Positions 1 to 64,000 of a stretch of 64,000 nt of DNA are shown piece after piece (the first letter of the stretch is position 1; every line of letters starts with the position of its first letter). The DNA is from Devosia sp. 67-54 (lineage in GTDB: Bacteria; Pseudomonadota; Alphaproteobacteria; Rhizobiales; Devosiaceae). The DNA is taken from the NCBI RefSeq assembly GCF_001899075.1, contig NZ_MKVA01000006.1, positions 248,001-312,000 of the forward strand, written 5' to 3'. The notes below the pieces were generated by a model. It searched no databases and was not told the DNA's origin. It was given only the letters and a program-made list of their open reading frames with translations. A program made the translations under genes and the position numbers.

Positions 1-1123
1 GGAATGACCTGTTGCCTCCATAAATGCGGACGAGGCGCTCTACCTCCGTGACGATTTCGTTGTGCGCGTCGCCTGCACCGTCGAGCATGAGTCTCCGCTC
101 GAGGCCATAGAAGTAGAGGAACACGTAGCCGATGTTGGTATCTGGGTTGTTGCGGCCGCTAGCGAGCCAATCGATGTAGGCTTTGCGCGAGGACGGGGTG
201 AGCTGCTGATACGAGGGCCAGTAGTCGAGGTATTGTCCGGAGATGTCGGCGCGAGTGGCGACGGGGAGTGAGGGGATGATGAGGCAATTGTCTTGATCGG
301 CCCAGCCTTCCTGGGGCCTGAGGTGCTCGCCCACATAGATCATGCCGCCGGAAATGGTGTGCTTGCCTACCTGAACCGACTGTCCCCTTGGAATCCAGGG
401 GATCGATGCGTGACTCCCTTGTACGCGCGGCGGTTCGGCACGACGGGTCTCAACCTTCACCGAAATGATCGGACTGGGAGCCGGCCGCGACGGCGATGAT
501 CCGGTGTCGGCCAATTGATCGGCGGGGGCTCGAGCCGGCTTGCGTTGCCTCGTGCGCCCCGATTGGCGTCGGTCTCTGGCTGCTGAAACGAAATAGACAG
601 CGACCGCGGCGGCGGCCACGAGGCCGCAGAGGACAAGGTAGAAGGGACCAGCGTCCGACGTCATAGTTGAGAGCCTTCCTGCAGAGACCGGTGAGGTGGT
701 CTCCGTGGATGAAATGGCCGATGGCGCCTGATGGCGAGCCGGGGCGCCTGCCGGTCGCTGCGGTGGAATGACGGGGGGCGACTCCGACGCCGATGTCTGC
801 GCAGCCATCGAGCTCAAAGCGTCGGTGAGTGGGATTGACCCCTTTGTCGGTGATGGCTCCGGTGGGGTCGATTTGATAAGAAGACGTTCCGTGTTGGGAT
901 CAAGCTCTCCTGTTGCGGGCAAGCCGTTGGCGTTCTGGAAGGCGGCAAGGGCAAGACGGGACTGCTTGCCCCATAGGCCATCAACCGTTCCGACGTTGTA
1001 GCCGTGATTGGCGAGAGCCTGTTGGATTTCGGTCGTGGTGGGAGTTGTTTGCCCGAGCGCGACATCGCTGCCCAGCATGAACAGGCTCAGCGCAAGCGCA
1101 AGCAGACGTCGACTGCCAACCAC
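1..1123 (-). CDS. Membrane-anchored TerB_N-domain protein with peptidoglycan-binding-like domain (partial, runs off the left edge)
   Basis: This reading frame has no stop down to base 1, so its C-terminus is outside the window. It begins with a signal-peptide-like stretch (hydrophobic core LLALALSLFML) when read from the GTG at 1123. Next comes a PG_binding_1-like repeat (NHGYNVGTVDGLWGKQS), a Pro/Ser-rich linker and a clear transmembrane helix (coded near 590-660). The following soluble part has hallmarks of the TerB N-terminal domain: WIPRGQSVQV, then YIDWLASGR and IGYVFLYFYGLER. The helix would place the first domain outside and TerB_N inside. TerB_N proteins recur in phage-defence and stress neighbourhoods, which fits the island; their biochemistry is not established. 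Start codon is uncertain: ATG at 1078 and ATG at 1234 (with a weak AAGGTGG) are in the same frame. Domain call is from motif recognition. Confidence 0.7.
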   Translation of the reverse strand, partial: MVGSRRLLALALSLFMLGSDVALGQTTPTTTEIQQALANHGYNVGTVDGLWGKQSRLALAAFQNANGLPATGELDPNTERLLIKSTPPEPSPTKGSIPLTDALSSMAAQTSASESPPVIPPQRPAGAPARHQAPSAISSTETTSPVSAGRLSTMTSDAGPFYLVLCGLVAAAAVAVYFVSAARDRRQSGRTRQRKPARAPADQLADTGSSPSRPAPSPIISVKVETRRAEPPRVQGSHASIPWIPRGQSVQVGKHTISGGMIYVGEHLRPQEGWADQDNCLIIPSLPVATRADISGQYLDYWPSYQQLTPSSRKAYIDWLASGRNNPDTNIGYVFLYFYGLERRLMLDGAGDAHNEIVTEVERLVRIYGGNRSF

Positions 1124-1471
1124 TCGATTGTCTTGGATCTTCTTATCCCCCGGGCAGCGAAAATATAGCAACGCGCCCAAGCAAGTTAAGAAGAAACGAT
1201 GGAAGGCGCTTTTGGCTCGCCTACCGCGATGCATTTGCCACCTTCGCCACTTGCGCGTTCAAACCCCACGAACTGAGGAGGTTTTCGATGGTTGAAGAGG
1301 CAAAGAGGACGACGGAATTTCGAGCCGACATGGTCAGTCGATTTGGTAGACGTCGAGGCATTGGCCGGGAAAACGTGCCGATGCTACGCCAAGGAGGTTG
1401 ACGGCCAACTTGCTTGCAGCACTGCTCAAGTCGGTGGCTGCCGATCACGTGCGCAGCGCGCACCTTCCGTG
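1124..1471. other. Intergenic gap, one possible tiny ORF
   Basis: About 350 bases between the TerB_N gene and the end of bilD, both on the minus strand. The only thing of note is a 37-codon plus-strand ORF at 1287-1400 preceded by a very good Shine-Dalgarno (GAGGAGG, about 6 bases before its ATG). Its peptide is short, Arg/Glu-rich and unrecognised. It may be a remnant or chance. I see no convincing promoter or terminator. Confidence 0.3.
1287..1400 (+). CDS. Possible 37-residue small protein (unrecognised)
   Basis: A short ORF starting ATG GTT GAA GAG, ending TGA, with a strong GAGGAGG ribosome-binding site at ideal spacing. It is charged (many Arg and Glu), has no signal peptide or membrane segment, and resembles nothing I recognise. 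It lies antisense to the operon direction in a gap, so it could be a decayed N-terminus of a larger gene. The ribosome-binding site is the only argument for it. Confidence 0.22.
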
Positions 1472-2836
1472 CTAAGTGCTCAGTGTGGTGAACCCCGGGT
1501 TCCATGACGTGTCGAGATTATTCGCGGCAACGGCCTCCCGAAGGTCTGGCGCGCGGAGGTTGAGATCAATGACCTCCAGACCCCCTATGCCGTTAAGGCG
1601 CTTAAATACTTCGGCCAGGACAAGACAGGCGGCGATAACACCGACGAAAGGTGCACCGACGGTCCGGCTTGCCAGCTGGACGAGTCCGCATTCGTCAACG
1701 GCTCCTGACTCTAGTAGAGAGTCATAGGCGGGACTTTTCGGGCTTTCTTTCTCGTCGATGACCTCACCCCATTTTTGCAGACTTGGCACGGTCGCGGGAA
1801 ACGTGTGAATGCGCATGGTCAGATATTCCTGGGGACCCGCACCCAACCCTGCTTCGACCACGAGATCGAAGCCGGCTTCGTCGATTCTTGCTCGCGCCTC
1901 AGAGTTGTCGACGCCGAAAAGCGCAATGCGGGGATCACTCTCACCAAGGAAAAGTCTCCCGTCGAACCGGCGTTCGACAATGTGGGTAACAAATCCTCGT
2001 GCTTCCAACCAGCCGGCCATCTCGCGCGTCTTGAGCCGACGCTCCTGGCTTGCTTGCGTCAACATCGACGTGCTGTCGTTGGAGGACGTCAGCCGGTCAA
2101 AATCCTGCAGTGTGAGTTCCAGTTCGCTCGGTTTTGCGAAAGGAAGCATCGCGAGGGTCCAAAGGTAGGCTTGTCCCAAATGACCCAAACCCACGAGCCA
2201 GAGGCGGCTGGGCAGGACAAATGCGTGCGGACCGCCCTGTGCTGCCCGCCAGTCGATCTCAGGCGACCAGAGCGATAGGCCGACGATACGGCGTGCTGCG
2301 AGGACGTGGCCGCGCAGGTTCTGAAAGACTTCGCTCACGACCATAGCGCCGGCGAGAACCGCGCCGAGAACCTCGAGTTCACCTTCTTCAAGACGCAGCA
2401 GATCATCGACAGGACCGACCGCAGCGCGCCAACCGTCAAACGTCACGCTGAGGACGATGGAGGAGTGACGCTCGTTTTCCTGTTTGCCGAGCAGCACGAT
2501 GGGCATCTGGTCGGTGGGTTGGTCCGAAAGCGTTCCGCCCATGGCAACGACGGCATCGGCAAGCGATTTCTGGCCGCCGGGTAGCTCGATGAGGAGGGGC
2601 GCGTCTGGAAGACCAAACACATGGACGCCGCCGAGTAGAGAGCGCCGTCCGGCGTTGACCATGGTGAGAAGTGCCGCCTGATGAGCCCGCGAAGACGCAA
2701 CGACAGATCCCGTCGAAATGCCGATCTTGTATCGCGCGAAGAGCTCGTAGGCTTCGTCGATAGATGCCGCCTCGCCGGTGTCGAGGGCCATTTTGACGCC
2801 GCGATGCAGATTGTCGGGTTTGGCAAAGTCATTCAT
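1472..2836 (-). CDS. bilD: BilD-like E1 (ThiF-fold) activating enzyme
   Basis: Predicted E1 that adenylates the C-terminal glycine of the ubiquitin-like protein BilA and passes it as a thioester to the E2. The ThiF-type Rossmann core begins around residue 212 with VGLGHLG. The nucleotide-contact segment follows (LQDFDRLTSSND, about 243-253). A second conserved block near the C-terminus has DECGL and VGAPFVG (about 381-399), where Cys383 is a candidate catalytic cysteine. The first 200 residues form an extra N-terminal domain, as in other Bil E1s. The start is set by the ATGA overlap with the end of bilC (454 aa); an open frame upstream to 3094 is antisense noise inside bilC. Last gene of the four-gene operon. 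The family call is strong; the catalytic Cys is inferred. Confidence 0.85.
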   Translation of the reverse strand: MNDFAKPDNLHRGVKMALDTGEAASIDEAYELFARYKIGISTGSVVASSRAHQAALLTMVNAGRRSLLGGVHVFGLPDAPLLIELPGGQKSLADAVVAMGGTLSDQPTDQMPIVLLGKQENERHSSIVLSVTFDGWRAAVGPVDDLLRLEEGELEVLGAVLAGAMVVSEVFQNLRGHVLAARRIVGLSLWSPEIDWRAAQGGPHAFVLPSRLWLVGLGHLGQAYLWTLAMLPFAKPSELELTLQDFDRLTSSNDSTSMLTQASQERRLKTREMAGWLEARGFVTHIVERRFDGRLFLGESDPRIALFGVDNSEARARIDEAGFDLVVEAGLGAGPQEYLTMRIHTFPATVPSLQKWGEVIDEKESPKSPAYDSLLESGAVDECGLVQLASRTVGAPFVGVIAACLVLAEVFKRLNGIGGLEVIDLNLRAPDLREAVAANNLDTSWNPGFTTLST

Positions 2837-3315
2837 CTCAATGTCCCCGTAGAAAGTACTTTCCTTGCGCGCCAGCCGCTGAAGTCCGTCCACTGATGCG
2901 AGCCCTCGTAACGGTAGATGCCGAGGCGATGGCGCCAGTGAGGGCCGCGGGCGAAGTCGGGCACGATCAGTGCGATGTGACCGGCGAGCGCGACCATCGG
3001 ATTGGCGCGATCTGATTGACTCTGCCGTGCTGAGCCCGGGTGCGTGTGGGCGTCGCCGACAACGTTGAGCTGGTTGGTCCTGCAGATATGCCAAAGCCGA
3101 TCAAATGCATCCGCTTCCAGAATGCAGACGCCGGTCGAGTAAGCGTCGGACTGCAGTTCGTCGTAAAAGATCCAGCGCGAAACGGTCCTGACGCCGTCGA
3201 CGTCCTGGCCAAGCAGGAAAGCTCCGGCTTCGTGCTTACCGTCACCGCGACGCCAGAGTTCAGAGAGCCCGTCCAGCCAAAGGCGCCGCGCGAATACCAG
3301 TTTTGAGTCAACCAT
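2833..3315 (-). CDS. bilC: BilC-like JAB/JAMM deubiquitinase
   Basis: Small (160 aa) JAB/MPN metalloprotease, predicted to remove BilA from its targets or to mature it. All JAMM zinc ligands are visible: Glu29 in HEAGAFLLG, then His90 and His92 in DAHTHPG, Ser99 and Asp102 in SQSD. The spacing (HxHP-x5-S-x2-D) is one residue shorter than the commonest form. The chosen start, ATG at 3315, has an AGGAA-type ribosome-binding site and overlaps the end of bilB by 8 bases; an in-frame ATG at 3354 would lie deeper inside bilB. The 3' end overlaps bilD by four bases (ATGA), implying coupled translation. The HTHP motif and the E1/E2 neighbours make the assignment firm. Confidence 0.87.
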
Positions 3316-3796
3316 TTCGCGTTCCTGTATAGTCGTCGGAATTGAGGAGCTCATGGACGGCGCGCAGGTAGAGGGCGAGTCCCTGGTCAGCCCTCCAAAT
3401 CAAATCCGGATGCTCCTGGCGCCAGTTGTCGTGGCCTACGATGCTTTCGCGATCGCACGGCAAGTAAAGGCAAGTGCCGTTCTTCCAGTCGGGCCGAAAA
3501 ACTGCCGGCACACGGGATCGACCATTTGGCCACCTGGCGAAGGGCAGAGGGTTATTGGTCTCGACACTCCAAGGCTGCGCGGTGGGCGGGACACTAGGAA
3601 AGCCCGCGCAGTTGAAGCGGAGCGCGTAGTGCGAGGGGGCACGAGGCCGCGGCGCAGCCGCGACCTCGATGATAACGTAGGGCCAGGCGACGAGAAGAGC
3701 GCGCCACCGGCCAGTATGGACGGCAAGCCGAAATGATGCGGCTTCGAGATAGCTCCTCAAAGCACGTTCATCAGGCAGCAGCAGCGCGGCGTCCAT
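3308..3796 (-). CDS. bilB: BilB-like E2 conjugating enzyme
   Basis: A 162-residue protein in the E2 position of the operon. A beta-rich N-terminal half ([15 protein letters not shown]) is followed by [11 protein letters not shown] and then [13 protein letters not shown] at about 106-116, which looks like an E2 active-site loop; Cys109 and Cys114 are the candidate catalytic cysteines. The tail has GHDNW, HPDLIW and a C-terminal helix. On sequence alone it would be hard to name; the call rests on its place between the ubiquitin-like gene and the JAMM and E1 genes, together with the cysteine loop. It starts 3 bases after the bilA stop and overlaps bilC by 8 bases. Predicted to accept BilA from the E1 and attach it to targets, without a separate E3. 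Confidence 0.75.
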
Positions 3797-3799
3797 CGC

Positions 3800-4297
3800 T
3801 TAGCCTTCGACGCGCTTGCGCGGGACCAGCGTGAAGCTGATCGAGCAAAGGCCTTTTGCGACGAGCGTGCCAATGTGAGTGTCGGGATCGGGACGGTCCG
3901 TCGTGCCGGCCAGTTGCAAGACGTGTTCACTGGCATCGACCGGCGTCATGCCGATTTCCTTGACGAACCACTTCTTGACGCGCGCGACGGTGGCGGCGGG
4001 GCTGAACTTGTCCTGCTCGCGGCGGGCATTGAAAGCGACGGTAACATCGACACGGCGGCATCGGTGGACGATAACGCGATCTTTGTCCTTGCCGCCCTGG
4101 GCGAGGAACGGCTTATCGTTGTCGAGGGGATCATCGCGATCCTCGACGTAGACTAGGGCTTCCTTCTCGTCACCCTGGAACAAGCCACGCTGGAGCGCGG
4201 CCTTGATGATGTCCTTGACGGACGTGTGCTCGCCAACCTCGATGATCTCGATCTGGCGAGATGCCTCGGCCTGCGCGAAAATGGAAAGGCTCGACAT
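3800..4297 (-). CDS. bilA: BilA-like tandem ubiquitin-fold modifier (ISG15-like)
   Basis: A 165-residue protein that reads as two beta-grasp domains in tandem: about 1-77 (VKDIIKAALQRGLF as the first helix, ending VIVHRC) and about 78-165 (VARVKKWFVKEIG as the second helix). It ends in RKRVEG, so a glycine is the very last residue, the arrangement needed for E1 activation without trimming. Two fused ubiquitin-like domains in the first position of an A-E2-JAMM-E1 operon match BilA of the Bil system, which in other bacteria modifies phage particles and impairs infection. The ATG at 4297 was chosen for its AGAGGTAG ribosome-binding site; the frame is open to 4348 but without a better start. First gene of its operon or fourth of a longer one. 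Confidence 0.82.
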   Translation of the reverse strand: MSSLSIFAQAEASRQIEIIEVGEHTSVKDIIKAALQRGLFQGDEKEALVYVEDRDDPLDNDKPFLAQGGKDKDRVIVHRCRRVDVTVAFNARREQDKFSPAATVARVKKWFVKEIGMTPVDASEHVLQLAGTTDRPDPDTHIGTLVAKGLCSISFTLVPRKRVEG

Positions 4298-4379
4298 TTC
4301 TACCTCTTGAGTGCGTGTCACGCTGAGATGCGCAACTACCCTCCTCAAGCCGGCTAAAACGAGAATCGGAAATTCCTCG

Positions 4380-4394
4380 GGACCATTGCCGAAC
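4380..4394 (-). promoter_or_regulatory. Candidate LexA-like box upstream of bilA
   Basis: In the 157-base gap before bilA the minus strand reads GTTC-GGCAATG-GTCC. The alphaproteobacterial LexA operator is GTTC-N7-GTTC, so this is one mismatch away at the right spacing. One short match can arise by chance. I do not see matching -35 and -10 hexamers with confidence in this gap. Confidence 0.22.
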
Positions 4395-4454
4395 TAGCGA
4401 CACTGAGACCGGGGCGGCTATACGCCTGTCGCGAGCATGCGCTGGTGCGGACGA

Positions 4455-7400
4455 TCAGGCCCTGGCCAATCCGGTCGATGGGCAAATGAAGTAGTAAGGG
4501 CAGGTGGGACATTCGCGCCCGCTCGGCTTTGGGTCAAACCGTCCAGCGTCGATTTGAGCGAACGCTTCGCTTACCTCGGTCGTGATTTCCGCATCGGGCT
4601 TTTTGGCGCCTTCGACGCGATCGCCGGTTAGCAGCGACACATGTTCGAATATCACCGACTTTGAAGAATGATCGCGACTGACGGCATTGAACAGAAGCTT
4701 GTCGCGAGCGCGCTGGGTTTCTTTTTTTGCGAGCCGCCCGGCCTTCAGGCGCTGTATCACCACTTTGTTGTCTCGGAGCTGGATATTGTCCGCCTGCAAG
4801 AGGATACGTCTTGTCCCGACGTCGACGTGGCGAGTGACGTCGAGGTTTTCGCCAGCCATCTCGCCAGCCGCCACTGCGAGCATCCTACGGGCGGTGGTCT
4901 GATAGACCTCGCTGTGGGGATGGTCGGTCGGGCCCTGCTCGGACCACCGAGAGTTGAACTGTTGGTCCAGCTCGTTGGTCAACGCCGAACCCGGGGCGCC
5001 GTTCATCCATTTGAGAGTTGAACGGACGACGGAGAGAAAGCGAAGGTATGGCCCCCGCTCGGAGCTTGATCTGAGGCTCAGAACGTCCTGGTAGTAAAAG
5101 CGTCTGGGGCACTTTTGATAGCGTTCGATGGCTTCAGCCCCCACGCCATTGGCGGTGTCGAGAGTGCCAGCCAGGGGGGCGAAGGCAGGCTCAGCGCGCC
5201 CAGTACTGATCCAATTGGCACCCGTCGGCTCCGGCATCTTGGCCTGGAGGGACTCGAGCAGCGACGATGGATTGGGTCTTGGTTGGCCCCCGTAGCGCAT
5301 CGATCGTGACAAACCCAGATGGTCGCGGGCTCGTGAAAGGGCGACGAAGAAGAGGCTCTTTTCCTCCATCTCCGGCGACATCAACGGATCGGGCTCGATC
5401 ATCCCATCAGGAGGCGGGCACGGCACGGCTCCGCCCTTCAGAGGAAAGTAACTGGGGCTCAAAGAGGGTACGTGCACCGAATTGAACTCAAGGCCTTTGC
5501 TCGCGTGAACGGTCATGAGTTTGACAGCATCGATGCCCGCGGCTGCCGCTGGTAGCCGACGAAATTCCTTCTCTTCATCGAGGATCTCAAGGCGTCGAAC
5601 GTGTTCGAGAAAGTCGCGTTTGGGATCGGTCTTTGACTTTCGGCGGTGCTCGTACGTTACCTGCAACAGCTGGTACATCGCGAGCCGGCGCTGCTGACCG
5701 GCGACGGACGCCTCACGGAGGGTATCCTCGCGGACCGCTCCTTTGTTGAACAGATAGTCGGAGAGAAGCCAATGTGGCGATGTGCCGAAATGCACACCGG
5801 CGAGATCGGCAGCCAACCGCGCCAGCCGTTGCCGACCGATGGCGGAAATTCCCTCAATGGGCGAGAGGTCCCTTAGCGCCTTCAGGAGCGATGTTTTGCT
5901 CTCCCTGATCGCATGCAACAGCGTGAGAATGTCGTCGACCGGGATATCGTATCTTGGCCACTGCCCAACACGAAACAGTCCGAGACCGTCACGTTCCGAG
6001 GCGACCGACAGCAAGCTCAGCATGTCGCGGACCTCGGGTCGTTCGAAGAAGTCGCCGAAGTATAGGGTCGGGATACCCGCGCGCTCGAGGTGCTCTGTAA
6101 GCCTCACCAGAGTCGAATGGGCGCGCGCTAGCACCGCATGATCCTTGAGCGAGCCGCCGCTGGTCCGCTGAGTCTCGATGCGCCCGGCGATGCCCTCGTA
6201 CTCTGCCTCTCGCGTTGCCGCCACGTTATAGACGACAGTTCCAGTTGTTTCGCCGCGATCCGGTCGTAGAGCCGGCGGTTCGTCGCCGGGGGCCACAGCT
6301 TTCATTGATCGCCCGAAGGTCTCGAAGGTCGAGACGATTTGCCCACCGGAGCGATAGTTGATTTCAAGATCCGTATGACCGGCACCGGCAAAGCGATCGC
6401 GAAACCGGGCAAAATTGACGGGCGAGGCACCGCGGAAGCGATAGATAGACTGTTTGACGTCACCCACGACCCACGGACCGCGTTGCGGGTCGACGAGGAG
6501 ACTGAGAAAGACCCCGCTGGCCCGATTGGTGTCCTGGTATTCGTCAACGAGGACGTTCCGGTACTGTGACCGTACAGACTGCTGGACCTCGTGGTTTGAC
6601 GCCAGTATCTCGATGGGGCGGCCGATCAAGTCGCCGAAATCGAGCCAGCCACGTTTACGCAATTCTCGATCATAGATCTCGTAGATCCGTGCAACTTCCG
6701 CCGCGCGAGCACTTGCCTCCGGATCGACATCCTTCATCGCAGCGGCGAGTTCGGCATAGTGCGCGGGACCGCAGAGCTCATCTTTGGCACGACTGATTGC
6801 GCCTAGAACGGATTTCAGAGAGCGGAGCGGCTCGTTGAGCTCGAAGTAGTAGTTGAGATCCAACTGCGGCAGCAGTTCCTCAAGGAGGAACAGCTGGTCC
6901 GAGCGGCTGGCAATGTAGGGTGCATCGTTCGGCCCCGCCCAATAGAGGCGCATCAACTCGAGGCCAAAGGCGTGAAAGGTCCCCGTCCAAACGCCGGTGC
7001 TTGCGTCCCCAAGGTTGTCCCTTACGCGTGTTGCGAGGTCCTGCGCCGACTCGTTGGAATAGGTGAGGGCCAGGATTGAGGTCGGTGCTTCGCCACTATG
7101 GATCAGATGCGCGATCCGACGGACGAGTGTTCGAGTCTTGCCCGTGCCCGGTCCGGCGCGCACCTGGTGGGGACCAATCGGCGCCTTGATAGCGCGCTCC
7201 TGTGACGGGTCAGGTTTGGGTTCGGGTCGCTTTTCCTTGGACGGCGGATCATCCGGAAGGAGAAGCGCGTCGGCAAGTTGCTGCAGGACTAAAGTCTCCG
7301 GCACCTCCAGCCGACGGGCGAGGCCGGTGGCGGTCGCTCCGGATGCGACGAACGCCGCACTCAGCTTCTCGCGCGGCAGCAACAGCTCGCGGGCAAACAC

Positions 7401-7799
7401 ATTAGCCTGCGCTTCGCGCCGTTGCTTTGGACTATAGGAGTCGTCTTCCCCAACTGCCGACTCTTCGGGCTCCGCAGGGGTCCAAGCGTCGAAGTCATCT
7501 TCGTGGCAGCGGGCGGCATCGTTGTGCAATCGAATATGCGCGAATTCATGTGCGATGTAAAAGTGCTGGAGGTCTGTTGAGAGGTCCTTGGAATAGAGGA
7601 TCCGGTTTCCATCTGGATCAAAGAGCGCCTGAGCTCCGTCGAGAAGGGTGCTCTCCTGGGCAAGCGGCATCAGCGCGGTACCAGTTGCAACCATAGCTTT
7701 GCGGATGAGTTCGCTCGCTGAGATGAGCTGGGACTCGCCTGCTGCGAGTTCGTCGTGCCACTGCTGGGCACGGAGGCGTATCTGAAGCCAGCTGCTCAC
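4455..7799 (-). CDS. ImmA/IrrE metallopeptidase fused to UvrD/AddA-type helicase with nuclease-like C-terminus
   Basis: A 1114-residue three-part protein. Residues about 1-190 are an ImmA/IrrE-like zinc peptidase: HEFAH at 84-88 and the family's third motif EAQANVFARELLLP, with ligand Glu near 129. A superfamily 1 helicase follows: Walker A GPGTGKT (about 216-222), motif II DEYQDT, motif III GDVKQSIYRFRG and later helicase motifs (VHASKGLEF; ALSRARDHL). The C-terminal 200 residues resemble the PDDEXK_1 domain of AddA/RecB-like proteins, ending in CPTCPYYFIC; the expected catalytic D-x-K appears as RLK, so nuclease activity is doubtful. The start is a GTG in a GTGA overlap with the HTH gene; an ATG at 7835 lies inside that gene. 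The peptidase likely cleaves the neighbouring HTH protein, as in ImmA/ImmR pairs (inference). Confidence 0.85.
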   Translation of the reverse strand: MSSWLQIRLRAQQWHDELAAGESQLISASELIRKAMVATGTALMPLAQESTLLDGAQALFDPDGNRILYSKDLSTDLQHFYIAHEFAHIRLHNDAARCHEDDFDAWTPAEPEESAVGEDDSYSPKQRREAQANVFARELLLPREKLSAAFVASGATATGLARRLEVPETLVLQQLADALLLPDDPPSKEKRPEPKPDPSQERAIKAPIGPHQVRAGPGTGKTRTLVRRIAHLIHSGEAPTSILALTYSNESAQDLATRVRDNLGDASTGVWTGTFHAFGLELMRLYWAGPNDAPYIASRSDQLFLLEELLPQLDLNYYFELNEPLRSLKSVLGAISRAKDELCGPAHYAELAAAMKDVDPEASARAAEVARIYEIYDRELRKRGWLDFGDLIGRPIEILASNHEVQQSVRSQYRNVLVDEYQDTNRASGVFLSLLVDPQRGPWVVGDVKQSIYRFRGASPVNFARFRDRFAGAGHTDLEINYRSGGQIVSTFETFGRSMKAVAPGDEPPALRPDRGETTGTVVYNVAATREAEYEGIAGRIETQRTSGGSLKDHAVLARAHSTLVRLTEHLERAGIPTLYFGDFFERPEVRDMLSLLSVASERDGLGLFRVGQWPRYDIPVDDILTLLHAIRESKTSLLKALRDLSPIEGISAIGRQRLARLAADLAGVHFGTSPHWLLSDYLFNKGAVREDTLREASVAGQQRRLAMYQLLQVTYEHRRKSKTDPKRDFLEHVRRLEILDEEKEFRRLPAAAAGIDAVKLMTVHASKGLEFNSVHVPSLSPSYFPLKGGAVPCPPPDGMIEPDPLMSPEMEEKSLFFVALSRARDHLGLSRSMRYGGQPRPNPSSLLESLQAKMPEPTGANWISTGRAEPAFAPLAGTLDTANGVGAEAIERYQKCPRRFYYQDVLSLRSSSERGPYLRFLSVVRSTLKWMNGAPGSALTNELDQQFNSRWSEQGPTDHPHSEVYQTTARRMLAVAAGEMAGENLDVTRHVDVGTRRILLQADNIQLRDNKVVIQRLKAGRLAKKETQRARDKLLFNAVSRDHSSKSVIFEHVSLLTGDRVEGAKKPDAEITTEVSEAFAQIDAGRFDPKPSGRECPTCPYYFICPSTGLARA

Positions 7800-8431
7800 G
7801 GTGGACCTGTTCCCTCCGCTATTGCTCTGCGCCACGTCGCCTTGTCAGTGTCGGACAGAGAAGAGCGCGACAATGCCTCCTCAAACGTCTCGGTGGCGAG
7901 CTGAGCCTTCTTTCGGCTTTTTAGTAGTCCTGGTCGTGACGACGCCATCTTCGGCAAAGCGAGCGCCATCCATATTTCATCGATAGCCACTGCGAGCACG
8001 GCCGCAAAGCTGCGGGCCAGCAAACGAGGGATGCCCTCAACAGGAACAATTCGACCTCGATCCAGCTTCATGAACATCTCGTCGTCGATGCCAACTCGGC
8101 TGGCGACGTCTGCGTCGGACAAGCCCGCGTTGTGCGCCATTTGAGAAAGGCGCAGCGGCGAAGCGGAGTTTGCCGTGGCTTCGAGAGAGTGAAGACGGTT
8201 CAAAGCCTCGCTGACAGCGAGGTTCGCGAAATGTTCGACGTCAAGGCTGGGCGCATCGCCATCCTCCTCCGCTTGGAAGGCCAGGGAGGCAAAGAAATCG
8301 GCGAGCTCGTCGGTGAAGGCGGGGTATCTCTTCGACCAAATTTCCAGGCTCTCATAGGACGGGACGATCTCGCCGTCCTCGAGCATGAGCGCAAGGACGT
8401 CATCGAATGTAGTAGGTTCAGGGCGGGTCAT
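7796..8431 (-). CDS. HTH (XRE-like) protein, probable partner/substrate of the IrrE-helicase fusion
   Basis: A 211-residue protein with two parts. The first 80 residues have a helical pattern including SLEIWSKRYPAF and an acidic stretch. Residues about 94-127 form a Cro/C1-type helix-turn-helix (LSQMAHNAGLSDADVASRVGI), followed by a helical tail. It overlaps the upstream sigma-like gene by ATGA (start at 8431, preceded by GGAG) and the downstream IrrE-helicase gene by GTGA, so all three are translationally coupled. XRE-type proteins next to IrrE peptidases are usually repressors cleaved by the peptidase on DNA damage. That role here is inferred from context. Because the sigma-like gene precedes it, an anti-sigma-like function is the main alternative. 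Confidence 0.7.
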   Translation of the reverse strand: MTRPEPTTFDDVLALMLEDGEIVPSYESLEIWSKRYPAFTDELADFFASLAFQAEEDGDAPSLDVEHFANLAVSEALNRLHSLEATANSASPLRLSQMAHNAGLSDADVASRVGIDDEMFMKLDRGRIVPVEGIPRLLARSFAAVLAVAIDEIWMALALPKMASSRPGLLKSRKKAQLATETFEEALSRSSLSDTDKATWRRAIAEGTGPP

Positions 8432-9222
8432 TGTATTTCTCCGAACGCCTCTCTCATCTCCTTGATTGCTTGGTTGATCCAATTCTGGACCGTTCTCGCC
8501 TTGGACGGACTAAGACCGAAGTAACCCGTCACAGTTGGAACTGATGGGTCTGAGTGAGTCATCGGCCATCTACGGAGCTTCCTCAGGATGAATGCCTTTC
8601 GATGGCTTTCGTCCTTAACTGCCCCGAGGAGTTCTCGCAGCCGGGAGCGGCTGGCCTGGCGGATCATCACGGCCAGCGCGCTTTCGGCATCTTCGTCTAC
8701 CAGCTTGTCGAGGGGGTCCGATCCGCTGATGGTCGTTGAGGCGGTTGCGACCATATGCGGCTTGGGTTTGTCTTTGAATTTGGGGTGTTGTTTGACCGTC
8801 TGCGTGACGATCACCCGCTTGAAGTCGACCTCGAGATACTCCGACATCCTGGTGGGCTTTTCAGGAAACAGAAGTTTCACGAGATAGACGATGACGGTTG
8901 TGGAGATCACTTCGACGTCGGTCGGACTGAATCCCCGGCTATTCCATTTCACGATCTCGCCAGCCCGCGTCATGATTTCGCGAACCAGCTTTCCCCTGAG
9001 TTCGCCCTGCCTGCCGCCGTTGCGGGCAAAGTAGACAAACGTCTGGGTCTTCCATTTGCCCGGCGCCTCAAGAAGGATGGCGCCGGTTGGGTCGATGCCG
9101 AGCACCTCGGCGATCGCGCGCTCGACGTCGTCGAAGCGGGCGTAAGGGCGCCCGTCCTCACGCGTCATGGTCAATGGCGCCGGGGTGAGTATGAGGTCAT
9201 CTGATGTCGAGAAGTCGCTCAT
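8428..9222 (-). CDS. Sigma-factor-like protein (region-4-type C-terminal HTH)
   Basis: A 264-residue protein. The last 85 residues (IRQASRSRLRELLGAV, then VTGYFGLSPSKARTVQNW) read like a sigma-70 region 4: a helical lead-in followed by a helix-turn-helix with GLSPSKARTV as turn and recognition helix. The middle (SEYLEVDFKRVIV) is similar in feel to the region-2/linker part of small sigma factors but is not convincing. It leads a coupled operon with the HTH protein and the IrrE-helicase fusion, and 157 bases separate that operon from bilA. Possible roles are a dedicated sigma factor or transcription activator for the island; a DNA-binding subunit with no polymerase contact is equally possible. 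The region upstream is AT-richer and may hold its promoter. Confidence 0.6.
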   Translation of the reverse strand: MSDFSTSDDLILTPAPLTMTREDGRPYARFDDVERAIAEVLGIDPTGAILLEAPGKWKTQTFVYFARNGGRQGELRGKLVREIMTRAGEIVKWNSRGFSPTDVEVISTTVIVYLVKLLFPEKPTRMSEYLEVDFKRVIVTQTVKQHPKFKDKPKPHMVATASTTISGSDPLDKLVDEDAESALAVMIRQASRSRLRELLGAVKDESHRKAFILRKLRRWPMTHSDPSVPTVTGYFGLSPSKARTVQNWINQAIKEMREAFGEIQ

Positions 9223-10143
9223 AACCCCTTACAAGCCGCCGCTTTGGCGAGTCGGAAATCCGTGGGAAGATTTTTTCGGGTGTAGCGGCAGGCAATTCTG
9301 CCGGTGATTTGATCGGGTCTGAAAATAGAGGCGCTACGGTCGCAAAGCGCGAAAATGCACTTAACTGCTGCGGCACTGGCGCACCGTCGCAGCAATCAAT
9401 ATAGCGATTTTGTAGTTCGAGTCCCGTGAGTAGGCGCCGAAAATACTCCGAATCCGAAGGCGTCGTTTGGAAAGGTTAGGCAAGTGGACGGACGAGGGGC
9501 AGGTTCTTCGGTCCTACACAGTGATGACGCGCGCTGGCGGACCCTCGTCCAGACCAGGGCGCACGACGACGGTGTGGCCGGGGCACGGCGGGAGTATAAG
9601 CCGGCTAGCGCGGTGCCTGCTTGGCACGAAACGATCCGGCCGATCGAAGAACTGATCAACGCACCTCTTTTTACCATCGACGATGAGGCGCTCGTCGCAA
9701 GTTGCTCGGCATAAGAGCGTCTATTTCCGATCGGGCTAAGTGAACTACGACTTGCTCGAGTTCGTGCTAGCGCCGCCGCGTATGTCGTCGCGCGCGAGGA
9801 CCGCGAAACAGTGCTGCACGACGCCGCGTCGAGGATGCCACACGCCGATTTCAGTTTTGCTCGCGGCGGACAACGCAGATGAGCATCTCAAGAGCTTGGT
9901 CGCCGAGCCATCGGGAACTCCGGACTGGGCAAGGCCGTGGCGCGCGCACTGGGACGAACAGCTTCAAGTCAGTGACAACGGATTGTCGCCCGCTTTGGAT
10001 AAGTACACAGATCAGAGCGGCATACCTTAGTTTGAAGACTATCGAATAGGGCGATGTCTGCCTTGACTTAGGCGCGATTAACGGCAGGATGCGCGCGGGT
10101 TCTAATTAAGACTTTGATGTAAGATTATTTCACCGGAAGTTCG
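9223..10143. other. 920-base divergent spacer with a possibly decayed gene
   Basis: The spacer separates the minus-strand sigma/HTH/IrrE-helicase operon from the plus-strand metallopeptidase operon, so it should hold both promoters. Plus-strand frame 1 is open from the ATG at 9484 except for one TAA at 9712, and continues to a TGA near 9897. The stretch around 9630-9880 looks protein-like (RPIEELINAPLF before the stop, YVVAREDRETVLHDAA after it), which suggests a decayed gene. A 96-codon ORF at 9740-10030 in another frame overlaps it and does not look coding. The last 80 bases before the metallopeptidase ATG are AT-rich and are the likely promoter zone. No clear operator repeats were found. 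Confidence 0.35.
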
Positions 10144-11871
10144 ATGCGGAACGTCCTGGGGACTCGTCATGGGCTGAGCGCGTTTCGAACGCTCACGATC
10201 GTCGCGCAGGATCCGTCAGTGCGGACCGCCGATGGCAAAGTCCTGCTGGCAAAAGTTTCGATACCGGCTGAGCAGTTGTTGCCCGGGCCTGCCGGATATC
10301 GCGTCAGCGTGGTGGACTATGATGCTACGCGCAATGCCCTCTACACGCCGCTCGATCTTGGGCCGGGGCTGGAAGAACCCAGCGATGCTATTGCGGCGGT
10401 CAGATCTGACCGGGCGCTGATGTCAGACCCTAGGTATCACGCACAGAATGTCTACGCGATCGTGATGCGAATCCTCGCCAGATTCGAGCTCGCTCTGGGG
10501 CGTCGGGTGCCGTGGGGATGCGCGGGCCATCAGCTCTATATTTCGCCACACGCCTTCTGCGAGCCCAACGCGTTCTATTCTCGCGAGGATTGTTCGCTGT
10601 TTTTTGGCTACTTTACGTCGTCTCAGCCTTCCGGCGAGACTGTGTATTCCTGCCTCGCGCATGACGTCGTCGCGCATGAAACCACGCACGCGCTTCTTGA
10701 TGGGTTGCGCCGTGGTTTCCTCGACCGTTCGTCGCTGGACCAGGCCGCGTTTCACGAAGGCTTCTCGGATATCGTCGCGCTCCTCTCGGTCCTATCGCTG
10801 ACGGAGATCGTCAGTACTGTTCTGGACGGGCGGCCAGAAGATCCCTTGATCCGGGCGGACCTGCTCACCAAGGAGAAGCTGAAGGAATCAACCCTTTTTG
10901 GTTTGGCCAACCAGATGGGGGAGGAGCTGTCGGGTGTCCGCGGACAAGCGCTGCGACGTTCGGTCGAACTGCCGCCCGGAAAGCGCTACGCTGACAAGAA
11001 AGAGTTCCAGGAGGAACACCGTCGCGGCGAGCTTCTCGTTGCTGCCGTGTTGAATTCGTTCCTTGAGATTTGGCTCAGGCGGCTCGAGAAGATTGGCACT
11101 ATCTCGGCGGGAAAGAAGGATCGAGGTCTTGTCGTCGAGGAGGGCGCCAGGGCCGCTGATCATCTGCTGACCATCGTCATTCGCGCAATCGACTATTGCC
11201 CTCCTGTCGACCTCTCATTCTCTGACTTCCTGTCTGCTCTCTTGACAATCGATCGAGAGGTGGTTCCCGACGACCGTTACGGCTATCGCGAGGCACTGCT
11301 CAAGAGCTTCCGAGACTATGGGGTAGAGCCTGCCCCAGATGCCGATACGGACGGCACATGGAAGAGATGGGAGCGAGAGATGATCTATAGCCGCACCCAT
11401 TTCGAGTCGATGCTCAGAGATGAGGAGGAAATGTTTCGCTTCATCTGGGAGAACCGAACGAACCTCGACCTATCCGAGCACGGACACATCGAGGTGCGAT
11501 CGGTTCGGCCGAGCATGCGCATCGCGCCCGATGGTTTCATCCTGCGTGAGACGGTTGCCGAGTACGTCCATTCAGTCACCGCGAGCGCCGAAGAACTTCG
11601 CGACGATTTTGGCATCGCGGTCCCTGAGGGCCTTCCACTATGGCGCAATATCAAGCTGGCAGGCGGGGGCACGCTCATTTTCGATGAATACGGTCAGCTA
11701 AAATACAAGGTCGCAAAGGGTCTTGTTGAATCGGAGGCAGATAAGACCCGGCAAGGGGCAAAGCTTAAGCAGCTTTTCGAGTTGGGTTTCTTCGACGGCC
11801 CCGTGGGCGACCTGCCGCTACTGGCCCAGCTGCACAGCCGCATCGGTCAGCTTCGAAGGCTCAAGTCATGA
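10144..11871 (+). CDS. Gluzincin-type zinc metallopeptidase (defence-associated, family not named)
   Basis: A 575-residue protein with a gluzincin active site: HETTH at 178-182 (two zinc-binding His and the catalytic Glu), then HEGFSD at 204-209 supplying the third ligand, Glu205. That 22-residue spacing between motifs resembles thermolysin-like (M4) and related peptidases. There is no signal peptide or membrane segment, so it probably works in the cytoplasm. Beyond the catalytic core the N-terminal 130 residues and the C-terminal 300 residues (acidic and helical) are unrecognised. It overlaps the next gene, a ComEC-like metallo-beta-lactamase protein, by ATGA, so the two are probably made together. 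A proteolytic effector or activator in a defence module is inferred from context. Confidence 0.75.
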   Translation: MRNVLGTRHGLSAFRTLTIVAQDPSVRTADGKVLLAKVSIPAEQLLPGPAGYRVSVVDYDATRNALYTPLDLGPGLEEPSDAIAAVRSDRALMSDPRYHAQNVYAIVMRILARFELALGRRVPWGCAGHQLYISPHAFCEPNAFYSREDCSLFFGYFTSSQPSGETVYSCLAHDVVAHETTHALLDGLRRGFLDRSSLDQAAFHEGFSDIVALLSVLSLTEIVSTVLDGRPEDPLIRADLLTKEKLKESTLFGLANQMGEELSGVRGQALRRSVELPPGKRYADKKEFQEEHRRGELLVAAVLNSFLEIWLRRLEKIGTISAGKKDRGLVVEEGARAADHLLTIVIRAIDYCPPVDLSFSDFLSALLTIDREVVPDDRYGYREALLKSFRDYGVEPAPDADTDGTWKRWEREMIYSRTHFESMLRDEEEMFRFIWENRTNLDLSEHGHIEVRSVRPSMRIAPDGFILRETVAEYVHSVTASAEELRDDFGIAVPEGLPLWRNIKLAGGGTLIFDEYGQLKYKVAKGLVESEADKTRQGAKLKQLFELGFFDGPVGDLPLLAQLHSRIGQLRRLKS

Positions 11872-13145
11872 AGCCAACTCAGGTAAGAATACGCGCATAC
11901 CAAGTTGGTTTCGGCGACTGCTTCCTTCTGACGGTCTTCTACGACGACGAAAGCGCAAGGCACGTGCTCGTCGACTTTGGAAGCACAGGCTTCCCGCCGG
12001 GAGTGAAGGGTAATCGACTAGCAGCAATCGCCAGGGACATTCGCGATACGACGGGCGGCAAACTCACCGCCGTGGTCGCCACGCACCGGCATAAGGATCA
12101 CATTTCGGGTTTTGCGACGAATAAGAGCAAGACTGGTGCCGGCGATATCATCGCCGCGCTCAAGCCCGAGTTGGTCATACAGCCCTGGACCGAGGATCCT
12201 GCGCTCGCACCGAAAGCTACTGGACCAAAGGTCGCGAAGGGCGGCGCGAATCTCCAGGCCCTCCATGTGCAGTCGCTCGATGCGATGCAGACAGTGGCGG
12301 AACGAATTCTTGCCGAGACGAAGGCGAGCAGGTCGCTGGTCAGGGAGACCAGGGCGGAGCTAACAGCGGTTGCGGAGGTGAACGTCAAGAACCAGTCGGC
12401 AGTCGACAACCTTAGAGATATGGTCCCCAAGTCAGGCCGAGAGTATCTCTTCTTCGGCGAGCCCACTCAGTTGCAAGACCTCCTCCCGGGGTCGAAGATC
12501 GAAGTTCTCGGCCCGCCAACGGTCGACCAGCACGCGGCCGTGGCTAAGGAAAAGGACTGGGATCCGGACGAGTATTGGCTGCGGTTCTCGGAGCAAACGA
12601 CACCGACGGGAGAAGATGGAGCTCTGTTTCCTGGCCACGTGGTCGGGCGCAAGCAGTACCGTTTCCCGATCGATTCTCGATGGCTCATTTATCGCGCCAA
12701 GCGACTGCGTGGCGAGCAGATGCAGGCGATCGTTACCAATCTCGACAATGCTCTAAACAACACGAGCGTCATTCTATATCTGCGTATTGGCAAGAAGGCC
12801 TTCCTGTTCCCCGGGGACGCTCAAGGCGAGAACTGGGAGTACGCGTTGTCGAAGCCAAATATCAGGACGATGCTTAAGAAGGTCGATGTCTATAAGGTCG
12901 GCCACCATGGCAGCCGCAACGCGACGCCAAAGACGCTTTGGGGTCTTATGACCGGATCGGACAACTCTAAAAAGGCGGAGTTCACGACGGTCATGTCAAC
13001 GATGGAAGGCAAGTATGGGGACACGGAGGAAACTGCGGTCCCACGCGGTACGCTCGTGACGGCCCTGAAGAAGAAAAGCACTCTGCACACTACTCAGGAC
13101 ATCCATGCTGAGGATCTGTATTTCGATCTCACGATTGATGTCTGA
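11868..13145 (+). CDS. ComEC/Rec2-like metallo-beta-lactamase-fold hydrolase
   Basis: A 425-residue MBL-fold protein. The zinc motif is THRHKDH (His73, His75, Asp77, His78). The other typical blocks are present: LFPGDAQGENW (metal-bridging Asp near 309) and KVGHHGSRNATP (C-terminal His). The order and the GHHGS signature match the C-terminal MBL domain of ComEC/Rec2, but there are no membrane helices, so it is a free-standing cytoplasmic enzyme, probably acting on nucleic acid or a nucleotide. About 200 extra residues sit between the first and later metal motifs, including a long helical segment. Its ATG lies in an ATGA overlap with the metallopeptidase; the helicase gene starts 38 bases after its stop. 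MBL plus protease pairs occur as effectors in some defence operons (for instance next to Avs/STAND proteins), but no NTPase sensor is present here. Confidence 0.83.
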   Translation: MKPTQVRIRAYQVGFGDCFLLTVFYDDESARHVLVDFGSTGFPPGVKGNRLAAIARDIRDTTGGKLTAVVATHRHKDHISGFATNKSKTGAGDIIAALKPELVIQPWTEDPALAPKATGPKVAKGGANLQALHVQSLDAMQTVAERILAETKASRSLVRETRAELTAVAEVNVKNQSAVDNLRDMVPKSGREYLFFGEPTQLQDLLPGSKIEVLGPPTVDQHAAVAKEKDWDPDEYWLRFSEQTTPTGEDGALFPGHVVGRKQYRFPIDSRWLIYRAKRLRGEQMQAIVTNLDNALNNTSVILYLRIGKKAFLFPGDAQGENWEYALSKPNIRTMLKKVDVYKVGHHGSRNATPKTLWGLMTGSDNSKKAEFTTVMSTMEGKYGDTEETAVPRGTLVTALKKKSTLHTTQDIHAEDLYFDLTIDV

Positions 13146-13183
13146 GATCAGACACGCGACGTTCGCCTGAGGGGTGCAAATAG

Positions 13184-15427
13184 GTGAAGCGCTTCGAGCC
13201 CTTTCATGGCCATTATCCAAAGTCTGTTCGCGCTTGGGTGAATGCACGTCGCTGGACGAAGTTTCGGGAAATTCAGCGCCTGGCGATCGAGAGTATTCCG
13301 ATTGATCCTGACAGCCCGATTCCAGACCTAGTTCTCGAAGCGGAGACTTCGAGTGGGAAGACCGAAGCGGCATTTCTGCCACTTATGGCTCGTCTGGAAA
13401 ACAATCGGCAGCCAAAATCCGGCTTTGCCATCTTGTATGTCAGTCCCCTGAGAGCGCTGATCAACGACCAGATGACTCGAATTGGTCCTCTGGCCGAGGC
13501 CGTTTCTTTGAAGGCCCACGGGTGGCACTCGGACATCAAGATCTCGAGCAAGAAGGCTGCTCGAGCAACGAGGAGTGGTGTCCTGCTCACGACACCGGAG
13601 TCACTTGAAGCGTTTGCTATCGGGGCGAGTGAAGAAGGCTCCATGTTCGACGCTCTGACGAGTATTGAGTGCGTTGTTATCGACGAACTCCATGCCTTTT
13701 TTGACAGCCCCCGCGGGCGGCACCTGCAGTCCTTGCTACACAGGCTTGAGCTCCTATCGCGCCGGAAGATTCCACGTATCGGCTTGTCGGCGACTTTGGG
13801 CGATGCGGATCGCAGTGCGGCGGCCGTGCTGCGCCCCGAGGACTATGCGGCGGTCAAGGTCATCCGTTCATCTGGAGAGGAGGCGAGGCCCGCGACGATC
13901 AGACTAAGGGCGTTTGTCGACCCGGATGAGAAACGAATCGAAGGCGATGAACCGGCCGAGGAGATCGTCGACCTCATCGCACGGCGGTTAATCGAGGACT
14001 TTTCCGCAGACAAGCGAGGGCTGGTCTTTGCGAATTCGCGCGCGACGGTTGAGCACCTCGTGGAACGCTGTCAGGCCGAGGCCGGACCGACCGGGATCCG
14101 CTTTGAACCGCACCACTCGTCAATTCCTGCCGCCGATCGTCGCAAAGTTGAGGACTGGATGCGCGGGGAGGGCACCGATGCCCCGGCCCGGATGGTCGTC
14201 GTTGCTACCAACACGCTTGAACTTGGAATAGACATTGGTCGAGTCGAACGAGTGGTCCAAATCGATCCGACCTTCACCGTCTCAGCGTTACGCCAGCGTG
14301 TGGGGAGGTCCGGACGACGCGGCGATTCCCACCCTACCGGTCTATTGTATTTGCGGGAGGGGCGCGTGACTGAGGCCTCGCACCCCTTGGATCGGTTGCG
14401 GCTACGGACCTTTCAGTCGGCGGCGACTGCCCAACTTTCGATGGAAGGTCAATTTGAGCAGCCGAACGCTGCCGACCTTCAACTATCGACGCTCTTTCAT
14501 CAGGTAATCTCATGGGTGAGGCAGGCGACCTTTGCGACCACCGCCGAGCTCTATGATGGCCTGATCGAGAGTGGGCCGTGGCGCGCAACTCGGAACGTGA
14601 TCAGTCCGAGCTTCTTTGCTCGGTTCCTCGAAACCATGGCAACGGGCGAGAGCCGAGCGATCGAGGTTGTTGAGACCAGCTGGCAGCTGGCGGACACGCC
14701 AAGAAATAAGCGGCATGCTTTTACGGTCTTCAGCAGCCCTCCCGAATACATCGTCTCGGCCGGCGGCGTAGTGATTGGTCGGTTGCCGATGACAGTCGCG
14801 TATCGCGTTGGAGACACGTTTGTTCTCAACCGGGGCCGGTGGCGCGTTGTCAATGTCAGCGACGAGCGACGAGCGCTCACCGTAACCAAGGCACCGACGG
14901 CCGGTGCTCCAAGGTTTGGAGGCTCTCCACAAACGCCTAGCGGCGTAGTCAACCAGCGGATGCTGCAACTCTACAGGGGCAAGGATGTCTCAGCGCTCTC
15001 TGAAGAAACATCGTTCCAGAGTTTGGTTGATGAGGGACGGCAGGCATTCCGCGATCTCAAACTAGACACGCAGCGATTGCTCGTGGCCGGCAAGGACGTC
15101 CTAATCTTTCCGTGGCGAGGCGCTCGCGCCTTGACGACCCTCACGCTGATGCTGCGCCGGGAGGGGCTGCGGGCGTCGGCTTCGAACTTCGCCGTGCTTG
15201 TCGAGGGAACTGACGTTGGCGAGGTGGTCCGAGTACTAGGCCGGTTGGAGTCGGAAAAACTACCTGAGCTTGACGAGCTCGCCCGGGAAGCTCGTCAGTT
15301 GCGGAGCGACCGTTTTGACCGCAGCCTCATTCCCTACCATCAGAGGCTGGCGTTCGCGCACCGCCATCTTTCAGGTGATCGATTCGCGGAGTTGGTGAAG
15401 GAATTGATCAAGCGGTCGGGACTCTAG
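13184..15427 (+). CDS. Lhr-like DEAD/DEAH-box superfamily 2 helicase
   Basis: A 747-residue SF2 helicase. The first RecA-like domain has Walker A AETSSGKTEA (about 53-62), LYVSPLRALIND, TTPES, motif II DELH (167-170) and motif III GLSATLG. The second has a long motif IV-VI region ending in TNTLELGIDIG and QRVGRSGRRG, the signature of the Lhr family. The C-terminal 300 residues follow the Lhr-type winged-helix/beta arrangement only loosely. It starts with GTG preceded by GAGGGG, 38 bases after the MBL gene, so it is probably the third gene of that operon. It faces the nuclease gene tail to tail. A second, quite different Lhr-like helicase lies in the chromosomal part (34016-36595). Confidence 0.83.
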   Translation: MKRFEPFHGHYPKSVRAWVNARRWTKFREIQRLAIESIPIDPDSPIPDLVLEAETSSGKTEAAFLPLMARLENNRQPKSGFAILYVSPLRALINDQMTRIGPLAEAVSLKAHGWHSDIKISSKKAARATRSGVLLTTPESLEAFAIGASEEGSMFDALTSIECVVIDELHAFFDSPRGRHLQSLLHRLELLSRRKIPRIGLSATLGDADRSAAAVLRPEDYAAVKVIRSSGEEARPATIRLRAFVDPDEKRIEGDEPAEEIVDLIARRLIEDFSADKRGLVFANSRATVEHLVERCQAEAGPTGIRFEPHHSSIPAADRRKVEDWMRGEGTDAPARMVVVATNTLELGIDIGRVERVVQIDPTFTVSALRQRVGRSGRRGDSHPTGLLYLREGRVTEASHPLDRLRLRTFQSAATAQLSMEGQFEQPNAADLQLSTLFHQVISWVRQATFATTAELYDGLIESGPWRATRNVISPSFFARFLETMATGESRAIEVVETSWQLADTPRNKRHAFTVFSSPPEYIVSAGGVVIGRLPMTVAYRVGDTFVLNRGRWRVVNVSDERRALTVTKAPTAGAPRFGGSPQTPSGVVNQRMLQLYRGKDVSALSEETSFQSLVDEGRQAFRDLKLDTQRLLVAGKDVLIFPWRGARALTTLTLMLRREGLRASASNFAVLVEGTDVGEVVRVLGRLESEKLPELDELAREARQLRSDRFDRSLIPYHQRLAFAHRHLSGDRFAELVKELIKRSGL

Positions 15428-15602
15428 CTGGCGATGCCGACAACCTGCAGCGTCGTCCCGAGTTTGTTGAAACTGTTGCCAGCGGAAGATAGCAGCGCGC
15501 TCAGCTGCCGCATACGGCCCACCTGCGCGGTTGACTTGGTTGCCCGGTGACTGTCGACTGCCTTTGTCCAGGTCGCCTCCGTTATGCGTGGTTGCAGGAT
15601 GA
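15428..15602. other. Gap between convergent helicase and nuclease genes; possible short minus-strand ORF
   Basis: The gap between two converging genes is read almost throughout by one minus-strand frame from just after the nuclease stop to a TAG at 15424. Its predicted peptide (about 58 residues, including HRATKSTAQVGRMRQLSALLSSAG) looks like real protein, but the frame has no ATG; GTG and ATG occur only halfway, and CTG would be the first start-like codon. It could be a small third component read by coupling, or the remnant of a gene. No terminator hairpin stands out. Confidence 0.3.
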
Positions 15603-17399
15603 TTACGCTCCTTCGTCCATTGGCCGAAGCTTGTCGAGTTCGGTGCAGAACTTTGCGCGGTTAGTCGCCGTACCGTCCTGACGCCACACTAGGTCCTTGT
15701 TTCGATCGGTGGTTCGGTCGTTGATCCCCTGGATGAGGAGACCGTGGTCGAAGTTGCGCAGGTTCTTTGTCGCCTGGCTGACAACCTCGGAGAATGGCGT
15801 GACGCTGATCGTCGTTGCGCTTCCCGTCTTTGTTGCTTTGACGTGGATGAACGTCACAAGCTTGCGGTTGGAGCTGAGAGCGATGAAGTCGGCGATTTCT
15901 CCCGATCCATCGTCGCACAATAGCTGCCAGTCATTGACTGGGTGCGAGGCGGTGCTGATGAGATCGGCTATGTTGTTGCGAACGTAGCAGAATAAGGAGT
16001 CACTCTTTCCGATCAGCTCGGGTGCGTAGACCATCTTGCCCTTGCCGCCGCGCTTGGTCGGTTTCTCATCCCGCAGCTTGTACTTCTTGCCGTCAGCCGC
16101 GGGCGCGAACTTCTTCCACTGCCAGTTCTCAAAAATCACGTCGTGGAAGCGCATCGCGTATAGAACGCTGTTTTGCACAACGTGACCTGAGCCATAACGA
16201 AGCGTGAGATTGGTGTTGCGCTTCATAAGGGACTTGTCGAGCGCAACCATCCGTTCGTCGGCCTTGTCAACCTCATAGCTAAGGACGCGATGCAATATCT
16301 CGACCGAGGTGTCGGTACGTCGGACAGGCTCAAACCGAATTGTCGCAAGCAGGATGCTGTCAAAATACGCACCTGCGATAATCTCAGAGGGGCGTGCCTT
16401 GGCGGTCTCTGCCTCGTTGACGACGAACGATCCGCGCCTCTGCCATTCGTCGAGCAGGACCGGCTCGGAGATCTCGCCAGTCAAAAGCTCCGTTTCCTGA
16501 GTCGTCGGAGCCTCATAGCCTACGTCGAATCCGTCGCTCAGTAGCGGAAGGCTCGCGGTTACAGCCGGTTTTGCGACCACCGGAAGGCCTGCACGTTCGA
16601 GGTCCGCAACCGTCTTGGGATCGGCAATTGCCGTCCGGATCGCCTTTACCAATGATTTCAGTTCATCGGCAAACTCGTCGAAGGTCTTCGTCGACTTGGT
16701 CCATAGGGTCCCCTTCGCATGTGAGACGCCGATGCGAGCAATTTCGCCGCTGGCCTGGGGCACTTCGCTGATTGCGGCGGAGTACAAGAATGTTTGGTCA
16801 TCGAAATGGTCGAGCGCGTATCTGAGGTTCGGGCCACTGAGCACTTTCCGATCGGCTTTCAATTCCGTCGGCACGTGCAGCCCATCCAGCCAGGCGCTCT
16901 TGGTCCGTCCCTTAACGAACGCATTTTCGAGCGTTTCACGATCGATTGGTTCCGCTGTTCTTGAAAGTGAGATCGTTTTCCGATCGTCGCCTGCCGAACC
17001 GAAGGAGATCAACTCGACCAGTCTCTGTCGCATAGAGTCCTGGCTCGCGAAAATTCCCAAGTGCTCCCCGTGTACCGCAATGACATAGAGGTGATGTTGG
17101 GTATCGATAGGGTCACCTGAGGGGGTCGAACCATCTGAGCCGTTGGTAGCGAGGTCATCCCGACGATACCAAGCCGGCGGCCTATCGATGCGATACCAGC
17201 CACCGAGGGCCGTCACCCCACCCTTTGCATATTCTTCGAGTTCGGTGACTTCCCGGTCGTCTATCGTCACTGGACGCGTTGGAAGCGTCGTCGCGAGTTC
17301 GGGCAGTTTTGAATTCAGTTCGCGCGCGAGAGCTTCGGCCCCGGTGGCATGAAAAAGCGACAGCGTTACGTGGGGTCGGGTATTTCCAAAGCGGAGCAT
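15603..17399 (-). CDS. Large protein with C-terminal PD-(D/E)XK-like nuclease domain
   Basis: A 598-residue protein whose C-terminal 110 residues look like a restriction-endonuclease fold. The key segment is GEIADFIAL (Glu501, Asp504), a turn, then VTFIHVKATKTG, which gives D-(x14)-HVK with Lys521. The position usually occupied by the E of E-x-K is His, a known variation among these nucleases but one that leaves activity unproven. The first 480 residues are unrecognised, Arg/Lys/Asp-rich, and contain repeated aromatic motifs. No membrane segment. It is transcribed towards the helicase operon, not with it, so it may be a separate single-gene defence system or a component of the metallopeptidase-MBL-helicase module. 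ATG at 17399; its upstream ribosome-binding site is weak. Confidence 0.6.
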   Translation of the reverse strand: MLRFGNTRPHVTLSLFHATGAEALARELNSKLPELATTLPTRPVTIDDREVTELEEYAKGGVTALGGWYRIDRPPAWYRRDDLATNGSDGSTPSGDPIDTQHHLYVIAVHGEHLGIFASQDSMRQRLVELISFGSAGDDRKTISLSRTAEPIDRETLENAFVKGRTKSAWLDGLHVPTELKADRKVLSGPNLRYALDHFDDQTFLYSAAISEVPQASGEIARIGVSHAKGTLWTKSTKTFDEFADELKSLVKAIRTAIADPKTVADLERAGLPVVAKPAVTASLPLLSDGFDVGYEAPTTQETELLTGEISEPVLLDEWQRRGSFVVNEAETAKARPSEIIAGAYFDSILLATIRFEPVRRTDTSVEILHRVLSYEVDKADERMVALDKSLMKRNTNLTLRYGSGHVVQNSVLYAMRFHDVIFENWQWKKFAPAADGKKYKLRDEKPTKRGGKGKMVYAPELIGKSDSLFCYVRNNIADLISTASHPVNDWQLLCDDGSGEIADFIALSSNRKLVTFIHVKATKTGSATTISVTPFSEVVSQATKNLRNFDHGLLIQGINDRTTDRNKDLVWRQDGTATNRAKFCTELDKLRPMDEGA

Positions 17400-17524
17400 T
17401 GTGGACCGTCAAAGGAGCAAAGTATCCGATGACCCTAATCTGCTGGGGGAGAAGGTCAAGGTTCCAGTCCTCGGATGCAAGTATGTGAGAGGCGCGCTTG
17501 TCGTCGCTCGAGGATAGTCAGGGC

Positions 17525-17856
17525 TTAGCCGAGTTCGCCCCAGGCGGTGTCCCACAACGTGTCATCCTCAATTGCCACGACCGCTATCAGTTTGCGATAT
17601 TCTGCGAGCACCTCCCTGCGGGACGTCGTCGATCTTGCACACTTTCGGCATAGCCAGTGTATTCGTGGCCATCGGGCTCGAACCACTGCATGTGCTCGAC
17701 ACTGGCCATCGCGTCGCCCTTCGATCCCCGCGTAATCCGAATGATCGGTGCCCCACCATAGTCCACTACGCCGGCATCCATCGAGACCCGGCGCCATCGC
17801 TTTACCATCGGCTCCTCACTCCCATCTATTGCGGCCGCCTGATCCGGATGAGACAC
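17525..17856 (-). pseudogene. Frameshifted small gene (unrecognised)
   Basis: A good N-terminal reading (89 codons from the ATG at 17856, MSHPDQAAAIDG through DGHEYTGYAESVQD) runs into a stop at 17587. A different minus-strand frame then carries a sensible C-terminus (REVLAEYRKLIAVVAIEDDTLWD) to a TAA at 17525. Together they look like one protein of about 110 residues broken by a single-base indel near 17620-17645. It lies 69 bases downstream of the DUF4238 gene on the same strand. The family is not recognised. A sequencing or assembly error would look the same. Confidence 0.5.
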
Positions 17857-17925
17857 CTCTGGCGTTCCTTCATTGAAGACAAGCGCCGGTCGAGCACGAT
17901 CAGGCGAGATACTGCTGGTACCTGT

Positions 17926-18858
17926 TCATCGCGCGGCAGCCGTGGGCTGGCTGTCGCTCGCACGCTGATAGCGTTGGGCGAGCTGTTCGACGAAAGTGGG
18001 ACGCTGGCGTGTCCCCATGTGTTGCTGGACAAAGGGGAGCAGAGTGTCGTCGCGTGCGTAGGCGAATTTTACCGCCCGTCCAGTCACCATCATGTTGAGC
18101 GACGTAACGAGCTCGGCGGGATCGCGCGCCTCGATCTTCCTCTGCGTCTCGATGTCGTTGACCGCCACGAACACGGTCTTCGGTGCAATTGGCAGAAAGA
18201 TGAAGGCGTCCGGCTCGGTAATCGTCCATGTTGAAAACACCGGTCGGTCCGAGGTGATGAACTCTCCTTTCTCCGACGTGATGCGTTTTACCAGCCAACG
18301 CATGTTGTTGAGCACTTCCCCTATTCCAGAGTGATCAATGAGCCGCGGAGCGAGCTCCATCGCCCGGCTATCCGTCGAGCGACGGTCTTGCACGAGAAAC
18401 TCGGCAAGCGTTTCGGGATCGGTCGGGCGACGCGCGGCCAAGTAGCGCGGCTCAAGGTCGAGCATCGCGCTCTTCCATTGTGTCGCCACGCCGGCCTTGA
18501 GCGCGCGGATCGAGTGCGGGTCGCGAAGCATCAATGAAAGGATGAAGCGCGACCACGAGCTTCGCAGCTTTGAGTCTCGTGTCATCCGCGGATCGTCGCT
18601 TTCGAGGGCATGCAGCGCTTCGGAAGCCCTGGTGTCGAGCGTGCGCATGAAGCCCGATTCGACGCGTTGAGCTTGCTCGGGCGGCAGCCCCTCGATCTCG
18701 TAGAGGCGATCTGCAAAGCCGGTCTGTTTGGGGGAGCGGCGGTTGGGGATCACGCGGCCATCGTCGAGCTTGGTCAGCTGGCAAAGCTTGCCGTCTTCAG
18801 CGCACCAGCGCGAAAGATAAAACTCAGGCAAGTAGTGGTGGCGGAGAGGGATGTTCAT
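17926..18858 (-). CDS. DUF4238 family protein
   Basis: A 310-residue protein starting MNIPLRHHYLPEFYLSRW, the diagnostic opening of DUF4238 (HxYxPxFYLxxF). The family has further conserved parts, visible here as FITSDRPVF in the middle and LPIAPKTVFVAV. Its biochemical role is unknown; homologues are frequent in mobile and defence regions of many bacteria. ATG at 18858 follows AAGGAA at a good spacing. It is divergent from the next gene, with only 61 bases between them, so they share a promoter region. The frameshifted small gene follows it in the same direction. C-terminal about 30 residues are low-complexity (Gln/Arg/Ala). Confidence 0.8.
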   Translation of the reverse strand: MNIPLRHHYLPEFYLSRWCAEDGKLCQLTKLDDGRVIPNRRSPKQTGFADRLYEIEGLPPEQAQRVESGFMRTLDTRASEALHALESDDPRMTRDSKLRSSWSRFILSLMLRDPHSIRALKAGVATQWKSAMLDLEPRYLAARRPTDPETLAEFLVQDRRSTDSRAMELAPRLIDHSGIGEVLNNMRWLVKRITSEKGEFITSDRPVFSTWTITEPDAFIFLPIAPKTVFVAVNDIETQRKIEARDPAELVTSLNMMVTGRAVKFAYARDDTLLPFVQQHMGTRQRPTFVEQLAQRYQRASDSQPTAAAR

Positions 18859-18919
18859 GGCTCTGATTCCTTGCGCCGATCAGGTTTGACTAGCACTCGA
18901 TTCTCCCCGACTTTGTATC

Positions 18920-19504
18920 ATGCTCCAACGCGTGACTGCCCACCTTCTCGACAATGTCCTCCCGGCAGCGGCAGACTACTTTGGGGCGGAACAAGAGCTT
19001 TCGGCGGCCTATGCCGCCAGTGGCCAGCAGTTGCCAGCCTGCGAGCGCGAGGCCAAGAAGGCCAGGAGACTTGCGGCAAATGCTGCTATTGCCCTTGATG
19101 GCCTCGTCGATCGAACGGCCAACGAACTAGGGCTTTCGACCAGCACCGTGCGCGCGCAGGTCGGACCACTCTGCATCCTTGGATCCTCGCCGCGGGCTGG
19201 ATGCATTGAACGTGTTAGGGCCGTGGCCGATGCCTACAAGCACGACGAGCTTTCCAACCCGCAGCATCCGATCACGTCGAACGACGACGTTCTGGTGGTG
19301 GCGCCTGGCTATGGCATCGACGGGTTTGGCGTCGGCAAAATGGGTGGTGTCGAAGTTGCCGTCCATCAGGACAATGGGGACTTGCGAAAGTTTCTCGGCG
19401 ACGTTCCTGCCGCAGTTCGCGGTTGGCTCCAGTTTCTATCCAACAACGGCGCCGTGCTGCCACCCAATAGTGTGAGCGTGTGCAACGTCAAGGTGTGGCC
19501 ATGA
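18920..19504 (+). CDS. Hypothetical protein (unrecognised)
   Basis: A 194-residue soluble protein. The N-terminal half is strongly helical (VTAHLLDNVLPAAADYFGAEQEL and EREAKKARRLAANAAIALDGL). The C-terminal half has VRAVADAYKHDELSN and a Gly-rich beta segment (VLVVAPGYGIDGFGVGKMGG). There is no signal peptide, membrane helix or catalytic motif that I recognise. The mix of helical bundle and the AYKHDELS segment is reminiscent of HEPN-like or AbiV-like RNase/abortive-infection proteins, but the R-x4-H motif is not present, so I do not claim it. Divergently transcribed from the DUF4238 gene and followed after about 150 bases by the HNH pair. Confidence 0.55.
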   Translation: MLQRVTAHLLDNVLPAAADYFGAEQELSAAYAASGQQLPACEREAKKARRLAANAAIALDGLVDRTANELGLSTSTVRAQVGPLCILGSSPRAGCIERVRAVADAYKHDELSNPQHPITSNDDVLVVAPGYGIDGFGVGKMGGVEVAVHQDNGDLRKFLGDVPAAVRGWLQFLSNNGAVLPPNSVSVCNVKVWP

Positions 19505-19656
19505 GCGAGGTACCCCGTCGCACCTCGCGACTTGCTTCGCGTAGCAGCTAGCGATCTTCCACGCGGGCGCCTGCGATAGCGTCCGCAGGTGACATCTGTG
19601 CGGCGGTCGTAGTCAAAGAGCTTGCTTCACTTGCATCGCCGTCGCAACTTGCAAAC

Positions 19657-20577
19657 GTGGTCAAGATCTTCGTCGGCGTCACAGATCAGGACTGGTTCGA
19701 TCTCCTTTCGGCTCAAGCACCGGACGAGGTGAATTTCTGGTCGCCTAGCGGGACGACAACTTTTCGGGCGCTGGCCCCCGGCGAACTCTTCCTCTTCAAG
19801 CTTCATGCCCCGAACAACTTCATCGCAGGCGGCGGGGTGTTTTCGCATGCCTCGATACTCCCGCTGTCGCTCGCCTGGGAGGCTTTTGGCTCGAAGAACG
19901 GCGTGCGGTCGCTGACGGATATGCGGCAACGTATCGATCGCTATCGCCGTGATGATGCGACTAAACGCGTAGGCGAGGTCAGTATTGGGTGCCGGATCCT
20001 CACCAGCCCGTTCTTCTGGCCGCGCGAGCAATGGATTCCGGTGCCCAACTCGTTCGCATCCCAGACCGTTGTGGGTAAGGGGTATGATACGGAGGCTGAA
20101 GAAGGGCGGGCTCTTTGGGATGCGGTAACGGAGCGGGCGACCATCGCTCTGGGCATGGTGCCTGCGGCCTCTGCTGAGCGCTACGGTGCACCCGTTTTGG
20201 TCAGACAGCGGCTGGGACAGGGAGCGTTCCGAGTCTTCGTCACTGACGCCTATGGCCGACGCTGTGCGGTGAGTGGTGAAAAGACTCTTCCTATCCTCGA
20301 TGCGGCACACATCCGCTCCTATGCCGACGGTGGAGCGCATGAAGGAGCGAATGGCCTCTTGCTTCGCACCGACATCCACAAGCTGTTCGACCTCGGATAT
20401 GTAAGTTTCGACGAAGATCGAAAGTTCATCGTCAGCCGCCGCCTGAAGGCCGACTTCGATAACGGTAAGCACTACTACGACCTCCACGGCACGGCACTGA
20501 GCGCTCCGAGCATTGTATCAGCGGCCCCGGCTACTGCGGCGCTCGAGTGGCACCGAGAGAACAGGTTCCTGGGATGA
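19657..20577 (+). CDS. HNH endonuclease with EVE/PUA-like N-terminal domain
   Basis: A 306-residue protein. Residues about 1-120 look like an EVE/PUA-type reader (VGVTDQDWFDLL, FWSPSG, FRALAPGELFLFKLH and GGGVFSHASILP), a fold that flips modified bases. The C-terminal 110 residues are an HNH_2-type nuclease: Cys203 in RRCAVSG, His218 in DAAHI, Asn232 in EGANGLLL and His241 in DIHKLFD. EVE-HNH proteins cut DNA carrying modified cytosines (type IV-like restriction), which is the most likely role. The start is GTG at 19657. The stop overlaps the second HNH gene by ATGA. Fold of the N-terminus is from motif reading only. Confidence 0.75.
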   Translation: MVKIFVGVTDQDWFDLLSAQAPDEVNFWSPSGTTTFRALAPGELFLFKLHAPNNFIAGGGVFSHASILPLSLAWEAFGSKNGVRSLTDMRQRIDRYRRDDATKRVGEVSIGCRILTSPFFWPREQWIPVPNSFASQTVVGKGYDTEAEEGRALWDAVTERATIALGMVPAASAERYGAPVLVRQRLGQGAFRVFVTDAYGRRCAVSGEKTLPILDAAHIRSYADGGAHEGANGLLLRTDIHKLFDLGYVSFDEDRKFIVSRRLKADFDNGKHYYDLHGTALSAPSIVSAAPATAALEWHRENRFLG

Positions 20578-21488
20578 GCGACACGCGCGACACCGCCGCC
20601 CGTCTCGCTGCTGCCGAGCATGTTCGACGCATCTCGGTCGGCGACGCGCTCAGCAGCGAACAGCTCGCCGCTGGCTTCGCCTTCGAGGGTGAGCGAGTTC
20701 CGCTGATCAACCCTCAGCGTGGGATCTTCAAACCCAAGAGCATGGAACACCTGCTTTCGGTACGAACCGTGTTTCCGAGCCGCGGGAGGAAGGTCTGGTA
20801 TGACGACCAACGCATCGTCCATGCTCAGGTGACTCAAGGGCAAGAACTGATCGACTACGCGTTCATGGGCGACAATCCAGACGCAGCCGACAATCGCTGG
20901 CTGAAGCAGGCGCACGACGCACAGGTGCCGTTCCTTTACTTCCTCGGCGTCGCGCCTGGTCGCTACACGCCGATCTGGCCGACTTACGTTGCTGATTGGG
21001 TGCCGGGTGACCTGAAGGTCAGGCTGGCGTTCGGCCAAAGCGTGCAGGACGCTATCCCCGATGCCCCCGAGCGCCGATATGCCAGTCGACTTGTGCAGCA
21101 ACGGTTACACCAGGCGACATTCCGGGAGGCGGTACTTACGGCGTATGGTGGCCGTTGTGCCCTCACTGGCCTACCCGAGCCCCGCCTCATCGATGCTGCA
21201 CATATCATCGTCGATCGAGACGAGGACCTAGGCCAGCCAGTCGTCCCGAACGGGCTGCCGCTGTCCAAGATTCATCACGCTGCGTTCGACGCTAACCTCA
21301 TCGGTATCGACCCCGACTACAACATCCATGTTAGCGAGGGATTGTTGTCGATCAACGATGGGCCGATGTTTGAACATGGAGTGAAGGGCCTCGTTGGTCG
21401 AAAGCTGCGCCTGCCCGTGCGCCCATCTGACCACCCTGACCGTGATCGTCTTGCACGACGGTTTGAATCGTTCCTCCGAGTCGCTTAA
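20574..21488 (+). CDS. Second HNH endonuclease, coupled to the first
   Basis: A 304-residue protein. Its N-terminal domain differs from that of its partner: GFAFEGERVPLINPQRGIFKP and later IDYAFMGDN, DAADNRWLKQA, the pattern of a conserved module found before HNH domains of putative restriction endonucleases. The C-terminal HNH has Cys195 in RCALTG, His210 in DAAHI, Asn226 in VPNGLPL and His234/235 in SKIHHAAFD. The start is the ATG in the ATGA overlap with the upstream HNH gene; an in-frame ATG at 20547 would extend 9 residues into that gene. Two HNH nucleases with different readers in one operon suggest a modification-dependent restriction pair (inference). Last intact gene of the island. 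Confidence 0.75.
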   Translation: MSDTRDTAARLAAAEHVRRISVGDALSSEQLAAGFAFEGERVPLINPQRGIFKPKSMEHLLSVRTVFPSRGRKVWYDDQRIVHAQVTQGQELIDYAFMGDNPDAADNRWLKQAHDAQVPFLYFLGVAPGRYTPIWPTYVADWVPGDLKVRLAFGQSVQDAIPDAPERRYASRLVQQRLHQATFREAVLTAYGGRCALTGLPEPRLIDAAHIIVDRDEDLGQPVVPNGLPLSKIHHAAFDANLIGIDPDYNIHVSEGLLSINDGPMFEHGVKGLVGRKLRLPVRPSDHPDRDRLARRFESFLRVA

Positions 21489-21893
21489 CCGCGACCTGAG
21501 CGGCGGCCGCACACCCTTATCCCACGGCTATGTATGCGCTCTCGGCGTAGCCGCGAGCTAGCTGCGATGGGTCGACGACGCTAGGGCTCGCAAGCCTCGA
21601 TCTCGTGGAGATCGCCTGGCGACGGGGCGGAACGGATCATTACCGGAGTCTGACGTGGGGCGAAGAGATGGTGCGTACGCGACGACGCCAGCCGGCTCCT
21701 GCCAGCGCTGCGTAAGATGTTGAAGGCCCCAGGGCAGCCTGGGCACGCGAACTAATAGGTCGAACCCCGGGAATTAGCGGCGCAAAGCGGTCGTCGATTT
21801 TGTTGCGATGGAGTTGCGATGAGCCGACGAGGCGCCATGTGGATCCGCAGAAAGACTGGGAAATCTTGAGGTTAGCTTGTGTTGACAAAGGCG
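21489..21893. other. Right-hand edge of the island, junction with truncated glycosyltransferase near 21,893
   Basis: This stretch has no intact gene. Coding similarity to the glycosyltransferase stops at the codons for RTRWMKGWM, whose last ATG is at 21894-21896 on the minus strand. Bases 21774-21893 then add about 40 unrelated residues to that frame before a stop. The rest (21489-21773) has short open frames on both strands that I do not recognise, possibly remnants. I looked for an attachment-site repeat; a direct repeat TTGCGATG occurs at 21803-21810 and 21814-21821 but is not convincing. Confidence 0.6.
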
Positions 21894-23279
21894 CATCCAG
21901 CCCTTCATCCAGCGCGTGCGTTGCGCCATCCAGGCGCGTAGCGTCAGCGGCGCTTCCTCGTAGGTGCGGCTGTCGAAACATTCGGTGCGCAGGCCTCGCC
22001 GCGCCAGCCGCACGCCGAGGTCGGCGTCCTCGGTGACGTTGAAGGCGTCCCACCCGCCGATGTCGCGCAGCACCGACAGGCGGAAATGGTTGCTCGTGCC
22101 ACCCAGCGGCATCGGCAGCCCCCAGCGCGACAGCGCCGGCAGCAGCCGGCCGAACAGCCCGGCATACTCGCCGGCAAACAGCGCCGTCAGCGCGGTCTCG
22201 CTGGCATTTTCGGGCATCAGTTCCGCCTGCAGGCAGGCGAGCCCGGGGTCGGCCTCGAACAGGCTGGCGGCAAGGCGGAGCTGCTGCGGTTCCGGCATGT
22301 CCTCGGCGTCGAACACCACGAGATATTTGCCGCGGGCGAGCGGCAGCGCGTAGTCGAGCGCCTTGGGCTTGGTGCGCGGCGGCCCGTCGGGCACCACAAC
22401 CATGCGGAACATCGGATCGGCCAGCACCGCCTCGACCGCGGCGACCGTCTTGCGGCTGCGCTCTTCGACCACGAAGCGGATGTCGAGCTTCTCCGGCGGA
22501 TAGTCGAGGGCGCCCATGGCGCGCCGCAGCAGCGGCACCATCGCCGCCTCGTCGCGCAATGGGATCAGCACGCTGTAGATCGGCAGTTCGGCGTCGGACA
22601 GCAGGCGTGGCGCGGGCCGTCCGGAGGCGTGCGGAACCGCGGCGACCAGCCGCAGCACGCCGGGGATCATCAGCAGCGGCGTCACCAGCGGGATCAGCAC
22701 CGGGCGCGCCACCACGCCCGACACCATCACCACCAGGATCACCGCGGCGAGCAGCAGGGCGAAGCCGATGCGGGCATGCCGCGGCAGATCCTGCGACGCG
22801 CTGGCGCGCGGCCACAGGCGCGTGAGCCGCTGCCGCGCCTCGTCCATCAGCTGTCCGCTCGCGGCCCGTGTCAGCCCGGCCTCGATCGCCTCCGGCGGCA
22901 CGATGCGCAAATGCCGCTTCAGCCGCTCCGGCGCGGCGTGCAGATGCATTGCCTCGGCGAACCATGGCGCGACGAACAGCACCTCCTCGCCCAGCACCTG
23001 CTGGCGCAGCGTGCGCGCCCCGCCAAGATGGTCGAGCCGCGCGATCGGCGGGACCGGCAGCCGCGACGGCGTGACGCTCGCAAACGGGGCCTCCAGCCAG
23101 ACGGCGACGCGCCGCCAGGTTTCGGCGCTGCCCAGCCCGAAGCGATGCGCGCAGTAATCCAGCGGGTCCACGCCCATCTGGCCTGCAATGTTCAAATGCC
23201 GTCGCGCCGCGAGGTCGGTCGTGCAATTTTCGCGGAGGACGGCGCGCAATAATGCGATCGCCTCGTCCGGATGAGACAA
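21774..23279 (-). CDS. Family 2 glycosyltransferase, C-terminally truncated by the island
   Basis: The 501-codon ORF starts at ATG 23279. About 1-150 resembles the N-terminal domain of type II secretion ATPases (GSPII_E_N/MshEN), a combination seen in some alphaproteobacterial glycosyltransferases. Two membrane helices follow (about 170-215), then the GT-A core: SVLIPLRDEAAMVPLLRRA, VVFDAEDMPEPQQL as the DxD-like site, GTSNHFRLSVLRDIGGWDAFNVTEDADLG, and the acceptor-site QRTRWMKGWM. Intact members continue with about 100-200 residues of further membrane helices; here 40 unrelated residues follow to the stop. So the protein is probably non-functional or altered. Substrate unknown, exopolysaccharide-type by family. 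Confidence 0.85.
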   Translation of the reverse strand: MSHPDEAIALLRAVLRENCTTDLAARRHLNIAGQMGVDPLDYCAHRFGLGSAETWRRVAVWLEAPFASVTPSRLPVPPIARLDHLGGARTLRQQVLGEEVLFVAPWFAEAMHLHAAPERLKRHLRIVPPEAIEAGLTRAASGQLMDEARQRLTRLWPRASASQDLPRHARIGFALLLAAVILVVMVSGVVARPVLIPLVTPLLMIPGVLRLVAAVPHASGRPAPRLLSDAELPIYSVLIPLRDEAAMVPLLRRAMGALDYPPEKLDIRFVVEERSRKTVAAVEAVLADPMFRMVVVPDGPPRTKPKALDYALPLARGKYLVVFDAEDMPEPQQLRLAASLFEADPGLACLQAELMPENASETALTALFAGEYAGLFGRLLPALSRWGLPMPLGGTSNHFRLSVLRDIGGWDAFNVTEDADLGVRLARRGLRTECFDSRTYEEAPLTLRAWMAQRTRWMKGWMRLCQHKLTSRFPSLSADPHGASSAHRNSIATKSTTALRR

Positions 23280-23446
23280 GGGCTGCGCTCCCGGGCAGTC
23301 CGCCTCTTCAGTAAAACAATGGCCTAAGTATCAATGCGTATATCGGTACGCCGACCGCCGGCATTTGCAAGAGTGTTTCGGCGCGCTCCGGCACTCGCCA
23401 GCCGGGCGGAATTGCGCCATAAGCGGCCCACATCCTGTTGCGGACC

Positions 23447-24259
23447 ATGATGCGCGCCTTACTTGCCCTGATCGTGCTGGCGTTCGGCCTCGGCGCCGCC
23501 TCCGCCCAGACGCTGCCCTACCACGCCGATCCGACGGCGCGCGAGATCGTGCCCAATCTGTCGGCGGTGCCCAGCATCCGCTTCCTCACCACCGCCGACT
23601 TCCCGCCATTCAACTACCGCGACAAATCGGGCGAGCTGGTCGGCTACAATGTCGATCTGGCGCGCGCCATCTGCGCCGACCTCACCATCGCCTGCACCAT
23701 CCAGGCCTGGCCGTGGGAGCAGGCGGGCAAGGCGCTCGAGGACGGGCAGGGCGACGCCCTCATCGCCGGCGTGGCGATGACCCGCGAGAACGGTGCTCTC
23801 TACGATTTCTCCGACATCTATCTGATGCTGCCGGGCCGCTTCGTGACGCTGAAGGACGGCGCCGCCAATTTCGATCCGAAGGCCCTGGCCGGCAAGACCG
23901 TCGCAGTCCGCAAGGGCTCGGCGCATGAGGAGTTCATGCGCCGCTATCTGCCCGACGCCAGGCTCGCCGAGTTCGACAGCGAAACCGCAGCGCTCGAGGC
24001 AGTGCGCGACAAGCAGGCCGACGCCTATTTCGGCGACGCCATGCGCGCGAGCTTCTGGTTCATCGACAATCCCGAGTGCTGCAGCTTCGCCGGCCAGCCC
24101 TATTTTAGGCCGGACCTGTTCGGCGACGGCTTCGCCATCGCGGTCGCCATCGGCCACGACGCCATCCGCCAGGCGATCGACTACAGCCTCGCCCGCCTCA
24201 AGAAGGACGGTACGCTGGACGAATTGTACCTGCGCTGGTTCCCGGTAGGATTCTACTGA
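23447..24259 (+). CDS. Periplasmic substrate-binding protein (SBP_bac_3 type)
   Basis: A 270-residue secreted protein: signal peptide (MMRALLALIVLAFGLGAASAQ) followed by the bilobed binding fold of polar amino-acid ABC transporters. Family motifs are visible: FLTTADFPPFNYRD, GELVGYNVDLARAI, DALIAGVAMTREN, and the C-terminal SLARLKKDGTLDELYLRWF. The ORF is open from a TTG at 23438, but the ATG at 23447 fits the signal peptide better. There is no permease or ATPase gene beside it. It might bind an amino acid and feed a transporter elsewhere, or serve as an orphan sensor; two cysteines near 195 (ECCSF) are unusual for the family. The gene is intact, 160 bases from the truncated glycosyltransferase. 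Confidence 0.85.
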   Translation: MMRALLALIVLAFGLGAASAQTLPYHADPTAREIVPNLSAVPSIRFLTTADFPPFNYRDKSGELVGYNVDLARAICADLTIACTIQAWPWEQAGKALEDGQGDALIAGVAMTRENGALYDFSDIYLMLPGRFVTLKDGAANFDPKALAGKTVAVRKGSAHEEFMRRYLPDARLAEFDSETAALEAVRDKQADAYFGDAMRASFWFIDNPECCSFAGQPYFRPDLFGDGFAIAVAIGHDAIRQAIDYSLARLKKDGTLDELYLRWFPVGFY

Positions 24260-24284
24260 CGAGCAGGCACGTCGCGGTGCTTCG

Positions 24285-24695
24285 CTACTCCGCCCGCCGC
24301 AGCCGCGCCCGCGCCGACGCCTCGATCGCGGCCGCCACCAGATTGTCGAGTTGCAACCCGTCGCGGATCATTTCGAGCAGCCGCAATTCCTCCTGCTCGA
24401 GGCGCAGATCCACCGTCGCCACCTCCACCGCCAGCGCATAGGCGGTGTCGCGCAGCCGCTCGGGAATGGCGCCGAAGATCATGCCCAGCACCTTGTCGAG
24501 GTTGGAGCTGTCCTTGATCAGGTCGATCGCCTCGGCGGCGACCTGCCCGAGATTGTCGCGGTTGAAGCCGTCGAACACCGGCAGCCGGCCGACCAGGCTG
24601 GAGATGATTTCGAGCTCGCGGTCGCTCACCCGGGCGTCGGACGTGGCCGCCACCACCATCAGATAGATCAGGGCGTCCTGGGGCTGCAGCGTCAT
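24285..24695 (-). CDS. TerB family tellurite-resistance-like protein
   Basis: A 136-residue all-helical protein of the TerB/DjlA-like superfamily. Signature segments are [23 protein letters not shown] in the first helices, and [25 protein letters not shown] in the later ones, with the acidic residues (Asp/Glu pairs) that bind metal in TerB. In alphaproteobacteria such single-domain TerB proteins are common and of unknown function; tellurite resistance is only the historical family name. It is the sister fold of the TerB_N protein at the left edge but otherwise unrelated. It lies on the minus strand 135 bases upstream of, and divergent from, lysK. ATG at 24695 with no clear ribosome-binding site. 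Confidence 0.8.
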
Positions 24696-24829
24696 CTTGG
24701 ATACGTCTCCGCTCGAAAAAGCCCCGCATACCTAGGGAGCGGGGTCGCGCTTGTCCAGCGGCGCGGCCATTGACTTTGCCTCGCCGAATGCGGCAACGAG
24801 GGCCGACTTTCAACAAAAGGTTGAATTCC

Positions 24830-26443
24830 GTGTCTACCGCCCCGCTTCCTGCGCTCGATCCCGCTTTCTTCGACGCCGCCCAGACCGCCAAGGCCTGGCC
24901 CTTCGAGGAAGCCCGCAAGCTCGTCGCCCGGTTGCAGAAGACGGGCAAACGCGAAGCGCTGTTCGAAACCGGTTACGGCCCCTCGGGCCTGCCCCATATC
25001 GGCACCTTCGGCGAGGTGGCGCGAACCACCATGGTGCGCACCGCCTTCCGGTTGCTCACCCGCGACGAGATCCCGACGCGGCTGCTGTGCTTTTCCGACG
25101 ACATGGACGGTATGCGCAAGATTCCGGACAACGTGCCGGACCGGGCCCTCCTCGAGCCGCATCTGCACAAGCCGTTGACCAGCGTGCCCGACCCGTTCGG
25201 CGGCCACTATCCGAGCTTCGGCGATCACAACAACGCCATGCTCCGCCGCTTCCTCGACACCTTCGGCTTCAACTACGAATTCGCCAGCGCCACGCAATAC
25301 TACAAGTCCGGCCGGTTCGATGCGCAGCTCATCAAGGCGGCGGAAAAGTACGACGCCATCATGGCCGTGATGCTGCCCACGCTGGGCGCCGAGCGGCAGG
25401 CGACCTATTCGCCCTTTCTGCCGATCTCGCCGCTCTCGGGCCGCGTGCTCTACGTGCCGATGAAGCATGTCGACGCCAGGGCCGGCACCGTCACCTTCGA
25501 CGACGAGGACGGCACTGAAACGACACTGCCGGTCACCGGCGGCCATGTGAAGCTGCAATGGAAGCCCGATTTCGGCATGCGCTGGTCGGCGCTCGGTGTC
25601 GATTTCGAGATGTTCGGCAAGGACCACCAGACCAACGCCCCGATCTACGACCGGATCTGCGAGATCCTCGGCGGCAAGGCGCCCGAGCATTTCGTCTACG
25701 AGCTGTTCCTCGACGATGTGGGCCAGAAGATCTCCAAGTCCAAGGGCAATGGCCTCACCATCGACGAGTGGCTGACTTACGCCTCACCGGAAAGCCTCGC
25801 GCTCTACATGTTCCAGAAGCCGCGGCAGGCCAAGCGGCTGTATTTCGACGTCATTCCGCGCGCGGTCGACGAGTACTACCAATACGTCGCCGCGTTCCAG
25901 AACCGCACGCCGGCCGAACGGCTCGAAAATCCGGCGTTCCACATCCACGGCGGACACCCGCCGGCCGACACGCCGCCGATCACCTTCGGCCTCCTGCTCA
26001 ACATCGTCTCGGCCAGCAACGCCGACGACACCGCGGTGCTGTGGGGCTTCATCTCGCGCTATCTGCCCGGCGCGACGCCCCGGAACCACCCCGAGCTCGA
26101 CCGGCTCGCCGGCTATGCGGTGCGCTATTTCAACGACCGCGTGAAGCCGACCAAGACCTTCCGCGCCCCCACCGACAAGGAACGCGCGGCGCTCCAGGAC
26201 CTGCACGACCAGCTTGCCGGCAAGGAGGCGCTGTCGGCCGAGGAATTGCAGAACATCGTTTACGAGGTGGGCAAGGCACATCAGTTCGAGCCGCTGCGCG
26301 ACTGGTTCGGCGCCATCTACGGCGTGCTGCTCGGCGCCGACCAGGGGCCGCGCTTCGGCTCCTTCATCGCCCTCTACGGCGTCAACGAGACGCGCAAGCT
26401 GATCGAGGACGCGCTGGCCGGCAAGCTGCTGACGCCCGCCTGA
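24830..26443 (+). CDS. lysK: Lysyl-tRNA synthetase, class I (LysK)
   Basis: Charges tRNA-Lys with lysine. This is the class I (archaeal-type) enzyme that replaces the usual class II LysRS in many alphaproteobacteria. A HIGH-type motif, PHIGT, is at about 55-59, and KISKSKG at about 300-306; the class I Rossmann core carries [16 protein letters not shown] and [12 protein letters not shown]. 537 residues is a normal length. GTG at 24830 was chosen because AAAGG lies upstream and the N-terminus then matches the family (STAPLPAL); an ORF start at 24770 would add 20 unlikely residues. Single-gene unit, followed two bases later by the convergent ClC gene. Confidence 0.95.
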
Positions 26444-26445
26444 GC

Positions 26446-27753
26446 CTATTCGGCGGGCTTGCCCGCAGCGGCCGATGCATGCCCGGCAAAGCCCTTGGCG
26501 AGACCATGGTACAGGCGTTCCTTGCAGACGATCGCCGCCGTGCCGTCGGCAATGATGGCACAGGCGATCAGCGCCAGCAGCAGCGAGTGGGTGTCGGTCA
26601 TTTCCATGACGATGACGGTCGAGGTCAACGGCGCGCGCACCACGCCGACGAAATAGCTCGTCATCATCAGCAGTGCGATCGTGCCGGGCGGCACGCCGCC
26701 GAACAGCGGCGCCAATAGTCCGCCCAGGCCGGCGCCCACCGACAGCGACGGTGCGAATACGCCGCCGGGGATGCCGCTGATCGTCGTTGCGAGCGTCGCA
26801 ATGAATTTGGCGGGCGCATACCACAGCGGCAGCGTGCCGCCCTCGATCAGCGCCCGTGCCGGGGCGTAGCCCGTGCCCCAGGTCAGTCCGCTGCTGCCCA
26901 CCCCCATCAGCGCCACCGCGAGGCCGCAGACCCCGGCGAAAATCACCGGATGCCGGCGAACCCAGGTCAGCACCGGAGCCGCGCCGTTGGCGGCGAACAG
27001 CACCAGCCGCGAGAACAGTCCGCCGGCAATGCCGCCCACCACGCCGATCACCGGCACCGCGACGAGGCCGGCGGCGAGTGTCATCGAATCGTGCAGCGAT
27101 CCGAAATACAGATAGTCGCCGGCGATGCCGAGGCTGACGAGGCCCGAGATCACCACGGCCGCCATCACCAGCAGGGTCAGGCGCTGTTCATAGGCCGCCG
27201 CCAGCTCCTCGAGGGCGAACACCACGCCGGCCAGCGGCGTATTGAAGGCACCTGACACGCCCGCTGCGCCACCCGCGATCACCACGGCGGCGGAGAGCGG
27301 CACCTTCAGCACGCGGTGCATCGCGGTCATGATGGCGGCGCTGATCTGCACCGTCGGCCCTTCGCGGCCCGACGACGCGCCCAGCATCAGCCCGGCGATG
27401 GTGACGACGGTCTTGGCGAGCGCCGTCCGCAGCGACACCAGCGGCGAGTGCTCCGGCTGCGGCAGCCGCGCCGCGGCGATCACCTGGGGAATGCCGGAGC
27501 CGCGCGCCTCCGGAGTGAACCGGCGCGTCAGATAGACCAGCAGCATGAAGCCGAGCGGCGTGATCGCCAGCAGCGCCGGCCCCAGCCGCGACGCCCCGGC
27601 GGCGAACACGCGCTGCGTCTGGTCCGACAGCATCGCGAAAGCCAGCGCCACGAGGCCGATCAGCACCGCGCCCAGCAGCGTCGCGGCGCGGCGTCGCAGG
27701 GTCTGGCGAAGTTCCGGGGAAGCAAGCGGGGAGAGGAGTCGCACGCCGATCAA
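26446..27753 (-). CDS. ClC-family chloride channel/antiporter
   Basis: A 435-residue integral membrane protein with the ClC signature elements: GSGIP at 85-89, GREGPTVQ at 129-136 (the gating glutamate is Glu131), and a distal segment TSYFVGVVRAPLTSTVIVMEMT typical of the last half. About ten hydrophobic helices are evident. Bacterial ClC proteins move chloride, usually as H+/Cl- antiporters, sometimes fluoride; no fluoride riboswitch is visible upstream. There is no C-terminal CBS domain. It ends two bases from the lysK stop and converges on it. Confidence 0.92.
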   Translation of the reverse strand: MIGVRLLSPLASPELRQTLRRRAATLLGAVLIGLVALAFAMLSDQTQRVFAAGASRLGPALLAITPLGFMLLVYLTRRFTPEARGSGIPQVIAAARLPQPEHSPLVSLRTALAKTVVTIAGLMLGASSGREGPTVQISAAIMTAMHRVLKVPLSAAVVIAGGAAGVSGAFNTPLAGVVFALEELAAAYEQRLTLLVMAAVVISGLVSLGIAGDYLYFGSLHDSMTLAAGLVAVPVIGVVGGIAGGLFSRLVLFAANGAAPVLTWVRRHPVIFAGVCGLAVALMGVGSSGLTWGTGYAPARALIEGGTLPLWYAPAKFIATLATTISGIPGGVFAPSLSVGAGLGGLLAPLFGGVPPGTIALLMMTSYFVGVVRAPLTSTVIVMEMTDTHSLLLALIACAIIADGTAAIVCKERLYHGLAKGFAGHASAAAGKPAE

Positions 27754-27783
27754 TTGCGCCGCCCTGCCGGCCGGGTCAAGGCG

Positions 27784-28401
27784 CTACAGATGCGCCTTGA
27801 GGAAGGCGACGGTTTCGCCGAAGGCGAGGTCGGCGGCAGCCGCGTCGTATTCCGGTCGGTCGGCCTCGGCGAACCAGTGCTTGGTGCCCGAATGCAGCAG
27901 CGTCACGCCGGCATTGGCGGCGGCCAGGGCCTCGGCCATGTCGCGCTGCTCCTCGGGGCCGTCGAACGCATCGGTCTCGGCGAAATGCGCCAGCACCTTG
28001 GTGGATCCGCTGTTGAAATTGCCCACATGCGCGGCGTAGTAGGCGACCACCGCGCGCAGGTTCGGCGCCTCTGGCCCGATCAGCCGCAGCAGCTGGAAGC
28101 CGCCGAACGAGAAGCCGACGGCGCCGAGCTCCGCCTGCGTCACTGCCGGATGCCGGCTGAGTTCGTCCAGCGCCGCCGTGAGCTTGGGCACCGCTTGCGG
28201 CCAGGTCGCATCGGCCAGCTTTTCGGCCCCCGCCGGATCGGTCGTCACCGCGCCGTCGAACAGGTCGGGCAGGGCGACGACGAAGCCCTGTTGCGCGAGT
28301 GTCGCGCCGTAGCTCAGGATCGTTTGGTTGAGGCCCCACCAGGGATGCACCACCAGCACACCCGGACCCTTGCCTTGCGGCGGCAGCACGATCTCCATCA
28401 T
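27784..28401 (-). CDS. Dienelactone hydrolase family alpha/beta hydrolase
   Basis: A 205-residue alpha/beta hydrolase. The dienelactone hydrolase look is clear: VLVVHPWWGLN near the start, nucleophile Ser98 in GFSFGGFQLL (Cys in true dienelactone hydrolases), acid Asp in TDAFDGPEE and His in KHWFAE. The substrate is unknown. It overlaps the upstream acetyltransferase gene by ATGA and is the last of three coupled genes (S24 repressor, acetyltransferase, hydrolase). The open frame extends upstream as a long antisense read but ATG 28401 is the natural start. Confidence 0.88.
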   Translation of the reverse strand: MMEIVLPPQGKGPGVLVVHPWWGLNQTILSYGATLAQQGFVVALPDLFDGAVTTDPAGAEKLADATWPQAVPKLTAALDELSRHPAVTQAELGAVGFSFGGFQLLRLIGPEAPNLRAVVAYYAAHVGNFNSGSTKVLAHFAETDAFDGPEEQRDMAEALAAANAGVTLLHSGTKHWFAEADRPEYDAAAADLAFGETVAFLKAHL

Positions 28402-28865
28402 TGGCCTTCCTCGCTATGCAGCAGCTTGCGGAAATACACGACGCGCTCGGTCTCCGAAAAGCCGAGGGCGCCGTGCAGGGCCTGGCTGTCGCGATTGGCG
28501 ATGTCGGCGTCGGAGGCGAGCTCGGTGCAGCCTGCGGCCCGCGCCCACGTCTCGACGGCGCGCACGAGGCTGCTCGCCACGCCGGCGCGGCGATGTTCGG
28601 GGACGACATAGATTCCTTCGAGGAAGCCGACCGGCGACGTCTCGCAGCCATTGACGTAGTCGCTGCGCAGGCTCGCTTCGGCAAACCCCGCGGCGGCGCC
28701 GTCGATGCGGGCGATGAAGGCCGGGGTGCGGCGCGGATGCGAGAGCGCCTCGGCGATATCCCGCTGATGCTCGTCGGACGGCGCGTGCGGCCACAGGGCC
28801 TGCCGCAGGCGGGCCCATTCGCCGGCGTCGGCGGCGGTGGCCGGCGCCACGGCGACCGCCGTCAC
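28398..28865 (-). CDS. GNAT acetyltransferase, AAC(6')-I-like
   Basis: A 155-residue GNAT enzyme. The middle and end match aminoglycoside 6'-N-acetyltransferases closely: FLEGIYVVPEHRRAGVASSL (acetyl-CoA motif A, HRRAGVA), CTELASDADIANRDS, and LGFSETERVVYFRK. Chromosomal AAC(6')-like enzymes can confer aminoglycoside resistance or act on other substrates; activity is not shown by sequence. The start is a GTG in a GTGA overlap with the S24 gene upstream, and the stop overlaps the hydrolase by ATGA. The GTG needs no separate promoter. Long shadow ORFs over the same region are antisense noise. Confidence 0.85.
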   Translation of the reverse strand: MTAVAVAPATAADAGEWARLRQALWPHAPSDEHQRDIAEALSHPRRTPAFIARIDGAAAGFAEASLRSDYVNGCETSPVGFLEGIYVVPEHRRAGVASSLVRAVETWARAAGCTELASDADIANRDSQALHGALGFSETERVVYFRKLLHSEEGQ

Positions 28866-29509
28866 TGGCTGGCCCAGATGATGCGCGCGATCCACTCGAC
28901 ATCGGACATGTCGATGAGCCGCGGGGCGTGGTTGGTGTTGAGCGAATGCAATTCGACGAGATTGGCGGTCTGTCGCGCCAGGATCTTGGCCATCACTTCG
29001 CCGTCGCGCGTCTTCACCACCACGCGGTCGCCGCGCCGCACCTGCTCGTTGCGCGACACCACGATGCGGTCGCCGTCGCGATAGAGCGGCAGCATCGAAT
29101 CGCCGGTGACTTCGAGCGCATAGATGCCCGGCTCGCCCGGTGCCGGCAGGTGCACCTCGTCCCAGCCGTCGCCCGCGGGAAAGCCCGCGGCATCGAAGAA
29201 GCCGCCGGCGCCCGCCTGCGCAAGGCCGAGCAGCGGCACCGTGGCGCCGGTCACGCCGCCCGCGGTCGCCGTCTGCAGGTAGGCGCCACCGGCCGCGAGG
29301 AAGGAATCGAAAGTCTCCCCGGTGGCGTCGAGCAGCTTGGCGATGCTTTCGGTCGACGGCCAGCGTTCGCGCCCGTCGCGGCTGACGCGCTTGGAGCGGT
29401 TGAAGGCCGTGGCATCGAGCCCGGCAAGCTTCGCCAGCCCCGACGGCGTGAAGCCGTGCCGCGTGGCAAGCGAATCGATGGCGTCCCAAATGGCGCTGTG
29501 CGACAGCAT
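28862..29509 (-). CDS. S24-family transcriptional regulator (LexA/CI-like)
   Basis: A 215-residue repressor. Residues about 1-70 are a helix-turn-helix (LAKLAGLDATAFNRSK with a wing); about 90-215 is an S24 peptidase domain with catalytic Ser138 in GDSMLP and Lys175 in VMAKILA. A potential self-cleavage Ala99-Gly100 (LAQAGAGG) is present, as in LexA. So it may lose DNA binding by autocleavage, for instance after DNA damage. It is the first gene of a coupled trio with an AAC(6')-like acetyltransferase and a dienelactone-hydrolase-like protein, and may regulate its own operon. It is a phage-CI-like rather than canonical LexA family member. The upstream 140 bases contain AT-rich sequence suited to a promoter. 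Confidence 0.87.
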   Translation of the reverse strand: MLSHSAIWDAIDSLATRHGFTPSGLAKLAGLDATAFNRSKRVSRDGRERWPSTESIAKLLDATGETFDSFLAAGGAYLQTATAGGVTGATVPLLGLAQAGAGGFFDAAGFPAGDGWDEVHLPAPGEPGIYALEVTGDSMLPLYRDGDRIVVSRNEQVRRGDRVVVKTRDGEVMAKILARQTANLVELHSLNTNHAPRLIDMSDVEWIARIIWASQ

Positions 29510-29650
29510 TTCTGCACCGTTTGAGGAAAATTGTCCCGTCAGGAGACAGAAGTCCTATGTATTAATCCGTGCTTGTCGTCCTGTAAAGGCTTTGCGCCGT
29601 CCATCGGCCGGGATAAGCCTCCCGCCGAACCTACACGGACGTCCACGCCG

Positions 29651-30004
29651 ATGCCCAATCCGGACTTCGTCTACAAGATCGTCACCCGCGCCGCTTTCGA
29701 CGCCGCCGCGGCGGCCGGCGCGTTTCCGCAGATGCCGGTCGACCTGAAGGACGGCTTCATCCATTTCTCCACCGCCGCGCAACTGCGCGACACGCTCCGG
29801 CTGCATTTTGCCGGGCAGTCCGACCTCGTGGTCTTTGCCGTCCGCCCTGCCGACATGGGGCCGGGGCTGCGCTGGGAGGCGTCGCGCGGCGGCCAGATGT
29901 TCCCGCATCATTACGGGCCGCTCGGCACCGCGGCCATCGGCCGGCAGGTGACGGTCTCGGTGGCCGCCGACGGTGCCCTGGCGCTGCCGGATTGGATCGC
30001 ATGA
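29651..30004 (+). CDS. DUF952 family protein
   Basis: A 117-residue protein with the family's hallmarks: VYKIVTRAAFDAA at the start, DLKDGFIHFSTAAQL in the middle and FPHHYGPLGTAAI at the end. DUF952 proteins are small, single-domain and of unknown function, and often sit next to pyrD in alphaproteobacteria. Start ATG at 29651 by family alignment; the ORF is open further upstream to 29531. The stop overlaps pyrD by ATGA, giving coupled translation. Confidence 0.9.
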   Translation: MPNPDFVYKIVTRAAFDAAAAAGAFPQMPVDLKDGFIHFSTAAQLRDTLRLHFAGQSDLVVFAVRPADMGPGLRWEASRGGQMFPHHYGPLGTAAIGRQVTVSVAADGALALPDWIA

Positions 30005-31098
30005 TCCTGTCGGCGCTTTCGCCGCTGCTCCGGGTGCCGCTGCTCGCGAGCCTCACCCGCGACAGCCTGCTGAAGATGGACCCCGAGACCGCGCATGGCG
30101 CCACTATCAACGCGCTGCGCCTCGGGCTCGCGCCGGAGCAGGCCGATCCCGATCCGCCGGAATTGAAGACGCTGCTCGCCGGCCTCGAGCTCAAAAATCC
30201 GGTCGGCATGGCGGCCGGCTTCGACAAGAATGGCGAGGTGCCGCGGCCGCTGGCGCTGATGGGCTTCGGGCTGGTCGAAGTGGGCACCGTCACGCCACGC
30301 CCGCAGGCGGGCAATCCGAAGCCGCGGCTGTTCCGCGTCGGCGGCGCCGAGGGTGTCGTCAACCGCATGGGCTTCAACAATGCCGGCCACGACGAAATGT
30401 ATCGCCGGTTGCACGGCGTGCGCGTGCCGGCGGCGCTCGGCATCAACATCGGCGCCAACAAGGACAGTGCCGATTTCACCGCCGACTACGCCAGGGGTGC
30501 CGCCCGCTTCGCCGGCATCGCCGACTACCTCACCGTCAACATTTCGTCGCCCAACACGCCGGGCCTGCGCGACCTGCAGCAGGAGGAGGCGCTGCAGCGG
30601 CTGCTGCATGCGGTGCTGACGGTGCGCGCGCAAGCGCCGGTGCGCGTGCCGGTGTTCCTCAAGATCGCGCCGGATCTCGATGAGGCCGGTCTCGACGCCA
30701 TCGCCAGGGTGATCGCGACCACCGACCTCGACGGCCTCATCGTCTCCAACACCACCATCCGCCGCGACATGGTCGCCGGACTCGAGAACGCCTCCGAGAG
30801 CGGCGGGCTCAGCGGCAAGCCGCTGTTCGACCTCGCCACCGTCCGCCTGGCGCAGATGCGGCAGCGCACCAGCCTGCCCATCATCGGCGTCGGCGGCATC
30901 CATTCGCCGCAGAGCGCGCTCGCCAAATTCGAGGCGGGCGCCAACGCCGTGCAGCTCTATTCGGCGCTGGTCTTCGGCGGCCTCGATTTGCTCGAACGCA
31001 TCAAGCGCGGCCTGACGGCAGCCGTGCGCAATGCCGGCAAGACCAATATCAGCGAACTGGTGGGCACGAAGACCGGCGAGTGGGCTTCACGCAAATAG
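30001..31098 (+). CDS. pyrD: Dihydroorotate dehydrogenase, quinone-dependent (class 2)
   Basis: Fourth step of pyrimidine synthesis: oxidation of dihydroorotate to orotate with FMN and ubiquinone at the inner membrane. Class 2 features are the N-terminal extension (LLASLTRDSLLKMDPETAHG), NPVGMAAGFDKNG, NRMGFNNAG, NISSPNTPGLRDLQ (catalytic Ser in the loop), and the FMN-binding GVGGI. The 365-residue length is normal. ATG at 30001 lies in an ATGA overlap with the DUF952 gene; a TTG at 29992 is in frame but less likely. The 3' end overlaps the convergent MATE gene by 12 bases. Confidence 0.95.
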   Translation: MILSALSPLLRVPLLASLTRDSLLKMDPETAHGATINALRLGLAPEQADPDPPELKTLLAGLELKNPVGMAAGFDKNGEVPRPLALMGFGLVEVGTVTPRPQAGNPKPRLFRVGGAEGVVNRMGFNNAGHDEMYRRLHGVRVPAALGINIGANKDSADFTADYARGAARFAGIADYLTVNISSPNTPGLRDLQQEEALQRLLHAVLTVRAQAPVRVPVFLKIAPDLDEAGLDAIARVIATTDLDGLIVSNTTIRRDMVAGLENASESGGLSGKPLFDLATVRLAQMRQRTSLPIIGVGGIHSPQSALAKFEAGANAVQLYSALVFGGLDLLERIKRGLTAAVRNAGKTNISELVGTKTGEWASRK

Positions 31099-32424
31099 CG
31101 TCGCCCGCCGCCGCTCCAGCGACCACCAGTAGAACGCGCCGCGCGCCACGAACCACAGATGCAGCGACAGCCACAGCCCGAGATTGCCCAGCGGCATCTT
31201 GAGCACCAGCGCGGCGACCATGAACACCACCAGCGACGCAACCATGCCGTTGCGCATCAGCACGTTCTGCGTCAGCCCGATCAGCAGCCCGTCATAGAGA
31301 ATGGCCGGCATGAAGGTGAGCGTCGCCAGCGCCGCGATCCAGAGATATTGGTGCGCCGCGTGCCGCACCTCCTCGTTGGTGGTCATCAGCGCGGTGAGGG
31401 AGTCGCCGCCGAAATACCACAGCAGCCCCAGCCCCACCGAGATCAGCAGGCCGGCGCGGAAGGAGAGGGCGTAGGCGCGCTCGAATGCCGGCCGCCAGTT
31501 CGCGCCGAGCGCCTTGCCGCTGAGCTGCTCGGCCGCCTGCGCGATGCCGTCGAGGAAGTAGGCGATGATCATCAGCTGGTTGAGCAGCACCGCATTGGCC
31601 GAGAGCTGGATCTCGCCCATGCGCGAGCCTTGCGCCGCGAACCAGGCATAGGCCGTCATCAGCGCCGCCGAGCGGATCATCAGGTCGCGGTTGAGCCCGA
31701 CCAGCCGCTTCAGCGCCTGCACCTCGTGCAGCTCGCCCGGCTTGATGTGCGCCAGCAGCGGCCGCACGCCGCCGAACTTGCGCACGAACAGCGCCAGCCC
31801 GGCGACCGTCGCCACCAGCTCGCCCAGCAGCGTGCCGAAGCCGGCGCCGGCGACGCCCCAGTGGAATACATAGACGAACACCACGCAGGCGACGATGTTC
31901 ACCCCGTGCAGCAGGATCTGGATGGTCATTCCGGTGGTGGCCGCGGCGCGGCCATAGAACCAGCCCAGCATCACGTAGTTGATGAGCACCAGCGGCGCGC
32001 CCCAGATGCGGATGTAGAAATAGAGCGCCAGCGCATCGCGCACGCCGCCCTGCGGCGCCAGCGAGATCTCGGCAATCCAGAACAGCAGCGGGCTCAGCGC
32101 GATCATCAGCACGCCGATGATGGCGGCCAGCACCAGCGCCCGGGCCGCGTGCAGCAGGCCCTCGCGCGGGTCGCGCGCGCCGATCGCCTGCGCGGTGAGT
32201 CCGGCGGTGCCGATCCTGAGGAAATAGGCGAGCGAGAACAGGAAGTCGAACACCAGCGCACCCAGCACCAGCCCGCCCAGCCGGTCGGCGTCGCCCAGCC
32301 GCCCGATCACCGTGATGTCGGTGAAGCCGACCAGCGGTTCGGTGATGAAGGCGAGCGAGGCGGGGATGGCGATGCGGAACACATCGCGGCTGGTCACCTC
32401 GAAGGGGAAGGTCGGGCGCGTCAT
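31087..32424 (-). CDS. MATE-family multidrug efflux transporter
   Basis: A 445-residue protein with twelve hydrophobic segments. The opening matches MATE/DinF exporters: RIAIPASLAFITEPLVGFTDITVIGRLGD, then FDFLFSLAYFLRIGTAGLTAQAIGA, and a repeat-like second half. Such proteins export cationic drugs in exchange for Na+ or H+; DinF-like forms are common in alphaproteobacteria. Substrate not predictable. Starts one base after the kinase stop (TGA-G-ATG), so it is operonic with it. Converges on pyrD with a 12-base overlap. Confidence 0.9.
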   Translation of the reverse strand: MTRPTFPFEVTSRDVFRIAIPASLAFITEPLVGFTDITVIGRLGDADRLGGLVLGALVFDFLFSLAYFLRIGTAGLTAQAIGARDPREGLLHAARALVLAAIIGVLMIALSPLLFWIAEISLAPQGGVRDALALYFYIRIWGAPLVLINYVMLGWFYGRAAATTGMTIQILLHGVNIVACVVFVYVFHWGVAGAGFGTLLGELVATVAGLALFVRKFGGVRPLLAHIKPGELHEVQALKRLVGLNRDLMIRSAALMTAYAWFAAQGSRMGEIQLSANAVLLNQLMIIAYFLDGIAQAAEQLSGKALGANWRPAFERAYALSFRAGLLISVGLGLLWYFGGDSLTALMTTNEEVRHAAHQYLWIAALATLTFMPAILYDGLLIGLTQNVLMRNGMVASLVVFMVAALVLKMPLGNLGLWLSLHLWFVARGAFYWWSLERRRATLFA

Positions 32425-32425
32425 C

Positions 32426-33088
32426 TCAGTCCGCCGTGACGATGTCGATGGCAATGTCGGCGCGCGGCCGCGACCGCATCACCGTGTCGTAATTGACGAG
32501 GTCGACCCGCTCGATATGGGCGCGGTTGCGCGCCTCGGTGAACAGGCCCTCTTCGGCGTGCCGCTTCATCAGCCGCGCCCGCACCAGCTCGCGCGGCACC
32601 GCAAGGAAGATCGCGCGGTCGAGCAGCGGCCGCACCCGCCACCACGGCGCGGTGGCGAGCAGCAGGTAATTGCCCTCGACCACCAGCAACCGCGTGGTTG
32701 CCGGAACGACGAACGCCTCGTCCACCACGTCCTCGATCTTGCGCGAATAGCCGGGGCCGGCGAGGTCGGCGGTGGCTGCTTTCAATTGCATGAGGAAGTC
32801 GGCGAAGGCGGCCCCCTCGAAGGTGTGCGGCATGCCCTTGTCGGCGGCGGTACCGAGGCTCTCGAGCTTGGCATGCTTCATGTGGAAGCCATCCATCGGC
32901 ACATAGGCGGCCACTCCGCCCAACTCCGCCGCCAGCCTTTGCGCCATCGTCGACTTGCCGGTCCCCGGTCCGCCGGCAATGCCGAGCACGCGCCGGCCGG
33001 GCTGCGCCAGCAGCGCCTCGGCCTCGCGCCGCAGCAGCGCCAGCGCGGCGTCCGGCGTCAGCGACAGGGATTGCGGTTCCTGCTCCAT
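32426..33088 (-). CDS. Nucleoside/nucleotide kinase family protein (FrcK-like)
   Basis: A 220-residue P-loop kinase. Walker A is GGPGTGKST (about 39-47), followed by YVPMDGFHM, the DGFH segment of uridine-kinase/phosphoribulokinase-like enzymes; later [11 protein letters not shown] and a C-terminal NYDTVMRS. This is the family that includes the fructose-transport-linked FrcK of rhizobia and PanK-like paralogues. Phosphate acceptor not predictable, but a small sugar or nucleoside is likely. Upstream of and coupled with the MATE gene. Divergent from the TIM-barrel gene by 29 bases. Confidence 0.85.
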
Positions 33089-33117
33089 GCCGCTCCACTA
33101 CGTGGTATCAGCACGGA

Positions 33118-33936
33118 ATGCAAAAGCTGCTCATCCTCCAGTCGCTGTGGGCCATGCAGAACCCGCGCTCGGGCTCCGAGCCGCGTCTCGCCGACGCCGT
33201 CGCGCGCATTGCCGCGGCCGGTTTCGACGGCATCGGCGCGCTATGGATCGACCGCGCCGGGGCGCGCGAGGTTGCGGCCATCGCCCGCGACCATGGGCTG
33301 ATCGTCGAGGGGCTGGCGCTGCCGGCCACGGTGGATGAATTGCAGCCGGCGCTGGATTGGGGCGCCGAGTTCGGCCTGCACCATCTCAACGTCCAGCCCA
33401 ATACCCGGCCGCGCGCCCTGCGCGATGCCGTCGCCACGCTCGAGGGCTGGCAGCGCCTCGCCGGCCAGGTGGCGTTCCCGGTCAATTTCGAGACGCATCG
33501 CGGCCGCCTCACCAACGATCTCCTGGTGACGCTCGACCTCATCGATGCGCTGCCCGGCCTGCGCCTCACGGCGGACATCTCGCACTATGTCGTCGGCCGC
33601 GAGATCGAGCTGCCGGTCTCGGCCGAAGCCGACACGCAGGTGAAGGCGGTACTGGCGCACGCCGAGGCCTATCACGGCCGCGTCGCCAGTTCCGAGCAGG
33701 TGCAGATTCCGCTCGGCTTCGCCTGGGCACGCCCTTGGACCGAGCAGTTTACCCGCTGGTGGCGGCACGGCTTCGCCGACTGGCGCCGGCGCTCCGGTCC
33801 CGACGCCGAGCTCACCTTCCTGTGCGAGCTCGGCCCGCAGCCTTACGCCATTGCCGGCGCCGACGGCCGCGATTTGACCGATCGCTGGGAAGAATCGCTG
33901 CAGCTGCGGGACATTGCGCGGGCGTGCTGGGACTAG
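33118..33936 (+). CDS. Xylose-isomerase-like TIM-barrel protein
   Basis: A 272-residue protein of the sugar-phosphate isomerase/AP-endonuclease-2 TIM-barrel superfamily. Visible features: [19 protein letters not shown] at the first helix, [19 protein letters not shown] with metal-type Glu and His, RLTADISHY, and [12 protein letters not shown] near the end with a further metal Glu. Substrate unknown. It is immediately divergent from the kinase gene, so both may act on one sugar-like compound. ATG at 33118. Confidence 0.82.
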
Positions 33937-34015
33937 CAGGCAGGGACCCGGCGCCAGCCGATTTTGCCTTTCCACCGCGCAGCACTATCTTTGACGCTCC
34001 ACCGAGTGCCTCCGC

Positions 34016-36595
34016 GTGTCCCTGCATCCCACCATCGCCGGCTGGTTCGCTGCCAAGGGCTGGTCGCCGCGCCGGCACCAGCTCGACGTGCTGGCGAGCT
34101 GGGACCGCGATGCCTCGGCGCTGCTGATCGCGCCGACCGGCGCCGGCAAGACGCTGGCCGGATTCCTGCCCACCCTCAACGACCTCGCGCACGCGCCGCG
34201 GCAGGGTCTCCACACACTCTATATATCGCCGCTCAAGGCGCTGGCCGTCGACGTCGCCCGCAACCTCGGCACGCCCATCGACGAGATGCATTTGCCGGTA
34301 AGTGTCGAGACGCGCACCGGCGACACCCCGGCGTCGCGCCGCACCCGGCAGCGCCGCGACCCGCCCAACGTGCTGCTGACCACGCCCGAGCAGCTCGCCC
34401 TGCTGCTCAGCCACGAGGACAGCGCCCGTTTCTTTTCCGGGCTGCGCCGCATCGTCCTCGACGAATTGCACTCGATGGTCACCAACAAGCGCGGCGAGCT
34501 GCTGTCGCTCGACATCGCGCGGATCGCGACCTACGCGCCGGGTCTGAGGATCACCGCGCTGTCGGCCACCGTGGCGCGCCCCGACCTCCTGCGCGACTGG
34601 ATCGCGGCGCCATTGCCCGGCGCCGAAACCGACCTGCTGTTCGGCGCCGGCGGCGCGAGGCCCGATCTCTCCATCCTCGCCTCGGGCCAGCATGTGCCGT
34701 GGGCGGGCCACTCCACTCTTTACGCCGTCCCTGAGCTCTACGAGATCATCAAGCAGCACCGCACCACGCTGCTCTTCGTCAACACCCGCTCGCAGGCCGA
34801 GATGCTGTTCCAGAACCTCTGGGCCATCAACGACGACGGCCTCGCCATCGCGCTGCATCACGGCTCGCTCGCCGTCGAGCAGCGGCGCAAGGTCGAAAGC
34901 GCCATGGTCGCCGGCAAGCTGCAGGCGGTGGTCTGCACCTCGACGCTCGATCTCGGCATCGACTGGGGCGACGTCGATCTCGTGGTGCAGGTCGGCGCCC
35001 CCAAGGGCGCGAGCCGCATGCTGCAGCGCATCGGCCGCTCCAACCACCGCATGGACGAGCCGAGCAAGGCCATCTTCGTGCCCTCCAACCGCTTCGAAGT
35101 GCTCGAATGCGAGGCGGCGCTCGAAGCGGTGGAACGCGGCGCGCAGGACAGCGAGGACCCCAGCGTCGGCGGTCTCGACGTGCTCGCTCAGCATGCGCTC
35201 GGCATGGCCTGCGCCGCCCCGCTCGACCCCGTCGCCTTCTTTGAGGAAGTGCACCGCGCCTGGCCCTATCGCGAGCTGAGCTGGGAGACCTTCGAGCGGG
35301 TGCTCGATTTCGTCGCCACCGGCGGCTACGCGCTGCGCGCCTACGAGCGCTACGCCAAGCTCAGGCAGACGCCCGAAGGCCGGTTCCGCATCGCCAATCC
35401 GCAAATCGCGCAGCAATACCGGCTGAACGTCGGCACCATCATCGAAGACCCGATGGTCAGGGTGCGGCTGGTCAAGGGCCGCGGCTTCAAGACCGGCTCG
35501 GCCACCGGCCCCATCGGCCGCTACGGCCGGGTGCTCGGCGAGCTGGAAGAGTACTTCATCGACCAGCTGGTGCGCGGCGACACTTTCGTCTTCGGCTCCG
35601 AGATCGTGGCCTATGAAGGCATGTTCGAAACCGAGGCCTACGTCTCGCGCTCCACCGCCACCGATCCGAAAATCCCGTCCTATATGGGCGGCAAGTTTCC
35701 GCTCTCGACCTATCTTGCCGACGGCGTGAGACGGCTGCTCAGCGATCCCGGCAACTGGCGCCGGCTGCCCGACCAGGTGAGCGACTGGCTGCGCCTGCAG
35801 CACGAGGCATCAATCCTGCCGCCGCCCGACTCCATGCTGGTCGAGACGTTTCCGCGCGGCACCGTCAACTACATGGTCTGCTATCCCTTCGAAGGCCGCC
35901 TCGCGCACCAGACATTGGGCATGCTGCTGACGCGGCGGCTCGAACGCGCCCGCGCCCGCCCGCTCGGCTTCGTCGCCTCCGATTATTCGCTCGCCATCTG
36001 GGGGCTGGGTGATTTCGGCGGGCTCATCCGCACCGGCCGGCTGTCGCTCGCCGAGCTGTTCGCCGAAGAGATGCTCGGCGACGACCTCGAGGAGTGGCTG
36101 CACGAGAGCCAGTTGATGCGCCGCACCTTTCGCAACGCGGCGATCATCTCCGGCCTGATCGAACGCCGCCATCCGGGCAAGGAAAAGACCGGCCGGCAGG
36201 TCACCGTGTCGTCCGACGTCATCTACGACGTGCTCTACGAACACGAGCCCGACCACATCCTGATCCAGGCGACCCGCCGCGACGCCGCCCGCGGCCTGCT
36301 CGACATCGAGCGGCTGGGGCAGATGCTGCGCCGCATCCGCGATCACATCGTGCACAAGCCTCTCGACCGAATCTCCCCGCTCGCGGTACCGATCCTGCTC
36401 GATATCGGCAAGACGCCGATCTTCGGCGAGGCCCGCGAAAGCGTCATGGCCGATGCCGCCGACGAATTGATGCGCGAGGCGATGGGCCAGGCGCCGGCGT
36501 CCGGCAAGCGGATCGCGGTGCCGCCGCCGCCCAAACGGAGCGGGCAGAACGATGAGCGCAGGCAGCGCGGCAGCCGCCGCCGCGTGGCAAAGTGA
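34016..36595 (+). CDS. Ligase-associated DNA-damage-response DEXH-box helicase (Lhr-like)
   Basis: An 859-residue SF2 helicase of the Lhr family that accompanies an ATP-dependent DNA ligase, exonuclease and PdeM in DNA repair. Motifs: Walker A PTGAGKT (about 41-47), LYISPLKALAVDV, LTTPEQLALLL, DELHSM, ITALSATV, then LDLGIDWGDVDLVVQVG and LQRIGRSNH in domain 2, followed by the long winged-helix/beta C-terminal part with FRNAAIISGLIERRHPGKEKTG. The GTG at 34016 matches the expected N-terminus. It overlaps pdeM by 44 bases. The ligase itself is not visible in the window. Confidence 0.92.
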   Translation: MSLHPTIAGWFAAKGWSPRRHQLDVLASWDRDASALLIAPTGAGKTLAGFLPTLNDLAHAPRQGLHTLYISPLKALAVDVARNLGTPIDEMHLPVSVETRTGDTPASRRTRQRRDPPNVLLTTPEQLALLLSHEDSARFFSGLRRIVLDELHSMVTNKRGELLSLDIARIATYAPGLRITALSATVARPDLLRDWIAAPLPGAETDLLFGAGGARPDLSILASGQHVPWAGHSTLYAVPELYEIIKQHRTTLLFVNTRSQAEMLFQNLWAINDDGLAIALHHGSLAVEQRRKVESAMVAGKLQAVVCTSTLDLGIDWGDVDLVVQVGAPKGASRMLQRIGRSNHRMDEPSKAIFVPSNRFEVLECEAALEAVERGAQDSEDPSVGGLDVLAQHALGMACAAPLDPVAFFEEVHRAWPYRELSWETFERVLDFVATGGYALRAYERYAKLRQTPEGRFRIANPQIAQQYRLNVGTIIEDPMVRVRLVKGRGFKTGSATGPIGRYGRVLGELEEYFIDQLVRGDTFVFGSEIVAYEGMFETEAYVSRSTATDPKIPSYMGGKFPLSTYLADGVRRLLSDPGNWRRLPDQVSDWLRLQHEASILPPPDSMLVETFPRGTVNYMVCYPFEGRLAHQTLGMLLTRRLERARARPLGFVASDYSLAIWGLGDFGGLIRTGRLSLAELFAEEMLGDDLEEWLHESQLMRRTFRNAAIISGLIERRHPGKEKTGRQVTVSSDVIYDVLYEHEPDHILIQATRRDAARGLLDIERLGQMLRRIRDHIVHKPLDRISPLAVPILLDIGKTPIFGEARESVMADAADELMREAMGQAPASGKRIAVPPPPKRSGQNDERRQRGSRRRVAK

Positions 36596-37280
36596 GGACC
36601 CGGTGGTGCTCCTTCACTTCGCCGGCCATACCTTCGAGCCTTTGGTGTCGGGCGCCCTGTTCTGGCGCGCCGAATCGATGCTGCTCGTCGCCGATCTGCA
36701 TCTCGAGAAATTCTCCTCTTTCGCCCGCCGCGGCCAGATGCTGCCGCCCTACGACACCGGGCTAACGCTGAAGCGCCTCGAGCGCGACCTCGAGCGCACC
36801 CGCGCCGAGCGCGTCGTCTCGCTCGGCGACAGCTTCCATCGCAACGACGGTGTCGACACGCTGCTCGATGCCGACCGGCTGCGGCTGTTGGCACTGCTCG
36901 GCCGCGCCCACTGGACCTGGCTCAGCGGCAACCACGATCCGCTGCCGCATGCGCTGGGCGGCATCTGCGTCGAGATGCTGGAGCATCGCGGCCTGACCCT
37001 GGTGCACGAGCCGAAGCGCAGTGGCGGCCGCGCCACCATCGCCGGCCACCTGCATCCGGCGGCGACCGTCGTCGCCAACGGCCACGGCACCCGCCGTCCC
37101 TGCTTCGTGCATGACGGCCGCCTGCTGCTCTTGCCCGCTTACGGCGCCGGCACCGGCAGCATGAACATCCTCGGCCCGGACTTTCACGGCCTGTTCGACC
37201 ACGCTGCGCTCGAAGTCACCATGCTCGGCCGCAACCGGCTCTATCCGGTGAGCCCGCGCCGGCTCGTCGCCGGCGCATAG
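36552..37280 (+). CDS. pdeM: Ligase-associated DNA-damage-response endonuclease PdeM
   Basis: A 242-residue calcineurin-like metallophosphoesterase. The five metal motifs are present: DLHLEK (about 47-52), GDSFHR, GNHDPLPH, and HLHP near the end, plus an Asn/His-rich middle. PdeM acts with the Lhr-like helicase and LigC-type ligase in DNA repair. Its ATG overlaps the helicase by 44 bases, so they are co-expressed. About 20 residues of low-complexity Ala precede the fold. Confidence 0.92.
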   Translation: MSAGSAAAAAAWQSEDPVVLLHFAGHTFEPLVSGALFWRAESMLLVADLHLEKFSSFARRGQMLPPYDTGLTLKRLERDLERTRAERVVSLGDSFHRNDGVDTLLDADRLRLLALLGRAHWTWLSGNHDPLPHALGGICVEMLEHRGLTLVHEPKRSGGRATIAGHLHPAATVVANGHGTRRPCFVHDGRLLLLPAYGAGTGSMNILGPDFHGLFDHAALEVTMLGRNRLYPVSPRRLVAGA

Positions 37281-37355
37281 CGCCTGGCCTTGAACGGGGT
37301 CACGGGACTCTGGCCCCCACCCACCGGAACCCGCGTCAATCGGACGTCTAGCCCG

Positions 37356-38111
37356 CTACCGCCGGAACACCACGCCGGCGAGCCAGCCGGTGCCGAGCGC
37401 CAGGATCACGCAGACGATGGCATAGAGCAGGGGCTGCTGGCGGCTGGCGACGAACACGAAATTCTCGAACCCGCTCTTGCGCACGGTGAACCCCTCGGAG
37501 CGCTCGGCCACCACCTGCTTGTCCTTGAGCACCAGCGTGTGGGCGAGGAACGGCCCGTTGGCGACGTCGCTGGGCAGCGTGATCTGCGCCACATAGGCGG
37601 TGTTGCTGAGAAAGCGCACGCCGTCCTCGCGCACCGCGAAATGCCCGTCCTCGGTCATCAGCCGCACCAGCTCGCTGCCGAAGCGGGTCGCCATCTCGGT
37701 CGGGCCCTGCGCCGAGGTGGCGAGCGCCTGCGAGATCGGCAGCACGTTCTCGGCGCTCAGCACTTCCGCGCTGGCGATGTTGTCGAGCTTGCCACTCGCC
37801 AGCACGTTGTAGAACGAGGGGAACTGCTTGAACGTCACCTGTTCGGTATTGCTCCAGATGCCGAAATTGTTGGTCTTGAGCCGGGTCACCCAGTCCTGCA
37901 GCGGCCCGGTGACGATGACGATGATATTGTAGGGACCATTGAGCGCCGTGCCCGGCGTGTCGGGCTCGATGGTGCCGAACAGGCTCAGCACCGCGCCGTC
38001 GAAACTCGACGTGATCTGCACGTTGGAATTGGAGACCGTCGAGGCGAGCTTTTCGGCGCCGGCGGGCGCGGCGAAGGCGATCAGCAGCAAAGCGAGCAGC
38101 AGCCGTCTCAA
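37356..38111 (-). CDS. TIGR02186 family transmembrane protein
   Basis: A 251-residue protein with an N-terminal signal/anchor (LLLALLLIAFAAPAGA), an exported middle with ITSSFDGAVLSLFGTI and NGPYNIIVIVTGP, and a C-terminal helix (PLLYAIVCVILALGTGWLAG). This alphaproteobacterial family almost always neighbours a TauE/SafE exporter; function unknown. The start is a TTG forming a TTGA overlap with the exporter gene, an unusual but convincing coupling because the signal peptide begins there. Last gene of the pair. Confidence 0.88.
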   Translation of the reverse strand: MRRLLLALLLIAFAAPAGAEKLASTVSNSNVQITSSFDGAVLSLFGTIEPDTPGTALNGPYNIIVIVTGPLQDWVTRLKTNNFGIWSNTEQVTFKQFPSFYNVLASGKLDNIASAEVLSAENVLPISQALATSAQGPTEMATRFGSELVRLMTEDGHFAVREDGVRFLSNTAYVAQITLPSDVANGPFLAHTLVLKDKQVVAERSEGFTVRKSGFENFVFVASRQQPLLYAIVCVILALGTGWLAGVVFRR

Positions 38112-39040
38112 CCCGCGCCTCCCGCGGTCAGCACCGCCGTCGAGAACGGATCGGACGGGGTCAGCACCAGCGTCAGCCCGAAGCGGATGGCGACGGCGAG
38201 CACCAGCAGTGCCAGCAGCGCCCGGAGCTGGTCCCCGCGCAGATATTTGCCGGCCGAGGCGCCGAACTGCGCCCCCACCGTGCCGCCCACCATCAGGCAG
38301 AAGGCGAGCAGGATGTCGACGCTCTGGCTGGTGAGGATCTGCAGCACCATGGTCACGCACATCATCGCCACCACCTGCAGCAGCGAGGTGCCGACCACCA
38401 CATTGGCGGGAACGCGCAGCAGGTAGACCAGCGCCGGCACCAGGATGAAGCCGCCGCCGACGCCGAGCAGCGCCCCGACGATGCCGATGAACAGTCCGAT
38501 CGCCAGCACCGGCAGCACCGAGATATAGAGCCGCGATTTCTTGAAGCGGATGCGCATCGGCAGCCGGTGCATCCAGCTATGCTGGCTCGGCAGCTTGTCG
38601 GGCACCGTCGCGCCGCTCCGCCGCTTGAGGATCGAGCGCACCGCCTCGGTCAGCATCAGCGAACCGAGAAAGCCCAGCAGCAGCAGGTAGGCGAACGAGA
38701 TGAACAGGTCGAGCTGCCCGGCGGCGCGCAGCAGCGTGAAGATGCCCACACCGATCATCGAGCCGATGGTGCTGGCAAGGATCAGGTAGAGCGCCAGGTG
38801 CAGATCGATGGCGTTGCGCCGGTAATAGCTGAGCGCGCCCGAGGTCGATGAGGCCGCCACCTGCCCGGTGACCGAGGCGATCGCCACCGGCGAAGGCACG
38901 CCGGCAAAGATCAGCAGCGGCGTCAGCAGGAAGCCGCCGCCCACCCCGAACAGGCCCGATAGGAAGCCGACCGCCCCTCCGATTCCGATCAGGAAGAAGA
39001 GGTTCATCGAGAGTTCGGCGATCGGCAGATAGATCTGCAA
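38108..39040 (-). CDS. TauE/SafE family sulfite/organic-anion exporter
   Basis: A 310-residue membrane protein with about eight helices and the internal duplication typical of TauE/SafE (GGAVGFLSGLFGVGGGFLLTPLLIF; a second copy at GIVGALLGVGGGFILVPAL). Such proteins export sulfite, sulfoacetate and related anions. A cytoplasmic loop near 140-170 is Arg/Lys-rich. Coupled by TTGA to the TIGR02186 protein, which may be its periplasmic partner. Confidence 0.9.
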   Translation of the reverse strand: MQIYLPIAELSMNLFFLIGIGGAVGFLSGLFGVGGGFLLTPLLIFAGVPSPVAIASVTGQVAASSTSGALSYYRRNAIDLHLALYLILASTIGSMIGVGIFTLLRAAGQLDLFISFAYLLLLGFLGSLMLTEAVRSILKRRSGATVPDKLPSQHSWMHRLPMRIRFKKSRLYISVLPVLAIGLFIGIVGALLGVGGGFILVPALVYLLRVPANVVVGTSLLQVVAMMCVTMVLQILTSQSVDILLAFCLMVGGTVGAQFGASAGKYLRGDQLRALLALLVLAVAIRFGLTLVLTPSDPFSTAVLTAGGAG

Positions 39041-39184
39041 GGCGGGCCTTCCGACCGCGAGCCGTTTTCAGCCCGCGAACGAGGGGATCAAAGTCTGGAA
39101 GGGGGCAGCGGTTTTCCGCGCCCCCTGATGGTTCAGACGTTCACCATCGCCGCCACTTTCGACGACAATGCGACCGGGGGCAAG

Positions 39185-42100
39185 TCACACCGGCTGGCTG
39201 CCGAGCACGGCGAGCAGCCGCGGGTTGATCTGGCCCACCTGCGACATGCCCGTCGCGCCCTCGAACGCCTTGATTGCATCCTGCGTCTTCTTGCCGGCGA
39301 TGCCGTCCGGCGTGCCGACGTCGTAGCCGAGCTTGCCCAGCGCCTTCTGCACGCTGGCGACGATGTCGTGCGTGGTGATCGTCTCGCCGGGGTCGAAATT
39401 CTTGCTCCAGCTGCCGATGGGCGCGAAATTGGCCGCGAGATCGATGCTCTCGGGCTTGAAGGCGTTCACCTCGGCCGTGACCTTGGCGACGGTTGCGGCA
39501 TCGAGCGAGCGGGCGATGTCGTCGCGTGCCTTGATCGCATCCTTGTCCCCGCTCAGCGCCGCGATGGAGAACCATTTGTAGGAATCCGCCATGTTCTGCG
39601 GCACGCCGAGGCCCCGGGCATAGAGCATGCCGAGGTTGAACTGGCTGTCGGTGAGGCCGCGTTTGGCCGCTTCCTCGAACCATTTGGCGGCGGAATCGAA
39701 TTGCTGCTTGCCGAGCTGCCCGCCGGCGTAGAGCGCGGCGAGATTGTGCATCGACATGCGGTTGCCCGCTTCCGCGGCGCGCTCGTACCAGAGCTTGGCG
39801 GTGTTGAGGTCCTTGCTGACCCCGTCGCCGCTCTCGTACAGGCTGCCCAGCCGGTATTGCGCCGGCGCGAAGCCCTGCGCCGCGGCGCGCTCGTACCAGG
39901 TCGCCGCCGCCTTGTAGTCCTGCGGCACGGCGCGGCCTTCGGTGTAGATCGCGGCCACCTCGAACTGCGCCCGGGCGTCGCCATTGGCGGCGGCGGTGCG
40001 CAAATCCAGCGGTCCGACATTTTCCGGCGGCATCTCCACCTTCACCGGGCTCGGCGTCTCCGGCGTCAGCGGCGCCACGGCCGGCACGGTCGTCGCCGGG
40101 TCGGCATTGGCGAGCTGCGTCGCCGCGGCGAAGGCGCTCGGCATCGCCGGCGTCGCGTCCTTGGTGAAGCCCTGCGCCGTGGTGCTGCCGATCGACCCAG
40201 TCTTGATCGAGGCATCGGCCATCGGAATGACGCGCGGCGGGATCGTCTCGGTGCCCAGCACCGGCGCCATCGGTGCATTGCCGATATCGCCGGTCGTCGC
40301 CGGCGCCGCATCGGCGGCCGGAGCCGGAGCAGGCGTCTGTCCCGCGTCTTCGCTGTTGAGGCGCTGCGCCACGAAATTGACGGTGAGGAAGCCGAGCGCC
40401 ACCACCGCAGCGGCCAGCAGGATCGCCTTGCGGTGCCGGCTGAGGAAACTCTCGGTCGCCTCGGCCTTGGGTGCCGGAGCATCGGCCGCGATGCTCGGCT
40501 CGAGTGAGGCGGCCGGCGCGGAAACGGCCGCGACCGGCGCCGGCTCGGCCTTGAACTCGGTGCGCGCCGGCTTGTCGCCGGCCAGCAGGCGCTTCTTGCG
40601 TGCCATGGCTTTCGCCTCGGCCTTCGTCGGCGTCTCGGGCTTCGCCGGCGCCTCCGGCTTCACCTCGGCCGCCGGTCCCGGCTGGAAGCGCGCCAGCGCC
40701 CGCCCGATCAGCGAATTGGACGGCTGCGGCTCCGGCTTGCTCGCCATCTGCCGCTGCGCCGCGCGCCGCGCCGCTTCGATGAAGGTGTTGGTCCGCGCCG
40801 GGGTCGCCGGCGCCGGCTCGGGCGCCACGACGGCCTTGGGTGCGCCGCTGTCGCCGAAGTCGAGGCTGGGCTGCGGCGCCGCCGGCAGCTCGACCTTTTC
40901 CGGATCGAAGCCGATCGGCGGCATCGGCGCCGCCGGCCGGTCGTAGCGCGCCGCCATCGACATATCCTCGTCGAGGCCCGGATGGCGCTTGCGCGGTCCG
41001 TTCTTGGCCTCGAGCGCCTGCGCCACCGGCCCGCTGGGCTCGGGGAACGCCGGCGCCACCAGCGGCGCATCCTCCGCCGGGCTGCGCGGCATGGCATCGA
41101 CGCGGCCGCGCGGCATCGCCGCCGGAGCGGGCATCTCCGCTTCCGCATCGGCGATGATCGCCGCGAGATCGGATTGCTGCACCGGGCTTTCGGAGCGCGG
41201 GGTCGACCGGTCGAGCAGCGACGCCTCGAGCCGCTTCAGCCGCTCGTTGACCTCGTTGATGCCGGCCTGCATGCCGTCGACGGCGTCCACTTCGGGGTCG
41301 CGCTGCATCGAGCCCAGCATGGCGCCGATGCGCTCTTCGAGCCGCGCGATGGTGTCGTTGATCGCCGGGTCCACCGCCGGTGCGACGCTGGCCGGCGTCT
41401 GCCGCTGCACCGCCTCGGCGGTGCGCGTGGCGACGAGGTCGGCCACCGCGTCGAAATCCGGCATCATCACCTGCGCCGGCTCGGACGAATACAGCTTGGC
41501 GAGGCCCGAAAGCTGCTCGCCGGTCTGGTCCATGCGCGCCACCAGCAGCCGCACCTGCGCCTCGAGCTGGCCGAGGCCCGGATCGATCGGCCGCTCGCCG
41601 ATGCGGTCGCCCAGCGCGCCGATCTGCCGGCCGATCTCGGCCATGTCCTCGCGCGTCGACAGCGTCTCGATGCGCTCTTCGATGGCCTCGAAGCGCGGCG
41701 CGATGGCCACGATCACCGTATCGCGCAGCGCCGACAGATCCTTGCGCAAGCCGTGCAGCAGGCGGTCGCCGCTCTCGAGGTCGCCGATGCGGGTGTTGAG
41801 CGCGTCGACCAGCTCCACCAGATGCGTCGGCTGCTGCTGTCCATCGGCGAGCGCGTCGGTGAACCGCGCCATCTGCGCGCTGAGGTGGTCGAGATCGGCG
41901 GGCGACAGCGAGCGCTGCCGCTCGAGCGAGTCGATGCGGTCATAGACGGCGCGCACGCTCTCTTCGATCGAGCGCATGCCGTCCTGGAAGGCCTGGCTCT
42001 CGACCGGGTTCTGCACCCGGTCGGCATAATGCACCTGCAGTTCCGCCAGCTTGCCGACCGTCGCGGCCACGTCGTCGAGCCGCCGCGTCAGCGTCTGGAT

Positions 42101-42748
42101 GTCCATCTCGCGGCCCTGCGACATGATGCGGCCGAGCGAGGCGATCTGTCCTTCGAGCCGCTTCACCTGGCCGGTCTCGCCCACTGCGCCGGCCAGCAAT
42201 TCCACCACATGCGCGAGTTGCGCCACTTGGTCGGCGACGTCCTTCACATTGGCGCCGGTCTTGATCTGCGCCTTGATCTCGCCCTCGAGCTTTTCGAGCC
42301 GGCCGCTGAGCCCGTTGACCGATTGCGCCAGCTTGTCGAACAGCGGCGCCGGATCGGCGGCGCGGGGGGCGGGGGCAGGCGTGGCCGGCGCTTGGTTGGC
42401 GGCCGGCTGCGGCGCCACGCGGGCGCGGCCGGCGCCCTGGCTGGCGCGAATCTGGTTGATCGCCGCCTGCAGGCTGTCGCGCGGATTGGCCGGCATCGGC
42501 GCTGGCGCCGGCTCCTCGAAGCGGGTGATGGCGCGCTGCACCGAGCGCAGCGCGTCGCGATGCCGGGCCTCGTTGGGCGCATCGGCGAACGCCGCCTCGC
42601 GCGGCCGCTCGCCGCCGCGCGACCGTGCCACCTGGTCGTCCACCTGATCGAGCAGCACCATCAGCTCTTGTCGAAGCGATTGCCATTCGGCGGGGCTGTG
42701 GTCGCGATCGTCGCCGACCGGCTGGGATTGCTGATACGCGCGGGCCAT
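39185..42748 (-). CDS. Large Sel1-repeat/peptidoglycan-binding protein (PodJ-like)
   Basis: A 1187-residue protein. A long N-terminal half is predicted coiled coil and Pro/Ala-rich linker (KLEGEIKAQIKTGANVKDVA, many Glu/Arg/Leu heptads). A single transmembrane helix (ILLAAAVVALGFLTVNFVA) lies around 850. Outside it are three or four Sel1-like repeats (AAANGDARAQFEVAAIYTEG, AAAQGFAPAQYRLGSLYESG, etc.), then a C-terminal peptidoglycan-binding repeat (LGKLGYDVGTPDG). This order resembles polarity/scaffold proteins such as PodJ of alphaproteobacteria, so a role in cell-pole or envelope organisation is likely but inferred. ATG at 42748; a start 14 residues upstream is possible. Confidence 0.82.
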   Translation of the reverse strand: MARAYQQSQPVGDDRDHSPAEWQSLRQELMVLLDQVDDQVARSRGGERPREAAFADAPNEARHRDALRSVQRAITRFEEPAPAPMPANPRDSLQAAINQIRASQGAGRARVAPQPAANQAPATPAPAPRAADPAPLFDKLAQSVNGLSGRLEKLEGEIKAQIKTGANVKDVADQVAQLAHVVELLAGAVGETGQVKRLEGQIASLGRIMSQGREMDIQTLTRRLDDVAATVGKLAELQVHYADRVQNPVESQAFQDGMRSIEESVRAVYDRIDSLERQRSLSPADLDHLSAQMARFTDALADGQQQPTHLVELVDALNTRIGDLESGDRLLHGLRKDLSALRDTVIVAIAPRFEAIEERIETLSTREDMAEIGRQIGALGDRIGERPIDPGLGQLEAQVRLLVARMDQTGEQLSGLAKLYSSEPAQVMMPDFDAVADLVATRTAEAVQRQTPASVAPAVDPAINDTIARLEERIGAMLGSMQRDPEVDAVDGMQAGINEVNERLKRLEASLLDRSTPRSESPVQQSDLAAIIADAEAEMPAPAAMPRGRVDAMPRSPAEDAPLVAPAFPEPSGPVAQALEAKNGPRKRHPGLDEDMSMAARYDRPAAPMPPIGFDPEKVELPAAPQPSLDFGDSGAPKAVVAPEPAPATPARTNTFIEAARRAAQRQMASKPEPQPSNSLIGRALARFQPGPAAEVKPEAPAKPETPTKAEAKAMARKKRLLAGDKPARTEFKAEPAPVAAVSAPAASLEPSIAADAPAPKAEATESFLSRHRKAILLAAAVVALGFLTVNFVAQRLNSEDAGQTPAPAPAADAAPATTGDIGNAPMAPVLGTETIPPRVIPMADASIKTGSIGSTTAQGFTKDATPAMPSAFAAATQLANADPATTVPAVAPLTPETPSPVKVEMPPENVGPLDLRTAAANGDARAQFEVAAIYTEGRAVPQDYKAAATWYERAAAQGFAPAQYRLGSLYESGDGVSKDLNTAKLWYERAAEAGNRMSMHNLAALYAGGQLGKQQFDSAAKWFEEAAKRGLTDSQFNLGMLYARGLGVPQNMADSYKWFSIAALSGDKDAIKARDDIARSLDAATVAKVTAEVNAFKPESIDLAANFAPIGSWSKNFDPGETITTHDIVASVQKALGKLGYDVGTPDGIAGKKTQDAIKAFEGATGMSQVGQINPRLLAVLGSQPV

Positions 42749-42985
42749 GGAGATATCCCAAGCACCTGGAAAGGACGCCCGCCCCGGCAAATACGCGGTC
42801 GGGCTCAGCCGGCACTGTTAAAGAACATGGTAAAGAACGCGTTAAGCGGTGATGCATTTTGCAACGGCAAGCAAAATGCTCGGGCCGCCGCGCGTCCGTG
42901 GATCGGGGCCGACTGCCCGGCCCGGCGTCCTTCGTCCTAAGTGGCATTGGTCGGCGGCGTCGGCGCGCGCTAAGGAGAGGGAACC

Positions 42986-43630
42986 ATGAGCCGCATCATT
43001 ATCGTCGACGACCACCCGCTGTTCCGCGCCGCCCTGAGCCAGACGCTCACCGGCGCCAGCGGCGCGGCGCGCGTCGAGGAGGCCGGCGACCTGGCGGCGC
43101 TGGGCGCCGCGCTCGAGGCCGATCGCGATTGCGACCTGGTGCTGCTCGACCTCAACATGCCCGGCGCGCACGGCTTTTCCGGCCTGCTGCTGCTGCGGGC
43201 GCAATATCCCGAAGTGCCGGTGATGATCATCTCGGCGGTCGAGGATGTGAAGGTGATCCGCCGCACCTTCGAGCTCGGTGCCGCCGGCTACCTGCCCAAA
43301 TCGGTGGGCCCGGCCGACATCCGGGCGGCCATCGACACCGTGCTCCGCGGCGAGGTCTTCGTGCCCGACGGGGTCAATCTGGGCGGCGACGACGAGCAGA
43401 CCGACTTCATCCGCCGCCTCGCCACCCTGACGCCGCAGCAGATCCGGGTGCTGATGATGCTGAGCGATGGCTTGATGAACAAGCAGATCGCCTACGAGCT
43501 GTCGATCTCGGAGGCGACGGTGAAGGCGCACGTCTCCTCCATCCTGCAGAAGCTCGACGTCGACAGCCGCACCCAGGCGGTGATCGCCGCGTCCCGCATC
43601 GAACAGGGCCAGTTCGAGGCGCTGCTCTAG
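42986..43630 (+). CDS. NarL/FixJ-type response regulator
   Basis: A 214-residue two-domain regulator: receiver with Asp8/Asp9 and phosphoacceptor Asp55 (LLDLNMPG), conserved Thr/Ser and Lys (GYLPKS), and a LuxR-type helix-turn-helix (LTPQQIRVLMMLSDGLMNKQIAYELSISEATVKAH). Ribosome-binding site AAGGAGAGGG is strong. It faces the hybrid kinase gene (43716-45332) tail to tail, and the two probably work together. Its targets are unknown. The family is related to regulators of alcohol metabolism (ExaE/AgmR). Confidence 0.9.
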   Translation: MSRIIIVDDHPLFRAALSQTLTGASGAARVEEAGDLAALGAALEADRDCDLVLLDLNMPGAHGFSGLLLLRAQYPEVPVMIISAVEDVKVIRRTFELGAAGYLPKSVGPADIRAAIDTVLRGEVFVPDGVNLGGDDEQTDFIRRLATLTPQQIRVLMMLSDGLMNKQIAYELSISEATVKAHVSSILQKLDVDSRTQAVIAASRIEQGQFEALL

Positions 43631-43715
43631 CGGCCGATCGGCCTGAGCGTAGCCGGAAATTCTGCCTGCAGCGGCAAGCGAGCGCCCTCCGCAACACCCC
43701 GCAAAGACAATCTTC

Positions 43716-45332
43716 CTAGCCTTTTCGCGGCGATTTCAGCGGTCTTTGCGTCGCAAGGCCGCTGATCGCGGCCCTGAGCGCTGCCGGTTTCACCGGCTTG
43801 GTGACGACGGCGATGCCGCGTTCCTCGGCCAGTGTCCGCACCGCCGCGGTGCGGTCGGCGGTGACCAGCGCCGCCGGCAGATGCCCCCCCACATTGTGCC
43901 TCAGCCATTCCACCGCATCGAGCCCGGAGGTCTGGTCGAGATGGTAGTCCATCAGCACCAGGTCGGGCAGCCAGCCGACCAGGATCTGGTCGCGGTCGAT
44001 GTCGCGCAGCGAGCGCGCCGAACGCACGTCGCAGCCCCAGCCGCGCAGCAGTCCCTCCATCGCATCGAGCACCGCCCGCTCGTTGTCGACGCACAGGATC
44101 CTCAGTCCGGTGAGGCTCGCCGCGTCGCCGGCGCGTTCGCCCTCGCTCGCCTCCGGACGCTCGATCTTGCCGCGCGGCAGATAGAGCGAAAAGCGCGAGC
44201 CCTTGCCCTCGACGCTGCTCAATTCGAGCGTCAGCCCCATCGCCGCCACCAGGCGTTCGACGATCGACAGCCCGAGGCCGAGCCCCTGCGCCATCCGGGC
44301 GCCTTGTTCCAGCCGCGAAAATTCCGCGAACAGCAATTGGTGCTGCTCGCGCGAAAAGCCGATGCCGGTGTCGACCACGTCGAGCCGCACCCGGCTGCCG
44401 CGCCGCCGGCACCCGACCAGCACCCGGCCGCCGGGGCGGGTGTACTTGATGGCGTTGGAGACGAGGTTCTGCACGATCCGGCCGACCAGCGCGCGGTCGG
44501 CATTGACCACCGCGGTGGAATCGACCAGCCGCAGATGCACCGACTTTTCCTCGGCGAGGGGGGCGAACTCCACCCCCGCCTTGCGGATCAGATCGCGAAT
44601 CTGGAACGGCGCCGCCACCGGCCGGAGCGCTCCGGAGTCGATCCGCGACATGTCGAGCAGGGCCGACATGATTTCTTCCACAGCATTTAGCGAGGCCTCG
44701 ATCGAGTGGGCCAGCGCCCCCATCTCCTTCTCCCGCGCCCGCTCGATCAGGGTCGCGGTGTAGAGTCGCGCCGCGTTCAGCGGCTGCAGCAGGTCGTGGC
44801 TGGCGGCAGCCAGGAACCGGGTCTTGTCGCGGTTGGCGGCATCGGCTTTCTTGCGTGCGCTGTCGAGCTCGGAATTGACCCTCAGCAGGGTCGCCGTGCG
44901 CTCCGCCACCCGGCCCTCCAGGGTCGCGTTGGCACGCTCCAGCGCCACCTCCGCATCCATCCTTTTGCTCACGTCGGAGAAGCTGACGACCAGCCCGCCA
45001 TCGGGCAGTCTCGCCGAGTGAAACTCCAGCGTTTGCCCTTGTTTTCCAAGGCGTTGCGAGATCGAGCGGGGTGTGCTTGTGAGCGTTTCCACCCGCTCCG
45101 CCGCGAGCCGCGCCGGGTCTCCCGCGCCCAGATCGCCGCGCTTGGCGATGTAGAGCGCGATATCATAGAGCGCGGTTCCAGCTGCCACCAGCCGGGCAGG
45201 CAGATCGAGCAGTTCCCGGTAGCGCCGGTTGGACACCACCAGGTGCAGATCGGCATCGAACACGGCCAGTCCTTCGGGGATGAAGTCGACCGCCTGGCTG
45301 AGGCTGGCGTCGGTGGCTTGCTCGGGGTGCAT
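43716..45332 (-). CDS. PAS-domain hybrid histidine kinase
   Basis: A 538-residue hybrid kinase. N-terminal PAS (about 10-110: IPEGLAVFDADLHLVV), a coiled coil (about 120-165), then the HisKA with phospho-His in AAASHDLLQPLNAAR, ATP lid with NLVSNAIKYT, VVDTGIGFS and GLGLGLSIVERL. A C-terminal receiver (LRILCVDNE, LVLMDYHLDQ, TKPV) follows. No membrane segment, so it is cytoplasmic. The H-box DLLQPLNA class is typical of NahK/ErcS-like kinases, which partner with NarL-type regulators such as the convergent one at 42986-43630. Confidence 0.9.
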   Translation of the reverse strand: MHPEQATDASLSQAVDFIPEGLAVFDADLHLVVSNRRYRELLDLPARLVAAGTALYDIALYIAKRGDLGAGDPARLAAERVETLTSTPRSISQRLGKQGQTLEFHSARLPDGGLVVSFSDVSKRMDAEVALERANATLEGRVAERTATLLRVNSELDSARKKADAANRDKTRFLAAASHDLLQPLNAARLYTATLIERAREKEMGALAHSIEASLNAVEEIMSALLDMSRIDSGALRPVAAPFQIRDLIRKAGVEFAPLAEEKSVHLRLVDSTAVVNADRALVGRIVQNLVSNAIKYTRPGGRVLVGCRRRGSRVRLDVVDTGIGFSREQHQLLFAEFSRLEQGARMAQGLGLGLSIVERLVAAMGLTLELSSVEGKGSRFSLYLPRGKIERPEASEGERAGDAASLTGLRILCVDNERAVLDAMEGLLRGWGCDVRSARSLRDIDRDQILVGWLPDLVLMDYHLDQTSGLDAVEWLRHNVGGHLPAALVTADRTAAVRTLAEERGIAVVTKPVKPAALRAAISGLATQRPLKSPRKG

Positions 45333-45933
45333 GATCGTGTTCCAGTCGTCCGCCGGTCGACATTCTAGAGCGGCGATGGAAGGACTATCGTTCCCCGCCG
45401 CCCGCCGGGCAAGTTGACACTAAGTCGGACCATTGCTTTCCGCCGCGCTTTGCGTGATTCTCCGCGCAATGCGAATCTCTTGATTTGCAGGGTGCCGCCG
45501 GGAGGGTCGGCGACGCCAGTGAGTGGACAGACCGCAGAGGGTCCAGTGTCGCTGTTCGAGTTCCGAGACTTCGCTAGCAAGGGCAATGCCGCCGACCTCG
45601 CCAGGGACGGCGGCGTCGCGGCGGCATCGAGTGCCATCGTCACCTCCCTCGTCGATGACCTCCTGCTGCTCGTAGCCGATCTCTCGCATGGACAGCACGA
45701 CGCCTCCGAACCTGTTTGTCGTGGGCAAACCGAACAGCGTTGCAGTTCCGCTTTCCGCCTCTTCGGGGCGGCTGAACGGCAGCGCTTAATATCGGTTTGT
45801 TCATCAATGCCGTAGTAGAGTTCGCATTGTCGCCTTTGGGTTGTTCCTCGTCGTCAAAGGCATCAATGCGATTTGGAATGATCAAGCCGCGGCTCGCCCG
45901 CTCAACTAACAGCCAACAAAGGAAGAACTTCTC
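45333..45933. other. 600-base intergenic region, no convincing gene
   Basis: Several short open frames occur on both strands (around 45365-45885 minus, 45414-45815 plus), but none has a good ribosome-binding site or recognisable sequence, and they overlap one another. The last 100 bases should contain the promoter of the H1-like gene. AAAGGAAG just before 45934 is its ribosome-binding site. Confidence 0.5.
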
Positions 45934-46257
45934 TTGACCGATACCCGTGACACCAAGTCGATGCCGATGGCCGCTGCCAAAGCCCCGTCGAAGACTGCCA
46001 AACCGGCCGCCAGGAAAACCGCTGCGAAGCCCGCCACTGCTGCGAAGGCTCCGGTGAAGAAGGCCGCTGCGAAGAAGGCCCCGGCCAAGAAGGCCGCCGC
46101 CAAGAAGGCTCCGGCGAAGAAGGCTGCCGCCAAGAAGGCCCCGGCGAAGAAAGCCGTCGCCAAGAAGGCCGCCGCCCCGAAGGCTCCCGCCAAGAAGGCT
46201 CCGGCGAAGAAAGCCGCTGCCAAGAAGGCGCCGGCCAAGAAGGCCGCCAAGAAGTAA
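45934..46257 (+). CDS. Histone H1-like Lys/Ala/Pro-rich protein
   Basis: A 107-residue protein of extreme composition: after 30 residues of leader it is a run of [10 protein letters not shown]-type repeats to the end (KKAAKK). This is the bacterial H1/HC1-like (AlgP/Hc-type) pattern that binds DNA through lysines and can be phase variable because of the repeats. Start is TTG at 45934 preceded by AAAGGAAG; an in-frame ATG at 45961 is possible. It is followed 38 bases later by a strong terminator. Confidence 0.82.
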
Positions 46258-46295
46258 GTTCTACTTCGGCCCCCTGGGCCGATCTGGACAGTGCA

Positions 46296-46329
46296 AGAGG
46301 GCCAGCATCCATGGGTGCTGGCCCTCTTT
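46296..46329 (+). terminator. Rho-independent terminator after the H1-like gene
   Basis: A 12-base-pair perfect stem (AGAGGGCCAGCA and its complement) closed by an 8-base loop, followed by TTTC. It also could serve leftward transcription. The nearest gene is the H1-like one. Confidence 0.85.
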
Positions 46330-46365
46330 CGTTGCCGAAGTGCAGGATTGTTGTCTCGTCATGCC

Positions 46366-46395
46366 TTGACGGCCCGCCTGTGGTAGGAATATATA
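46366..46395 (+). promoter_or_regulatory. Sigma-70-like promoter for the degenerate-receiver regulator
   Basis: TTGACG and TATATA are 18 bases apart in an AT-rich patch, about 200 bases before the regulator start. This is close to the consensus of the housekeeping sigma factor. If used, the transcript has a 200-base leader. Spacing and hexamers are direct; use is inferred. Confidence 0.5.
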
Positions 46396-46601
46396 CCCAC
46401 TATATAAGTACTCAGTCCTACGGAGCCATCCGCTCGGCGCGCGTGATTGCTTAGCGCAAACTCCGGGCATGATTCATCCGTAGCCGGCGGCACAGGATGG
46501 ACCTGCAGCATCGCCCGCAATTGCCGCGGGGTCGGTCTCGGGGCGTCTTCTCCGAATGTGCGCCGGTCGTGTTTAGACCACGCCTTTGCTTGAGGACGTT
46601 C

Positions 46602-47237
46602 ATGCCCGACGAGATTTTCTACCGCTCCCTGCTCAACCGCGACCGGCTCGTCCACATCTGCGACCCCGACCTGGCGACCTGCGAACAGCTCAGCCTGCTG
46701 TTCCGGCTCGAGGGCTTCCAGACCATGTTCTCGATCAACCTCGGCGGCTTCCTCGCCGCGCTCGAGCGCCGCCGTCCCGACGTCGTTATCGCCAATTTCG
46801 ATCTCGGCGCCGACCAGGGGCTCGATTTGCTGCGCCGGGTGAAGGCCATGCGCATGGGTACGCCCGTGTTCATGATCGAGAACGCGCCGATGGTGGACGC
46901 CGCGGTGCAGGCCATGAAGATCGGCGCCTCCGACGTCGTCACCCGGCCGATCGACACCGAGCACCTGGTGCGCATCGTGCGCGAGGCGCTGCGCCGCGAC
47001 ATCCATGTCGGAGCCGTGCAGGCCGGCGGCCGTTTGGTCGAAGTGCGCGGCTTCGCCCAGCTGACCCCGCGCGAGCGCGAGGTGCTGCAGCTCATCACCA
47101 ACGGCCAGTCCAACAAGGAGGCCGGCCGCGAGCTCGGCATCTCGCCGCGCACCATCGAGGTGCACCGCGCCCGCGTCATGGAAAAGCTCGGCGCCCGCAA
47201 CACCGCCGACCTCATGCGCATCGTGCTGACGAGTTGA
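46602..47237 (+). CDS. LuxR-type response regulator with degenerate receiver
   Basis: A 211-residue protein with a receiver-like domain (about 15-130) and a C-terminal LuxR/FixJ helix-turn-helix (LTPREREVLQLITNGQSNKEAGRELGISPRTIEVHRARVMEKL). The acidic pocket (Asp21, Asp23) remains, but the phosphoacceptor is Asn65 (DVVIANFDLG) and the conserved lysine is Arg116 (VVTRP). It is thus unlikely to be phosphorylated normally. ATG at 46602 matches the receiver start; the frame is open upstream to 46497. The fold is FixJ-like. Confidence 0.87.
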   Translation: MPDEIFYRSLLNRDRLVHICDPDLATCEQLSLLFRLEGFQTMFSINLGGFLAALERRRPDVVIANFDLGADQGLDLLRRVKAMRMGTPVFMIENAPMVDAAVQAMKIGASDVVTRPIDTEHLVRIVREALRRDIHVGAVQAGGRLVEVRGFAQLTPREREVLQLITNGQSNKEAGRELGISPRTIEVHRARVMEKLGARNTADLMRIVLTS

Positions 47238-47404
47238 CAGCAGCCGGCACCGGGTGTGTGCTTGGCGTCGGCCATGTGCAGCCCGCCGCTCGCGCCCTTC
47301 GGGGATGGTGAATGCACGTCGTCTCGTCGCGGTTTGACCCATCGGGCAGGCCGTCAGCAATGCGAGCACTGACCTCGAGCACTTGCCCGGATGAGGATCA
47401 GACC

Positions 47405-48091
47405 ATGCATACTTTCCTTGACTCCAAGACGATGGCCAAGGCGCTGCGCACCGCGCTCGCCGAGCGGCAGATCGACATCACCCACTCCGACAGCCTCGAG
47501 CTCGTCGCCCGCCAGTTCGGCTTCGACGACTGGAACATCCTCGCAGCGCATATTGAAAGGGCACAGGCGGATCTACCGCCCTTGCCACGCGGTTGGCACC
47601 GCACCGGCAGCACCAATCCCACCCTGCATCGCATGGGCTGCGATCCGGACGATCCCAAGCTTCTCAGGATCGAGTCGCTGGTGGATGCCGACCGCATCGG
47701 CGGGGTGTTCGGATCGCTCGCCGAAACGATCCTCGCCGACGATTATCGGGGCGGCAAAATTCGTCTCTCGGCCGAGCTCAAGGGCGAAGCCTGCCATACA
47801 GCGGCGATCTGGATGCGCGTCGACCCGGAAGAGCGGGGCAAGTGGCTCCGCTTCGACAACCTCATCGACCGTGCCGGCGCCGGTCCCCTGACTGGCACTT
47901 TTGACTGGACGTCACGAAGCATCGTGCTCGACGTCCCCGGTGCGGCCGCGACCATCCACTACGGCGTTCTGCTGGTTGGAGCGGGCACTCTGCGCGTGCG
48001 CGATATCCACCTCGAACATGCCGGACCGGATGCCGAGCGCACCGACTATCCACGCCGCCCCACCGGCTTCGGCGAAGGTGTCCCTGCCTAG
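47405..48091 (+). CDS. Glyoxalase-superfamily-linked protein
   Basis: A 228-residue protein. Residues about 1-60 match the short glyoxalase-superfamily N-terminal domain ([38 protein letters not shown]), found in many alphaproteobacteria. The rest has [16 protein letters not shown] and a beta-rich C-terminus ([27 protein letters not shown]). Function unknown. ATG at 47405 ([12 protein letters not shown]) fits the domain; the frame is open to 47312. Its stop overlaps the stop of hemA tail to tail. Confidence 0.72.
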
Positions 48092-49368
48092 CCGCCGATC
48101 GTCGGCAGCGTCAGGTCGCCGCTGGTCAGCTTGTCGGCGGTGATCTTCTCCTCGGGCTGCTCGTGCGGCAGCTCGAGCTCGGCCCACACGCTCACCAGCG
48201 CCCTGGCCAGCGCGTCGATCATCGCATCGGTATGGAGCGGCGTCGGCGTTATCCGCAGCCGCTCCGTGCCCTTGGGCACGGTGGGGTAGTTGATCGGCTG
48301 GATGTAGATGTTGTGCCGGTCGAGCAGCAGGTCGCTCGCCGCCTTGCACAGCCGCGCGTCGCCCACGATCAGCGGCACGATGTGCGTCGCCGTCGGCATC
48401 ACCGGCAGGCCGGCGGCGGTGAGCACGTCCTTGGTGCGCTGTGCCTGCCGCTGCTGCGCCCGCCGCTCGGCGTCGCTCGTCTTGAGATGCTCGATCGACG
48501 TTCTGGCCGCCGCGCACAGCGCCGGGGGCAGAGCGGTGGTGAAGATGAACTCCGGCGCATAGGAACGCACCGCGTCGACGATCGCCTTGTTGGCGGCGAT
48601 GTAGCCGCCCATCGTGCCGAAGCCTTTGGCCAGTGTGCCCTCGATGATGTCGATGCGTTCCATCAGCCCTTCGCGATCGGCGATGCCGCCGCCGCGCGGG
48701 CCGTACATGCCCACCGCATGCACCTCGTCGATATAGGTGAGCGCGCCGAACTCGTCGGCGAGGTCGCAGATCTCCTTGATCGCGGCCACGTCGCCATCCA
48801 TCGAGTACACCGACTCGAAGCAGATCAGCTTGGGCCGGCTGCGTCCGGCCGCCGCCAGCAGCTCGCGCAGATGCGCGATATCGTTGTGGCGGAAGATCTT
48901 CTTTTCCATGCCGCTCTGGCGCACGCCCTGGATCATCGAGGCATGGTTGAGCTGGTCGGAAAGGATCAGGCAGTCCGGCATCAGCCGGCCGATGGTCGAA
49001 ATCGCCGCTTCGTTGCTGACGAATCCGGAGGTGAACACCAGCGCCGCTTCCTTGCGGTGCAAATCCGCGAGCGAGCGCTCGAGCTCGACCAGCGGCCGGT
49101 TGGTGCCCGAGATGTTGCGCGTTCCGCCGGCGCCGACGCCGAGCTTTTCGGCCGCCTCCTGCATGGCCGCGATCACCTTGGGGTGCTGGCCCATGCCCAG
49201 ATAGTCGTTCGAGCACCAGATGGTGATCTCGCGTGCGTTGTCGGCCTGGTCGCGATAGATCGCCGCCGGAAATCGCCCCGCCACCCGCTCGATGTCGGCG
49301 AACACGCGATAGCGCTTTTCCTGCCGCAGCGTGTCGACGGCGTCCTCGAAAATCCCGCGATAGTCCAT
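48088..49368 (-). CDS. hemA: 5-aminolevulinate synthase
   Basis: First step of haem and bacteriochlorophyll synthesis by the Shemin pathway: glycine plus succinyl-CoA gives 5-aminolevulinate, a PLP-dependent reaction in the cytoplasm. Classic motifs: [10 protein letters not shown] (about 51-60), [27 protein letters not shown] (Asp214 holds the PLP ring), and [11 protein letters not shown] with the PLP-binding Lys248. The 426-residue length is normal. ATG at 49368 begins [12 protein letters not shown], the usual N-terminus; an in-frame ATG at 49398 would add 10 residues. It overlaps the glyoxalase-like gene by 4 bases at the 3' end. Confidence 0.96.
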
Positions 49369-49788
49369 GATGTGCTCGTAGCCCCGTGACCGGCGCACTG
49401 GACCCTATTGGGCCCGGGCGCCGCTTGACATTGGTCAATTCGCCGCGTGCCGGCGGTCCTAAGTGCTTGAAGCGTCACCGCTCCTCAAATGCAGTCTGGA
49501 ACGATCCTAAAGATCGGCGGCCTGCCTGCAAAGCCCCCCGGCCCGGCTTGTCCAGGGCCCGCTGCCCGCCGTTCCCGGCGCTGCGGCCTATATATAAAGA
49601 GCGCCCCGCGCGCCGGTGGCGCCGCTCCGCGCGCTCAGTTTCGGTTCAGCAACGGCCCGCTAAACCCCCTCGCCATCACTGATGAGTTTCGGTCACGCCG
49701 TTAACATCATCGTTCCGGCCCCGTTGACCGCAACCAGCGGGCACGAAATAACACCGCTTCCAGGTTGCACGAGGCAAGGGGGAACCCC
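49369..49788. other. 420-base divergent promoter region between hemA and the acyltransferase-like gene
   Basis: Contains an AT-rich TATATATAAAG at 49590-49600, a plausible -10 region for either side, but no convincing -35. There are short ORFs (for instance 49489-49704 plus) without family features. The GTG of the next gene has AAGGGGG upstream. Confidence 0.45.
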
Positions 49789-51114
49789 GTGAAGAGCTTT
49801 TCGTCGTCGAGTTTTGCCAGTGATCAGGCCGAGATACTCGACCTCGCGCTCGCTGCGGTCAAGAAAGACCCGCAGGCGCTGTTCACTGACTTCCAGTGGT
49901 TCCTCTACGAGGGCCGCGATACTGTCTTTTACACCGCCTTTTCGACGCAGTCCTTCGATCGGGACACGCTCGACAACCTCGTCGCCGAGATGGTGGCGCT
50001 GGCGCCGCAGCTGACGCATGGCTTCTTCGGCGCGCGTCCGGGCCAGCCGTTCCCCAAGCAATTGCTCGATGCGATCACCTCGATCGACTATGTCGACAGC
50101 TTCGAGGGCTATCCCGACAAATGGCTGGGCAAGTCGGCCGACATCTTCGAGCGCGACGACCTGCCGCTGTTCCGCGTTCAGATCGCCGTGCGCAAGGGCG
50201 GCCCCGACGCCGAGGGCCGCGCCTCGATCATCCAGGTGCGCTCCTCGCATGCGCTGCTCGAAGGCTCGGACTCGGCGCTGCTCACCCGCTCGCAATCGGC
50301 GGCGCATGGCGTCATGTCCGACAAGAGCAACAAGATCGGCTGGTGGGCGCGCATCGTGGGCACGCTGAACGCCTGGTCGATGACGCTGACCTATGTGGTG
50401 CTCGGCCTGCTGCTCGCCCCCAAGGACAAGCCGTTCGGCTTCAAGACCCTCGCCATCTCGCGCCACCGCCTGCGCGCCGTCGCCAACAAGCTCGGCGTCC
50501 GTCAGCGGTCGCTCTACTTCGCCCTCGTCACCCATGCGCTCAATGGCGACGGCAAGCAGAAGCACATGAACGACAAGGTGATCGGCGCCGCCTACACCAT
50601 GCTCGACACCAACCGGCATGAAGCCGACGACGACTTCTTCCGCGTCCGCGCCCTGCAGGCGAGCTTCAAATGGTCCGAGGATTTCGTCCAGTATGTGCGC
50701 AACATCGACGACACCATCGGCCACATCGAAAAGAAGGACATCACCAAATTCCAGGTGATGATGAACACGATGTTCCGCACCCTGCGGTCGCTCAACCGGC
50801 TGGCCTCGTGGCTGCCGGGCCGCCGCTTCTGGCGCTTCTCGGCCGGCATCAAGATCACCCTGACGCTGGTGCCGCCGCACCGCACCTACGGTCCCATGAC
50901 CAATGGCATGGTCGAGCCGATCTATTGCGGCGCCTGGCACAACAGCATGAACATCTGCACCTTCTGCCCCGGCCGCGACTACGTCACGCTGAACTTCGCC
51001 ATCGAGGAGCGGCTGATCCCGATGGTCGACCGCATCGGTTCGCTGCTCGACAGGGTCGAGGCCATGCAGGTCGCGCCCTCGAGCCGCAAGGTCATCGAGG
51101 CCGACGAGGCCTGA
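49789..51114 (+). CDS. WS/DGAT-like acyltransferase superfamily protein
   Basis: A 441-residue protein with a condensation/wax-ester-synthase-like layout. The catalytic HHxxxDG is represented by SHALLEG at 153-159, i.e. His154 retained, and Glu for Asp. A C-terminal segment with EPIYCGAWHNSMNICTFCPGRDYVTLNF resembles the floor loop of such enzymes. There is no signal peptide; a short hydrophobic stretch near 200-215 (MTLTYVVLGLLLA) may bury the acyl chain. The altered motif leaves activity uncertain. GTG at 49789 with AAGGGGG is the start; the frame is open from 49765. Confidence 0.62.
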   Translation: MKSFSSSSFASDQAEILDLALAAVKKDPQALFTDFQWFLYEGRDTVFYTAFSTQSFDRDTLDNLVAEMVALAPQLTHGFFGARPGQPFPKQLLDAITSIDYVDSFEGYPDKWLGKSADIFERDDLPLFRVQIAVRKGGPDAEGRASIIQVRSSHALLEGSDSALLTRSQSAAHGVMSDKSNKIGWWARIVGTLNAWSMTLTYVVLGLLLAPKDKPFGFKTLAISRHRLRAVANKLGVRQRSLYFALVTHALNGDGKQKHMNDKVIGAAYTMLDTNRHEADDDFFRVRALQASFKWSEDFVQYVRNIDDTIGHIEKKDITKFQVMMNTMFRTLRSLNRLASWLPGRRFWRFSAGIKITLTLVPPHRTYGPMTNGMVEPIYCGAWHNSMNICTFCPGRDYVTLNFAIEERLIPMVDRIGSLLDRVEAMQVAPSSRKVIEADEA

Positions 51115-51139
51115 CAGCATAAAGCGCACAGTCGGCGAA

Positions 51140-51264
51140 CCTCTCCCGTTTACGGGGGAGGGGGACCATGCGAAGCATGGTGGAGGGGGCGGCCACAAAC
51201 ACCGCGGGTGGGGCCGCCCCCTTCCGTCGGCTTCGCCGCCTCCTTCCCCGCGCGCGGGGAAAGG
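51140..51264. repeat. REP-like cluster of palindromes between the acyltransferase-like and SDR genes
   Basis: Four hairpins in a row: CCTCTCCCG/CGGGGGAGG at 51140-51161, ACCATGC/GCATGGT at 51165-51181, GGGGGCGGCC/GGCCGCCCCC at 51185-51221, and one around CCCCGCGCGCGGGG at 51247-51260. This is the usual look of dispersed intergenic palindromic elements in alphaproteobacterial genomes. It separates the two genes, so it may also act as a terminator. Confidence 0.7.
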
Positions 51265-51291
51265 CCCGACTGCAGCCAACCGGAGGATCAC

Positions 51292-52062
51292 ATGCCGTCC
51301 AGCTTTGCCACCTACCCGAGCCTTGCAGGCATGCCCGTCGTCGTCTCCGGCGGGGCCTCCGGCATCGGCGAGGCCATCGTCCGCGAGTTCGCCGCGCAGG
51401 GCAGCAAGGTCGGCTTCGTCGACCTCATGGCCGAGCGCGGCGCCGCGCTTGCCGCCGAGCTCGGCGCCGCCGGCCGCACGGTGAAATTCGCCGCGACCGA
51501 TATCACCGACACCGACGCCTACCAGGCGGCGATCCGCGATTTCGAGGCCGCTCACGGCCCGGCGCTGGCGCTGGTCAACAACGCCGCCAACGACCGCCGC
51601 ATGGAGTGGCAGAGCGTCACCCCGGAGCAGTGGGACTGGTCGATCGGCGTCAACCTCAAGCATTCGTTCTTTGCGGCGCAGGCCGTGGTGCCGGGCATGA
51701 TCAGGGCCGGCAAGGGCTCGATCATCAATTTCGGCTCGCTGAGCTGGATGATCATGCTCGGCAATTTGCCGGCCTATACCGCCGCCAAGGCCGCCATGCA
51801 CGGCATGTCGCGCTCGCTGGCGCGCGACTGGGGTCAGCACGGCATCCGCGTCAACACCCTGGTTCCGGGCTGGATCATGACCGAAAAGCAGCTCACCACC
51901 ATCGTCGGCGATGCCGAAAACACGATGATCGACGCCGGCCAGGCGCTCAGGGGCCGCGTCTATCCGGCCGACGTCGCGCGCATGGCCCTGTTTCTCGCTG
52001 CGGACGACAGCCAGATGATTTCTGCACAGGATTTCATCGTCGATGGCGGCTGGGCGCATTGA
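51292..52062 (+). CDS. Short-chain dehydrogenase/reductase
   Basis: A 256-residue classical SDR: cofactor motif SGGASGIG (19-26), NNAAN near 97-100, catalytic Ser149, Tyr162 and Lys166 (YTAAK). Asp45 (VDLMAE) after the second beta-strand suggests NAD(H) preference. Ends with FIVDGGWAH, the usual tail. Probable substrate is a sugar or secondary alcohol; not predictable. ATG at 51292 follows GGAGG at a good distance. Confidence 0.92.
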   Translation: MPSSFATYPSLAGMPVVVSGGASGIGEAIVREFAAQGSKVGFVDLMAERGAALAAELGAAGRTVKFAATDITDTDAYQAAIRDFEAAHGPALALVNNAANDRRMEWQSVTPEQWDWSIGVNLKHSFFAAQAVVPGMIRAGKGSIINFGSLSWMIMLGNLPAYTAAKAAMHGMSRSLARDWGQHGIRVNTLVPGWIMTEKQLTTIVGDAENTMIDAGQALRGRVYPADVARMALFLAADDSQMISAQDFIVDGGWAH

Positions 52063-52150
52063 CGGAAATCGCGGCGCGGACCCTTGTTCCAATCACCATG
52101 CTGCCGCATTCTCTGGGCAGGAGAAGCGGACTTTTTCCGAGGGAACATCG

Positions 52151-52819
52151 ATGAAATCTTCGATCGTTGTTGCGGGGCTCGCGGCACTGTCGCTCAGCGC
52201 CTGTACCACCATGAACGCCTATACGGGCGACACCCAGCTGTCGAAGACCGCGGGCGGCGCCATGATCGGCGCCGGCACCGGCGCGGTGGTGGGGGCCTTC
52301 GCCGGCGCTGCCACCGGCAATGACCCGCGCATCGCTGCGCTGATCGGCGCCGGCCTGGGCGGCCTCACCGGCGCCGCCGTCGGCCACTACATGGACCAGC
52401 AGGAGGCCGAGCTGCGCGCGCAATTGCAGTCGACCGGCGTTTCGGTCACCCGCGTCGGCAACCAGATCATCCTCAACATGCCGTCCAACATCACCTTCCA
52501 GACCGATTCGGCGACGGTCAACACGGCCTTCAACAGCACGCTGGTCTCGGTCGGTCTGGTGCTCAAGAAGTTCAACAAGACCGTCGTCGACGTCACCGGC
52601 CACACCGACAACACCGGCTCGGACGCGCACAATCAGGATCTGTCGCAGCGCCGCGCCGTGGCGGTCGCCACCATCCTCGCCAATCAGGGCGTCGACCAGC
52701 GCCGCTTCTACATCGAGGGCAAGGGCGAGAGCGATCCCATCGCCTCCAACGCCACCGAAAGCGGCCGTGCCCAGAACCGCCGCGTCGAGATCCAGATTTC
52801 GCCCCTCACCCAGGGCTGA
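52151..52819 (+). CDS. OmpA-family lipoprotein
   Basis: A 222-residue outer-membrane lipoprotein. A signal peptide ends in the lipobox LSAC (Cys near 18); then a Gly/Ala-rich hydrophobic segment of the glycine-zipper kind (AMIGAGTGAVVGAFAGAATG and a second). Residues about 110-220 are an OmpA_C peptidoglycan-binding domain (VTGHTDNTGSDAHNQDLSQRR, RRVEIQI). This is the YiaD/glycine-zipper OmpA type. It should tie the outer membrane to peptidoglycan. ATG at 52151. Confidence 0.93.
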   Translation: MKSSIVVAGLAALSLSACTTMNAYTGDTQLSKTAGGAMIGAGTGAVVGAFAGAATGNDPRIAALIGAGLGGLTGAAVGHYMDQQEAELRAQLQSTGVSVTRVGNQIILNMPSNITFQTDSATVNTAFNSTLVSVGLVLKKFNKTVVDVTGHTDNTGSDAHNQDLSQRRAVAVATILANQGVDQRRFYIEGKGESDPIASNATESGRAQNRRVEIQISPLTQG

Positions 52820-52837
52820 TCGTTCCGGCTCGCGCAA

Positions 52838-52866
52838 AAGGCCCGGCGTCACTGCCGGGCCTTTGT
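52838..52866 (+). terminator. Rho-independent terminator after the OmpA gene
   Basis: A 10-base-pair stem (AAGGCCCGGC with its complement) with a GTCACT loop and a T-containing tail TTTG. Clear and well placed 18 bases after the stop. Confidence 0.8.
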
Positions 52867-52883
52867 GTTTCTGCAATATCGTT

Positions 52884-53126
52884 CTAGGAAGCCGGCACCG
52901 GCACATTGTTCTGCGGCGCCGTGATCGGTGTTCCGGGGATCACCTCGGTCTGCCGGTTGCCGCCGAGCCACTGTCCCACCAGCAGCAGCGCCACCACGAT
53001 CAGCAGCGCGATCAGCCCGACCCGCCACCAGCTCGTGGGCGTCACGAGGCCGGTGCTCTGCGCCGCTTCGGTCTCGAGCTTCAGTTCCTCGTCGGCGACG
53101 GGATGCGGTTTACCTGTCGTCGCCAT
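52884..53126 (-). CDS. Small single-pass membrane protein
   Basis: An 80-residue protein: a polar N-terminus (EELKLETEAAQST), one strong transmembrane helix (VGLIALLIVVALLLVGQWLGG) and a Pro-rich tail, probably in the periplasm. Unrecognised. Start ATG at 53126 has GGGAG upstream; the frame opens at 53132. It overlaps the next upstream gene by 17 bases, so they are coupled. Confidence 0.7.
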   Translation of the reverse strand: MATTGKPHPVADEELKLETEAAQSTGLVTPTSWWRVGLIALLIVVALLLVGQWLGGNRQTEVIPGTPITAPQNNVPVPAS

Positions 53127-53373
53127 AAACATCTCCCGCGATCGAGGTTGCGGGGCGGGTGCCGTCCTGCACCTCCTGGCGGATCTCGGCGATCGCTGCG
53201 TCGATCTCGTCCGGGCTGTAGCCGAGGTGGTCGGGATTGGCCTCGCGGCCGGTCACTTCCGCCTTGAGTTCGTTGAGCATTTCGATCTTTTCCCGCGCCG
53301 TCAACAGCGGGTTGTGCGCGATCTGCATCGGCGAGGTCTTCGCCGCGTCGCGTTCGGCATGATCGAGAGCCAT
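53110..53373 (-). CDS. Small conserved protein of unknown function
   Basis: An 87-residue soluble, helical, acidic protein (LTAREKIEMLNELKAEV, PDEIDAAIAEIRQEV) with no recognised catalytic motif. ATG at 53373 has GGAGG at five bases' spacing; the GTG at 53379 is too close. Coupled with the small membrane protein downstream. Confidence 0.68.
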   Translation of the reverse strand: MALDHAERDAAKTSPMQIAHNPLLTAREKIEMLNELKAEVTGREANPDHLGYSPDEIDAAIAEIRQEVQDGTRPATSIAGDVYGDDR

Positions 53374-53505
53374 ATGCACCTCCGGAAGCGTGGTCGAACC
53401 GAAACGGCCAGCGGCAGGCGGAGGTTCCCTGACAGCCCGCGTCAGCCGCCGTTCAGCCGGCCGGAGCGAGGCTCCCCTCTATCCATCCCCACACGGAGAC
53501 CGCAG

Positions 53506-53835
53506 ATGCTCAAGCTTTCCCTCAGCCTCGTCCTCGTCGCCGGCCTCGCCGCCGCCACGCCCGCGCTCGCCGACAGCAAGGGCGGCGCCGGCGGCATCGG
53601 CCGCGGCTGCACGCTCGATCCGTTCAACCACACCATGCGCTGCATCGATTTCGACCGCTGCACCACCGACAGGAACGGCAACCGGACCTGCCCGACCACC
53701 GTCACGCCCACCCGCGCGCACGCCGCCGACGGCAAGGCCAAGTCTGGCGGCAAGGGCAAGTCCGGCGGCAAGGGCAAGCACGAGACGAGCGACTACCTCG
53801 TCGTCACCCTGCACGACGCTTCGATCATGGATTGA
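53506..53835 (+). CDS. Small secreted protein, lysine/glycine-rich C-terminus
   Basis: A 109-residue protein with a clean signal peptide (MLKLSLSLVLVAGLAAATPALA), two or more cysteines in a short fold (IGRGCTLDPFNHTMRCIDFDRCTT) and a lysine/glycine repeat tail (KSGGKGKSGGKGKHE). Unrecognised. ATG at 53506 with CGGAGA upstream. It ends one base from the convergent L,D-transpeptidase gene. Confidence 0.72.
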   Translation: MLKLSLSLVLVAGLAAATPALADSKGGAGGIGRGCTLDPFNHTMRCIDFDRCTTDRNGNRTCPTTVTPTRAHAADGKAKSGGKGKSGGKGKHETSDYLVVTLHDASIMD

Positions 53836-53836
53836 G

Positions 53837-54505
53837 CTAGCTGTTGACCACGATCGGCGTGCCCACCGGGCAGCGGCCGTAGAGGTCGATGATGTCGTGG
53901 AACAGCAGGCGCACGCAGCCCGACGACACCGCCTGGCCGATGCTCCACACCTCCAGCGTGCCGTGCAGGCGGTACAGCGTGTCGCGCCCGTCCTGGTAGA
54001 TGTACATGGCCCGCGCCCCCAGCGGATTGGTGAGGCCCGGCGGCATGCCGTTGGCGTATTGCGCCGTTTCCGGCTGCCGGACCTGCATCTCCTTGGGCGG
54101 CGTCCACACCGGCCATTCCGCCTTGCGTCCCACCTTGGCCTTGCCTTGCCAGGCGAAGCCCTCGCGCCCGATGCCGACGCCATAGCGAATCGCCTGGCCG
54201 CCTTCCTGCACCAGATAGAGATGCCGCTCCGAGGTGTTGACCACGATGGTGCCCGGCCGCTCGCCGGTCGGGTCCGGCACTTCGGTGCGGAACATGTTGG
54301 GGTCGAGCTTGGTCAGATCGATCGCCGGCACCGGGAACTTCTCGTTCGGCAGCGGCCCGTACATGCTGAGGTAATATTGCGAGAATTGCGGCGTCTCCAC
54401 CGACTTCATCCGCTGCGTGGCGCAGCCCGCCAGCGCCAGGGCGGCAAGGCTTGCGCCGCCGGCGAGAAAGCTGCGGCGGGAAGGAGCGAGGACGGCTGCT
54501 GTCAT
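53837..54505 (-). CDS. L,D-transpeptidase (YkuD/ErfK-type) lipoprotein
   Basis: A 222-residue exported L,D-transpeptidase, which forms 3-3 cross-links or attaches proteins to peptidoglycan. The N-terminus combines an RRSFLAGG twin-arginine-like start with a lipobox (LALAGCAT). The catalytic motif is HGT...SSGCVRL with Cys197. The catalytic domain starts near IVVNTSERHLYLVQ. ATG at 54505 fits the signal; the frame is open to 54610. This is an alphaproteobacterial ErfK/YbiS-like form of normal length. Confidence 0.92.
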   Translation of the reverse strand: MTAAVLAPSRRSFLAGGASLAALALAGCATQRMKSVETPQFSQYYLSMYGPLPNEKFPVPAIDLTKLDPNMFRTEVPDPTGERPGTIVVNTSERHLYLVQEGGQAIRYGVGIGREGFAWQGKAKVGRKAEWPVWTPPKEMQVRQPETAQYANGMPPGLTNPLGARAMYIYQDGRDTLYRLHGTLEVWSIGQAVSSGCVRLLFHDIIDLYGRCPVGTPIVVNS

Positions 54506-54746
54506 AGAGTGAACTCTGTCGATACTGGATTGCCCGACGCGGAAACTCGCCGATGGGCTTATGGGTTCCCTAACCCTGACAGCGTTAACGCCGGCAAAAC
54601 ATCGCATCACGTTCGGGTTATGTGATCGGCGGCTGGCGGCGCGAGCCGCCGGCGGCCCGAACCAATCCTTAACACCTGTCGGTCAGCTTCGCCGGTGTGC
54701 CCGCGCGTCGCAAGGCGCGCGCAGGCTCGCTGGGGCGGGGGCTCGA

Positions 54747-55736
54747 ATGCAGGCGGAGAGGGCGGTTGCAACTGCAGGAGGGGCGGCGGCCCCGCCGGCC
54801 TTGGCGCTGTCGGTCGTGTCTCCCTGCTTCAACGAAGAGGCAGGCGTCGCCGAATTCTGCAGCCGCGTCTCGGCGGCCGTCCGCGACGCCGGTTTCGCCG
54901 ATCACGAAATCGTCCTCGTCGACGACGGCTCGACCGACGCCACCTGGGACCGCATCCGCGCCCTTGCCGCCGCCGACCCGCACATCGTCGCCATCAAGCT
55001 CTCGCGCAATTACGGGCACCAGGCGGCGCTCACCGCCGGCCTCGCCGCCGCCACCGGCGCGCTGGTCTTCGTGCTCGATTCCGACCTGCAGGACCCGCCG
55101 GAGCTGCTGGGCCCGATGCGCGACCTGCTCGTCGCCGAAAAGGCCGAAGTCGTCTACGGCCGCCGCCGCTCGCGCAAGGGCGAGACCGCGTTCAAGCGCT
55201 TGACGGCGGCCGGCTTCTATCGCCTCCTCGACGCCATGACCGAGACCCGCATTCCGCTCGACACCGGCGATTTCCGCCTGATGACGCATCGCATGGCGCA
55301 GATCCTGACCTCGATGCCCGAGCGCGACCGCTTCATCCGCGGCATGGTCTCCTGGGCCGGCTTCAAGCAGTTGCCGTTCGAGTACGACCGCGACGCCCGG
55401 CACAGCGGCGAAACCAAATTCTCGCTGCGCCGCATGCTGCGTTTCGCCAGCGACGCGCTGCTGAGCTTCTCGCTGGTGCCGCTGCGCCTCGCCGGGCTCC
55501 TGAGCGCGCTGATGTTCGTCGCCGTCCTTGTCCTGCTGCTCTATGTCGGGATTTCCTTCTTCTTCCACCCCGCTCCCGGCTGGACCAGCACGGCCCTCAT
55601 CATCCTCACCACCTCGGCGGTGCAGCTCTTCACCCTGGCGGTGATCGGCGAATATGTCGGCCGCCTCTACATCGACAGCAAGCAGCGGCCGCTCTTCATC
55701 ATCGAAGAGGTGGTGCGCGAGGACCGGTCCGCGTGA
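54747..55736 (+). CDS. Family 2 glycosyltransferase, polyprenyl-phosphate type (GtrB/ArnC-like)
   Basis: A 329-residue membrane-bound transferase. GT-A core: SVVSPCFNEEAGV, IVLVDDGSTDATWD, FVLDSDLQDPPEL and GDFRLM; two C-terminal helices (LLSALMFVAVLVLLLYVGI and STALIILTTSAVQLFTLAVIGEYVG). This family transfers a sugar to undecaprenyl phosphate. It is the first gene of a coupled operon with a mannosyltransferase-like protein and a 51-residue membrane protein. ATG at 54747 fits the family; longer frames exist upstream. Confidence 0.9.
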   Translation: MQAERAVATAGGAAAPPALALSVVSPCFNEEAGVAEFCSRVSAAVRDAGFADHEIVLVDDGSTDATWDRIRALAAADPHIVAIKLSRNYGHQAALTAGLAAATGALVFVLDSDLQDPPELLGPMRDLLVAEKAEVVYGRRRSRKGETAFKRLTAAGFYRLLDAMTETRIPLDTGDFRLMTHRMAQILTSMPERDRFIRGMVSWAGFKQLPFEYDRDARHSGETKFSLRRMLRFASDALLSFSLVPLRLAGLLSALMFVAVLVLLLYVGISFFFHPAPGWTSTALIILTTSAVQLFTLAVIGEYVGRLYIDSKQRPLFIIEEVVREDRSA

Positions 55737-56926
55737 GTGACGGCGCCGGGCTGGCGGTGGCGCCGCCGCCTGCGTCGGTGCTGCCCAGGCTTGCCACGCC
55801 CGACTGGCGGCTGATCCTCGGCTGCTTCATCGGCTCGCGCCTGTGGCTCACCCTCGTCGGGCTCGTGACCCTCATGGTCATGCCGCCGCAGCCCGCCCCA
55901 AATCTGGGCGTCGCCAGCTACGCCGCGACCCTCACCGATCTCTATGTCCGCTGGGACGCGCTCTGGTATGTGAGCATCGCCGAGCACGGCTACAGCACCA
56001 TCGTGCCGCCGTTCCAGGGCGCCGGCACCATCAGCTACGCCTTTTATCCGCTCTACCCCCTCGCCATGTGGGCGCTCGGCAGCGTCACCGGCCTGTCCGC
56101 CGCGGCCGCCGGTCTCGTCATCTCCAACGCCAGCTTCCTGGGCGCGCTGGCGGTGATCTACGTTCTCGCCGAACATTGGTCGGGCAGCAGGGCGGTTGCC
56201 GGCCTCGCCGTGGCGCTGCTCTGCGTCGTGCCGCAGAGCTTCGTGTTTTCGGCCGTCTATACCGAATCGCTGTTCGTGCTGCTCACCGCGCTGTCGGTGC
56301 TGCTGTTCGAACGCCGCCGCTACGCGCTCGCCGGTGTCGCCGCAGCGCTCGGCAGCGCCTCGCGCTCCAACGGCATCTTCATCGTCGTCTATTTCGGCCT
56401 TGCCATCCTGCGCGACCGCGGGCTGCTCGGCGCCTTGCGCTTCTGGCGCGAGCCGGAGGCCTATATGCCCATCGTCCTCGCCCCGCTCGGCCTGTTCGCC
56501 TTCTGGTGGTTCTGCATGCTCACCACCGGCGATGCCTTCGCGCAGAAATCCACCATGGTCCATGGCTGGCAATGGGCATTCGACTGGCCGTGGAACAATA
56601 TCGTCAACCAGTATCGGGGCACCGATTTCCGCTTCAAGTACTTCATGACGCTGAGCCTCATGATGTTCGCGGCCTCGCTTACCCTGTTGCGCCGGCGGAG
56701 CTGGCCGCTCTTCGGCTATTGCCTCGCCTGCTTCATCCTGTTCTGGACCGGCAATCTCGCCAATTCGCTGCTGCGCTATTCGCTCGTGCTGTTCCCCATT
56801 TTCTACGGCCTGGCGCTGGTGCTCGCCCCGCACGTGATCGTCCGCCGGCTGGTGCTGGCCGTTTTCGGCCTGTGCGGCACGCTCCTGATGGTGCTGTGGG
56901 CCATCGGATCGATTTTCGTCACATGA
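55733..56926 (+). CDS. Mannosyltransferase-family (PIG-V/GT-C-like) membrane protein
   Basis: A 397-residue polytopic protein (about ten helices) with the PIG-V/GT-C layout: RWDALWYVSIAEHGY near 65-80, a probable catalytic/substrate loop after the first helix, and FYPLYPLA. It probably takes a sugar from the polyprenyl carrier made by the preceding glycosyltransferase and adds it to an envelope component. GTG at 55733 forms a GTGA overlap with that gene. The stop overlaps the next small gene by ATGA. Confidence 0.85.
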   Translation: MSDGAGLAVAPPPASVLPRLATPDWRLILGCFIGSRLWLTLVGLVTLMVMPPQPAPNLGVASYAATLTDLYVRWDALWYVSIAEHGYSTIVPPFQGAGTISYAFYPLYPLAMWALGSVTGLSAAAAGLVISNASFLGALAVIYVLAEHWSGSRAVAGLAVALLCVVPQSFVFSAVYTESLFVLLTALSVLLFERRRYALAGVAAALGSASRSNGIFIVVYFGLAILRDRGLLGALRFWREPEAYMPIVLAPLGLFAFWWFCMLTTGDAFAQKSTMVHGWQWAFDWPWNNIVNQYRGTDFRFKYFMTLSLMMFAASLTLLRRRSWPLFGYCLACFILFWTGNLANSLLRYSLVLFPIFYGLALVLAPHVIVRRLVLAVFGLCGTLLMVLWAIGSIFVT

Positions 56927-57078
56927 CGCGCCGGCTCCGCACCATCGTCGTCCTGGGCGTCGAGGCCATCCTGCTCGCCGGCATGCTCGCGTCCTTCGTC
57001 TATTTCACGCGCAACAGCCGCGACGTGGTGCTGACCCACCCCGAAGCGGCCGTCCCGGGCCCCTCGACGGCCGGCTAG
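56923..57078 (+). CDS. 51-residue single-pass membrane protein
   Basis: A short protein: MTRRLR, one helix (TIVVLGVEAILLAGMLASFVY), then a polar tail. ATG lies in an ATGA overlap with the mannosyltransferase gene, which argues it is real. A regulatory or assembly subunit of the glycosyltransferase pair is possible. Unrecognised. Confidence 0.68.
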   Translation: MTRRLRTIVVLGVEAILLAGMLASFVYFTRNSRDVVLTHPEAAVPGPSTAG

Positions 57079-57147
57079 CGACTGGCCTGGCGTATCCCGC
57101 GCCTTTGCCGGTTGAGCCGGCGGCATCTGCATGTCATATCGCAGGGC

Positions 57148-58089
57148 ATGGTCCAGTCGTTTGCGGCCCATCGCAATGCGCCGCTCGTCGGCATTGCCTT
57201 CAAGGTGGGCTCGGTCCTCATATTCCTGGTGATGTCGAGCCTGCTCAAGGCGAGCCAGGGCGTGCCGGCCGGCGAGCTGGTGTTCTTCCGGTCCTTTTTC
57301 GGCGTCTTTCCGGTGGTGGCGTTCCTCGCCTGGCGCGGCGAGCTGCGCGCCGGGCTGAAAAGCAACAACGTCGCGAGCCAGATCTGGCGCGGCCTCGTCG
57401 GCACCGTCTCGATGGGCTTCGGCTTCCTGGCGCTCACCAAGCTGCCGCTGCCCGAAGCCGTCACCATCAACTACGCGACGCCCCTGGTCATCGTCATCCT
57501 CTCGGCGCTGGTGCTGCACGAGACGGTGCGGCTCTACCGCTGGAGCGCGGTGGTGGTGGGATTGTGCGGCGTGGTGGTGATCGCCTGGCCGCAACTGACG
57601 CTGTTCTCGTCCGGCGTCCACACCGACGCGGCCATCGGCGTCGGCGCCGCGCTCGCCGCCTGCTGCCTGGGCGCCGTCGCGCAGCTTCTCGTCCGCACGC
57701 TGATCCAGACCGAGCGTTCGGCGACCATCGTGCTCTATTTCCTGCTGTCGTCGGCGGTGATCTCGCTGGTGACGGTGCCCTTCGGCTGGGTGATGCCGAG
57801 CCCGCTGGTGGCGCTCTACCTCGTCGGCGCCGGAATCGCCGGCGGCATCGCCCAGATCATGCTGACCGAGAGCTACCGCCACGCCGACATGAGCGTGGTG
57901 GCGCCGTTCGAATATTCCTCGCTGGTCTTTTCGATCGTCATCGGCTTCTTCTTTTTCGGCGACGTGCCGACCGTCTTCATGCTGGTGGGCGCCGTCATCG
58001 TGGTCGGCTCGGGACTGTTCATCATCTATCGCGAACAGCAGCTCGGCCGCCTCCGCCCCGAAAAGGAAGTGGTCACCCCGCAGGGCTGA
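57148..58089 (+). CDS. EamA/DMT-family transporter
   Basis: A 313-residue, ten-helix protein with the two EamA repeats (SSLLKASQGVPAGELVFFRSFFG; later SVVAPFEYSSLVFSIVIGFFFFGDVPT). Drug/metabolite superfamily; substrate unknown. ATG at 57148 (MVQSFAAHRNA) looks right; an earlier in-frame start at 57112 would add 12 Arg/His-rich residues. Confidence 0.9.
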   Translation: MVQSFAAHRNAPLVGIAFKVGSVLIFLVMSSLLKASQGVPAGELVFFRSFFGVFPVVAFLAWRGELRAGLKSNNVASQIWRGLVGTVSMGFGFLALTKLPLPEAVTINYATPLVIVILSALVLHETVRLYRWSAVVVGLCGVVVIAWPQLTLFSSGVHTDAAIGVGAALAACCLGAVAQLLVRTLIQTERSATIVLYFLLSSAVISLVTVPFGWVMPSPLVALYLVGAGIAGGIAQIMLTESYRHADMSVVAPFEYSSLVFSIVIGFFFFGDVPTVFMLVGAVIVVGSGLFIIYREQQLGRLRPEKEVVTPQG

Positions 58090-58104
58090 CCGCCGCCGCG
58101 GTTG

Positions 58105-58533
58105 TCAGAGCTGGATGGCGAGCCCGTTGACCTGCCAGGTGCCGCCATTGGCGCCGAACAGGTCGACCAGCAGCGTCGCCTTGCCGTTGGCGAAGGTCAT
58201 CGGGCAATGGGCGTTGGCCGTTCCCACGCCGTTGACAATGTTGAGCTTGAACAGCGTGCAGGGTTCGCTCGCCTGCGGCTTGCCCAGCGTGGCGTATTTG
58301 GCGAAGGCCGCATCGCCGTCCTTGCTGATCGTCTCGAGATAGTCCTTGGTGGCCAGCCCCGAGAAGGCATCGATCGTCCAGCCCGACGTCACCAGGCCGC
58401 GCGAAAACGTATCGGCCGCCGCGACCACCCGATCGCTCTCGCCCTTGAGCGAGGAAAACGCGTTGCCCGCGAACCAGACCACCACCACGGCCAGGATCGC
58501 CAGCAGACCCAGGATCACCATCCAGGCTTTCAT
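58105..58533 (-). CDS. Membrane-anchored hypothetical protein
   Basis: A 142-residue protein with an N-terminal anchor (MVILGLLAILAVVVVWFAGNAFSS) and a periplasmic domain containing two cysteines (SEPCTLFKLN, ANAHCPMTF). It looks DUF4019/NTF2-like in parts (VLVDLFGANGGTWQVNGL at the end). Function unknown. It lies just downstream of uvrD on the same strand with 6 bases between, so may be co-transcribed. Confidence 0.7.
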   Translation of the reverse strand: MKAWMVILGLLAILAVVVVWFAGNAFSSLKGESDRVVAAADTFSRGLVTSGWTIDAFSGLATKDYLETISKDGDAAFAKYATLGKPQASEPCTLFKLNIVNGVGTANAHCPMTFANGKATLLVDLFGANGGTWQVNGLAIQL

Positions 58534-58539
58534 GCCCCG

Positions 58540-60858
58540 TCACCCCCTGTTTACGAAGCTGTCGAGCACCTTCTTCCTGCCCGCCTTCTCGAACTCGATC
58601 GACAGCTTGTTGCCCTCGATGCTGTCGATGCGGCCGTAACCGAATTTCAGGTGGAACACCCTTTCACCCACGCTGTATTTCGAGCCGCGTCCGTCGTCGG
58701 TCGAGCGCGCCACGAGGTCGCCGTCGATGGTCAGCGGGCCGCCGCCGCGGCGGTCCTTCGCCTGCGCCCGGGCGCGCTGCCAGCCCGGCGTTTCGTACAC
58801 GCTGTCGAACGGGTCGGCCATCGAAAAGCGTGAGCTCGAGCGGCCGCCATAGGTGTAGCCGCCATAGCCCGAGCCGGTATCCTTGACCTCGACGGCCTCG
58901 GCCGGCAGCTCGTCGAGGAAGCGCGACGGGATGGCCGACTGCCAGAGCCCGTGGATGCGCCGGTTCTGCGCCACCGAGATGCGCGCCCGCTTGCGTGCGC
59001 GGGTAATGCCGACATAGGCGAGGCGGCGTTCCTCCTCGAGGCCGGCGCGGCCGAGCTCGTCCATGGTGCGCTGCGATGGAAACAGCCCTTCCTCCCAGCC
59101 GGGCAGGAACACCGTCTCGAACTCCAGCCCCTTGGCCGAGTGCAGCGTCATGATCGACACGGCGTCGTCGGATTCGGCGGAATCGCGATCCATGACCAGG
59201 CTGATATGTTCGAGAAAGCCGCCCAGCGTTTCGAACTCCTCCATGGAGTTGACCAGCTCCTTGAGGTTTTCGAGCCGGCCGGGGCTGTCGGGCGCCTTGT
59301 CGGCCTGCCACATCGCGGTGTAGCCGCTTTCGTCGAGGATCTGCTGCGCCAGCTCGGCGTGCGGAATGCTGCGCGCCCGCTCCGACCAGTCGTCGAACTG
59401 CGCGACGAGATCGCGCAGCGTCGTGCGCTGCTTGGGCTTCAGCTCCTCGGTTTCGAGCAGCGTGCGCGTGGCGTTGAACAGCGGCTGGCGGGTGGCGCGC
59501 GCCGTGTCGAACAGCAGCTTGATCGTGCTCTCGCCGATGCCGCGCTTCGGGGTGTTGATGATGCGCTCGAAGGCAAGGTCGTCCGTCGGGTTGGCGACGA
59601 GGCGCAGATAGGCCAGCGCGTCGCGGATTTCCTTGCGCTCGTAAAAGCGCGGGCCGCCGATGACGCGGTAGTTGAGCCCCAGCGTGATGAAGCGCTCTTC
59701 GAACTCGCGCATCTGGTACGAGGCGCGCACCAGGATGGCGATGTCGTTGAGCTTCTCGCCGTGGTGCTGCAGCTGCTCGATTTCCTCGCCGATCTGGCGG
59801 GCTTCCTCTTCGCTGTCCCACACCGAGGTGACGCCCACCGGGTCGCCGCGCTCGCCCACGTCGGTCTGCAGCGTCTTGCCGAGCCGGGATTCGTTGTGCG
59901 CGATGAGGTGGCTCGCGGCGCTCAGGATATTGCTGGTCGAGCGGTAATTGCGCTCGAGCCGGATCACCTTGGCGCCGGGGAAATCCTTCTCGAAGCGCAG
60001 GATGTTGTCGACCTCCGCCCCGCGCCAGCCATAGATCGACTGGTCGTCGTCGCCCACGACGCAGACATTGGCCTCCGATGCGGGCCGTCCCTGCGCCAGG
60101 AGCCTGAGCCACAGATATTGCGCGACATTGCTGTCCTGGTACTCGTCGACGAGGATGTAGCGAAAGCGCTTGTGGTACTCGCCGAGCACGTCCGGGTGCT
60201 CGCGGAACAGCCGGATGTTTTCGAGCAGCAGGTCGCCGAAATCCACCGCGTTCAGAATCTTCAGCCGCGCCTGGTAGTCGGCATAGAGTTTCTGCCCCCT
60301 GCCATTGGCGAAGCCGCTGGCGTCCGCTTGCGTGAGATCACCTGACAGAAGTCCACGGTTCTTCCAATTGTCGAGCATCCCCGCGAATGCCCGCGCCGGC
60401 CAGCGTTTCTCGTCGATATTCTCGGCTTCCAGCAGCTGTTTGATCAGCCGCACCTGATCGTCCACATCGAGGATGGTGAATTTGGGGTCGAGATCGACCA
60501 GCTTTGCGTGCTGCCGAAGTATGCGAGCACCAATCGAGTGGAAGGTGCCCATCCACGGGAGACCAGCGAGTCTTGGCACGAACCCTTCAACCCGGTCTCT
60601 CATCTCTCGGGCCGCCTTGTTCGTGAAGGTGACAGCGAGGATTTCCTTACCAGCGGCCTTGCCAGTGTTGAGAATGTGCGCGATCCGAGTGGTGAGGACG
60701 CGCGTCTTTCCCGTGCCTGCCCCGGCAAGGACCAGCAACGGTCCCTCGGTGCTCAGCACCGCCTCGCGCTGCTCTTCGTTGAGGCCCTGGAGGTAGCCGG
60801 CGTCGCGCCGGCCGAACTGGCTGGTGATCGCGCCGGAAACGGGTTTCGGAACAGCCAT
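58540..60858 (-). CDS. uvrD: UvrD/PcrA-type DNA helicase II
   Basis: A 772-residue SF1 helicase that unwinds DNA in nucleotide-excision and mismatch repair. Motifs: LNEEQREAV, Walker A LAGAGTGKT, DEYQDSNVAQY, GDDDQSIYGWRGA, LERNYRST, MTLHSAKGLEFETVFLPGWEEGLFP, and ALVYVGITRARK-like QERRLAYVGITRA. The C-terminus has a Gly/Arg-rich linker and a tail fold (VFHLKFGYGRIDSIEGNKLSIEF) as in PcrA. ATG at 60858 fits. Its promoter region has a perfect 12-base palindrome (see below). Confidence 0.95.
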   Translation of the reverse strand: MAVPKPVSGAITSQFGRRDAGYLQGLNEEQREAVLSTEGPLLVLAGAGTGKTRVLTTRIAHILNTGKAAGKEILAVTFTNKAAREMRDRVEGFVPRLAGLPWMGTFHSIGARILRQHAKLVDLDPKFTILDVDDQVRLIKQLLEAENIDEKRWPARAFAGMLDNWKNRGLLSGDLTQADASGFANGRGQKLYADYQARLKILNAVDFGDLLLENIRLFREHPDVLGEYHKRFRYILVDEYQDSNVAQYLWLRLLAQGRPASEANVCVVGDDDQSIYGWRGAEVDNILRFEKDFPGAKVIRLERNYRSTSNILSAASHLIAHNESRLGKTLQTDVGERGDPVGVTSVWDSEEEARQIGEEIEQLQHHGEKLNDIAILVRASYQMREFEERFITLGLNYRVIGGPRFYERKEIRDALAYLRLVANPTDDLAFERIINTPKRGIGESTIKLLFDTARATRQPLFNATRTLLETEELKPKQRTTLRDLVAQFDDWSERARSIPHAELAQQILDESGYTAMWQADKAPDSPGRLENLKELVNSMEEFETLGGFLEHISLVMDRDSAESDDAVSIMTLHSAKGLEFETVFLPGWEEGLFPSQRTMDELGRAGLEEERRLAYVGITRARKRARISVAQNRRIHGLWQSAIPSRFLDELPAEAVEVKDTGSGYGGYTYGGRSSSRFSMADPFDSVYETPGWQRARAQAKDRRGGGPLTIDGDLVARSTDDGRGSKYSVGERVFHLKFGYGRIDSIEGNKLSIEFEKAGRKKVLDSFVNRG

Positions 60859-60891
60859 GCGGCTTGACGAATCTCTTTTTGTTCTGGTCGT

Positions 60892-60903
60892 GCCTATATA
60901 GGC
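60892..60903 (-). promoter_or_regulatory. Palindromic TATATA promoter element upstream of uvrD
   Basis: GCCTATATAGGC is a perfect 12-base palindrome 34 bases before the uvrD start, containing a -10-like TATATA. The minus-strand sequence then reads GAAC-N7-GATT, a poor relative of the LexA GAAC-N7-GAAC box. Promoter use is likely; LexA control is weak speculation. Confidence 0.35.
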
Positions 60904-61048
60904 GCTGGATGGCCGAAACACCATGCGAGGGGCCCGCAAAAGGCCGGGCGAGGGCCCAAATTCTGCCGTGGAGGCAAGCCATTGCACGGGTGACGCGCCG
61001 AACTGGCTTGCCTACACTTGGCGCCTGTCTTGGGGGTTCGCCGGGCAC

Positions 61049-64000
61049 GTGCTCAATCGCCTGTTCATCGCCATCGGGGTGCTGGTCATCCTCGCCATCG
61101 GCGCGGCCTTCGTCGTGCCGCGCTTCATCCAATGGGGCGACTATCGCGACCGGCTGCAGACCATGGCCGCCGAGGCCTTCGGCACCGAGGTGGCGATCGA
61201 AGGCGACATCCATCTGACGCTGCTGCCGGCGCCCAAGCTCGAATTCACCAGGGTGCGGGTCGGCCCCGCCTCGGCCCCGGTGCTGCAGGTGGGGCAGGTG
61301 GACGCCGAGTTCTCGCTGCTCGATTTCCTGCGCGACCAGTACAAGGTGACGAGCCTGACGCTCAACCATCCGACGGTCAATCTGGCCGTCGCGGCGGATG
61401 GCAGCATCAGCTCGGGCATTGCCATTGCCGGGCAGGGGCAGTCGAACGTGTCGATCGCCAACGCCAATGTGGAATCCGGGTCGGTGCACCTGACTGACAT
61501 GCGCTCCGGCGCCATCTATGCCGCCGACGGCATAAACGGGCAGCTCAAGCTCGACGCCCTCAAGGGCCCGTTCAGCTTCCAGGGCAATGTCAGCGTCGAT
61601 CACGCCGCCTATGCCGTGCGGGTGAGTACCACCCGCTTCGACGACAAGGGCAGCACCACGCTGGCGCTGTTCATCAAGGCCGACAACCAGAGCTTCACGC
61701 TCGACAGCAGCGGCACGCTCACCCTCGGCGCGGTTCCCAAATACGCCGGCGATCTGACCTACCGGGCGCCACCGCCGCGGGTCAAGGAGGGCGACGCGGT
61801 GGACGCCGGGCGCGGCGATTTCGTGCTGACCGGCAAGGTCGACGCCGGCCCCGACCGCGTGCTGCTGTCGGACTACGTGGCGCTGCCCGACGAGAACCGC
61901 GCAGCGACGCGCCTCACCGGCGCGGGCGAGCTCAAGCTCGGCAAGGCGGTGTCGTTCAACGCCATCGTTTCGGGCGGCGTGGTGGCGCTGCCGCCGCGCG
62001 ACGCCACCAAGGAACTGACCGATCCGCCCTATGAGCTGGTGCGGCTGCTGGGCGAATTACCGCTGCCGCCGATCCCGCCGGTCATGGGCACGGTCGGGCT
62101 CGACATCGCCGAGCTCAATCTGCGCGCGGTGTCGCTGCGTGACGTGCGGCTCGAGGCCTCGACCGACACCAAGGGCTGGACCATCACCGATTTCGCGGCG
62201 GCCTTGCCGGGCGCCACGAGGCTGGGGCTGACCGGCACCCTCGGCCTTGCCGGCGGCAAGCCGGTCTTCACCGGCGGCGTGACGCTCGACAGCACGCAGC
62301 TCGACCGGCTGGCGGCGCTGTGGCGGAGGCCGGCCGCCGGCGATCCGCTGCTCGGCCAGGCCGGATCGCTCAAGGCCGACGTCGCCCTGTCGGGCGATAC
62401 GCTGACGCTGGGCGCCGGCACGCTGGTCGTCGGTGGTATCAACCAGGGCTTCGATGCCCAGATCGGTTTCGGCCAGCCGCGGCGGCTGAAGCTCGACGCG
62501 CATTTCACCACGCTCGGGCCGGAGGAAGGCGCGACGCTGGCGGCGCTGCTGCCGGATTTGACTGGCAGCGGCAGCTTCGGCGCCACTTTTCCCAAGGGCG
62601 AAATCGACCTCAGCGCCGGCAAGGCGGCGCTGTTCGGACTCGACGGCACCAATCTCGACGCCCACGCCACCTGGGAGGGCGGGGTGCTTGAGTTCCAGAA
62701 GCTGAGCGCCGAGGATTTCGGCGGCGCGCAGTTCGACGCCCGGCTCACCGCCTTCGGCACGCTTGCGGCCCCCGAGCTCTCCGGCACCGGCATGATCAAG
62801 CTCGAAGCCGACGCACCGCTGCTCGATACCCTGCTCGGCGCCATCCATACGCCGCCGGCGATCGCCGATTTCCTGCACAATTCGCTGCCGGCCGACCTCA
62901 ACGTGCAGCTCGACGCGCCCGCCGGCGATGGCGGCCAGGTGCTCAATGTCTCCGGCCGGCTGTCGGCCTCCGACACGCGGCTCGAGGCCAAGCTCGGGGC
63001 GGGCATCGCCAACGCGCTGGTCGCGCCCATCGCGGCCAGGCTGACGATGAGCTCGCAAAGCTCGCTGCTGATGACGCGCCAGCTCGGACTCGGCGCCCGC
63101 TCGATCTTCGGAGATGGAACGCCGCTCCAGCTCGATGCATCGATCGAGGGCGTGCCGGCCAACAGCTATGAGACGCATGTGCGTCTGGCGGGCGGCGACG
63201 ACCATATAAGCTTTGACGGCAACGTCATTCCCGGCGACTTCACCAGGATTAGCGGCACCGGCGGGCTCGACGTCAAGCTCGGCGATCCGCAGCTGGTGGC
63301 GGAGCTGCTGGGCGCCGGCGGGGTGTACCTGCCCCCGCTCGCCGGTACCGCCGACCTCGATTTTTCGGGGACCGAGCGGGCGAGCCTGTCGCGCATTGCG
63401 GCGTCCGGCGTGAGCGGCAATCTGGCGCTGGCGCGCAACGGCGCGCAGACCGCGATCACCGGCTCGCTGGCGCTCGATGCATTCGACGTCCACGCGCTGC
63501 TGCCTGCCCTCGCCGGAGCCGCCAGCACCGTGCCGGTCGCCGGCAGTCTGTGGCCCGGCGGACCGATCGACATTGGCGCCGCGCCGCGCACCACGACGGG
63601 GCGCATCGAGGTAACGGTAGCGGCGCTCGACAATGGCGTCTCGCCGCTCCTAAGCGATGTGAAATTCGGCTATGACTGGGACGCGCAGAGCGTGCATCTG
63701 CGCAATCTGTCGGGCGACCTCGGCGGCGGCACGCTGGGCGCCGACATCACCGTATGCTGTTCCAATGCCGCGCTGCCCGACAAGCAGGTGAGCGGGCGGC
63801 TGAGCCTCGCCGGCGTCGGCATCGACACCGTGGCGCCTGCGGCGGTGGCCGGCGGTCTCGACGGCACGCTGGAGGCGAGCGCGCAGTTCGACGGCAGCGG
63901 CGCAACGCTGGACCAGGCGATCGCGGCGATGACCGGCACCGGCAGCTATACCGTCAGCGGCTTTTCGGTGGCGCATTTCGATCCGGGCGTGTTCCGGGCT
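61049..64000 (+). CDS. AsmA-family envelope protein (partial, runs off the right edge)
   Basis: From GTG at 61049 the frame is open for 984 codons to the window edge. An N-terminal membrane anchor (LFIAIGVLVILAIGAAFVVP) precedes the AsmA opening (RFIQWGDYRDRLQTMAAEAFGTEVAIEGDIHLTLLPAPKLEFTRVRVG). The rest is beta-rich repeat (GELKLGKAVSF, GTGGLDVKLGD), typical of AsmA/YhdP-like bridges. These proteins shape the outer membrane and move phospholipids. The end is missing. Confidence 0.88.
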   Translation, partial: MLNRLFIAIGVLVILAIGAAFVVPRFIQWGDYRDRLQTMAAEAFGTEVAIEGDIHLTLLPAPKLEFTRVRVGPASAPVLQVGQVDAEFSLLDFLRDQYKVTSLTLNHPTVNLAVAADGSISSGIAIAGQGQSNVSIANANVESGSVHLTDMRSGAIYAADGINGQLKLDALKGPFSFQGNVSVDHAAYAVRVSTTRFDDKGSTTLALFIKADNQSFTLDSSGTLTLGAVPKYAGDLTYRAPPPRVKEGDAVDAGRGDFVLTGKVDAGPDRVLLSDYVALPDENRAATRLTGAGELKLGKAVSFNAIVSGGVVALPPRDATKELTDPPYELVRLLGELPLPPIPPVMGTVGLDIAELNLRAVSLRDVRLEASTDTKGWTITDFAAALPGATRLGLTGTLGLAGGKPVFTGGVTLDSTQLDRLAALWRRPAAGDPLLGQAGSLKADVALSGDTLTLGAGTLVVGGINQGFDAQIGFGQPRRLKLDAHFTTLGPEEGATLAALLPDLTGSGSFGATFPKGEIDLSAGKAALFGLDGTNLDAHATWEGGVLEFQKLSAEDFGGAQFDARLTAFGTLAAPELSGTGMIKLEADAPLLDTLLGAIHTPPAIADFLHNSLPADLNVQLDAPAGDGGQVLNVSGRLSASDTRLEAKLGAGIANALVAPIAARLTMSSQSSLLMTRQLGLGARSIFGDGTPLQLDASIEGVPANSYETHVRLAGGDDHISFDGNVIPGDFTRISGTGGLDVKLGDPQLVAELLGAGGVYLPPLAGTADLDFSGTERASLSRIAASGVSGNLALARNGAQTAITGSLALDAFDVHALLPALAGAASTVPVAGSLWPGGPIDIGAAPRTTTGRIEVTVAALDNGVSPLLSDVKFGYDWDAQSVHLRNLSGDLGGGTLGADITVCCSNAALPDKQVSGRLSLAGVGIDTVAPAAVAGGLDGTLEASAQFDGSGATLDQAIAAMTGTGSYTVSGFSVAHFDPGVFRA

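What the first reader, a model, noticed from the sequence alone, without database searches (positions are those of the whole stretch)
4455..9222. Sigma-like/HTH/IrrE-UvrD trio: a possible DNA-damage switch upstream of Bil
Three genes coupled by ATGA and GTGA overlaps encode a sigma-like protein, an HTH protein and an ImmA/IrrE peptidase physically fused to a UvrD/AddA-type helicase. HTH/IrrE pairs (ImmR/ImmA, CapH/CapP) are known to switch on when the peptidase cuts the repressor after DNA damage; CapP is reported to respond to ssDNA. Placing the peptidase on an ssDNA translocase would make sensing and switching one molecule. The bilA operon follows 157 bases later on the same strand. I do not know of a described system with this layout, so it is my main candidate for something new.
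Basis: partly seen in the sequence, partly recalled or inferred. Interest (0 to 1): 0.8.

Follow-up and report, generated by a model that had tools for sequence, protein, structure and literature searches.

The report
Sigma switch for bacterial ubiquitin-like defence
Three overlapping genes just before a ubiquitin-like anti-virus operon look like its private on-switch: a sigma factor with its own promoter in front of both gene groups, a small regulator, and a protein-cutting enzyme joined to a DNA motor; the same set recurs with several kinds of ubiquitin-like operon in many bacteria.

Summary
The trio is real, at the stated coordinates, with the ATGA and GTGA overlaps and the 157-base gap to bilA. 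Gene 1 is an ECF-type sigma factor by fold and profile. Gene 2 has an XRE-type HTH domain between helical ends. Of 63 related fusions with enough upstream DNA, 59 have sigma + HTH genes directly upstream. Of 55 with enough downstream DNA, 44 have a ubiquitin-like operon downstream and 2 one upstream on the other strand (16 Bil, 30 multiubiquitin). A two-box, sigma-type promoter lies before the ubiquitin-like operon and, mainly in the Bil group, also before the sigma gene. In the window's 4.2 Mb genome it has exactly two exact matches, at those places. It co-varies with the sigma protein and survives in a plasmid that lost the fusion. Some other Bil operons carry HTH/M78 regulators instead. Best reading: a private sigma-factor on-switch, released when the helicase-borne peptidase cuts the HTH protein. 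The sigma-promoter part is well supported by sequence; cleavage, its target and the DNA signal are inferred. I found no description in the open papers searched.

The parts
9232..9258 (-). Predicted sigma-type promoter 1 (TTTCCGACTC-N11-GGCTTG) before the sigma gene; ends 9 bases before its ATG
   Evidence: one of only two exact matches in the whole 4.2 Mb genome (pattern written from the two sites)
8428..9222 (-). ECF-type sigma factor (264 aa; sigma2 about residues 54-159, sigma4 about 188-264)
   Evidence: Fold search; profile search; Pfam Sigma70_r4 in two relatives
7796..8431 (-). Helical N-terminal region + XRE-type HTH + C-terminal tail (211 aa); candidate substrate and inhibitor
   Evidence: AlphaFold model (pLDDT 88.6); fold search lists CapH, ImmR and DdrO DNA-binding domains among generic XRE folds
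4455..7799 (-). IrrE/M78 peptidase - UvrD helicase - degenerate PD-(D/E)XK fusion (1114 aa)
   Evidence: Pfam; catalytic residues across 72 aligned fusions
7275..7625 (-). Peptidase_M78 (IrrE) domain; HEFAH and third-ligand Glu intact
   Evidence: 72 of 72
5235..7208 (-). UvrD/PcrA-like SF1 helicase; Walker A, DExQD and motif VI Arg intact
   Evidence: 72 of 72
4479..5135 (-). RecB/AddB-type nuclease domain, four Fe-S-type Cys kept, catalytic motif III acid lost
   Evidence: Pfam PDDEXK_1; column counts (Cys 71 of 72; acid position Arg 51, Lys 5 of 72)
4346..4372 (-). Predicted sigma-type promoter 2 (TTTCCGATTC-N11-GGCTTG) before bilA
   Evidence: the second exact match in the genome
4298..4345 (-). 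Leader of the bil operon with an inverted repeat (window z -1.71); leaders at this place often fold unusually well in relatives
   Evidence: no consensus structure found
3800..4297 (-). bilA, ubiquitin-like protein
   Evidence: PADLOC BilA 9e-56
3308..3796 (-). bilB, E2-like
   Evidence: PADLOC BilB 1e-63
2833..3354 (-). bilC, JAB-type deconjugase
   Evidence: PADLOC BilC 2e-62
1472..2836 (-). bilD, E1-like
   Evidence: PADLOC BilD 2e-163, (scanned as the longer ORF 1472-3094)

Best explanation
The trio is a dedicated on-switch for ubiquitin-like conjugation operons. Gene 1 is an ECF-type sigma factor that recognises a private two-box promoter before the ubiquitin-like operon and, in many Bil loci, also before its own gene (supported by sequence). 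Gene 2, an XRE-fold protein made in translational overlap with the sigma factor, holds it off, as an anti-sigma factor or by sitting on the promoter (inferred). Gene 3 carries an intact IrrE peptidase on an intact SF1 helicase motor and a Fe-S-type, nuclease-dead RecB-like domain. On meeting ssDNA or broken DNA from damage or phage replication, the motor engages and the peptidase cuts gene 2 (inferred from PprI-DdrO and CapP-CapH). The freed sigma factor transcribes bilABCD and, where promoter 1 exists, its own operon, giving positive feedback.
For: Sigma: model m8b68b2867b43 matches ECF sigma domains (5uxx sigma4 Z 9.2, 2.1 A over 66; 2z2s sigma2 Z 7.9, 2.6 A over 81); profile of 50 homologues hits AlgU at 2.5e-6; Sigma70_r4 above cut-off in L012 and L014. 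Promoter: two-box motif, boxes 23 bases apart start to start, learned on the gaps of 56 loci; a model from multiubiquitin gaps finds it in 15 of 24 Bil gaps and one from Bil gaps in 27 of 31 multiubiquitin gaps above the 95% shuffle level; learned on Bil gaps, it is found before the sigma gene in 14 of 24 Bil loci. In 15 Bil loci with both sites, the two sites of one locus resemble each other more than those of different loci: 12.87 against 10.24 of 15, 0 of 10,000 permutations. Exactly two exact matches in the genome. A second sigma subfamily has a different paired motif (5 of 8 upstream regions beat all 200 shuffles). Partial Mantel over 45 loci: promoter-sigma given HTH 0.25, promoter-HTH given sigma 0.03. 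L158, not in training, has sigma + HTH without the fusion and keeps both promoters (18.7 and 21.6 bits, 0 of 200 shuffles). Switch: peptidase and helicase residues 72 of 72, nuclease acid lost; of 8 opened Bil loci without the full trio, 4 have HTH/M78 regulators and 1 an M78 gene; ssDNA activates PprI to cut DdrO (PMC10904395, passages).
Against: No experiment. No complex could be modelled. The second gene's HTH is below Pfam cut-off and the Foldseek matches of both models have no E-value under 0.001. In multiubiquitin loci the motif is mostly absent before the sigma gene (6 of 32 above the 95% level), so autoregulation is not general. The reverse-strand control of Bil upstream regions also gave 6 of 24 above the 95% level, more than the 1-2 expected. 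Six trios without a ubiquitin-like operon and the divergent loci L019 and L064 mostly lack the motif, and so does L157. Nine of 55 fusions have no ubiquitin-like operon nearby. L158 keeps sigma, HTH and both promoters without the fusion. Given the fusion, the promoter-sigma partial correlation is only 0.14 (fusion given sigma 0.08).
Confidence: 0.6

Rival explanations
1. Simple derepression, as in CapH/CapP: the HTH protein is a DNA-binding repressor of the bil promoter, cut by the helicase-borne peptidase; the sigma-like protein is only an accessory DNA-binding activator or co-repressor.
For: XRE fold near CapH, ImmR and DdrO DNA-binding domains; HTH/M78 regulators before some other Bil operons; leaders after the promoter often fold unusually well (28 of 43 z below -1.5; controls 4 of 44 and 2 of 44), which might be an operator palindrome.
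Against: The shared motif is a two-box, non-palindromic element with ECF-like spacing and tracks the sigma protein more than the HTH protein; both sigma2 and sigma4 folds are present; the leader repeats of 19 loci share no consensus structure.
Confidence: 0.22
2. The trio is a defence or repair system of its own (helicase-peptidase effector) that merely travels with ubiquitin-like operons.
For: SF1 helicases are common in defence (PADLOC GajB models hit); nine of 55 fusions lack a ubiquitin-like neighbour, 5 of these 9 with sigma and HTH genes.
Against: The nuclease domain lacks its catalytic acid; the promoter links the trio to the operon behind it; the order and short gap are kept over several phyla; PADLOC names no system for the sigma-like and HTH proteins.
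Confidence: 0.1
3. The peptidase acts on the conjugation machinery or its products rather than on the regulator; the sigma and HTH pair is an independent regulator.
For: L158 keeps sigma, HTH, both promoters and bil without the fusion.
Against: Sigma and HTH genes stand directly before the fusion in 59 of 63 loci, also in 5 of the 9 where no ubiquitin-like operon was found; the Bil operon already has its own JAB peptidase.
Confidence: 0.08

Closest known systems
CapH + CapP (HTH repressor and M78 peptidase before CBASS and Bub operons)
   Same: HTH-fold protein next to an IrrE-type peptidase, before an immune or ubiquitin-like operon; CapP is reported to be activated by ssDNA (PMC13373217 introduction passage)
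   Different: Peptidase fused to a helicase and a dead nuclease; a sigma factor is added; the HTH protein has extra N- and C-terminal parts
PprI/IrrE - DdrO of Deinococcus
   Same: M78 peptidase acting on an XRE-fold regulator; ssDNA-triggered (PMC10904395 passages)
   Different: PprI has a GAF-like domain, no helicase; DdrO is a repressor; no sigma factor
CapK + CapS and CapW (other DNA-damage regulators of Bub, Bil, CBASS)
   Same: Stand before the same kinds of operon; 219 of 544 Bub operons have CapW or CapH+CapP, 59 of 544 CapK+CapS (PMC13373217 section 7)
   Different: Kinase-STAS or WYL chemistry; no peptidase-helicase or sigma factor
ECF sigma / anti-sigma pairs with regulated proteolysis (RpoE-RseA type)
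   Same: Sigma2+sigma4 protein, neighbour gene as candidate inhibitor, often positive autoregulation, release by proteolysis (PMC8103513 passages)
   Different: Candidate protease is soluble, IrrE-type and carried by a DNA helicase; promoter boxes are not AAC/CGT
AddAB/RecB and Gabija GajB helicases
   Same: UvrD-type motor; RecB-type domain with Fe-S-type Cys as in AddB (recalled)
   Different: Catalytic motif III lost; N-terminal peptidase; NCBIfam scores below cut-off (PcrA 273 of 911 bits)

Membership tests
IrrE/M78 peptidase | HExxH and downstream Glu zinc ligand | tested here: met
   Pfam 2e-14; both present in 72 of 72 aligned fusions (loci were taken up only if HExxH was present)
ECF sigma factor (group IV) | sigma2 and sigma4 as the only promoter-binding domains | tested here: met
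   Both folds, profile hit AlgU 2.5e-6; residues 1-53 hardly covered, so 'only' is not excluded beyond that
ECF sigma factor (group IV) | Sigma70 region 4 Pfam domain | tested here: inconclusive
   Above cut-off in 2 of 5 sigma-like relatives (L012, L014); L023 hits GerE above cut-off, L019 and L069 nothing above cut-off; none in the window protein
ECF sigma factor (group IV) | AAC -35 and CGT -10 hallmark boxes | tested here: not met
   TTTCCGGTT / CGATT or TTTCCGAYTC / CTTG instead; the review says later classifications no longer require this hallmark
ECF sigma factor (group IV) | Co-transcribed anti-sigma factor | not testable with these tools
   HTH gene overlaps the sigma gene; binding not testable
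CapH + CapP regulators | HTH repressor beside a stand-alone M78 peptidase | tested here: not met
   Peptidase is part of a 1114-aa helicase fusion
CapH + CapP regulators | ssDNA-triggered cleavage of the HTH protein | not testable with these tools
   Needs protein assay
CapW or CapK + CapS regulators | WYL, or STAS/GHKL domains | tested here: not met
   No such Pfam hit up to E 1 in the three proteins
Bil (BilABCD) | Four-gene operon of Ubl, E2, JAB, E1 | tested here: met
   PADLOC BilA-D
AddAB/RecB-type helicase-nuclease | Catalytic (D/E)xK of motif III | tested here: not met
   Acid position is Arg in 51 of 72 and Lys in 5 of 72; Cys 71 of 72; the placing on the recalled motif is by eye

The most novel reading that the evidence does not exclude
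A new class of signalling: an ECF sigma factor kept silent by an XRE-fold partner and set free by a peptidase that rides on a nuclease-dead, RecB-like DNA motor, so that DNA translocation itself triggers transcription. It is the common private switch of at least two families of bacterial ubiquitin-like conjugation systems in several phyla, with a regulon of two promoters in the window's genome.
Probability: 0.42. Interest if true: 0.88.

Novelty: new variant of a known kind. Interest (0 to 1): 0.78.

Why it matters
[quoted passage not shown] Here another chemistry appears: a sigma factor with a private promoter, probably freed by a protease mounted on a helicase. The promoter gives a direct handle: it predicts which genes are controlled and lets any laboratory test the signal with a reporter. 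One controller serving both Bil and multiubiquitin operons suggests that these systems answer the same danger, perhaps foreign or broken DNA, and gives a marker (sigma + HTH + fusion) for finding more ubiquitin-like systems.

Tried and rejected
Rejected: that the trio is specific to Bil (30 of 46 associated loci are multiubiquitin operons). Rejected: that the fusion is an active nuclease of the AddAB kind (motif III). Rejected as sole explanation: a palindromic operator shared by both intergenic regions; the shared element is two-box and non-palindromic.

Led nowhere: HTH protein against viral contigs (no relative). Sigma-like protein against 297 genomes of the order (only the window's own). 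HTH protein, same sample (4 of 297 including own; L006 holds a second sigma-HTH-fusion set). Viral contigs with the fusion (21 loci; only L105 matches most of the peptidase part; not followed). Consensus fold of 19 leaders (no pairs). First up-versus-gap alignment (own mean 8.97, cross 8.23; scores of 14 or more 2 of 58 against 0 of 232), which only hinted at the motif. Counting the pattern in the window alone with up to 3 mismatches is uninformative (2 matches, 30 of 100 shuffles have as many); the weight lies on both being exact and on the genome count. The search for descriptions in print used; the Bil and Bub founding papers are not held, so a mention there cannot be excluded. Fold search for the HTH protein's N-terminal region and tail: nothing listed, which is not evidence of a new fold.
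Full report
WHAT IS THERE. The three genes lie on the minus strand at 9222-8428, 8431-7796 and 7799-4455, with four-base ATGA and GTGA overlaps. bilA starts at 4297, 157 bases behind the fusion; bilB, bilC and bilD follow, and all four are strong PADLOC matches. The fusion reads M78 peptidase, UvrD helicase, and then a PD-(D/E)XK domain of the RecB/AddB kind. The nearest relatives L009 and L010 have the same two four-base overlaps.

THE ENZYME PARTS. In an alignment of 72 fusions (17 from the window and plasmids, 55 from genome contigs longer than 1000 aa and chosen to have HExxH) the peptidase HExxH and the third-ligand Glu, Walker A, DExQD and the motif VI Arg are present in 72 of 72, and the four Cys of an iron-sulfur-type nuclease domain in 71 of 72. 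The motif III acid of the nuclease is Arg in 51 and Lys in 5 of 72 (the placing on the motif is mine, by eye, and the motif itself is recalled). So peptidase and motor look active and the nuclease looks dead: what a sensor or switch needs, and not what a DNA-destroying effector needs.

THE NEIGHBOURHOOD. From the 40 listed of 820 plasmid records with a match I opened 16 stretches, chosen by the fusion hit only. All 16 have two small genes in the sigma and HTH places; 8 are followed by Bil, 6 by a multiubiquitin-ThiF-DUF6527 operon, one (L019) has that operon on the other strand just upstream, and one (L015) runs into an IS66 element. With profiles built from the window and plasmid genes: 65 loci have a fusion with the peptidase motif; of 63 with 1.5 kb upstream, 59 have both sigma and HTH genes and 61 have HTH; of 55 with 2 kb downstream, 44 have a ubiquitin-like operon downstream and 2 only upstream on the other strand (16 Bil, 30 multiubiquitin). 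Nine have none: L036, L042, L057, L068, L072, L079, L086, L091, L093 (six from Chloroflexi, Armatimonadetes or Acidobacteria, one damaged; genes read); five of the nine have both sigma and HTH genes. Of the 15 loci without the peptidase motif, 11 (L094-L104) are ordinary UvrD genes and none of these has a ubiquitin-like neighbour; L082 and L083 are cut at a contig end and have a multiubiquitin operon. By record titles the trio occurs in Proteobacteria, Chloroflexi, Nitrospirota (lineage checked), Acidobacteria, Armatimonadetes, Myxococcus, Verrucomicrobia and Gemmataceae, and on a Leptolyngbya plasmid. Several are metagenome bins, where contigs can be misplaced. The multiubiquitin operons come in several flavours: DUF6791-ThiF E1 (L024), fused JAB-ThiF (L037), or multiubiquitin with a separate, weakly JAB-like gene (L076, below cut-off).

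BIL WITHOUT THE FULL TRIO. A BilD search in plasmids gave 38 records; I opened six more. L157 has the trio with a sigma gene that looks broken by an IS256. L158 (Cupriavidus) has sigma and HTH, no fusion. L159 has a divergent HTH gene and a stand-alone M78 gene. L161 has a divergent HTH-M78 protein. L156 and L160 have neither. A BilD search in 385 genomes of the class gave 84 genomes with matches, most of them weak. I opened the regions of the other seven genomes with E of 1e-16 or better. Complete Bil operons: the window's own, G665 and G633 (trio), G310 (HTH and M78 genes), G546 (HTH-M78 protein); G616, a more distant operon, has an M78 gene without a recognised HTH partner; G619 and G369 were too fragmentary to tell. 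So of eight opened loci without the full trio four have an HTH/M78 regulator, one an M78 gene, one sigma and HTH, and two none of these. The trio looks like one form of M78-peptidase control.

THE SIGMA FACTOR. The model of gene 1 (pLDDT 85.3) matches sigma2 and sigma4 domains of ECF sigma factors: 5uxx Z 9.2, 2.1 A over 66 residues; 2z2s Z 7.9, 2.6 A over 81; 5or5 Z 8.0, 3.5 A over 93. Foldseek itself gives no E-value under 0.001 (best 6.4e-3), and small helical domains can match by chance, but the profile of 50 homologues independently hits AlgU and sigma E in solved-structure sequences (2.5e-6 and 2.4e-5; some LuxR-type HTH proteins also score, by the HTH alone), and Sigma70_r4 is above cut-off in L012 and L014, two of five relatives scanned.

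THE PROMOTER. I compared the gap before the ubiquitin-like operon with the 300 bases before the sigma gene. A motif learned on the gaps of 56 loci reads cTTTCCGGTT-N14-CGATT, with box starts 23 bases apart, the same distance as between the -34 start and the -11 start of sigma H elements (PMC6411747 passages). It scores over 12 bits in 15 of 24 Bil and 27 of 32 multiubiquitin gaps. To avoid circularity: a model from one group was tested on the other (15 of 24 and 27 of 31 above the 95% level of each sequence's own 40 dinucleotide shuffles); learned on gaps it was tested before the sigma gene (14 of 24 Bil, 6 of 32 multiubiquitin; reverse strand of the Bil regions 6 of 24). In 15 Bil loci with both sites, the two sites of one locus share 12.87 of 15 core bases against 10.24 between loci, 0 of 10,000 permutations as high (for the window that script picked a different upstream site than one search did, which lowers the first number). 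In the window's subfamily the motif is TTTCCGAYTC-N11-GGCTTG. In the whole genome it has exactly two exact matches, before the sigma gene and before bilA, and one at two mismatches; the pattern was written from those two sites, and its reversed form has none. A second sigma subfamily (8 loci) has another motif, CTTCCGGTTTTT...TTCGCT, again in both places: learned on gaps, five of eight upstream regions beat all 200 shuffles (L017, L067, L069, L084, L165), L078 p 0.015, L070 0.065, L166 0.335. Across 45 loci, promoter distance follows sigma distance after correcting for HTH (0.25), not the reverse (0.03); against the fusion the same two figures are 0.14 and 0.08, so the sigma and the fusion are not well separated. 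L158, not used in training, lost the fusion and kept sigma, HTH and both motifs (18.7 and 21.6 bits); L015, also not used, has the motif right behind the fusion (13.4 bits, 0 of 200 shuffles) although the operon there is displaced by IS66. Bil loci without the trio lack it (L159 p 0.94, L161 p 0.235, L160 p 0.585). Against: L157, the divergent L019 and L064, and the six trios without a ubiquitin-like operon mostly lack it (best L079, p 0.015, far upstream).

THE HTH PROTEIN. The model (pLDDT 88.6) has helices 10-88, an XRE-type domain at about 91-161 and a C-terminal tail. The XRE domain's matches are the usual XRE family, and among them are three partners of M78 peptidases, CapH (7t5u Z 7.4), ImmR (7t8i Z 7.0) and DdrO (6rnz Z 6.8); this is compatible with, not proof of, being a substrate. 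The tail, with the majority pattern KADQKP...TFEEAV, is as conserved as the HTH itself (mean information 1.64-1.78 against 1.66), so it is a reasonable place to look for a cleavage site.

HOW IT MOST LIKELY WORKS. Supported by sequence: the module, its intact peptidase and motor, its dead nuclease, the sigma fold, and the paired private promoters. Inferred: gene 2 restrains the sigma factor; the peptidase cuts gene 2; the motor makes this depend on DNA. The inference leans on PprI, which ssDNA activates to cut DdrO (PMC10904395 passages), and on CapP (passage in PMC13373217). In multiubiquitin loci promoter 1 is mostly missing, so there only the conjugation operon would be sigma-dependent.

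A FURTHER FEATURE. Between promoter 2 and the start codon many leaders fold better than their shuffles (28 of 43 with z below -1.5, mean -1.97; 4 of 44 and 2 of 44 in two control stretches). A common structure was not found in 19 multiubiquitin leaders. It may be an operator or an RNA hairpin near the ribosome site.

NOVELTY. In the open papers I could search (listings) I saw no description of this trio. The nearest paper (PMC13373217, sections 7 and 14 read, other parts as passages; [quoted passage not shown] its 3 'UvrD' places concern the E. coli repair gene). Its supplementary operon lists and the founding Bil and Bub papers were not readable, so I rate it a new variant of a known kind: M78-peptidase control of immune operons, with a sigma factor and a DNA motor added.

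Noticed in passing
window 4298-4345 and the same place in relatives: Leaders between the sigma-type promoter and the ubiquitin-like gene often fold unusually well (28 of 43 z below -1.5; controls) without a common consensus.
   Followed up: partly
window 10144-13145 (+): Neighbouring pair of a thermolysin-like peptidase (weak, Pfam 0.045) and an MBL-fold protein that matches LmuA and Avs1a models: probably another defence locus.
   Followed up: no
window 13184-15427 (+): 747-aa protein that reads like a DEAD/DEAH helicase (by eye from the ORF list), part of a possible defence island.
   Followed up: no
L158 5236-6249 (-): On a Cupriavidus plasmid a reverse-strand gene without Pfam match (looks PIN-like by eye) stands where the fusion would be; sigma, HTH, both promoters and Bil remain.
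   Followed up: partly
L079, L091, L068, L072, L036: Trios without a ubiquitin-like operon nearby; they may control something else or be an older form.
   Followed up: partly
L105: A partial fusion, 44% identical, on a short contig of the viral collection.
   Followed up: no
window promoter 1, 9232-9258: The -10 box of promoter 1 ends 9 bases before the sigma ATG, so the sigma transcript would have almost no leader; similar distances in L009, L010, L023 and L025.
   Followed up: no
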